32,432 bases of DNA from Candidatus Thorarchaeota archaeon (lineage in GTDB: Archaea > Asgardarchaeota > Thorarchaeia > Thorarchaeales > Thorarchaeaceae), in assembly GCA_004376265.1 (NCBI GenBank), contig SOKL01000334.1, forward strand, positions 1-32,432, in the 5' to 3' direction. This document shows positions 1 through 32,432 of the stretch, piece after piece (position 1 is the stretch's first letter; the number at the start of each line of letters is the position of its first letter). The notes below the pieces were generated by a model, which saw only the letters and a program-made list of their open reading frames with translations, ran no database searches and was not told the DNA's origin. Position numbers and translations under genes: made by a program.

Positions 1-2
1 CT

Positions 3-1253
3 ATGCGGGGTCTTCATAACGATTTCGAGCCGTATCGCCAAGTGGAAAGCCGCCTAACTCAATTGGAAACAATCGGGCACAGTATAAACAAAGTGGAACT
101 CATTGTGATGGGTGGTGATTGGTGCTCAAAACCGCACGAGTATCAAGAATTCTTCGTCAAAGGATGTCTTGATGCTATGAACAGATCAATCAGTGATACT
201 TTGGAAGGAGCGAAGAAGCTCAATGAATCAACCAGAATTCGTAATGTGGGACTAACATTTGAAACCCGTCCTGATTGGATTACTCAAGAGAACGTTGACA
301 ACATGCTTGATTTAGGTGCTACAAGGGTCGAGATAGGTGTTCAGACACTGTCTGACGAAGTCCTTGAGAAAGTCGAGAGAGGTCATGGTGTCACTGAAAC
401 TGCACAAGCATCAAAGATGCTACGCGATAGTGGTCTCAAGGTTTGTTATCATATCATGCCAGGTCTTCCTGGAACAACAGTTGAGAGTGATCTGGCGACC
501 TTCAACCTGTTATTCTCAGATGAACGATTTCATCCAGACATGCTGAAGATATATCCAACAATCGTAGTGAAAAACACGAAACTTTATGACTGGTGGGTAG
601 CAGGTGAATATAGTCCTTATACGACAGACCAAGTCGTATCACTAGTTTCTGAGGCAGTCAGCAGAATTCCCGAATATGTCAGAATTCAACGAATACAGAG
701 AGACATTCCCCTTCATCAGATCGAGGCTGGTCTCGATAAGGGTCATCTCCGAGAACTTGTTCACAAGAAAATGCTCACAGATGGTTTGAGAAATCCAACA
801 ATCAGATTCAGAGAGATTGGCCATTTTAATATGAGGTCTTCACAGAAAGTAGATTTCAGTGCAATCCAACCTGTCCGTCGAAACTACACAGCATCTGGCG
901 GAAAAGAGGTCTTCTTGTCTTTCGAGATACCTGATCTTGATGTCATTTTTGCATTCCTGCGTCTTAGACTGCCCAGTGGTGAGGCTCACAGAACAGAGAT
1001 ACACGAGAAACCATGTTCATTGATTCGAGAATTGAGAGTCTATGGTCCTGTTGTTGAAATCGGTGACAGAAACCCTCAAGCGTGGCAACATCTCGGTCTC
1101 GGAGAAAAATTACTAGTAACTGCTGAACAGATCAGTCAAGATGAGTTTGGTGTAGACCGCATACTGGTCAACAGTGGAATTGGTGTGAAAGAGTACTACC
1201 GAAATCTTGGATTCAGTGACCTTGGTCCTTTCCTCTCAAAGAACCTAAGATAA
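3..1253 (+). CDS. elp3: Elp3 tRNA U34 carboxymethylation enzyme, 5'-truncated by the window edge
   Basis: This is the C-terminal part of Elp3, the radical-SAM/acetyltransferase enzyme that builds the cm5U34 side chain at the tRNA wobble position using acetyl-CoA. The frame is open to the window edge, so the ATG at base 3 is probably internal, and the CxxxCxxC iron-sulfur motif lies outside. Visible family blocks are the MGG segment followed by P-x-E-Y-x-x-F-F, the LTFETRPDW block, EIGVQT, KIYPTIVV and the RIQRDIP stretch. Near the C-terminus the acetyl-CoA loop (QHLGLGEKL) and the GVKEYYRNLGF block show an intact GNAT domain, ending as Elp3 usually does. The next gene starts about 100 bases downstream from its own promoter. 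Identification is strong from motif order alone. Confidence 0.95.
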   Translation: MRGLHNDFEPYRQVESRLTQLETIGHSINKVELIVMGGDWCSKPHEYQEFFVKGCLDAMNRSISDTLEGAKKLNESTRIRNVGLTFETRPDWITQENVDNMLDLGATRVEIGVQTLSDEVLEKVERGHGVTETAQASKMLRDSGLKVCYHIMPGLPGTTVESDLATFNLLFSDERFHPDMLKIYPTIVVKNTKLYDWWVAGEYSPYTTDQVVSLVSEAVSRIPEYVRIQRIQRDIPLHQIEAGLDKGHLRELVHKKMLTDGLRNPTIRFREIGHFNMRSSQKVDFSAIQPVRRNYTASGGKEVFLSFEIPDLDVIFAFLRLRLPSGEAHRTEIHEKPCSLIRELRVYGPVVEIGDRNPQAWQHLGLGEKLLVTAEQISQDEFGVDRILVNSGIGVKEYYRNLGFSDLGPFLSKNLR

Positions 1254-1321
1254 CATACTAAGAACTTTCTAGATTCTGGGAAAAACGGAACTATACTCAA
1301 CATCTTGGGTTTAGGTAAGAA

Positions 1322-1329
1322 TTAATATT
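1322..1329 (+). promoter_or_regulatory. TATA box of the thiolase gene
   Basis: The octamer TTAATATT is centred 26 bases upstream of the ATG at 1352. This is the archaeal TATA-to-start spacing, so transcription should begin at or next to the start codon. An upstream in-frame TTG at 1328 lies inside this box and so cannot be the translation start. Confidence 0.6.
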
Positions 1330-1351
1330 GTGGAATCTCACAAAACTGAGT

Positions 1352-2623
1352 ATGAATGAAGTGTGGTTGGTTGATTACGCGCGTACCCCATTCTCACGAT
1401 CCCGTCCTCAAAAACCTGAAACCGATGTGTTCGGTGAGATTAGGGGAGATGAACTCCTATCCCGTCTACTCCTGAAATTTTTCGATGGGTCACTTTCAGA
1501 CAAAGGAATCGAGAAAAAGGACATCGATGAACTCACTGTCGGTGTGGCCTCAGGTGTCCTTGAGAACTGGACCTATGGAGGAAAAATACCCGCATTCCTA
1601 TCTGGATTTCCGCATCATGTACCTTCTGTCTTCATCGACCGTCAATGTGGATCTGCAGGTTCAGGCATGCATATTGGTATCATGGAGATCATGACGGGGT
1701 TCAGTACAACCGTTCTGTCAACAGGTTTTGAGCATATGACTCGAGTGAGGGGACAAGGTGTCGAACCAAACCTATCCATGGCTGACGAAGCTTCGGAGTT
1801 TTACAGACCTGACATGGATGTCGCTACGGTACTCAACATGTTGCAGACTGCTCAGAAATTATACGAGGAGGAGGTTCCCACCTTTACCAAGGAGGATATG
1901 GACAAATTTGGTGTGAGGAGTCATAATTTGACCATAAAAAATCAGGAGAGTGGATGGTTCAAAGGTGAAATCATACCAATACAGGGACATACACCAGGTA
2001 ATATTGATGAACCCATGATGGTGGACAATGATATGAGTGCCCGACCTTCAACACTTGAGAAAGTTTCAACTCTGCCAAGAGTATCAACACCATTCTATCT
2101 TGAGAAAAATGGGGGGAAAGAGGGGTATATCAAACGAGAGGGGACAGATGAGGGAGTGATTACACCGGGTAATGCATCACCTCTAAATGCAGGTGCCACT
2201 GCTGCTGTTTTAATGGAGGCAAAGGAAGCAGAAAAAAGAGGTGTGGAACCCATGGCACGAATTGTTTCCATGGGGTGGGCTGGAGTTGATCCTACTGTCA
2301 TGGGTCGAGGTCCTGTACCTGCTACAGTCAAGGCTCTCAAGCATTCAGGATTAAGCGCTGAGGATATTGACTTCTGGGAGATAAATGAGGCTTTCAGTAT
2401 TGTCCCCCTCAACTGTATGGATAAACTGAATATCCCCGAGGAGAAGGTGAATGTCATGGGGGGATCGATTGCCATCGGACATCCTCTGGGTTCAACCATG
2501 GTTAGGTTAACCGGGACGCTGGCAAGAATTCTCAAAGACAAAAAGGCAAAATATGGCGTCGCTAATGCCTGCATTGGTGGTGGACAGGGAGTTGCGACCA
2601 TTATTGAGAACTTAGACGCATAG
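1352..2623 (+). CDS. Thiolase (acetyl-CoA C-acyltransferase)
   Basis: Thiolases condense or cleave acyl-CoA and acetyl-CoA. The nucleophilic cysteine sits in DRQCGSAGSG near residue 99. The catalytic histidine blocks follow in order: WEINEAFS, then GGSIAIGHPLGS. The C-terminal cysteine is in NACIGGGQG. The 423-residue length is normal for a complete degradative or biosynthetic thiolase. The ATG at 1352 was chosen because a TATA box ends inside the preceding in-frame TTG, giving a leaderless start. The protein could work in beta-oxidation, or in acetoacetyl-CoA formation for mevalonate or hydroxyacyl-CoA metabolism. The archaeal partner genes (HMG-CoA synthase, DUF35 protein) are not adjacent, so the pathway is not decided. 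The following gene begins one base after its TAG stop. Confidence 0.93.
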   Translation: MNEVWLVDYARTPFSRSRPQKPETDVFGEIRGDELLSRLLLKFFDGSLSDKGIEKKDIDELTVGVASGVLENWTYGGKIPAFLSGFPHHVPSVFIDRQCGSAGSGMHIGIMEIMTGFSTTVLSTGFEHMTRVRGQGVEPNLSMADEASEFYRPDMDVATVLNMLQTAQKLYEEEVPTFTKEDMDKFGVRSHNLTIKNQESGWFKGEIIPIQGHTPGNIDEPMMVDNDMSARPSTLEKVSTLPRVSTPFYLEKNGGKEGYIKREGTDEGVITPGNASPLNAGATAAVLMEAKEAEKRGVEPMARIVSMGWAGVDPTVMGRGPVPATVKALKHSGLSAEDIDFWEINEAFSIVPLNCMDKLNIPEEKVNVMGGSIAIGHPLGSTMVRLTGTLARILKDKKAKYGVANACIGGGQGVATIIENLDA

Positions 2624-2624
2624 G

Positions 2625-3242
2625 GTGGTTTTCATAAATCTATTCCATCTTCTAGCTATCTGTGGAATGCTCAGTCCAATCATTTACACAGTGATGTGGA
2701 TTCTAGGAGGGATCTTGGACTCAGATTATAGTCACATTCGTGATGACGTTAGTACCCTTATTGCAGTTGATGCTCCAAGCAAGAAACTCCTTGACAAGTT
2801 TATCATAACATCAAGTACTCTACTGTTGCTTTTCTATGTTGGACTACATTGGGGAATAAACAATGGAATAGGGTCAATCATTGGCCCCATCTTGTTCGTG
2901 ATCAGTGGACTCCTAGGAGTACTTGTCGCCATCTTCTTTCCGCTTGATGCGGGAGGTGAACTTGTGACCACAAGTGGGAAAATGCATCTCGTTCTGATTG
3001 CAATATCAGGGATATTGGCTACTGCAGGGATGGTTGTACTTTGGTTTAGTTTGGTATCAGATACAGTCTGGGGTGCATTCGCTACATTCTCACTGATTAC
3101 AGCAATTGTGTCTCTAGTTCTCGTAATTGCTACCTCTATAGCTGCTACGAGTAATCACCTAGGATTAGTCGAACGATTTATGGTCAGCACCTACCAAGTC
3201 TACTACTTTGTTCTAGCATTGATGGTGTTTCTGACAAATTAG
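2625..3242 (+). CDS. DUF998 family integral membrane protein
   Basis: This 205-residue protein has about six hydrophobic segments. It carries the DUF998 pattern: a first transmembrane helix, then a loop with DYSHIRDDVSTL, and later FPLDAGGE between helices (this family often has a Pro-Cys/Leu-Asp motif here). Its biochemical function is unknown. The start is a GTG one base after the thiolase stop, so the two genes are probably co-transcribed and translationally coupled. No Shine-Dalgarno sequence is obvious. An internal ATG about 15 codons downstream is possible but would remove most of the first helix. Confidence 0.75.
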   Translation: MVFINLFHLLAICGMLSPIIYTVMWILGGILDSDYSHIRDDVSTLIAVDAPSKKLLDKFIITSSTLLLLFYVGLHWGINNGIGSIIGPILFVISGLLGVLVAIFFPLDAGGELVTTSGKMHLVLIAISGILATAGMVVLWFSLVSDTVWGAFATFSLITAIVSLVLVIATSIAATSNHLGLVERFMVSTYQVYYFVLALMVFLTN

Positions 3243-3251
3243 AGGCAGAAA

Positions 3252-4535
3252 TTATAATTCAGGAACGCCCTCTCCTGAATAATCAAGCCATTTCTCCATC
3301 CTTGATCGAGATTCCTTTCCAAGCTTTTTCTGTATCAAGTCGAGAAATGATTCTGATGTTATCGACTCGTTCTGGGTGCAAATCCTAGCAAATTCCCCGA
3401 TAGTTTTCCTGAACTTTGTAATTCCAACAGATTCTGCAACGTCATTAAGTAGCAAAAATCCACGAAAATAGAAAGCCGCATAGGATTCATCTTGTTCACG
3501 AACAAGGTTTCTGATTGCTGGCAAATCCCCTGCTTTCTCAAGACGTTCATTGGTTTTTGTTATCCGTGATGATAGAAAGTCATCGTTGACATAATCATCG
3601 ATAATGTATATTGAACAGAATTCAGCTAATGCCTCGTCGACCCAATTATCATAAGTCAGGGGGGATGCTTTACAAAACCAGTCATGACATATCTCATGAC
3701 TCATCGCTTGAAGAACTGCATTATGTAGATTCGATTCAGTTGGATAGCCCCCACCCACAACCACCATCCCTGCTCGGTTGTAAGCACCTCCCAGTTGTCG
3801 AGGTGTTATCACGAACCTAAGAGGTGCCTCTGTACCTCGGGGACCAAGCCAGTTCTCTAGCATACCCCTGATTTTGTGAATATGCTTGTCAAACATCTTC
3901 TGAGAGGAAACCATTCTCTTGGTCCCCCAGAAAAAGCTCTCTGGGTCAATATGAGCATCCCTGAGCGGCATCCCTATCAAGGTGATATCATTCACTTGTC
4001 GTTCTTGATTCCAAGTCCATACAGATGTCTTATCAAATACCTCCGAACTTGAATTCTCTCCATTTGCTTCCCAAGTCCAATTAGGTGGACCTTCCAAAGT
4101 GATATGAAATTTCATGTATGCTGTCATAGTGAGAGGCACAGGATACCAAGCACTATAGCAAGCGAGCTCTACAAAATCACTCTTGATGTACCCCATGGTT
4201 GGTTTCTTTGAACCCTTTTTGGGAGGATGTATCTGCCCACCGTATTCGAAATCAATAACGATCGGTTCCTGTTTGATTCCATCTTTTTCTACAGTCGCTT
4301 CCAATCCCCATAATTCACCATTGTAGAATCCTGGTACTTTTCTCTCATCAGTTCTTTGCAAGTTCACAGGAAGAATCTCGTCTGCAATTCGTTGTGAAAC
4401 ATTCTTCCATTTCAATCCTCGATTCAGCACGAATAAAAACTTCGTTTCTGGTACTGAAATGATGGCTGTTCCTCTAACTCTAAGCCTTCCTTCTTGTGGA
4501 ATAATCTTACAGCTGAGGTCGTACTGAACTGACAT
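3252..4535 (-). CDS. M1-like zinc metallopeptidase (gluzincin)
   Basis: The 427-residue protein has HEICH at residues 280-284 and a downstream Glu in NWVDEALAEF (about residue 301). This matches the HExxH...WxxE zinc site of M1/gluzincin peptidases, with the third ligand two residues nearer than in classic M1 enzymes. The N-terminal 200 residues are beta-rich and resemble the M1 N-terminal domain. The aminopeptidase GxMEN substrate motif is replaced by a NRAGMVVVGGG stretch, so exopeptidase activity is unproven. No signal peptide is seen. The start is supported by GGTGA 8 bases upstream of the ATG. It lies downstream of the nitroreductase gene on the same strand with a gap of about 65 bases and may share a transcript. 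Confidence 0.8.
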   Translation of the reverse strand: MSVQYDLSCKIIPQEGRLRVRGTAIISVPETKFLFVLNRGLKWKNVSQRIADEILPVNLQRTDERKVPGFYNGELWGLEATVEKDGIKQEPIVIDFEYGGQIHPPKKGSKKPTMGYIKSDFVELACYSAWYPVPLTMTAYMKFHITLEGPPNWTWEANGENSSSEVFDKTSVWTWNQERQVNDITLIGMPLRDAHIDPESFFWGTKRMVSSQKMFDKHIHKIRGMLENWLGPRGTEAPLRFVITPRQLGGAYNRAGMVVVGGGYPTESNLHNAVLQAMSHEICHDWFCKASPLTYDNWVDEALAEFCSIYIIDDYVNDDFLSSRITKTNERLEKAGDLPAIRNLVREQDESYAAFYFRGFLLLNDVAESVGITKFRKTIGEFARICTQNESITSESFLDLIQKKLGKESRSRMEKWLDYSGEGVPEL

Positions 4536-4601
4536 TCTAAATCACCTGTTTTCGAAATCGTGTCAACCTTTTGAATAGATTGAATACTTCAAGATGGAGC
4601 T

Positions 4602-5381
4602 CTATTTTATTTTGTGAATTGCTACATCAGGGTAAACAAGAAATTTCCAATCACCACTCATACCCTCTACGCGCGCACCTAGTTCCAGGTGCAACATAGC
4701 AATTCCACAATCAAGTTTTCTTGAAACATTGAATCCCTCTCTTTTACTATTTGCAGAAACAGTAATCGCGTCACGGTCAATCTTGAATCTCCATGGTTGT
4801 CTGTTTGCAGCTGATGGAGCTATTCTCACTGCTTCTAGTGCAGTTCTGACCCACTTCTTATCATCCACATCTCCACTCAAAACGAGCTTATCGAGATTCT
4901 TACGTCTATACTGTTTCGAAGAAACGCCCACTCTGTCAGTTTCTTTCTTTGAATACCCAATGGGCGTAATTCCCAAAACGCGTTCACCATCTTTGAGACT
5001 GACCTGTTCCATGACAGGCTCACGACGATAAAATCCTCCCACCCAGCACGTATTCAGGCCAAGAGCAGTAGCTTCGAGAATGACCCCCTCGCCTAGATAT
5101 CCAGTGATAGTTTGAACATTTGGTGCGTCCATGTCACCAATGAATGCAATATAGTATGGTGTTTCTTTGACCTTATAGAATAACTCACCTACAGCACCTT
5201 TGAAAACGTCTTTTGAAGGATTCCTCACAAGGACAGCTCTTGCTCCTGAAAACGGTCTGAAATCGTTGCAGACTTTTTCAATTCTCGCAGTCACCTCATC
5301 ATCTGGAACTTCACCAGAATATCGTCTCTGTGAATGTCGAAGGAAAATGGCATCGTACCAAGATTTTACAGGAATTTCCAT
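4602..5381 (-). CDS. Nitroreductase-family flavoprotein
   Basis: The protein resembles the double-repeat nitroreductases (the TM1586-like group), which bind FMN and reduce nitro or related compounds with NAD(P)H. The N-terminal RHSQRRYSG block is the phosphate-binding Arg-Arg-x-Tyr motif. A central GYLGEGVILEATALGLNTCWVGG-like block and a C-terminal IAPSAANRQPWRF block are the other family hallmarks. The ATG at 5381 is favoured because a TATA-like sequence lies about 35 bases upstream. An in-frame GTG at 5402 would add seven residues. The physiological substrate is unknown. Confidence 0.85.
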   Translation of the reverse strand: MEIPVKSWYDAIFLRHSQRRYSGEVPDDEVTARIEKVCNDFRPFSGARAVLVRNPSKDVFKGAVGELFYKVKETPYYIAFIGDMDAPNVQTITGYLGEGVILEATALGLNTCWVGGFYRREPVMEQVSLKDGERVLGITPIGYSKKETDRVGVSSKQYRRKNLDKLVLSGDVDDKKWVRTALEAVRIAPSAANRQPWRFKIDRDAITVSANSKREGFNVSRKLDCGIAMLHLELGARVEGMSGDWKFLVYPDVAIHKIK

Positions 5382-5446
5382 TGTAACCAAATAGATGTTC
5401 ACATCGATGACACATTAGTACATTCCGTAGCGGCAAAATGAAATGG

Positions 5447-5531
5447 CGCCGAGGACGAGATTTGAACTCGCGCTTCACGAAGAAACTGGTTTTCAAGACC
5501 AGCGCCGTAATCCGGGCTTGGCTACCTCGGC
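5447..5531 (-). tRNA. tRNA-Ser, anticodon UGA
   Basis: An 85-base cloverleaf is complete. The acceptor arms GCCGAGG and CCTCGGC pair over seven bases. The D arm has a GCC/GGC stem. The anticodon stem CTGGT/ACCAG encloses CTTGAAA, with anticodon TGA at loop positions 34-36. A class II variable arm contains CTTC/GAAG, followed by a T arm with TTCAAAT. The discriminator is G, as in serine tRNAs, and the 3' CCA is encoded (complement at 5444-5446). No intron is present. A TATA-like octamer at 5556-5563 sits about 28 bases upstream of the 5' end. Confidence 0.95.
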
Positions 5532-5555
5532 TCAGCATGCCTCCGTTGGAAATGC

Positions 5556-5563
5556 CTTTTAAG
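5556..5563 (-). promoter_or_regulatory. TATA box of tRNA-Ser
   Basis: On the minus strand the sequence reads CTTAAAAG, centred about 28 bases upstream of the tRNA 5' end. This is the expected archaeal promoter spacing for transcription starting at or near the mature tRNA end. Confidence 0.55.
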
Positions 5564-5601
5564 CTTCTTGTCGTGGTTGGTTGAGAAGGTGAACTAAATC
5601 C

Positions 5602-6033
5602 TTGGATCGCGGTTTCACATTTCACGACCATCCGGCAGATATCACGATTGAATGCTGGGCACCAAGTCTGATTAAGGCATTCGCAGAGGCTGCAAAAGCA
5701 ACATTTGAAGTGATTCTTGATACATCCTCAGTAAAACCACAAGAATAGCTAGAAGTTACTGGCAAGGTTACTGATCTTGAAGAGCTCCTAGTGGAATGGA
5801 TTGGTGAACTGATAGCGCTAATCGACATAAAAGACCAATTCTACTCAAAATTCGAAGTAGAAACTATTGAAAAGACAACAGACGGTTATTTACTCAAGGC
5901 AATTGTCTGGGGTGAAACCATAAATCATGAACAACATGACACCAGAACTGAAGTCAAGGCCATGACATATGCTGATATGAAAATAGACCAGAAACCAGAT
6001 AGAACCACATTATGGTTCACTGTAGATCTCTAG
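5602..6033 (+). pseudogene. Archease, interrupted by an in-frame amber codon at 5746-5748
   Basis: Archease activates the RtcB RNA ligase used in tRNA splicing. Reading from the TTG at 5602 (AAGGTGA lies 9 bases upstream) gives 143 codons, the normal archease length. The N-terminal FHDHPADITI block corresponds to the family's DHTADI. The second half carries DLEELLVEWIGELIAL, YSKFEVE, a GYLLKAIVWGE block and EVKAMTYADM, all typical. A single TAG at codon 49 (between KPQE and LEVTGK) splits the frame. The position is normally Lys, Glu or Gln, so one substitution from AAG, GAG or CAG explains it. Both halves are otherwise well conserved, pointing to a recent nonsense mutation, a sequence error or readthrough. 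If only the downstream part is translated, it could begin at the GTG at 5791. Confidence 0.85.
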
Positions 6034-6044
6034 GAGGACATGAG

Positions 6045-6902
6045 GTGACTCTGAAGGTTGCAATTCCTGACACTGCATTGACTGATTGTTCGGATTTACG
6101 TCAAAAAACTGTGAAAGCTGGGTCTATAGCCCGAGCGCTTGCAGTGTTTCGTGTTGATACTGTGTATATCTATTACACTGGGACATTAGCTGCAAGTAAG
6201 AAAAGAGATGCAGACTTACTGACAAAGCTGCTTAGGTTCATGGATACACCACAGTATCTTCGAAAGAGAATCTTCCCCAAATCTCCATCTCTCAAGTATG
6301 CAGGTATTCTTCCTCCACTGAGGACTAGGAGCCACCCCTTAGAGAGCACTAAATCGAAGTTACAAGAGGGAGTTGTGAGATGGGGTGTGCAAATTCGGTC
6401 TGGCAAGGTTGACCTAGGTCTTGACAGACCCATTAATTATTCCAAGACCATCAGTGAACGTGACCCAACGTTATTCCGGGTAAAGAAGATTTTACCCCAA
6501 ATCGCCCTTGAGATTATCGATCGAGAGGACGTAGAAGAGTACTGGGGATTTGCGGTCGAACGAGTACGAGAACTCAGTAGTCTGCTTGAGGAGGCAGAGG
6601 ACGACACTAGAATCGGTTTCTCAAGGAAAGCACCCCCGTTCCACAGACTTGAAGCTGACCTGAAATCAACTGTTGCAGCAACACAGTCAGTACTAGCAAT
6701 TTTCGGTGGTCCAGGTCATGGTATCCTCGATGTTTTCCAAGAAGAGAGAGAAACCGTCAAGTCAAACATTGATTTCTGGGTGAATACAATTTCCGACCAA
6801 GGTACCGAAACCGTACGTCTTGATGAGGCACTGTTAGTAAGCCTTGGCGTGCTGAATGTTTCACTTGGTCCTATGGTCGCTAAACCTGGTTTTCATGAAT
6901 GA
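6045..6902 (+). CDS. SPOUT-class RNA methyltransferase (archaeal DUF171/C9orf114-like, putative RNA uridine N3-methyltransferase)
   Basis: The 285-residue protein matches the archaeal SPOUT methyltransferase family usually encoded just before rpl3. It has an N-terminal Rossmann-like start (LKVAIPDTAL), an inserted OB-like segment with PPLRTRSHPL, and a C-terminal knot region with SVLAIFGGPGHGILDVF, where the glycine-rich loop would bind S-adenosylmethionine. The likely substrate is rRNA, by analogy with family members; this is not shown by the sequence. The GTG start at 6045 was chosen because GGAGG at 6033-6037 lies 7 bases upstream, overlapping the archease stop. The two genes are therefore translationally linked and likely in one transcript. 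Confidence 0.85.
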   Translation: MTLKVAIPDTALTDCSDLRQKTVKAGSIARALAVFRVDTVYIYYTGTLAASKKRDADLLTKLLRFMDTPQYLRKRIFPKSPSLKYAGILPPLRTRSHPLESTKSKLQEGVVRWGVQIRSGKVDLGLDRPINYSKTISERDPTLFRVKKILPQIALEIIDREDVEEYWGFAVERVRELSSLLEEAEDDTRIGFSRKAPPFHRLEADLKSTVAATQSVLAIFGGPGHGILDVFQEERETVKSNIDFWVNTISDQGTETVRLDEALLVSLGVLNVSLGPMVAKPGFHE

Positions 6903-7229
6903 ATCTAACGAATACACGCATACATGACCATTATAGATGAAACCGTTTAGACGAACTAGAATATTCAGCGAGGTCATCTAGATGCAGTCCGAAAGGGTCA
7001 TGCGATTGCGCAAACAGAGCGACGGAGTATCTGAATCCCATTAGATAAACGAATTCAGTGACATCATGGACTGTCAATTTGTCTTTAAGGTTACAAACTT
7101 GGTCACTGGGCAAATCTTAAAAACATACTACGACTCGGCTCGCGATGTAGAAAGAATAGCCATGCGGCGACTATTCGATTGAAGATGATTTTGATGCCGC
7201 ATGGGCTGCAAAACTACAAGGTGACAATA
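6903..7229 (+). promoter_or_regulatory. Leader and promoter region of the ribosomal protein cluster
   Basis: No convincing gene lies in this 327-base stretch. It holds a TATA-like CTTAAAAAC at 7116-7124, which would start transcription near 7145 and give a leader of about 85 bases before rpl3. The leader contains a perfect 9-base inverted repeat (listed separately) and ends with AGGTGA 5 bases before the rpl3 ATG. A 60-codon minus-strand frame (6931-7113) has no recognisable motifs and starts with TTG. Confidence 0.5.
7160..7204 (+). promoter_or_regulatory. Stem-loop in the rpl3 leader
   Basis: CCATGCGGC (7160-7168) and GCCGCATGG (7196-7204) are perfect 9-base inverted repeats around a 27-base loop, ending 25 bases before the rpl3 start codon. 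The GC-rich stem would be stable in the transcript. A role as a ribosomal-protein binding site for autogenous control is plausible but inferred. The predicted transcription start lies just upstream. Confidence 0.55.
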
Positions 7230-8237
7230 ATGGCACATAGGAAGAAACATGCTCCCAGAAGAGGTAGTCTTGCCTACCTACCTCGAGGAAGAGCATCTAA
7301 ATTCGTACCTAGAATCAAGAATTGGCCTTCTTATGACGGTAGTTCCCCCAAGATACTTGGTTTCATCGGCTATAAAGCCGGTATGACACATGCGGTGGTG
7401 ACCGTCGACAATCCCGATAGCCCTTACCAGGGTCAGGAGACTGTGGTTCCAGTTACAATTATTGATACCCCACCAATTAGACCATTCTCAATTCGTGGTT
7501 ATAATGCCACACACTATGGTCTCAAACTAGTCACCGAGGTTCTTGCCGAAACACTCGCAGAGGACCTCCGGAAAGCAATACCTTTTCCCAAAGAATATGA
7601 CCATGAAGCCAAGATGAAAGAGTTCGAGGAAACACTCGACTCACTTGCCGAGATCCGGATGTTAATCCACACTCAGCCTAGACTTGCCGGAGTACCAAAG
7701 AAGAAACCTGACATAACAGAGTACAAAGTAGGCGCGCCTAGTGTCAAAGAAGCCTTTGAATACGCTCAAAGCATTCTTGGAACAGATATTCGTGTTGCAG
7801 ATATCCTCAATGAAGGAATTCTAATTGACAGCATTGCAGTGACCAAGGGTCATGGTTTTCAGGGCCCGGTGCGCAGGTGGGGAATACGAATTCTTCAGCA
7901 CAAGTCACGGAAGACAAAACGCGGTGTGGGATGTATAGGTCCATGGACCCCTTCCAACATCAGATATTCCGTTCCTAGAGCAGGACAAACGGGATTTCAT
8001 ACTCGAACCAGCTTCAATAACAAAGTCATGAAGATGGGCGAGCGTGGTGAGGAAATTACACCTTCCGGAGGGTTCGTGAACTACGGCGTGATTCGTGGCG
8101 ACTACATAATGCTTCATGGATCTATCCCTGGTACAGTAAAGAGACCAGTGCGATTCAGATTCGCCATTCGTCCTAAGAAGGGACACGTGGATACACCGAC
8201 CCCGGTGAGCTACATCAGCACATCCTCGAAGCAGTAA
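7230..8237 (+). CDS. rpl3: Large subunit ribosomal protein L3 (uL3)
   Basis: This 335-residue protein is archaeal L3, an early assembly protein reaching the peptidyl-transferase centre. The N-terminus AHRKKHAPRRGSLAYLPRGR and the IGYKAGMTH block are typical of archaeal/eukaryotic L3. Further on, TKGHGFQGPVRRWGI is the conserved loop near the catalytic centre, and a VPRAGQTGFHTRT block follows. The ATG at 7230 has AGGTGA 5 bases upstream. An in-frame ATG 17 codons earlier falls inside the leader stem-loop and would add a non-family extension. It is the first gene of rpl3-rpl4-rpl23. Confidence 0.97.
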   Translation: MAHRKKHAPRRGSLAYLPRGRASKFVPRIKNWPSYDGSSPKILGFIGYKAGMTHAVVTVDNPDSPYQGQETVVPVTIIDTPPIRPFSIRGYNATHYGLKLVTEVLAETLAEDLRKAIPFPKEYDHEAKMKEFEETLDSLAEIRMLIHTQPRLAGVPKKKPDITEYKVGAPSVKEAFEYAQSILGTDIRVADILNEGILIDSIAVTKGHGFQGPVRRWGIRILQHKSRKTKRGVGCIGPWTPSNIRYSVPRAGQTGFHTRTSFNNKVMKMGERGEEITPSGGFVNYGVIRGDYIMLHGSIPGTVKRPVRFRFAIRPKKGHVDTPTPVSYISTSSKQ

Positions 8238-8253
8238 TTGGAGATGATTATCT

Positions 8254-9045
8254 ATGGCAACTGTGAAAGCATTTACATTGAAAGGAAAGGTCATCAAAGA
8301 AAGGGTTACACTACCCGCTCATTTTGATACACCATATCGTCCAGACGTAATCAGGAGAGCAGTTCTAGCAGTGCAGTCACGAAGACATCAACCCCACGGC
8401 GTTGACGAGTTGGCTGGGAAACGCAACACTGCTCAGAGCTGGCAGACTGGACATGGCAGGTCAAGGATGCCCCGTGTGAAAGGAAGTGGTACTGGAGCAG
8501 CAAACAAGGCTGCATTCGCTCCAGGTACTGTCGGAGGTCGTGTAGCACATCCTCCAGAAGCACGAAAAGTAATCGTTGAGCGTATCAACATAAAGGAGAA
8601 CCGATTGGCTATTCGTTCAGCCATCGCAGCTTCTGCCAACCCTGAGTTCGTTAGGGCTCGAGGTCACAAGATAGATAATGTTCCCCAGATTCCAATGGTT
8701 GTGAGTGACAAGTTAGAATCAGTTACCACAACGGCAAAAGCCTTTGAATCGTTAATCTTCCTCGGCTTGGGGGATGATCTTGATAGAGCTAGTAATGGTC
8801 GTAGCATCAGAGCTGGCAAAGGAAAGATGCGAGGTAGAAAGATGAAGACACCCAAGTCACTACTCATTGTAGTAGGTACAGACTCAGGAATCGTTAAAGC
8901 TGCTCGTAATCTTCCTGGAGTGGATATTGCAGAAGTTCACGGTCTAAATGCTGATCTTCTGGCTCCTGGAACACATCCCGGTCGCCTAGTAGTCTGGACA
9001 AGATCCGCCATTGACAGGCTTGAAAAGGAGAATCTGTTCATCTGA
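8254..9045 (+). CDS. rpl4: Large subunit ribosomal protein L4 (uL4, archaeal L4e type)
   Basis: The 263-residue protein matches archaeal L4, which lines the nascent-peptide exit tunnel. The extended loop is seen in the TGHGRSRMPRVKG and GTGAANKAAFAPGTVGGR region, and KENRLAIRSAIAASAN and a C-terminal DLLAPGTHPGRLVVWT block are typical. A GGAGATGAT purine stretch precedes the ATG, 16 bases after the rpl3 stop, so co-translation in one operon is likely. The length is normal and no lesion is seen. Confidence 0.97.
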   Translation: MATVKAFTLKGKVIKERVTLPAHFDTPYRPDVIRRAVLAVQSRRHQPHGVDELAGKRNTAQSWQTGHGRSRMPRVKGSGTGAANKAAFAPGTVGGRVAHPPEARKVIVERINIKENRLAIRSAIAASANPEFVRARGHKIDNVPQIPMVVSDKLESVTTTAKAFESLIFLGLGDDLDRASNGRSIRAGKGKMRGRKMKTPKSLLIVVGTDSGIVKAARNLPGVDIAEVHGLNADLLAPGTHPGRLVVWTRSAIDRLEKENLFI

Positions 9046-9054
9046 GGTGATCTA

Positions 9055-9318
9055 ATGAGAGACCCAAATGAAATCATTATCCGCCCTGTCGTGACAGAGG
9101 CAAGTCTTGAGGCAGTGGACGACGAGAACAAGCTGATTTTCTACGTGGTTCGTACAGCGAACAAGAACACAATCAAGTGGGCAGTCGAGTCCCTTTACGA
9201 AGTTGTAGTTGAGAAGGTCAACACTCTGATAATGCCAAACGGAAAGAAAAAGGCATTCGTCAGATTAGCGCCTGAATACAGTGCCGCTGAGGTTGCAACA
9301 AACCTCGGGATATTCTAA
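9055..9318 (+). CDS. rpl23: Large subunit ribosomal protein L23 (uL23)
   Basis: This 87-residue protein is L23, found at the polypeptide tunnel exit, where it contacts the signal recognition particle. IIRPVVTEASLEAV at the N-terminus and NKNTIKWAVESLYEV followed by VNTLIMPNGKKKAFVRL are the family core. It starts 9 bases after rpl4. Its TAA is merged with an AAGGAGG ribosome-binding site, which in most archaea would serve rpl2. Here rpl2 is 3.6 kb away. Confidence 0.96.
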   Translation: MRDPNEIIIRPVVTEASLEAVDDENKLIFYVVRTANKNTIKWAVESLYEVVVEKVNTLIMPNGKKKAFVRLAPEYSAAEVATNLGIF

Positions 9319-9435
9319 GGAGGCTTATGAATGGGTAGAAGCTCCTCTTATCTTGACTTACTTACGAATATGAATAATCGTTTCCCGACCACTGATATCT
9401 ACGAACACCAACTTCTCCCTATTTTCGGACCTTGA
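9317..9435 (+). other. Left edge of the rpl23-rpl2 insertion with a possible relic of the rpl2 start
   Basis: AAGGAGG at 9317-9323 is followed 7 bases later by ATG-GGT-AGA at 9331, encoding Met-Gly-Arg, the usual first residues of archaeal L2. The frame then runs 34 codons without similarity to L2 and stops at 9435. The genuine rpl2 at 12.9 kb has the same layout (AAGGAGG, then a GGT-CGT-AGA stretch). This suggests the left junction retains the original rpl2 start, but the match is only a few codons long and remains tentative. Confidence 0.35.
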
Positions 9436-9489
9436 CCTTCAGAATGATCACTACAGCTCCAAGAAGGATGATGATGAATATTGCAAATC

Positions 9490-10074
9490 TCAATGGTAAT
9501 GAAGAGATATCCGGGGGGGGTCTCCGGGGTTGTAGTGAGCCATGAGTTGGTAAACTACTGATTCTGCTACATGCCCAAGACTGTCATTGGCAAAGAATTG
9601 AATGTCAAATTCTGTAGTATATGGTGCTAAAGTGACTCTGAATGATCCCGAGAATGTGTTCTCCCCAAAAGCTGGTGATATGACCATCGATTTATTATTA
9701 CTCCATTGACTCTCGTTGGTGCGTCTGTATAAGAACCACACCATTTCAACACCATCCTGATCCACGACATCAATCCTGACACTGATACTTGGGTTAGAAG
9801 AGGTTGTGTCACCACTATCATAGCTGTAGTTTGCGAACACTGTCTGATTTTCCTGAGAAGGCAAGTATGATGTATGCTGTGTTGTAGTCATTGAACTATT
9901 GGCAACCAGTCCCATACCTATGAATGCCATACCTGATGTAAGAAGTATGAAACTGAAGATGAATATTGACAGACACCCACAGCTCTTTTGTATGACTACC
10001 AACTCGAAAGGGTGTATTTGAATGTAAAGTCCGCTGGATGGACCTTTATGTTCTGACTCCAGTCGTATGTCCAC
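9490..10074 (-). CDS. Membrane-anchored extracellular protein with a homopolymer frameshift
   Basis: I do not recognise a family. The protein has a hydrophobic segment near residues 36-60 that looks like a signal anchor. An extracellular beta-rich domain with many Asn/Ser/Thr and N-glycosylation sequons follows. The frame ends abruptly after a run of eight G (9513-9520, plus strand). With one more base in that run, translation continues to a stop at 9419-9421 through about 20 hydrophobic residues (IFIIILLGAV core) and a Lys/Arg tail, giving a two-anchor protein. The start is uncertain: a TATA box at 10085-10090 would begin transcription near 10061, inside the long frame, so an internal TTG at 10002 may be the real start. 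The gene is inverted relative to the ribosomal genes around it. Confidence 0.55.
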   Translation of the reverse strand: MDIRLESEHKGPSSGLYIQIHPFELVVIQKSCGCLSIFIFSFILLTSGMAFIGMGLVANSSMTTTQHTSYLPSQENQTVFANYSYDSGDTTSSNPSISVRIDVVDQDGVEMVWFLYRRTNESQWSNNKSMVISPAFGENTFSGSFRVTLAPYTTEFDIQFFANDSLGHVAESVVYQLMAHYNPGDPPRISLHYH

Positions 10075-10493
10075 TTCTTTGCAGTATATAGGTTTGACAC
10101 CCTAACCACTTTGCCCTTAATCTATGACAGATGATATTTCTATTTATACTCATGTTATTCTAAGATTTTTCGAGCTCTTTTTTATGGTCTAATCTTACCT
10201 AGAAAAATCCAGTGTAAGTGAGAATGCATCTGAGAAATCAGGAAACAATTTTGGCTTTTGGTGCAAAAAGCGAACTACGCCTTGGGGCAATGAGGAGTCT
10301 CATGTTGGATTCGTATCAACAGGCCGTTTAGGCAAGGAAAATTAGGCGGACCGAGGGTTATGAGGTATCTATTCCAGCGTTAGAACATTCGTACATTTTA
10401 TCCTGCCTCGAGTATAAGAATAAGTAATTTCCTTTCCTCATCACGATAGGAGCGTAAAAGGCAACCGAAAGATAACATTTCAGGTGAAAATCC
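10075..10493. promoter_or_regulatory. Divergent promoter region upstream of the LAGLIDADG-like gene
   Basis: This 419-base stretch separates two divergent genes inside the insertion. TATATA at 10085-10090 faces the membrane-protein gene. AGTATAAG at 10411-10418 faces the 746-residue gene and would give a leader of about 55 bases with AGGTGA close to its ATG. A second AT-rich stretch lies near 10139-10175. A 35-codon plus-strand frame beginning at an ATG near 10225 has no family features. I see no RNA gene here. Confidence 0.4.
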
Positions 10494-12734
10494 ATGCAAC
10501 GAAAGCGAGGTGCAGACCTCCTTAGGGAGATTCATGGTGAATTACTTACTGAGAGTGAGAGAGATGAGTTAGTCAGGGAATTGAAGAAAGAATCAGAGAT
10601 ACTGCAAGATACTGAGAATTGCAGTTTCCGAGATCTGGACCCTGAAGAAGTGCATCGACTATATTACGAAGAAAAGTTCTCTCAAAGAAAAGTAGCTGAA
10701 GTTCTAGGTTTTTCAAGGGATGCAATTCAAAACCTTTTCAAAACCCAAATGTGGAAACCTAGACCGGTGGGGGGTGTTGAGAAAGACATTGACCACCAAG
10801 AAGTCTATCGTATCTGTGTTGAAGAGGGGCGCTCCAAGAAGGAAGCTGCTGAGATTCTTGGATGCAAGTCGATAAGACCAATCAATCGTATTTTGAATGA
10901 GAAAGATTGGAAGACCCCACTTGAGGTAAAGATGGAAACTGAGATTGATCCTGATGAGGTTCACCGACTGCATTTTGAGGATGGGTGGTCTTTCATCAGG
11001 ATAGCCAATCAATACGGCTATGAATCGAAGGATATCATCAGCAAACTATTCAAAGAGAGAGAATGGATTCCAATTCCTATAGCAAACAGAGTTGTCTACG
11101 AGTTCCCTTCAGAGATTGAAGAAGAACACCGGATTGAGCCATCTAGAATCAGTGATGCTTTTGAACATCTAGGAGATTCAGAGGACATCTCACCCTTGGA
11201 CATGGCTCGCTGTATTGAGAAAGTCATGTCTTCATCTCCTTCTGAATCAAGAGTCGAGTGGATGGGACTCTCTTCTCAATCTAAGTGGAACACAAGGGTT
11301 ACTAAAGTGCTTGAGGATGAGCTGACGGAAGTAGAAACCTCACTGAATGAACTTCTTGGTATTTCTAAAGAATCCAAGATGAAGGTCCGCGTGGGATTTG
11401 TAGATGGTAAACTCTACATCCGACATCAAGACAAGTCCGAATACAACTGGATGAACATCTATAACAACGAGCTCTTCTACTTCAAGTCTGTGGATGATAA
11501 ATTCAAACTTATGCATGAGATGAGAGCAAGGCTAGGTCTGAGCACTAATATGGACCTGGGTAGGCTCATTGACCAACTCACAGACCGTGAGTCAGCTGAG
11601 GGGAATGGATACAGCGACATCAAGGAGTGCCAGGATGAACATCTGCGCGCTGAAACTCTTCATCTTATACTTGATACAACAGGACAAACATTGTCTGATA
11701 CTCGAGATGTGATTCAATGTATTGGAAAGATTCGTGGTGGAAAATACGAGGGAAAAGGGGGAATTAGAAATCCAAAATTTCCCACCGGTTCCGACGAAAT
11801 TGACATCATGTTTGCAAGATTCTTTGGTCTTGGACTATCGGACGGTCATATTAGTAAAACCAGTGATGAATTTGTGTATGCTGAGAAGAATCCTGACCGT
11901 CGTAGAATCGTTACTGAGCATTCCAATGACTTTGGAGATGTTTACTATAAGGAAAAAGAAATCAAGGGTGAGATACGTCAAATTCAGTTTGCATCTGCAT
12001 TTGGTCGTATCTTGAAAAGAAGGGGGTTTCCAGTTGGTGATAAGAGTATCCTGAACATTGGTCTTCCTAATTTCATAAAAGAAGGGTCATTGCAAGTAAT
12101 ATGCGTATATTTCGGTAATCTGTGGCCGGAGGATGGTTGTTTCACTATAGAATACCTGCGAAATGTTGCATATTTCACATGGGATCGTTCAGTTGTTGTT
12201 AGAGATCCAACAAAGGAAGTAGAATATGGTTTCAAGGCAGTAGTAGCTGATGACCAATTATCACTCTTTGAAAAATATGGGGTACATAATGAAGAGGATT
12301 TGAAAAACGGGTTCAAAGAAGAGTTTCATATGACATCGAAGACCTTAGAGGAACTTATACGATCAAAGAACCCCAAAGTATCTTCTCCAGCAGAAGAACT
12401 CAAAGAAATAGTACTCTCTAACTCATCTAAACTCTTGAATGATGAGATTGAAGCTCTACGTAGAGTGGGTGTGCATGCAAATCAAAGACTCCTGAAACTC
12501 ACATATCATGTTGAATCATCACGGGTATCAATCTCTTATAGAGGTAAAATCTATAGAAAGAAGGATGTCATGCGAACAGCGTTAATTATGTCACCTGATG
12601 ATATGTGTAAACGAGCTAAAGTTGAAGAATGGATGAATCTTCGTCCTAAACTAAGAAGAGAAACCGAAAGAGAACTTGCTGACCCTGACAATATAGATGG
12701 AAACGACGGTGAAAAATCATTAGTTACTCAATGA
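10494..12734 (+). CDS. LAGLIDADG homing-endonuclease-like protein with three N-terminal helix-turn-helix repeats
   Basis: This 746-residue protein has three tandem repeats of about 45 residues (roughly 49-90, 98-141 and 151-193). Each begins D-x-x-E-V-x-R and has a helix-turn-helix shape ending in a Trp-Lys/Ile-x-Pro motif, suggesting modular DNA recognition. Residues 443-451 (FFGLGLSDG) and 540-548 (FGNLWPEDG) match the two LAGLIDADG motifs, both keeping the catalytic Asp. The intervening GDKSILNIGLPNFI stretch is the usual pre-motif-2 linker. No splicing domains flank it, so it is free-standing and not an intein. The central 200 residues resemble those of the minus-strand protein at 25.4-27.7 kb. 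It has its own TATA box and AGGTGA. It splits rpl23 from rpl2, consistent with a mobile homing gene. Confidence 0.7.
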   Translation: MQRKRGADLLREIHGELLTESERDELVRELKKESEILQDTENCSFRDLDPEEVHRLYYEEKFSQRKVAEVLGFSRDAIQNLFKTQMWKPRPVGGVEKDIDHQEVYRICVEEGRSKKEAAEILGCKSIRPINRILNEKDWKTPLEVKMETEIDPDEVHRLHFEDGWSFIRIANQYGYESKDIISKLFKEREWIPIPIANRVVYEFPSEIEEEHRIEPSRISDAFEHLGDSEDISPLDMARCIEKVMSSSPSESRVEWMGLSSQSKWNTRVTKVLEDELTEVETSLNELLGISKESKMKVRVGFVDGKLYIRHQDKSEYNWMNIYNNELFYFKSVDDKFKLMHEMRARLGLSTNMDLGRLIDQLTDRESAEGNGYSDIKECQDEHLRAETLHLILDTTGQTLSDTRDVIQCIGKIRGGKYEGKGGIRNPKFPTGSDEIDIMFARFFGLGLSDGHISKTSDEFVYAEKNPDRRRIVTEHSNDFGDVYYKEKEIKGEIRQIQFASAFGRILKRRGFPVGDKSILNIGLPNFIKEGSLQVICVYFGNLWPEDGCFTIEYLRNVAYFTWDRSVVVRDPTKEVEYGFKAVVADDQLSLFEKYGVHNEEDLKNGFKEEFHMTSKTLEELIRSKNPKVSSPAEELKEIVLSNSSKLLNDEIEALRRVGVHANQRLLKLTYHVESSRVSISYRGKIYRKKDVMRTALIMSPDDMCKRAKVEEWMNLRPKLRRETERELADPDNIDGNDGEKSLVTQ

Positions 12735-12912
12735 TAAGATTCAAAAGGAGACCGCAAATTCCACCCGTTTGTAGTAAGAATAGGTTCGGCAAGACCTGAC
12801 CTGCAAAACTACAGGTGAATCATATGCTAATTTGGAAATCTTGCATTTCACAAAAAGAGAATGCTCTTTATTTTGTAACAACGAAAAATGACGCGCTCAG
12901 CTCAAGGAGGGG
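12735..12912 (+). promoter_or_regulatory. rpl2 leader with small hairpins
   Basis: This gap holds two short palindromes, AGGT/ACCT and ACCTG/CAGGT, near 12782-12815. The second carries CTGCAAAACTACA followed by GGTGA, also found just before rpl3. A T-rich stretch near 12865-12880 could act as a promoter for rpl2, needed now that it is separated from rpl23. AAGGAGG at 12904-12910 is the ribosome-binding site. Confidence 0.4.
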
Positions 12913-13638
12913 TTGCTGACGGGTCGTAGAATCCTCGTTCAAAGAAAAGGAAGGGGTACCACGCAATGGAGATCCCCAAGCCACAAGAAGATTGCACCAG
13001 CTAGACATCCCAAGTGGGCTCCAGACAAGACCTACGTAGGCACAATTATGAATCTTCATCATGAGTCTGGTCGAGGAGCTCCTCTGGCTGAGATTCGCTA
13101 TGAAGGTGAATCAAAGATACACCACATAGTTGCTCCTGAGGGTGCACAGATTGGTCAGTCAATTGAGTGTGGCGAAGACGCTGCGCTGGCAAACGGAAAC
13201 ACTCTGCTGCTTGAACATATCCCTGAAGGTACACCTGTCTATAACATAGAAGGTAGTCCTGGTGATGGAGGAAAATATGTGAAAGCCTCAGGTCTTGCAG
13301 CCACAATCGTGTCTATTGACAAGGCAAAGGCAATGGTGCGACTCCCAAGTGGCAGACAGAAGGCTTTCAGTCCACGGTGTCGAGCCACAATCGGTATAGT
13401 TGCTGGTGGCGGTCGTCAAGAGAAGCCTTTCTTGAAAGCTGGAGCAGTCTGGCATCACACTCGTGGAAAGGCTAGAAAATGGCCTGTTGTCCGAGGTGCT
13501 GCAATGAATGCATGCTCACATCCTCATGGTGGTGGTTCTCATCAGTCACCTGGTAGACCAAGCACAGTAAGTAGACATGCCCCACCTGGTCGGAAAGTGG
13601 GAAACATTGCGGCTAGGCGAACTGGTCGCAGAAAGTAG
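12913..13638 (+). CDS. rpl2: Large subunit ribosomal protein L2 (uL2)
   Basis: L2 is a core 50S protein needed for subunit association and peptidyl transfer. The 241-residue product carries the GRRILVQRKGRG N-terminus, a central GGGRQEKPFLKAG region and the conserved C-terminal block MNACSHPHGGGSHQSPGRP. The start is unusual. Archaeal L2 normally begins Met-Gly-Lys/Arg-Arg, but the codon before Gly is ACG (12919), 8 bases after GGAGG. The nearest recognised start in frame is TTG at 12913, only two bases after the ribosome-binding site. Either the TTG or a non-standard ACG/CTG is used. No rpS19 or other S10/spc gene follows. Confidence 0.93.
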   Translation: MLTGRRILVQRKGRGTTQWRSPSHKKIAPARHPKWAPDKTYVGTIMNLHHESGRGAPLAEIRYEGESKIHHIVAPEGAQIGQSIECGEDAALANGNTLLLEHIPEGTPVYNIEGSPGDGGKYVKASGLAATIVSIDKAKAMVRLPSGRQKAFSPRCRATIGIVAGGGRQEKPFLKAGAVWHHTRGKARKWPVVRGAAMNACSHPHGGGSHQSPGRPSTVSRHAPPGRKVGNIAARRTGRRK

Positions 13639-14015
13639 TTGAGATCAGAGGGTATGCTACACTTGCAAGAAATTTGGACATTTTATTATCTGTGCTTATA
13701 TACAATGGATAGAACAGTAAGGTGTAGAGTTGGTCTTTGACAAGAACCAAGTCCATGAACTAACTCTGCAGTCGCCGCGAGTTGCACGGAGACTGAAAAC
13801 GCCTGTTGGAGAGGCCGTCAGACGTCAAAGGTCATGTACCTGTGATGCAGCCTCGATGAATCAGGAACCGAACATCGATCATGGAATGTGATGTCCAAGT
13901 CTGTATAAGTTTCGGGCAACGGTTCCTCCTCTCTCCCTTCTTCTATTTTGATAACACTGCCAGTATTACACACAACCATATCTCCCTAATTCCTCAACAT
14001 TTCAGAGGACTTGAC
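13639..14015 (+). promoter_or_regulatory. Promoter and long leader of the cdrS-ftsZ operon
   Basis: This 377-base gap begins with a clear TATA box CTTATATA at 13695-13702, placing a transcription start near 13725. An 8-base stem (13727-13734 with 13759-13766, one G-U pair) lies right at the predicted 5' end. The rest contains a possible 53-codon gene (listed separately) and a pyrimidine-rich stretch before AGAGGA and the ATG at 14016. Whether this is a leader, a small gene or a small RNA cannot be settled by eye. Confidence 0.5.
13730..13891 (+). CDS. Possible small basic protein upstream of cdrS-ftsZ
   Basis: A TTG-initiated frame of 53 codons begins about 5 bases after the transcription start predicted from the TATA box at 13695-13702. 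The product has an acidic/polar start, a basic helix-like centre (RVARRLKTPVGEAVRRQRS) and a Cys-Thr-Cys, with no family I recognise. Its codons look coding-like, but the start codon is weak and a stem-loop overlaps it, so a structured RNA is an alternative. It ends 124 bases before the cdrS-like ATG. Confidence 0.3.
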   Translation: MVFDKNQVHELTLQSPRVARRLKTPVGEAVRRQRSCTCDAASMNQEPNIDHGM

Positions 14016-14198
14016 ATGCGTCTCATAGCTGTTCACTTGCCCGAGAGGATTGTTGAAGACATCCAGCGCCTGGTGGAGAAAGGACTCTACCCCAACAGAT
14101 CAGAAGCCATTCGAAATGCCATCCGTGACCTGTTGAAACGTGAGTTGTGGGAAACCAGTATGAACAAAAGTGGTAGGATGAGCGGGGTTATCGGATAA
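14016..14198 (+). CDS. Ribbon-helix-helix transcription factor, CdrS-like
   Basis: This 60-residue protein has the CopG/ribbon-helix-helix pattern: a short strand MRLIAVHLPE, then helix 1 (RIVEDIQRLVEKG), the turn YPNRSEAIRNAIRDLL and a basic end. Known family members dimerise and bind DNA with the strand. In haloarchaea the short ribbon-helix-helix protein CdrS is co-transcribed with ftsZ2 and controls cell-division genes. The same arrangement is seen here, with the stop codon overlapping the ftsZ start (TAATG). The ATG at 14016, preceded by AGAGGA, is preferred over upstream in-frame starts that would add 45 low-quality residues. Confidence 0.8.
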   Translation: MRLIAVHLPERIVEDIQRLVEKGLYPNRSEAIRNAIRDLLKRELWETSMNKSGRMSGVIG

Positions 14199-15451
14199 TG
14201 AAATCGTTGATTGATGAAGCACGTGAGCACAGTCGTGGTGAACGAGGTCTTTCTACAGTCCGAGATATGGGCCAAGCCCGAATTGTTGTTATAGGCTGTG
14301 GTGGCGCTGGTAACAACACAGTGAAGAGACTCATGACTATTGGTATTCAGGGTGCTGAGTGTATCGCGATAAACACCGATCGTCAACATCTTGCTGTCAC
14401 AACAGCACACAGAAAGCTCCTGATTGGAGAACGAATTACTCGAGGTTTGGGTGCAGGCGGCTATCCGCATGTTGGAAGAGCAGCCGCAGAGGAATCGACT
14501 GGGCGATTAACGGAACTTCTACGAGATGCAGATTTAGTATTCATTGCTGCAGGAATGGGTGGAGGTACAGGCACAGGTAGCGCACCGGTTGTTGCTGAGA
14601 TTGCAAAGAAAAGTGATGCAATCGTTGTGGGCGTTATTACGATGCCTTTCAACCTCGAGAGAACACGCATCGATAAGGCAAAGGCTGGTCTAGCCCGTCT
14701 ACAGGAAAACGTAGACACTGCAGTGGTGATTGATAATCAAAAATTGATGGAACTTGTTCCAGATCTACCCCTTGAGGAAGCATTTGGAGTTGCAGACGAG
14801 GTCTTAGCAAATATGGTGAAGGGAATCACTGAAACAATAACAATGCCTAGTCTGATCAATCTTGATTATGCTGATGTTCGCACAATCATATGTAATGGTG
14901 GAGTCGCGTTAGTAGGACTAGGTGAGGCTACTGGAGCAGATCGTGCTAGTGACGCAATAAAGAACGCTCTAAACAGTCCACTCTTGGAAGTTGAATGGAG
15001 TGGTGCAACTGGAGCTTTGATTCACATCACTGGAGGACCGGATATGAGTCTGGCTGAGTCGAACAAGGTAGGCGAGCTGGTTTCCGAAAAGATGAGTCCT
15101 GATGCTAATGTTATTTGGGGTGCTAGAGTAGATCCGAGGCTCAGTGGGATCCTCCGTGTTATGCTGATTCTTACAGGTGTAAAGAGCCCTCAACTACTTC
15201 CCAGATCAAAGGAAGAAAAAAGGTTCTCACCAACAACCAAACGTCTTGCTGAATTTGGTATAATCGGCTCACAGACAGCGACTATCGGTTCAAAAGAAGC
15301 ACGAGCCCGTGCGTTTGGCAAGGTTCCCGCATCATCAGAACGTTCATGGGAAGAACGACTCAAACCGCTAGAGCGAACACTTACCCGAAAACCGAAAAAG
15401 GAGCTCAAAAAGAGAGAGATTGAGGAGCTCGGTCTTCGAAAACTTCTCTAG
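14198..15451 (+). CDS. ftsZ: Cell division GTPase FtsZ
   Basis: FtsZ polymerises into the division ring. The 417-residue protein has the nucleotide-binding start IVVIGCGGAGNNTV (29-42), the tubulin signature GGGTGTGS (121-128), and the T7 synergy loop NLDYADVR (221-228) with both acidic residues, so GTPase activity should be intact. A linker after about residue 330 leads to a charged C-terminal tail ending in a short hydrophobic peptide (EELGLRKLL), a likely partner-binding site. The start overlaps the cdrS-like stop, giving translational coupling. The pairing resembles the haloarchaeal cdrS-ftsZ2 operon; assignment to FtsZ1 or FtsZ2 needs a tree. Confidence 0.97.
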   Translation: MKSLIDEAREHSRGERGLSTVRDMGQARIVVIGCGGAGNNTVKRLMTIGIQGAECIAINTDRQHLAVTTAHRKLLIGERITRGLGAGGYPHVGRAAAEESTGRLTELLRDADLVFIAAGMGGGTGTGSAPVVAEIAKKSDAIVVGVITMPFNLERTRIDKAKAGLARLQENVDTAVVIDNQKLMELVPDLPLEEAFGVADEVLANMVKGITETITMPSLINLDYADVRTIICNGGVALVGLGEATGADRASDAIKNALNSPLLEVEWSGATGALIHITGGPDMSLAESNKVGELVSEKMSPDANVIWGARVDPRLSGILRVMLILTGVKSPQLLPRSKEEKRFSPTTKRLAEFGIIGSQTATIGSKEARARAFGKVPASSERSWEERLKPLERTLTRKPKKELKKREIEELGLRKLL

Positions 15452-15550
15452 CGTGTATAAGGGTTCTACGTCGCAGCGAAAAACCTCGTTTTGCCTAGTT
15501 TTGACTCAAGGATGTATTTGCGTCACATGCTCACATGTTCATGGCAATTA

Positions 15551-15982
15551 CTATGCTAGACCGTGTTCTTTAAGCCAGTCATCTGCAATGACTGCGACTC
15601 GCTCATAGAGAGGGCCACTTCCCTCAATACCATCCTTTGAAATTCGGATTTTGTTCATGACGAGTATTATTCCCGTATCGGGATAGAACTGCACCCCACC
15701 TGGTGGGAATGTTTTCTCTAGCTCCTTTGCTAGCCCTTCGAGGCTAACCTCTCTCTCTGCAACTGAGAATGAAACTATGCTAGATCCATAAAGAAAGATC
15801 TTCGGAATGCTTGTTTCACCGTCAGCAACAACATCAGAGAGGACTATACTCAGACTGTTCTGGTCAATACCTTTCAGAGTACCTGAATAGGTCTTGCCGG
15901 TGCTTATTACTACTTCAACCGTTGCACCAACAACTGCTGCAAGTTCACGGTTGAAGACTCTCATCGCTGCGACATCAGACAT
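15551..15982 (-). CDS. Sm-like archaeal protein SmAP3
   Basis: The 143-residue protein has an N-terminal Sm fold (about residues 8-75: AVVGATVEVVISTGKTYSGTL, DQNSLSIVLSD and IFLYGSSIVSFS correspond to Sm1 and Sm2). It also has an extra C-terminal alpha/beta domain with PDTGIILVMNKIRIS. This two-domain plan and length are those of SmAP3, which forms Sm rings whose RNA partners are poorly known. The gene faces ftsZ with a gap of about 100 bases. It is divergent from the CPBP protease gene, sharing an intergenic promoter region. Confidence 0.8.
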   Translation of the reverse strand: MSDVAAMRVFNRELAAVVGATVEVVISTGKTYSGTLKGIDQNSLSIVLSDVVADGETSIPKIFLYGSSIVSFSVAEREVSLEGLAKELEKTFPPGGVQFYPDTGIILVMNKIRISKDGIEGSGPLYERVAVIADDWLKEHGLA

Positions 15983-16145
15983 TTAGTTTCACCACTAAAG
16001 TAACTAATTCAGAATGGAGGGCAAAGTCAAGTGGTTTTAAAATTGGTGCTTGCACAGTATTCCTCCTTTACGCATGGTCTATCGGTGCTTAAATTGTATT
16101 GACAACCACCTCATCATAGTTCATTCAAGATTAGAGGCCAATATT

Positions 16146-17093
16146 ATGTCGACAACACAAGTTCCAGAAACGAGAGTCGAGTCCGAACAGTCTGCTTCAA
16201 CCCATGCTTGGACGTCTATTGGTCTCGTAAAGTTAGGAGGAATCATGCTAGCAATCGCAGTACTCTGGCGGGTGGTGGACCAATTTGTGCTCGGTCTTGG
16301 TAGCACTTGGATGAACATCTTTCCCTCAAAGATATTTCCATTCTTAATCATTCTTGGATTCTTCTGGAAGTATCGCCGTCAAGAGATAGGTCCAGTTCTA
16401 GGATTATCTCGAGATAAAATACAATTTCGCCTCGCAATCGGTATTCTGATCGGTCTTATCTTTGCCATTGGAATTGATATTGGTGGGACCATTGTGTTCG
16501 CGGTCTTTGTGGATCCCACGTATCCTCTTCAATTACATATTATCAATGAAGAAATACTTGGGTACATGTTTATTTTCTTCTTGACTAATGCCTTTCTGGA
16601 GGAAACTCTATTCAGAGGACTCCTGCTAAATGCCGCCAAAACACGATTAAGTTCTAATTCATCAATCCTATTATCCGCAATCATATTTGGTCTATGGCAT
16701 GCAGGTTGGCCTCTCGTTAATGGAGCCATAGGTGGTGAAGCAATTAGTGGAATAGCCACAATGGTCTTTTTCACCATGATTCTTGGGATATTCTTTGGCA
16801 TTTACTATGAACGGTTCAGTTCTTCGAAGTCTCTTATTGGACCGATTGCAGTCCATACCATCATCAATTTTGTGAGTGAATGCTTCAAGATTGGTCCAGA
16901 ACCAGTTATCCAAGGTCCGGATATGATCTTCTCAAACAGTGGATTGATGACTATCACACTTGTGATGTTCTTTCTAACATTCATCCCTCTTGGCGTATTC
17001 CTCTGGAAATTTAGGACTGAACAAGTGACTGATTTGTGGGGGAGGATAATTGGTAAAGAGCGCGACGACGAACAGGAATATTATGTGGTGTAA
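16146..17093 (+). CDS. CPBP-family intramembrane metalloprotease (CAAX/bacteriocin-processing type)
   Basis: About eight hydrophobic segments surround the three CPBP (ABI/Rce1) motifs: FLEETLFRG with the catalytic Glu-Glu and Arg, FGLWHAGWP with the first His, and a later AVHTIINF with the second His. Together these form an intramembrane glutamate protease site. Family members process prenylated or peptide substrates; the target here is unknown. The ATG at 16146 (315 residues) has AGAGG about 10 bases upstream. An earlier in-frame ATG at 16050 would add a 32-residue non-hydrophobic extension that does not fit the family. The next gene starts 3 bases after the stop. Confidence 0.85.
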   Translation: MSTTQVPETRVESEQSASTHAWTSIGLVKLGGIMLAIAVLWRVVDQFVLGLGSTWMNIFPSKIFPFLIILGFFWKYRRQEIGPVLGLSRDKIQFRLAIGILIGLIFAIGIDIGGTIVFAVFVDPTYPLQLHIINEEILGYMFIFFLTNAFLEETLFRGLLLNAAKTRLSSNSSILLSAIIFGLWHAGWPLVNGAIGGEAISGIATMVFFTMILGIFFGIYYERFSSSKSLIGPIAVHTIINFVSECFKIGPEPVIQGPDMIFSNSGLMTITLVMFFLTFIPLGVFLWKFRTEQVTDLWGRIIGKERDDEQEYYVV

Positions 17094-17096
17094 ACA

Positions 17097-17786
17097 ATGC
17101 AGCAAGGTACAGAATTAGTAGTTTTATCAGGTGTCCTGACGATATTATTATCTTCAATAATGAGTGTGTTTTTAGGTCGGAAATGGTATAAACAGGAAGT
17201 TCGACTCATGACTGACCTTCCGTTGGTTTTTGCAATATCTGGAATATGTCAGGCGGTAAATTCGTTAATACTTACATTGCCTAACATAGGTTTACTAGAA
17301 CTCACACTAGAGCTCTTTCGACTTCGTTCTTTGGTAATCGGTGGAGCAATAGTACCAATCTTAGGTGCAATCCTGCAAATCTGGACGCCATCCTATCAAA
17401 AGTATCATACCAGGACAGTGATTCTTCTCACCATGTACTGGTTCTCAATAGCACTTCTCGGACCATCTGAAGCTATTATCATGATATTGACCATACCGAT
17501 CCTGCTTGTCATCAGTTTTACAATGATGATTACTTTCATCATAACTTGGAAAACTGGAAGATTGAAAGAAGTACGAAGCGAACTCTTGATAGCGGCTGTT
17601 CTCTTTATGATAGCAAGTCAGATTCTAAGAGTTCCTTTCATGTCAACATCTCTATTCTATATCCCAGATCTGCTAATCGTTGCTACTATGTTTTGCATGG
17701 CAGTAGGAATAGCCAATCCGTGGTACTCTCGAGAAACAAAAAGTCTTCGTAAGGAGTCCCCACAAATGGTTCAGATTGCAGAATGA
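17097..17786 (+). CDS. Polytopic membrane protein of unknown function
   Basis: No family is recognised. The 229-residue protein has about seven hydrophobic segments with short, mostly charged loops and an out-facing N-terminus, then a basic cytoplasmic tail. The organisation resembles small seven-helix sensor or transporter proteins, but no diagnostic motif is seen. It begins 3 bases after the CPBP protease stop, so the two are co-transcribed and may work together in the membrane. Confidence 0.65.
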   Translation: MQQGTELVVLSGVLTILLSSIMSVFLGRKWYKQEVRLMTDLPLVFAISGICQAVNSLILTLPNIGLLELTLELFRLRSLVIGGAIVPILGAILQIWTPSYQKYHTRTVILLTMYWFSIALLGPSEAIIMILTIPILLVISFTMMITFIITWKTGRLKEVRSELLIAAVLFMIASQILRVPFMSTSLFYIPDLLIVATMFCMAVGIANPWYSRETKSLRKESPQMVQIAE

Positions 17787-17972
17787 TGTCAGAATTATCA
17801 ATCGTGAAAGAAGAAAGAGGGATTCGAAACTGTTGTTTTAATCCCTCTTGAATACTGTAAGTGTCATCTTATCTTTTTCACAAGGAAAACACTATCAGGA
17901 ATCGATGGATGGGAAGCCCTAGGGAATGGGTTATTAGTCTCTCACTCCGCAGCTGGATTAGGTGTTGTTCTG

Positions 17973-18800
17973 ATGGTCACTAAAAAGCACTTTGCACGGC
18001 AATATCTTCGTGAAGCTAGCCTTCCAAATCCATTTTGCCCAGGCTGTGGGAATGGTGAAATTACCAATGTGTTTCTGAAAGCGGTCAGTGACCTGGGTCA
18101 TGAAGATCTCAGTGAATTCGCATTTGTTTCTGGAATTGGTTGTGGTGCATGGATACCTTCTCCTCATTTCAAGGCTGACTCACTCCATACTACTCACGGA
18201 CGCTCAATTGCATTCGCTACTGGTCTCAAACTGTCTAATCCAGAACTGAAAGTCGTCGTGATAAGTGGAGACGGCGACTTGGCCGCAATCGGAGGAAATC
18301 ATCTTATTCACGCAGCCAGACGTAACATGGACATGACAGTCATATGTAGCAACAACTTCATCTACGGGATGACCGGTGGACAAGTTGGTCCGACAACTTT
18401 CACCGGAGACCTGACAACTACAACACCCTACGGAAATCCTGAACGCCCATTTGATTTGGCAAGACTAGTTACTGCAGCAGGAGCTAACTATGTAGCGAGA
18501 TGGACAACAGCACATCCAATACAGGCCGCTCGATCTATTAAAACAGCCCTTGAAAGAAGAGGGTTCTCATTTATTGAAATGATATCTCAATGTCCCATAG
18601 CATATGGACGAAGAACTCATGCTGGAGGTCCTCCTGAAATGATTCAATGGTTCAAGAAATTCCCAGTCCGAAAGAAGGGTGCTCCAATTGACCAGAGAGT
18701 TCCTACAAAGGATGGAATGGACCTAGGAGTGTTTGCAGATCGAGATGAAGTTCCATATACTGAGGCTATGCAGTTAACACTGAGTCAGATAAAGAGGTAA
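17973..18800 (+). CDS. korB: 2-oxoacid:ferredoxin oxidoreductase, beta subunit (KorB-like)
   Basis: This subunit binds thiamine diphosphate and an iron-sulfur cluster in enzymes that oxidise 2-oxoglutarate or related 2-oxoacids to acyl-CoA with ferredoxin. FCPGCGNG near residue 22 supplies cluster cysteines, and SGIGCGAW adds another. The block GDGDLAAIGGNHLIHAARRN followed by NNFIYGMTGGQ is the thiamine diphosphate/Mg site, and the GGQ ending points to the KorB group. AGGTG lies 5 bases before the ATG. The gamma subunit follows, 6 bases after the stop. The alpha and delta (ferredoxin-like) subunits are not in this window, so the substrate is unproven. Confidence 0.9.
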   Translation: MVTKKHFARQYLREASLPNPFCPGCGNGEITNVFLKAVSDLGHEDLSEFAFVSGIGCGAWIPSPHFKADSLHTTHGRSIAFATGLKLSNPELKVVVISGDGDLAAIGGNHLIHAARRNMDMTVICSNNFIYGMTGGQVGPTTFTGDLTTTTPYGNPERPFDLARLVTAAGANYVARWTTAHPIQAARSIKTALERRGFSFIEMISQCPIAYGRRTHAGGPPEMIQWFKKFPVRKKGAPIDQRVPTKDGMDLGVFADRDEVPYTEAMQLTLSQIKR

Positions 18801-18806
18801 TAGACA

Positions 18807-19334
18807 ATGAGGGCAGAGATACGTATTGCAGGAACTGGCGGTATGGGAGTAGTTTTAGCTGGTGTGATTCTTGGTCATGCTGCTGTTGTCTATGCCGGTC
18901 TTGAAGCAGTTCAGAGTCAGAGTTATGGTTCAGAGGCTCGCGGTACAGCCGCAAAGAGTGAGGTCATCATTAGTGACCAACCCATCAAGTATCCCAAAGT
19001 TCAGGAATCCGATTATTTCGTTGTGATGTCCCAAAAAGCGCTGGATATGTATCTGAAAGGTGCCAAGAAGGGTAGTGTAGTCATTGTCGACCCAGATTTG
19101 GTGAACACAAAGAAGGTGAAGGACGACTACGAAATTGTAGAGGTTCAAGCTATGAAGACAGCGGATGAGTTGGGTCTCAGGTTAGTTTCCAATATGGTGA
19201 TGCTGGGTGCACTTGTCAAAAAGTCTGGTCTATTCCCTATTGAAACTCTTGAGAAAGCAGTGACTGACCTAATCAGCGCAAAAGCGCTCCAGATTGATAT
19301 TAATGCAATCAAGATTGGAGCTAGATTGGTCTAA
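18807..19334 (+). CDS. korC: 2-oxoacid:ferredoxin oxidoreductase, gamma subunit (KorC-like)
   Basis: This 175-residue protein is the gamma subunit. GTGGMGVVLAGVILGHAA at the N-terminus and the QSQSYGSEARG block are the family signature. RLVSNMVMLGAL near the end also fits. It sits 6 bases after korB and must act with it. The last few bases overlap the 3' end of a minus-strand gene. Confidence 0.9.
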   Translation: MRAEIRIAGTGGMGVVLAGVILGHAAVVYAGLEAVQSQSYGSEARGTAAKSEVIISDQPIKYPKVQESDYFVVMSQKALDMYLKGAKKGSVVIVDPDLVNTKKVKDDYEIVEVQAMKTADELGLRLVSNMVMLGALVKKSGLFPIETLEKAVTDLISAKALQIDINAIKIGARLV

Positions 19335-19609
19335 CCTCCATGAATCAGTGGTAGAACGATCAATATATCACCATCATTCAAGTCTGTTTCAAGCCCTCCT
19401 GTGAGACCAATATCTGATTCATTACACAAGATTAGCGCATCACGGTCCATCGTTTCAGGATTGGACCACACATCTCTCACGCTGTCTTCCTTCTCCAACA
19501 GTTTGGTCAATAATAATAGGAGATTGACTCCCTCTTTACACTCTAACTCGATGTTTCCGTTTCGAAATTGTTTTGCTAATGGACCTCGAAACTGAACGGT
19601 GATTTTCAT
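19331..19609 (-). CDS. Urm1/MoaD/ThiS-type ubiquitin-like beta-grasp protein ending in Gly-Gly
   Basis: The 92-residue protein has a beta-grasp pattern. It starts KITVQFRGPL and ends in DGDILIVLPLIHGG, with the C-terminal di-glycine that E1-like enzymes adenylate and thiocarboxylate. The LxHGG ending is closer to Urm1 than to MoaD or SAMP. A role in tRNA 2-thiolation or protein modification is expected by family. It follows no E1 gene here and converges with korC, overlapping it by 4 bases. Confidence 0.7.
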   Translation of the reverse strand: MKITVQFRGPLAKQFRNGNIELECKEGVNLLLLLTKLLEKEDSVRDVWSNPETMDRDALILCNESDIGLTGGLETDLNDGDILIVLPLIHGG

Positions 19610-19680
19610 TGTAACTGACCACTCGATGATGGTGAGTGATTAATTGATAAAGGACTTGTTTCGTGCGTTAGTATCAACTT

Positions 19681-19688
19681 CTATATAC
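19681..19688 (+). promoter_or_regulatory. TATA box of the MFS transporter gene
   Basis: CTATATAC is centred about 26 bases upstream of the ATG at 19710, the spacing of a leaderless archaeal promoter. This supports that ATG over the upstream in-frame start at 19644. Confidence 0.6.
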
Positions 19689-19709
19689 AGTGATGTTCGG
19701 GTTGAGAAT

Positions 19710-21236
19710 ATGGCAGCGGATTGTGAGTCTGAAACTGAACCATCAATCAAAGTAGTCCAAAGCAGATATGCCCGTGTCTTTGGCATAGACCAGGCAACTC
19801 CTGATGTGGTCCGTCTAGTCAAGATTCTATCCGTCTTATTGCCAGCTTTTGCAGCGAGCTTTCAAATCAGTACAACTTTCTGGATGATCTACATTGCCGA
19901 GTCTCTAGGCAACGGTGACTATTTTGCAGGACTCACACTCGTAGGTTTTCTCGTAATCATTCAGATGGCAATTCAGACTGCGCTCGATTATCCAACAGGA
20001 GCACTCGGAGACTGGATTGGTCAACGATATGTGATAGCTTCAGCCCTTCTATGTTACGCAGTCGCGTTCGGGCTAACATCATTGATTGTGAAGGATACAC
20101 CAGCACCATTTTGGATCTACTTGACGATATATGCACTCTTCGGACTTGGGTCCTCACAGGAGAGTGGAGCTTTCAACGCATGGTTCGATAACAATTACCG
20201 TGTCGCTATGCCACATGATAAGGACCGTAAACAGTATGGTGTGTTTCAAGGTAGGCTTGGAATGGTGTGGCAGGTTTCATCAACTTTAGTCCTACTTCCA
20301 GGGTCTTGGCTTGCGTTCTTCTATGGTGAAACATGGGTCTTCAGTTTTCAGGCTATCTTTGCTGTGTTTCTTGCGTTCGTAGTATTCAGACTTGTCCGAG
20401 ACTTGCCTGGTGTTAAGGATAAACAAGATGAACGACCATCTATTCGAGAGTATGGCTCTCTCCTCAAAGATGGTTTCAGATTTCTTTGGTCTAGTCGTTT
20501 TGTCACACTCATCATGCTTGGTGAAGTTGTGCTTTGGAGTACCAGTGTGGCATGGTGGCACCTCATTCTGTTCCCTCTCTACTTCAGTTTCCTTGTCACA
20601 TTAGTGGCTGTGAGTGCATTCAGAACTTTAGTTTTTATTCCGCAGGCACTAGCAAATGAAAGAAGTGGAGTCTTAGCAAAGAGATTTGAACCAAAGAAAT
20701 GGATTCCTCGATTCAGAATCTTGCAGTTCATGGGTGTCATCTTTTACCTGGTACTAGCAGCAATAGTATATGTTTTCCCAGGTATAGATGCAGGTACAGA
20801 TCCAGAATCCATTGAGTTCTTCACAGTACTGATTCCATTCACAAATCTCCCATTGATTGAGATACCTGTCCAGACAGCGGTTCCAGTAGCTCTACTATTC
20901 ATTCTCTTCGTGGCCCTCAGTCTTTTTGGTGGTATTGCAGGCATTCTGACTCAACGAGTAATGTTGGATGTTATTCCCAATCGCATTCGAAACTCAATGT
21001 ACTCGCTGCAACCTACACTCATCATGCTAATATCGATACCACTAGTTGCATTCTTTGGATGGCTCATCCCATTCACAGGAGGGTTCCTACTGACATTCCT
21101 CATCTGCGCATTGATATCTGTTCTAGGGGTAGGAATGATATGGGCGGCTTTCAAGAATCCAATACCAAAGGCTGACGAGCTAGTACCCGCGACTGAAAAA
21201 GAGAAGGAAGAGGTCCAAGAGATGGACGTCACATAG
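19710..21236 (+). CDS. Major facilitator superfamily transporter
   Basis: The protein of about 508 residues has roughly 12 hydrophobic segments. After the second helix it carries a motif A-like loop (GALGDWIGQRYVI), typical of MFS permeases, and the long central loop includes a charged RFLWSSRF linker. The substrate is unknown. The C-terminus is acidic and cytoplasmic. The ATG at 19710 is chosen because of the TATA box 26 bases upstream. An earlier in-frame start at 19644 would add 22 residues. It ends 5 bases from the convergent mch gene. Confidence 0.8.
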   Translation: MAADCESETEPSIKVVQSRYARVFGIDQATPDVVRLVKILSVLLPAFAASFQISTTFWMIYIAESLGNGDYFAGLTLVGFLVIIQMAIQTALDYPTGALGDWIGQRYVIASALLCYAVAFGLTSLIVKDTPAPFWIYLTIYALFGLGSSQESGAFNAWFDNNYRVAMPHDKDRKQYGVFQGRLGMVWQVSSTLVLLPGSWLAFFYGETWVFSFQAIFAVFLAFVVFRLVRDLPGVKDKQDERPSIREYGSLLKDGFRFLWSSRFVTLIMLGEVVLWSTSVAWWHLILFPLYFSFLVTLVAVSAFRTLVFIPQALANERSGVLAKRFEPKKWIPRFRILQFMGVIFYLVLAAIVYVFPGIDAGTDPESIEFFTVLIPFTNLPLIEIPVQTAVPVALLFILFVALSLFGGIAGILTQRVMLDVIPNRIRNSMYSLQPTLIMLISIPLVAFFGWLIPFTGGFLLTFLICALISVLGVGMIWAAFKNPIPKADELVPATEKEKEEVQEMDVT

Positions 21237-21241
21237 GACCT

Positions 21242-22207
21242 CTATTTCGACTTTGTCTTTTCTATCGATTGTTTGAGAATCTCTGGATTCAGCTCACCAG
21301 CGTGGTATGTCTTGCCACTCTCAATGTGATTGAATGTGATCTCTGCTGGGCTGAATAGAAGTGGGTCAACCTTGTAGAAGTCATTTCCTACACTCTTGAA
21401 CAAGTCATAGAATGGTTGACCATATTGTTCAGATGAGGATGATGGAACTTTTTCAATGACCTCTTTCAAGTCCTTATCATCATCGCAGATAAAGTAGAAT
21501 GTCCGACCTCCGTATAGGATGCAGTCGTTTGTAACACCCATAGCTCTGGCATCTTTCTTTGCCACTGGGGCAACTGGAGCAACACCATATCCTGATCTGA
21601 CTCTATCAAGGTCAAATTCAATCTCATGCAGTTTGTGCATACCTACTTCAACAACTCTTGCAGAAACTTGTATTGAACCGACAAGACATGCCGTGGGAGC
21701 GAGAATACAGTAGAGGTCAGAGGTTGCAATACCGCATTTGTCTGCGATATATTGAGCAACATTCTCTGGGGGTACTTCTCTTGTTTCAAGCAAAATCACT
21801 CCAACCTTGGCATCATCCTCATAACCAAGGTGTTTGTACAATTTCTTCTCAACACGAGCAAGCGCTCTTGCTGGACCCGAACCCATGGCAAAGTAACCCT
21901 CTTCGTTGATTAACCAGCCTGCATACTGTGATCCCATACATGCAATCTTCGGATGGTCGGAACTCACAACGACTGCAGGTAAATCCATGTCCCCAATGTG
22001 CATCTTGGTGTGTCGGACTACTCCAAATCCACCCAGACATATCTCACTCACTAATCTTCCGAGTTCCTCGGTTCCCGATACTTCTATACCGGCGTCAATT
22101 ATTGTTGTACCGTTCTTCAGTTCACTGACAGTACAATCCATGTCTTCCTTCTGGTCCATAATCTCTTTGGTAATCTCAAATGCTCCTTCATTTACACTAA
22201 GTTTCAT
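21242..22207 (-). CDS. mch: Methenyltetrahydromethanopterin cyclohydrolase
   Basis: Mch interconverts formyl- and methenyl-tetrahydromethanopterin in the archaeal C1 (Wood-Ljungdahl methyl) branch. The 321-residue length is normal. Family blocks include ITKEIMDQKEDMDC, IDAGIEVSGTEELG, VVSSDHPKIACMGSQYAGW, MGSGPARALA and the C-terminal TNDCILYGGRTFY motif. It lies 15 bases downstream of fwdC on the same strand, so the two are co-transcribed. Together with ftr they cover the formyl-to-methenyl steps. Confidence 0.95.
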   Translation of the reverse strand: MKLSVNEGAFEITKEIMDQKEDMDCTVSELKNGTTIIDAGIEVSGTEELGRLVSEICLGGFGVVRHTKMHIGDMDLPAVVVSSDHPKIACMGSQYAGWLINEEGYFAMGSGPARALARVEKKLYKHLGYEDDAKVGVILLETREVPPENVAQYIADKCGIATSDLYCILAPTACLVGSIQVSARVVEVGMHKLHEIEFDLDRVRSGYGVAPVAPVAKKDARAMGVTNDCILYGGRTFYFICDDDKDLKEVIEKVPSSSSEQYGQPFYDLFKSVGNDFYKVDPLLFSPAEITFNHIESGKTYHAGELNPEILKQSIEKTKSK

Positions 22208-22222
22208 GTCCTCTCTCTCTCC

Positions 22223-23077
22223 TCATATCAAATGCTGGTTCTTCGAAGCCCGAATGAATATCTCCTCCCCCGGACTTGCCTCGGCAAAGTCTCCCATGTA
22301 TTTGACCCACTTCTCTGAGTATTTGATATCCTCAGAAAGAAAATCGGGCCTCCGTTCTTTCAGATATCGAAGATAGTATGAAATGAATTCTCTATCTGAA
22401 CTACCACTGAACTTGTAGGTTGGGAACAAGGACTCTAGTTTTCCAAGACAGAAGATCATTCCCTTTGTAGCTTGAACACCCACACGTTCAGCCATATCAC
22501 CGACAACAATCACAGTTCCACCCATCATACGTATCGCTGATTGTGGACCAACGTTTCCTTTGACAGCAAGGAATCCTTTTCGCATATGCGCTGCCATCTC
22601 ACGCCCTACGTTACCAGCCACATAGACGCGTCCACCTTTCATACCATCTGTACTACCACGATAGCCAGAACAGAGGTAATCTCCCGCATCACCCTCAATC
22701 TGGATGTTGCCTCCTTCCATTTCTGCCGCAGCCCAATCACTAACTGATCCTTTCACATGGATACGACCAGCAATCATTTCAGCTCCAAGATACATTCCTG
22801 TATCCCCTTCGATAGTGAGTCTTCCTCCGTTCATCTCCTTCCCAATCATCTTCACCTTTCTCAGATCACCTTTAACAACGATATCAGTTTCTTCAGGTGT
22901 TGGACCACTCTCTCCACTGATGTCAAAGAATTCTTTGAGTTGTATGACCTGATTGCCTTGTTGCAGGGGTAGCTCCCCAATCGCATTGGCAGTCTTTCCA
23001 GCAAAATGAGTAGGAGTAATAGAATCCGCTTCCAGAGGTAATTCAGGTGTTTCCCGTAGTGACAATGTCACTGTCAT
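22223..23077 (-). CDS. fwdC: Formylmethanofuran dehydrogenase subunit C
   Basis: FwdC/FmdC is the beta-helix subunit of the enzyme that attaches CO2 to methanofuran (or releases it) at the start of the C1 branch. The protein is built of imperfect repeats of the G-x-x-G-x-x-x-G-x-x-M-x-x-G type between about residues 75 and 215, also seen in the glutamate synthase C-terminal domain. The catalytic subunits A, B and D are absent here. It is divergent from ftr across 124 bases and 15 bases upstream of mch. Confidence 0.9.
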   Translation of the reverse strand: MTVTLSLRETPELPLEADSITPTHFAGKTANAIGELPLQQGNQVIQLKEFFDISGESGPTPEETDIVVKGDLRKVKMIGKEMNGGRLTIEGDTGMYLGAEMIAGRIHVKGSVSDWAAAEMEGGNIQIEGDAGDYLCSGYRGSTDGMKGGRVYVAGNVGREMAAHMRKGFLAVKGNVGPQSAIRMMGGTVIVVGDMAERVGVQATKGMIFCLGKLESLFPTYKFSGSSDREFISYYLRYLKERRPDFLSEDIKYSEKWVKYMGDFAEASPGEEIFIRASKNQHLI

Positions 23078-23201
23078 GAGTCCATCCTCCTTGTTTTCTG
23101 GAAATAATCCCCGTCATAAATGCTTTTACAGTTCTCCAACGCCTGTAGGAAAAAAGAAAAGGGCGGTAGACCTTCGAATTTTTACACTTGGGTGCGTTAT
23201 T

Positions 23202-24098
23202 ATGGAGATAAACGGAGTTCCTATAGAAGATACTTTTGCTGAGGCATTCAGTATGCATATGAATCGAACGATAATCACAGCCTATGATGAGGAGTGGGCA
23301 CGAACCACAGCTACTGAAGCCACTGGCTTTGGCACATCAGTAATTATGGCCCCTGCAGAGGCTGGGATAGAGTACATCATGTCTCCTGATGAAACCCCAG
23401 ATGGGCGTCCAGGAGTGCGTGTGATCTTTGCTGTTGGGTCAAAGAAGAAATTGGAGCCACAACTCTTGGCACGACTCGGACAGTGTGTGTTGACAAGCCC
23501 GACAGCGTCCGCATTTGATGACACTCCGAAACCGAAGGACCGCTACGAGATTGGTAAGAAAATTGCCATGTTCGGTGATGGTTTCCAAACCAAGAAGGGT
23601 CCTATTGATGGGAGGGTCTTATTTCTCATTCCAAGGATGAGTGGAACCTGTGTAATGCAGAACATGTTTGGTCGAGTAAAAGGAGTTGCTGGTGGCAACA
23701 TAATCTATACCTGCGAGGACGTTGAGAGTGGGATGAACAGTGGAAAGGCTGCAGTGAAGGCAATCGAGAAAGTAGAAGGTGCCTATACACCGTTTCCAGG
23801 TGGTCTCGTGGGTTCCGGCTCAAAACCCTCATCAAAATACAAAGTCCTATTTGCATCTACAAATGAGAGGTTCTGTCCCACACTGAGAGCACTGGTTCCT
23901 GATACACATGTGCCAAAGGGAAGTGAGTTCGTACAGGAGATTGTCATCAACGGTCTGACCGAGGCGAATGTTGCTGAGGCAACGAAAGTAGCTATCGAAG
24001 AGGTCTGTAAGCATCCCGGTATCACTAAGATGACTGCTGGTAACTACGACGGAAAGCTTGGACAGTACCAGATTAAACTACATGATCTGTTCAAATAG
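23202..24098 (+). CDS. ftr: Formylmethanofuran:tetrahydromethanopterin formyltransferase
   Basis: Ftr passes the formyl group from formylmethanofuran to tetrahydromethanopterin. The 298-residue length and the N-terminus MEINGVPIEDTFAEAFSMHM are diagnostic. The blocks GTSVIMAPAEAGIE, GDGFQTKK and PRMSGTCVMQNMFGRVKGVAGGN also fit. The ATG at 23202 is chosen because the family starts here; upstream in-frame codons would add a 42-residue tail overlapping fwdC. A T-rich element about 25 bases upstream may be its promoter, divergent from fwdC. Confidence 0.95.
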   Translation: MEINGVPIEDTFAEAFSMHMNRTIITAYDEEWARTTATEATGFGTSVIMAPAEAGIEYIMSPDETPDGRPGVRVIFAVGSKKKLEPQLLARLGQCVLTSPTASAFDDTPKPKDRYEIGKKIAMFGDGFQTKKGPIDGRVLFLIPRMSGTCVMQNMFGRVKGVAGGNIIYTCEDVESGMNSGKAAVKAIEKVEGAYTPFPGGLVGSGSKPSSKYKVLFASTNERFCPTLRALVPDTHVPKGSEFVQEIVINGLTEANVAEATKVAIEEVCKHPGITKMTAGNYDGKLGQYQIKLHDLFK

Positions 24099-24950
24099 TC
24101 AGTCTTTCTTGGTTCCATTTGATAAGATCTTTCCAACCTCTAAAGGAGTTTCTGAAAACATCATAGGTTGATTTGGAGAGTATGACGGTTCTTGGTTGAC
24201 CAGTTTCATGATCATCTCATCTCCGGTATCAAAGACACCTCTGAACTGTATCTCCAAGATAGGACTATACAACAGGAGAGGGAGGAATATCGCTATCATC
24301 ACATAACGGAATGGCCATAGATCGTATCCTCCTACTCCAAGAATTAGCTCATTTAGCTTGAATGCGATTTCAATGAACCCCCACCAAAAGCCAAAGAAGA
24401 TACTGACCTGTCGGAGATGTTTCAACCTATTGAACAATCCAAATGCTCGAACCATCCAGTCATCATACTCCCGATGTCCAAAAGGATAATTCAGAACTCC
24501 TCTTTTCTGCACTGTTATTACTGCAAGTTTTCCGATGAATTCCTTGTTTTCATTCTCAACAATGGCAAGCGTTCGGAACCGTTTCCTGAAGAATCCGCCT
24601 ATTGTCATGATGGAGAAGGCAAGCATCACCACCGCCCATACAATGGTTAGGGCCGCCATTATTGCTACTATAATTATGAGGCAGATAATTACACCCTCCT
24701 CACCACTGCCGCCTCCGCCACCACCACCACCATAACAGTCACCACCCCCGCCGCAACATCCGTTGCCAAATACTTCAGATGTCACTGATACACGACCAGT
24801 TTCTTGGGAATAGACGGCATTACTTCCAGGATTTACACCTGTAATACTCTCAATCTCCTTCTTGAGAGTCGAACTAGATATGCCATATGCTCGTATTGCT
24901 AGGACTTTCTTTGGCTCATCAGCCTCTGAATAATAATCCACTTGCTCCAA
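24099..24950 (-). CDS. Membrane protein with a Cys/Gly-rich segment
   Basis: No family is recognised. The N-terminal 60 residues look soluble. Residues 62-82 form a cysteine/glycine-rich patch (CCGGGGDCYGGGG and further Gly), followed by a strongly hydrophobic helix pair. About two more hydrophobic helices lie in the second half, with a cytosolic tail. The three cysteines next to the membrane could bind metal or a lipid, or be a flexible low-complexity spacer. The GGAGG upstream fits a GTG at 24941 (9-base spacing) better than the TTG at 24950. It ends next to the convergent ftr stop. Confidence 0.55.
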   Translation of the reverse strand: MEQVDYYSEADEPKKVLAIRAYGISSSTLKKEIESITGVNPGSNAVYSQETGRVSVTSEVFGNGCCGGGGDCYGGGGGGGGSGEEGVIICLIIIVAIMAALTIVWAVVMLAFSIMTIGGFFRKRFRTLAIVENENKEFIGKLAVITVQKRGVLNYPFGHREYDDWMVRAFGLFNRLKHLRQVSIFFGFWWGFIEIAFKLNELILGVGGYDLWPFRYVMIAIFLPLLLYSPILEIQFRGVFDTGDEMIMKLVNQEPSYSPNQPMMFSETPLEVGKILSNGTKKD

Positions 24951-25080
24951 CCTCCATAATTCCTAGAAACCTCTGTGATTATCACTTCTTCGCTTTTCAA
25001 TTACAAAGAACCCTGTAGAAATCTTTATCACCGATTTTCTTGCGAAGTGCGAAGTGACAGTCCTTGATTGTCATATGGAA

Positions 25081-25114
25081 GCCTCAGTAGCTCAGACTGG
25101 TTAGATCGCCTCCT
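25081..25114 (+). pseudogene. tRNA 5'-half fragment ending in the anticodon loop
   Basis: The sequence matches the first half of an archaeal elongator tRNA: acceptor 5' arm GCCTCAG, then TA, a D arm with GCTC and the loop GG, and an anticodon 5' stem CCTCC. It stops at the anticodon loop, where TTTTT follows. No GGAGG stem partner, T arm or CTGAGGC acceptor 3' arm is found within the next 400 bases. The D stem has one mismatch (GCTC/GATC). This looks like a relic left by integration or deletion. A split tRNA half is a less likely alternative. Confidence 0.6.
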
Positions 25115-25136
25115 CCTTTTTCAGTGACAACTTAAT

Positions 25137-25403
25137 ATGTTTTCAAAACTAGCAAATGTCCGAGTTAAATTGGTGTATCATAAGTATAGCTACGACGGTC
25201 TGAGAAATGTGCAAGCACAATACAGAAAACAATGTGTAATTTGTCCAAAGAAAGGCACTATGGAGAGAATCAGAATTAGTATTGGCCCCTTGGGACTAGG
25301 CGAGAGGGAGAGAAGTGCCTGTGATGGTTGTCCAATTGGAAAAGAACTTCGGTCAATTCAGGAAGAAATGGTCCGAAGGAGAAAAAGGGGTTGGGACATT
25401 TGA
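25137..25403 (+). CDS. Small protein with two CxxC pairs (zinc-ribbon-like)
   Basis: This 88-residue basic protein has Cys pairs at CVIC (about 33-36) and CDGC (about 62-65), spaced as in a zinc ribbon, followed by a charged C-terminal helix. No function is recognised. It starts 23 bases after the tRNA fragment and has no strong ribosome-binding site. It points away from the minus-strand cluster, with a short gap between the 3' ends. Confidence 0.55.
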   Translation: MFSKLANVRVKLVYHKYSYDGLRNVQAQYRKQCVICPKKGTMERIRISIGPLGLGERERSACDGCPIGKELRSIQEEMVRRRKRGWDI

Positions 25404-25454
25404 GCTTGTCTTAAAGCCCCCTCCTCATGAAAAGAGCTAATTGAAACTATCATT

Positions 25455-27719
25455 CTAAAGTTGTTTCTTAATTCTTGCAACGTCATCGGGTATTAGTATC
25501 AACCATTCCTGAACCATCATATTCTTTCGTGGGTCATTTGGAGGAGCAATCAAGGCCCACCTAATTGAGTCGTCTTTTCGCTCTGTTGTTGCTACCCATT
25601 TCAAAGAAATTCTACCCGTTTCATTGTAAAGTGTAATGTATTCTGGATACACATGAATTTCAATTCCTAATTTGTTAGCTAGAGAAACTTCATCATCCAA
25701 CAATCTGCTTCTATTTTTCTCTACAACTGAAAGTATGTGTTCGACAATTTCAGATTCAGACTCATCAGGATGCTTCGCATAATTCTCAAGTCTTGTTATT
25801 GGAACGTAGACCTCATTCGAATATCGTCTGGTATGTTTAAATTTTACTAGAAACTCGATTTCGTCAATAGATAATTCCGATTCCATCTTATACTTTACAT
25901 CAGTAGTTCCTAGTTTTAGAACATTTGTTCGGCTCCATCGAAATCCATTACTCTGATCAAAGCAACCATCTTCCGATATCAGGTCTTCAAGATAGGCTAC
26001 GTATGATTCCATTGAAGCTTCTCTGATAATACTAGAGAGTCGTTCATTTCGAATAGGTTTGTCACCAGAAGTAAAACCCCAGTAAATGAATGCATTTCCA
26101 ATTGGTTTCGGTATCCACATACGATAACTTTTGTTGAATTCATTAGGTTCTATTTTGAATGCCAAATCCCCAAATTGTTGAAATAAATTGGCTACAATCT
26201 TTATCCTCTCTTTGTTAGCTTCGGAATAAAATAACCGACCATCTTCTCCTAACCAGCAATCACTATTGATAATAGCACCAAGTCTAGCCCGAAGGATCTC
26301 TAGTTCTGTGCCCTTCAAGAGTTTCGGATGAATAACACCACCTCGCCCATTACTCCCTGTCATCCTCTCAATCTTATCTTCAAGATATCTTGGTGAAACA
26401 CCAATAATATCGCATTGAAGGTGAAAGATTTCTCCTAGAACTCTCGATTTTGCATTTCTATTCAGAATCTTATCTTTAGGTCTGTTTGAAACAATCTGTT
26501 CAACAAGTTTATTCAAATGACGTAAAATTTCGTACCCATTATTCAGACCGAGATGTCTTCCAGTTTCCAGTATTATCTGTGCAAGATTGCTTGGATTAAA
26601 ATGGAAATACTTCCTTGCCCACACGTTTATCATATCATTTGGTGTCTTGTCAGGATTCCATAGGTATATTCTCTCGTCCACAATGCCAATACGAACGCTT
26701 TGTTCTGAAATATTCAGATTCAATTGAGTATGTACAATTCTTTCAATTTCTGTTCTATTTTCTTGCAACCAACTCTCTATCAATGAACTATTTTCAATTT
26801 TGAAATCCATGTATGCAATCCTTGATTTTGTTTTCAATAATGCATGAGTTATCTCATTGGCAATAGATACAAAATCTTCTTCTGCGAAGAATTTTGGATC
26901 TAGTTTTGCTAACACGCTATTCAATTTACAAGAATCGCCTGAGGAAATATTATACATTGAAGCATCAATCTGTTCCATAGTTTCAATGTGCTTAGATTCT
27001 AGATATCTTTCCACGATGTCAGACTCTTTCCCTCGAATACATCTACTTAACCCATTTTTCTTCCATTCATCTATTATCCGAATTTCTTCATTCCGACGTA
27101 GATGTGAAATCAGTATAGTTTCTTTCCCTTTTTGATAGTCACTAATTCTTGGTTGTTGGATATCATGAATAGGAGCCAGTTCAGTCTGTTTCATATAATG
27201 ATTGTTTCTGACAGCTAGATAGATACTTGATTTTCTATATTGCTCCACAAAACTATCATCTTCTCTCTTTTCAGGATATTTCTCGAGAAGTCTATCAATA
27301 TCCCGCATGGATTCAATTCTGACTCTAGGTGGTCCACCATGTGTTTCTTCAAATAGGAATTGAACTAATGCATCATCCATTTCTCTGACTAATTTTGGTA
27401 TGTTGTCCTTGTGGTTATTTTCAAAGTACTCTTCCGCTTCACGAAGATGTTTTTCATATCCTCTTCTCAATCTAAATTCAGGATTCGCAAGAAGTGCAGT
27501 TACAAATTTCTGTTTAGTAACAACTATTTCTGGTTCAAATAGTGAGAATTCTGCATGATTAAGATGAACCCAATCTTCCCTTTCTTCACGAGTTAGAAGT
27601 TTAGAATGGTAATCACGAAGGAACCGATCACGTTCCTCAGAATTAAGTGACGCTTTGGGTTCTATCTCTTCTATTTTCTCCAATGTTTTATCTTCTTCAT
27701 AGTCGAATGATTCATCCAT
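25455..27719 (-). CDS. LAGLIDADG-like protein, last gene of the membrane ATPase cluster
   Basis: This 754-residue protein is a distant paralogue of the 746-residue protein inserted before rpl2. Both share a central block (here SVRIGIVDERIYLWNPDK, residues 341-358) and the same C-terminal layout. Residues 480-488 (LGAIINSDC) and 577-585 (LEDLISEDG) match the two LAGLIDADG motifs with both acidic residues kept (487 and 584), although Gly of the first motif is Cys. The N-terminal 300 residues are charged and helical, without the three helix-turn-helix repeats of the paralogue; a QQPRISDYQKGK stretch near 188-199 resembles one helix-turn-helix. Whether it cleaves DNA is unknown. Its ATG overlaps the ATPase stop, with a GGGGAG site upstream, so translation is coupled. 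Confidence 0.6.
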   Translation of the reverse strand: MDESFDYEEDKTLEKIEEIEPKASLNSEERDRFLRDYHSKLLTREEREDWVHLNHAEFSLFEPEIVVTKQKFVTALLANPEFRLRRGYEKHLREAEEYFENNHKDNIPKLVREMDDALVQFLFEETHGGPPRVRIESMRDIDRLLEKYPEKREDDSFVEQYRKSSIYLAVRNNHYMKQTELAPIHDIQQPRISDYQKGKETILISHLRRNEEIRIIDEWKKNGLSRCIRGKESDIVERYLESKHIETMEQIDASMYNISSGDSCKLNSVLAKLDPKFFAEEDFVSIANEITHALLKTKSRIAYMDFKIENSSLIESWLQENRTEIERIVHTQLNLNISEQSVRIGIVDERIYLWNPDKTPNDMINVWARKYFHFNPSNLAQIILETGRHLGLNNGYEILRHLNKLVEQIVSNRPKDKILNRNAKSRVLGEIFHLQCDIIGVSPRYLEDKIERMTGSNGRGGVIHPKLLKGTELEILRARLGAIINSDCWLGEDGRLFYSEANKERIKIVANLFQQFGDLAFKIEPNEFNKSYRMWIPKPIGNAFIYWGFTSGDKPIRNERLSSIIREASMESYVAYLEDLISEDGCFDQSNGFRWSRTNVLKLGTTDVKYKMESELSIDEIEFLVKFKHTRRYSNEVYVPITRLENYAKHPDESESEIVEHILSVVEKNRSRLLDDEVSLANKLGIEIHVYPEYITLYNETGRISLKWVATTERKDDSIRWALIAPPNDPRKNMMVQEWLILIPDDVARIKKQL

Positions 27720-30429
27720 TACTCGACTCCCCCATTACAGATTCGTCAACTCTCAAATATTCGAATGTTATTGCAATATACTGGTTGACATCACTAGGAT
27801 TTTCGATATCGAGAAACTCAGAAACGAGATTGCGAATATAATGTTGTGCTGTTTCCTCATTCTCTTTCAAGAAACAATTGTAGTTCTCGCTAACAATTTT
27901 TGATTTGACCAGATATCTTAGATTCCAAAGAATAACAGGATCAGGTTCCCATTCCGGCATAACTAATGGAATATTTTGTACGGTGAGATGTGGATTATCG
28001 ATATAGAATGAATCCATCAAACTAGAAACTTGGAGGTCTGAATATCCATCTCCTATTTCCTGATAGTGAACAACTTGCACATTCACAGCTTGGTCAGTAA
28101 ATCCTTGATGAACTACTGCTTCACCAATGCTCAATGAACCGAGATAGTTCAGCTGTTCATCTGTAAGGTTGGCTTGACCACCAACAATCACACGTTCCCG
28201 TTTATCTTTGAGAAGATGGAGAATAGTGATACCGGGCAATTTAACTGCAGCATCAGCTAAATTTCCTGGTAATTGGTCAAGAATAAAAACTCCAAGCCCA
28301 TATCCTCTTGCTTCTCGCAATAGACGCACTATACTGTTTATCGCCTGCTGTTGACTTGCATGACTCTCATATAGGCCACCACCGGTATTGATGCGTTTCA
28401 ATAAGTGATGAGCCTCTTCCAAAACCAAGATGTGCTTCAGCTCTTGTTTAACTGACTTATTCTGAGCCTCAAGATATTCTGCCACGCCCACCAGAATAAG
28501 ACTACCAATCAGACTAAGTTTTCTCGATGGAAGATTTCTGAGTTCTATAACCGTTGGATTGTTGAGTAACTCAGGAATTGAGATTCCTCTCCCCGCATTA
28601 AGAATGACAGCAATCTGAGAATCATCAATAATCGCCCCAAATCGGGCTTTGAGAGCCCCAACAAAGTCTTGATTCAATCCAGGGCCATAATCAAGCTCAC
28701 AGACAACCATCTCCATAGCTCTGTAGAGATCTGTAAGTAAGATTGACCGACCCCGTGTATTCTCAAGTATGTTCCACCCGCAAATAGAATACACACGTCG
28801 AAAAACTTTGGAGATATGCTCTAGCAGAATACCCTCAGTTGGCCAAGCGGCTGTGAAACAGGTGATTAGACCGTCGATATGTTTCTGAATTGGTACCCCC
28901 GGCGGCACTTCAAAGGGATTGTAACGGAAAGGAGCAGTATCCTCATCACCCACAGTAAAGATTCGGAGATTGGAAACTGATTCACTCAGTAGTCGCATCT
29001 CAGATGTGGAGGGATCAATCACAAGAAATGGAATACCTAGATTGTCAAACTCGTGAAGAAGATGCTTCATAGTATTTGATTTTCCACTCCCTGTTTGACC
29101 GAACAGACCTGTGTGAAGACAGAATCTATCCTTAGGAATATCATAGATCTGTTCGAGACGTTTTCCCTTATACAGAACCTGTCCCAAGGGAATTGATTCA
29201 GTCCTCTCTGAATCAAGCAAGGGTAGCAGAAACTCAGGAGGAATTGATCTTCGAGAAACCCCAGGGAGCGGTTCCGAGAAGTCAAGAAGTGCAAGTAGCT
29301 TGGCTCCACTCACAGAAGTACGTCCCAGAAGGTGGTTTCGAAGTAACAATCGATTCCAATTTCTTTGAAAACTATCTACCTTGGATGCGATTATCTTTAC
29401 ACCACTCCATACTGATCTCACTATTGCTTCTATCTGATTCATACTATGTCCCCTTTCTCCAAGAATATTCACACTGGTTCGAAAGACACCAGTTTCCTCA
29501 CATGCCTCAATCTCAGCCATCTGTTTGTAGATACTGCTTAGCTGATGCTCTTCGACACGATATGGTGTTCTAGATTGATACTCTAGATTTCCACTTTGGA
29601 CTCCTGCATACCTTTTCATACGAGGCTGAGTGCCCGAATTGAATGAAAATTGATTTCGAGCCTTGATTTTTCTATCAATCAGTCTCTGAAGTAAGACCCC
29701 ATAATTGTTTGAGAGTCGATTTGGTAACCCCTCAATCGAGAGGGAGTCCATTGATTCATGGCATTCAGTATCCAAGTCTGAGTAGGCATTCACAAGTTGT
29801 TGTCTAACAAGGACCTCGAATGAGTAGTCCATCTGTTTCAGCCAAGTATCTGCCACCTCTCGGGATTGGTGGACCTTCTCAATGGCACGTTTCCAGTTCT
29901 TGTCTATAGATACCATGAAGACAACAAGTTCTACTAGCCCATTCTCCCCCTTTGCCTCTACTGTATAGGTGGTTCCTGACTTATGACAATCCTCCCAAAG
30001 GGGATGGAGCAACCTCAGTTCTTCATTCGCATCCTTTCCTGAAATGTCAGTCCTGGAAGGAATTCCTATGATTCTGACTGCGTTCATAGCTACAAAGATA
30101 CGACTCAGAGAGAAGCACAGAGTATCATCTAAATCATAATCGAGGATGACAGGAGAGCTGGAATCTGCATCCGATGGACGAAATGCTTCATAGACCACCA
30201 TTGGAGTCACAAGAAGCATCATAATCAGGGTCCAAGATGGATCATAGTTTCCAAGGGTGAGCTCCGCACTTACAAACACAACAAGCCCGAGAACAGCACT
30301 GATTTCAGTACCAAAACGATTTCCTCCTATAGACAGTGCAAGATGAGCCAACGTCATCACTAGCACACTGACACCCATTAAGACAAGGAACGGAACAATA
30401 CTACTGAGCCAAGCGATTAAATCAAACAC
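27712..30429 (-). CDS. Membrane-anchored HerA/VirB4-like AAA+ ATPase
   Basis: This 905-residue protein begins with about three hydrophobic segments (residues 10-80). A long middle region follows. The C-terminal RecA-like motor has a Walker A GQTGSGKS at 444-451 and a Walker B HILVLEEAHHLL at 666-677, with a DUF87/HerA-style VRLLREARGYGLGVFILDQLP block and a KDKRERVIVGGQ motif that may be the arginine-finger region. The fold is that of HerA, FtsK and VirB4 translocases, which move DNA or secreted proteins through hexameric rings. Membrane anchoring and membrane-protein partners favour a conjugation or secretion role. The GTG start overlaps the stop of the previous gene, and the stop overlaps the start of the LAGLIDADG-like gene. 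Confidence 0.8.
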   Translation of the reverse strand: MFDLIAWLSSIVPFLVLMGVSVLVMTLAHLALSIGGNRFGTEISAVLGLVVFVSAELTLGNYDPSWTLIMMLLVTPMVVYEAFRPSDADSSSPVILDYDLDDTLCFSLSRIFVAMNAVRIIGIPSRTDISGKDANEELRLLHPLWEDCHKSGTTYTVEAKGENGLVELVVFMVSIDKNWKRAIEKVHQSREVADTWLKQMDYSFEVLVRQQLVNAYSDLDTECHESMDSLSIEGLPNRLSNNYGVLLQRLIDRKIKARNQFSFNSGTQPRMKRYAGVQSGNLEYQSRTPYRVEEHQLSSIYKQMAEIEACEETGVFRTSVNILGERGHSMNQIEAIVRSVWSGVKIIASKVDSFQRNWNRLLLRNHLLGRTSVSGAKLLALLDFSEPLPGVSRRSIPPEFLLPLLDSERTESIPLGQVLYKGKRLEQIYDIPKDRFCLHTGLFGQTGSGKSNTMKHLLHEFDNLGIPFLVIDPSTSEMRLLSESVSNLRIFTVGDEDTAPFRYNPFEVPPGVPIQKHIDGLITCFTAAWPTEGILLEHISKVFRRVYSICGWNILENTRGRSILLTDLYRAMEMVVCELDYGPGLNQDFVGALKARFGAIIDDSQIAVILNAGRGISIPELLNNPTVIELRNLPSRKLSLIGSLILVGVAEYLEAQNKSVKQELKHILVLEEAHHLLKRINTGGGLYESHASQQQAINSIVRLLREARGYGLGVFILDQLPGNLADAAVKLPGITILHLLKDKRERVIVGGQANLTDEQLNYLGSLSIGEAVVHQGFTDQAVNVQVVHYQEIGDGYSDLQVSSLMDSFYIDNPHLTVQNIPLVMPEWEPDPVILWNLRYLVKSKIVSENYNCFLKENEETAQHYIRNLVSEFLDIENPSDVNQYIAITFEYLRVDESVMGESSNG

Positions 30430-31240
30430 CTAGAATCATCATCCTATAGAGTTCGAGAATAGAGTTCAGAAAAACCAGTGAGAACTGGACATTCATTGCA
30501 GGAAAAACAGCTAGTAGCAAGACTGACAGGATTGCATGGTAGGTCCCTTGCTGACTTGACCCATTCATGAAGTACCGAAGTATCTCAATCCCACCGCTAC
30601 AACTCCCTGTTATCCCAACAATGTACACGATGACCATGACTAGAATGTTGATGTACCAACCAGTAACTCCCAAGGGAATTGGAATAGGTATCGTAGTCCC
30701 AACTATCTCAAATGGTAATAGGTAGATTATTGGAATGACGAACAGAAAGGGAAGGATGCCTTGAAAGTACTGATGGATGGTCAGAATCAACCCTACTGAC
30801 AGAAGACTCCAGAAGTAACCCCGAAAGACTGCTTTTACTAGGTTGTCACGCTGCCCCGTCAAGTGTGATATGAGGTTTCGGACCAGATTGCTTCCACTCA
30901 TCAGCACGATTCCGTAGACGACTATGAACAGGAAGGGAATAGCTGAAGATATACTCCAGACTGAGCCTGCAGTTACCACACCGAGTAAGGTTAGGATTGG
31001 CCAACCAATCTCAAGCATCAACCAGCTTCCTGCAAACAGGGCGATGGATCTGAATGGCACATCAATACCTGACCCGAACCTCGACAACCAACGCATCATT
31101 GATGACCCAGACTTCTCCCAGCTGCTTGTCCTAGGATGTGTCATCTTGTAGGCAGAGCCCATTTTCCTTGAATAGTACTGACCGACTCGATGACTCCTTG
31201 AAACTGGTTCATTTCGCTCAGGATCAGACTCAGAATACAT
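30422..31240 (-). CDS. Polytopic membrane protein of the ATPase cluster
   Basis: The 272-residue protein has about seven hydrophobic segments after a 60-residue charged N-terminus, and no recognised family. Position and topology resemble the channel-type membrane proteins (TrbL/VirB6-like) of type IV secretion systems, but no sequence motif proves it. The ATG at 31240, following a G-rich site, is preferred over an earlier in-frame TTG at 31273. It overlaps the 3' end of the upstream gene by 11 bases and its stop overlaps the ATPase start, so the operon is tightly coupled. Confidence 0.65.
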   Translation of the reverse strand: MYSESDPERNEPVSRSHRVGQYYSRKMGSAYKMTHPRTSSWEKSGSSMMRWLSRFGSGIDVPFRSIALFAGSWLMLEIGWPILTLLGVVTAGSVWSISSAIPFLFIVVYGIVLMSGSNLVRNLISHLTGQRDNLVKAVFRGYFWSLLSVGLILTIHQYFQGILPFLFVIPIIYLLPFEIVGTTIPIPIPLGVTGWYINILVMVIVYIVGITGSCSGGIEILRYFMNGSSQQGTYHAILSVLLLAVFPAMNVQFSLVFLNSILELYRMMILGV

Positions 31241-31850
31241 CCAATCCCCCCAGTAGTAGTATTGTGAGTGCAATTGACAGAAATGGCAGCAAGAGAGTCA
31301 GGATTCTACCATATACTCCCTTAGATGCTGCTTCAATATCGAGTTGTGTCTGAAGGTTGTTGATTGCATCTGGCAGCAGGAGGAAGAATGGCACAAGACT
31401 GCACAGGGCTAGGATGATCTGGAAAGAGGGAGGGATATCCAGTTCTGATGAGTTCTCCTCAATCTGAATCCCTACAAGATACACATGATGGTCTGAACTT
31501 GATATCTCAAGTCTAGCACGTTCCTCTCCGAACATGACACTATCAAGATTGACATATTGGATGGAACAAAGAATAGAAGAGCCGTTTGTGACATAGTAAA
31601 CCGATCTTGTATATTGATCATTCTTTACATGAAACGGCTCTTGGACTTCAAGCCTTTCACCAACAGATTTGTTATAATAGAAACTGAAGACTATTGTCAT
31701 CTCTGACTCTTGGCTGATACCATTCAACCCTATCTGATACCATTCTCCAGGTTTTGCAAGGACGATGCAGGGAGTATCCTCAGCATCACTGATAATTGGC
31801 GACGCTGAGAACACTACCATTAGTAGGAGAATTACACTCTTTATCCTCAC
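31230..31850 (-). CDS. Secreted/anchored protein of the ATPase cluster
   Basis: A GTG-initiated 206-residue protein has a signal peptide (residues 1-23: a short basic start and hydrophobic core, then an A-E-D cleavage-like site). A beta-rich extracellular domain of about 120 residues follows. Two C-terminal hydrophobic helices flank a short polar stretch (residues 145-165 and 183-202). No family is recognised. A GA-rich site precedes the GTG. It probably displays a domain on the cell surface next to the membrane channel. Confidence 0.65.
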   Translation of the reverse strand: MRIKSVILLLMVVFSASPIISDAEDTPCIVLAKPGEWYQIGLNGISQESEMTIVFSFYYNKSVGERLEVQEPFHVKNDQYTRSVYYVTNGSSILCSIQYVNLDSVMFGEERARLEISSSDHHVYLVGIQIEENSSELDIPPSFQIILALCSLVPFFLLLPDAINNLQTQLDIEAASKGVYGRILTLLLPFLSIALTILLLGGLDVF

Positions 31851-31868
31851 ACGTATTCCCCCCTCTTT

Positions 31869-32195
31869 CTAGAATAGGGTTGTCACAATACTCGTCAGAA
31901 GACAGAACGACAGGTAGCAGGCACCAATTAACACGAGTGGGAGAAACAACTGAAAGACCGCTGTATAGACACGATACTTCAGTCCACCAATGTGCTGTGA
32001 CTGACCGAGCTCCACATCAATGGCATCAATCAGGTTCTTTGATCTCGGGGGAACGATGACCACAATCTCGTACATGAGCCAGATCTGTAGTGCATTCATT
32101 CCTAGTCCCATTATTAGTCCGACCAGACCCTGAGTAAGGATGTCTGCTGGACCCATGAGGAATTGAACAATATCGAATCCTTGAATTTCAATCAC
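31869..32195 (-). CDS. Small membrane protein, first gene of the ATPase cluster
   Basis: This 108-residue protein has two or three hydrophobic segments around a basic, polar loop (PPRSKNLIDAIDVELGQ). No family is recognised. It starts with GTG at 32195 with no ribosome-binding site. A TATA-like AATATTAA (32218-32225) is centred about 26 bases upstream, so the message is probably leaderless. It begins the five-gene minus-strand operon. Confidence 0.55.
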   Translation of the reverse strand: MIEIQGFDIVQFLMGPADILTQGLVGLIMGLGMNALQIWLMYEIVVIVPPRSKNLIDAIDVELGQSQHIGGLKYRVYTAVFQLFLPLVLIGACYLSFCLLTSIVTTLF

Positions 32196-32432
32196 CGAGA
32201 TGTTTCTTGGTAGAAGTAATATTAAGCGTGACTCAATGGAAAGTCGTCAATTGAACGATTTCCTTGTTCAATGAGCGAAAATCATTGTTGAATCTCATTC
32301 AAATGTTAAGATTTCATATTCAGGCTCGTTCAATGGTCGGACTTTATCAACGAAAACATGCGCTCGTTCGACTCAGCCTTAACATCGTCTATTATTAAGT
32401 TGACAACAATTGGCGACATGTACTTGTAGTCA
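32196..32432 (-). promoter_or_regulatory. Promoter region with repeated TTCAAT/ATTGAA operator-like boxes
   Basis: The TATA box at 32218-32225 serves the operon. Upstream of it lie several copies of a short palindromic word: ATTGAAC at 32250-32256 and GTTCAAT at 32266-32272 (inverted, 9-base gap), TTGAAT/ATTCAA at 32288-32293 and 32297-32302 (inverted, 3-base gap), and GTTCAAT at 32328-32334. The spacing suggests repressor or activator sites, possibly for a ribbon-helix-helix or MarR-like protein encoded outside this window. Confidence 0.5.

What the first reader, a model, noticed from the sequence alone, without database searches (positions are those of the whole stretch)
25081..25114. tRNA 5'-half fragment broken in the anticodon loop beside the ATPase cluster
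The fragment ends where many tyrosine recombinases cross over (the anticodon loop), and no 3' half is nearby. It lies between core genes (ftr side) and the possible mobile cluster, so it may be an attachment-site scar or element boundary. The T run after it would also fit a transcribed split tRNA half.
Basis: partly seen in the sequence, partly recalled or inferred. Interest (0 to 1): 0.55.

Follow-up and report, generated by a model that had tools for sequence, protein, structure and literature searches.

The report
Broken tRNA-Thr at genomic island edge
In one Asgard (Thorarchaeota) genome the gene for a threonine transfer RNA is cut in its anticodon arm where a block of foreign genes begins, and related islands in other Thorarchaeota sit at the same kind of tRNA site and carry a gene for a DNA-cutting 'homing'-type enzyme instead of a recognisable integrase.

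Summary
Bases 25081-25114 are nucleotides 1-32 of tRNA-Thr(GGT). Twelve congeners carry the intact gene, where visible at the same place beside ftr, and homology to the window stops exactly at 25114. The orthologous right flank of our genome is on another contig (C383), where only nucleotides 54-76 of a tRNA-Thr remain, behind AT-rich foreign DNA. The locus is therefore interrupted on both sides, by at least 8.9 kb, and an assembly error is unlikely. A split tRNA is not supported: no 3' half in the assembly, no pairing leader.

The gene nearest the break (25455-27719, minus) encodes an unnamed protein whose predicted structure matches LAGLIDADG homing endonucleases, with both motif acids conserved. 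Its four closest homologues, in three other genera, lie beside tRNA-Thr(GGT) or tRNA-Ala(GGC), which share the arm CCTCCTTGGYA. One (G018) is a 12-kb island between an intact tRNA-Ala and a displaced 3' half starting at TCCTTGG; another half (G044) starts at the same base. These match the window's break.

Best reading: left edge of an anticodon-arm-targeted island, possibly mobilised by the endonuclease. The intact tRNA-Thr copy probably lies in the assembly gap.

The parts
23076..24098 (+). ftr (formylmethanofuran-tetrahydromethanopterin formyltransferase), conserved left flank
   Evidence: Pfam/NCBIfam; same neighbour of tRNA-Thr in relatives
25007..25080 (+). conserved upstream region of tRNA-Thr(GGT), with the A/T-rich TTTATC promoter-like box
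   Evidence: 82-87% identical to G003, G006, G009, G015 together with the tRNA
25081..25114 (+). 5' part (nt 1-32) of tRNA-Thr(GGT), intact in congeners, broken here in the anticodon arm
25114..25115 (.). junction: native tRNA | island DNA (T5 run follows at 25117-25121)
   Evidence: homology to relatives ends at 25114
25137..25403 (+). orphan 88-aa ORF, no homologue in 38 relatives
25455..27719 (-). 754-aa protein: variable N-terminus and C-terminal LAGLIDADG-endonuclease fold; relatives lie beside tRNA-Thr(GGT)/tRNA-Ala(GGC)
27712..30429 (-). 905-aa HerA/CedD-like membrane-anchored DNA-translocase ATPase
30422..31273 (-). 283-aa multi-TM protein of the HerA module
   Evidence: conserved with the module in C259, G002, G005, G008, G012, G013
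31230..31850 (-). 206-aa membrane protein of the HerA module
31869..32195 (-). 108-aa membrane protein of the HerA module

Best explanation
The fragment is the chromosomal left half of the native tRNA-Thr(GGT) gene, cut at nt 29-32 of its anticodon arm, and it marks the left end of a genomic island. SHOWN: the gene is intact at this locus in congeners; homology ends at base 25114; the right flank lies on contig C383 behind foreign DNA and a 3' tRNA-Thr piece; the nearest island gene is a LAGLIDADG-type protein whose closest homologues sit beside tRNA-Thr(GGT) or tRNA-Ala(GGC) in three other genera; displaced tRNA halves there begin at the same point (TCCTTGG). INFERRED: the islands enter by a break or crossover at the shared arm CCTCCTTGGYA, possibly made by the LAGLIDADG protein and repaired from an island-bearing donor (homing), or by an integrase supplied in trans. 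Cargo such as the HerA-like DNA translocase or nucleases is carried along. INFERRED: an intact tRNA-Thr(GGT), which the cell needs, lies in the unassembled gap between C215 and C383, between two successive insertions.
For: Intact tRNA-Thr(GGT) in 12 congeners, with matches ending at 25114. The gene is single copy in 14 of 15 congeners. C383 carries the orthologous right flank with a tRNA-Thr 3' piece after foreign DNA of 36% GC; the LAGLIDADG side of the window island is also AT-rich, 36.5% against 44%. Same gene order tRNA > LAGLIDADG protein(-) > HerA(-) in G018 and G058. G018 is a full 12.1-kb island from an intact tRNA-Ala(GGC) (with an inferred D-loop intron) to a displaced 3' half starting TCCTTGG; G044 has a displaced half starting at the same base; G021 has the homologue behind an intact tRNA-Thr. 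G013 has a displaced tRNA-Thr 3' half starting CCTTGG behind its intact copy. Fold: PI-SceI, I-DmoI and I-Tsp061I among the top PDB hits, best E 2.4e-5. Both motif acids kept in 16/16. The stop codon of the gene abuts or nearly abuts the tRNA in G058 and G018.
Against: In a classical integration one end keeps an intact tRNA; here neither visible end does, so at least two events or a later deletion are needed. The two contigs are not physically joined. In G021 and G044 the LAGLIDADG gene has the opposite orientation relative to the tRNA or half. HerA/LAGLIDADG pairs also occur at loci without tRNAs (for example near ftsZ in G002). No cleavage or mobility was tested. The MAG is fragmented (393 contigs) with 8% contamination.
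Confidence: 0.68

Rival explanations
1. Ordinary tyrosine-integrase island: an element integrated at the tRNA-Thr(GGT) anticodon loop or 3' end, its integrase gene lies in the gap or was lost, and a later deletion removed nt 33-76 from the left end. The LAGLIDADG protein is only cargo.
For: tRNA-Thr 3' ends with a constant ~24-bp core are scattered as scars behind the intact gene in G005, G008, G009, G011 and G013. The anticodon loop is a known crossover site for archaeal integrases, and pTN3-like integrases use the 5' half (PMC8371274).
Against: No integrase was recognised by Pfam in the visible parts or in the complete G018 island. Deleting the only tRNA-Thr(GGT) would be lethal without another copy.
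Confidence: 0.35
2. Functional split tRNA: the 5' half is transcribed to the T run and trans-spliced to a 3' half made elsewhere.
For: The promoter region and 34/34 bases are preserved and a T5 run follows. Split tRNAs are known in archaea (PMC3218864).
Against: No 3' half with the anticodon was found in the assembly; the 3' piece on C383 lacks nt 33-53. Only two bases separate the half from the T run, so there is no GC-rich pairing leader. The break at 32/33 differs from the 37/38 and 30/31 joints described in PMC3218864.
Confidence: 0.03
3. Assembly chimera or strain mixture: the junction at 25114 is false.
For: Fragmented MAG with 8% contamination; roughly a fifth of expected tRNAs were not recognised (my estimate).
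Against: A second, independent contig (C383) also shows the same tRNA locus interrupted, and nt 33-53 were not found in the assembly. The breakpoint coincides with the breakpoints in G018 and G044.
Confidence: 0.07
4. Chromosomal inversion or rearrangement with one breakpoint in the tRNA, not an insertion.
For: tRNA-Thr is inverted relative to its neighbours in G002 and G007.
Against: The right side of the window matches no conserved neighbourhood of the relatives' tRNA-Thr locus, and the 3' piece on C383 keeps the native orientation.
Confidence: 0.1

Closest known systems
Caldiarchaeum subterraneum tRNA-Thr(GGU) locus (Sugahara et al. 2012, PMC3293823)
   Same: Same isoacceptor. A 5' fragment (there nt 1-27) is left beside an insertion, with intron variation around the locus; the authors propose a mobile element as the cause.
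   Different: There the intact tRNA with an extra intron is 1.8 kb downstream and the insertion carries a putative recombinase ORF. Here no intact copy is seen, the break is at nt 32 and the neighbouring gene is LAGLIDADG-like.
tRNA-integrated elements with tyrosine recombinases (SSV1, pNOB8, pTN3, PYG1; PMC8371274, PMC9897764)
   Same: tRNA gene as target, anticodon-loop boundary, partial tRNA copies at the ends.
   Different: No integrase found; neither visible end carries an intact tRNA in this genome.
LAGLIDADG homing endonucleases (I-DmoI, PI-SceI, I-Tsp061I)
   Same: Predicted fold and both acidic motif residues of the 754-aa protein.
   Different: Free-standing gene next to a HerA-like ATPase and beside tRNA genes, not inside an intron or intein; no Pfam or NCBIfam family recognises it.
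Ced/HerA-type archaeal DNA translocases (PMC9905601, PMC11868833)
   Same: HerA-family ATPase with several small membrane proteins; weak CedD model match.
   Different: Scores far below the CedD and HerA cut-offs; function untested.
Split tRNAs of Nanoarchaeum, Staphylothermus, Aeropyrum (PMC3218864)
   Same: A 5' tRNA half with its promoter.
   Different: No 3' half, no leader, break before the anticodon.

Membership tests
Split (trans-spliced) tRNA | separate 3' half encoded elsewhere | tested here: not met
   No segment with nt 33-53 found in the assembly; the assembly is incomplete
Split (trans-spliced) tRNA | GC-rich complementary leader / BHB at the junction | tested here: not met
   Half is followed by CC then TTTTT
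tRNA-integrated genomic island | synteny break inside a tRNA gene that is intact in relatives | tested here: met
tRNA-integrated genomic island | restored tRNA at one end and displaced part at the other | tested here: inconclusive
   Met in the related G018 island; in this genome the contigs end before an intact copy is seen
tRNA-integrated genomic island (tyrosine integrase type) | integrase gene in the element | tested here: inconclusive
   None in the visible 7.3 + 1.6 kb nor in the ORFs of the G018 island; the middle of the window island is not assembled
LAGLIDADG endonuclease (754-aa protein) | LAGLIDADG fold | tested here: met
   AlphaFold model, mean pLDDT 82, Foldseek to I-DmoI/PI-SceI/I-Tsp061I
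LAGLIDADG endonuclease (754-aa protein) | acidic residue at the end of each motif | tested here: met
   D487 invariant; D/E in motif 2 in 16/16
LAGLIDADG endonuclease (754-aa protein) | site-specific DNA cleavage / homing | not testable with these tools
   needs biochemistry
Permuted tRNA | 3' half upstream of the 5' half | tested here: not met
   no matching 3' half in the window

The most novel reading that the evidence does not exclude
Thorarchaeota carry a class of genomic islands that spread by a free-standing LAGLIDADG homing endonuclease cutting the anticodon-arm DNA of tRNA-Thr(GGT) and tRNA-Ala(GGC). Islands with defence-like or DNA-transfer cargo insert there without an integrase, and tRNA introns or replaced halves protect the restored tRNA from being cut again.
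Probability: 0.27. Interest if true: 0.8.

Novelty: new variant of a known kind. Interest (0 to 1): 0.5.

Why it matters
tRNA scars of mobile elements are common, but these islands appear to lack an integrase and instead keep a LAGLIDADG-type gene against tRNAs sharing one anticodon-arm sequence. If the endonuclease makes the cut, this would be an integrase-free route for islands to home into tRNA genes. It would also be a second natural case, after Caldiarchaeum and again at tRNA-Thr(GGU), for testing how mobile elements break archaeal tRNA genes and shuffle their introns.

Tried and rejected
Split tRNA: rejected (no 3' half, no leader). Permuted tRNA: rejected. Decay of the half: rejected, because U4 occurs in the intact WORH6 gene. 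Pure chance: rejected by synteny. The search for related loci with the HerA-like and 754-aa proteins in IMG/VR, and with the HerA-like protein in GTDB contigs, found nothing, probably because exact peptide seeds were too strict; whole-genome searches worked instead. No exact overlap joins C215 to C383 or C273. No direct or inverted repeat of 9 bases or more was found between the two visible island ends. The nearest weak Rfam hits (CRISPR-DR45, ToxI) are chance-level. A hit for nt 39-51 on C28 is not followed by a T arm or acceptor end and looks like coding sequence.

Full report
The observation. Bases 25081-25114 read GCCTCAGTAGCTCAGACTGGTTAGATCGCCTCCT. ARAGORN and Rfam find only the tRNA-Ser at 5444-5531 and miss this fragment, so the case rests on comparison. 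The window is the whole of contig C215 of a fragmented Thorarchaeota MAG (3.04 Mb, 393 contigs, 91% complete, 8% contamination). Searching relatives with 24900-25460 gave matches in 21 of 39 genomes (own genome included). In nearly all of them the match ends at query base 215, which is window base 25114.

The relatives continue with TGGTAAGGAGGAGGCCGCGGGTTCAAATCCCGCCTGGGGCTCCA: an intact tRNA-Thr(GGT), downstream of ftr where the left flank is on the contig. WORH6 has an intact copy identical to the window over all 34 bases, including U4. The fragment is therefore nt 1-32 of tRNA-Thr(GGT) in its native place, not decayed, and broken just before the anticodon.

Where is the rest? tRNA-Thr(GGT) is found once in 14 of 15 congeners and not intact in this assembly. 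tRNA-Thr(TGT) and (CGT) were read by eye from the tRNA hits. About a fifth of the expected tRNAs were not recognised, so absence alone is weak. The right flank orthologous to G009 (Thorarchaeota AB_25) lies on contigs C383 and C273. C383 starts with 1.6 kb of 36% GC DNA including an Mrr-like nuclease ORF, then TTCAAATCTCGCCTGGGGCTCCACTT (tRNA-Thr nt 54-76 plus 3 bases), a ~0.4-kb module, a second such 3' piece, and the native flank. Nucleotides 33-53 were not found anywhere. Both sides of the locus are thus independently interrupted, which argues against a chimera.

A hot spot. In G005, G008, G009, G011 and G013 the intact tRNA-Thr is followed by one or more tRNA-Thr 3' ends sharing a ~24-bp core, separated by ~0.5-kb modules that in several cases encode a small membrane ORF. 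G013 also has a displaced 3' half starting at CCTTGG, about 45 bases behind its intact intronless copy, with intron-like inserts. In G002 and G007 the tRNA is inverted relative to its neighbours. Congeners differ in inserts resembling introns at 37/38 and in the T arm.

The island. Right of 25114 lie an orphan 88-aa ORF, a 754-aa protein, a HerA/CedD-like ATPase and three membrane proteins, all but the first on the minus strand. The HerA module is a diverged copy of one on contig C259 of the same genome (65-66% aa identity in HerA; its neighbour was identified by eye as rpsB) and of others in congeners. The 754-aa family is multicopy in Thorarchaeota.

Its four closest homologues (G044, G021, G018, G058; 37-50% identity, three genera) all lie at tRNA-Thr(GGT) or tRNA-Ala(GGC), which share CCTCCTTGGYA..GGAGG. 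In G018 a 12.1-kb island runs from an intact tRNA-Ala with an inferred D-loop intron, through the homologue and HerA in the same order and orientation as in the window, an AAA-TPR protein, an LRR protein, a nuclease-like ORF and a membrane protein, to a displaced tRNA-Ala 3' half starting TCCTTGG. G044 has a displaced half starting at the same base, preceded by a homologous membrane protein. In G058 the stop codon of the homologue touches the tRNA's CCA end. My own rough estimate, not a tool result: two such tRNAs per 3 Mb give about 0.4% chance per locus within 3.3 kb, so four of four is not chance.

The protein. No Pfam or NCBIfam family fits. An AlphaFold model from 16 Thorarchaeota sequences (mean pLDDT 82) matches PI-SceI, I-Tsp061I and I-DmoI (Foldseek E 2.4e-5 and weaker). 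Motifs RLGAIINSDC and YLEDLISEDG keep their acids in 16 of 16. It is therefore a LAGLIDADG-type protein, probably an endonuclease; activity is untested. The 5' half ends at nt 32 and the displaced halves start at nt 29, an overlap of TCCT. Four bases is the overhang length of LAGLIDADG enzymes (own knowledge), but the two halves come from different genomes, so this is only suggestive.

Interpretation. The boundary reading is well supported; the split-tRNA reading is not. Neither visible end carries an intact tRNA, so two successive insertions flanking an intact copy in the gap, or a later deletion, must be assumed. The same genome shows a comparable layout at tRNA-Pro, and Caldiarchaeum shows it at tRNA-Thr(GGU) (PMC3293823). 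Whether the LAGLIDADG protein or an unseen integrase does the work is open. Ordinary integrases use the anticodon loop (PMC8371274), and partial tRNAs at element ends are common (PMC9897764). No paper found in the searches describes LAGLIDADG islands at tRNA anticodon arms, though the library is not complete.

Noticed in passing
L106 (G000:C383) 2807-5092: A second broken tRNA in the same genome: a 5' fragment (26 nt) of tRNA-Pro(TGG) with native promoter-like upstream, then a TnpB-like gene (PF07282, minus), then an intact tRNA-Pro with an extra D-arm intron-like insert and its own promoter-like upstream. The TnpB 3' end abuts the fragment, so its guide RNA would read the tRNA-Pro D arm, and the insert would separate that target from its motif in the intact gene.
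   Followed up: partly
L083 3693-4270, L084 10256-10970, L085, L086, L087 (minus): Cassette-like array behind tRNA-Thr: ~0.5-kb modules, several with one small membrane ORF, each closed by a ~24-bp copy of the tRNA-Thr 3' end.
   Followed up: partly
L083-L095 tRNA-Thr(GGT): Intron-like inserts differ between congeners, at 37/38 and in the T arm, the loops used by integrases; exchange of halves by integration could explain this.
   Followed up: no
L096 ~9985, L097 ~10839: In G007 and G002 the whole tRNA-Thr(GGT) is inverted relative to the neighbouring genes.
   Followed up: no
window 10494-12734 and L138 758-5831: A second LAGLIDADG-family gene in the window (746 aa) near an ftsZ-like gene; in G002 its orthologue follows a HerA module that is absent at this place here.
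   Followed up: partly
L137 (C259), L139, L140: HerA plus membrane-protein module at other chromosomal places in several congeners, a possible DNA-translocation system of Thorarchaeota.
   Followed up: no
G000:C164:9574-9593: Another isolated tRNA 3' end, probably a scar of a different tRNA.
   Followed up: no
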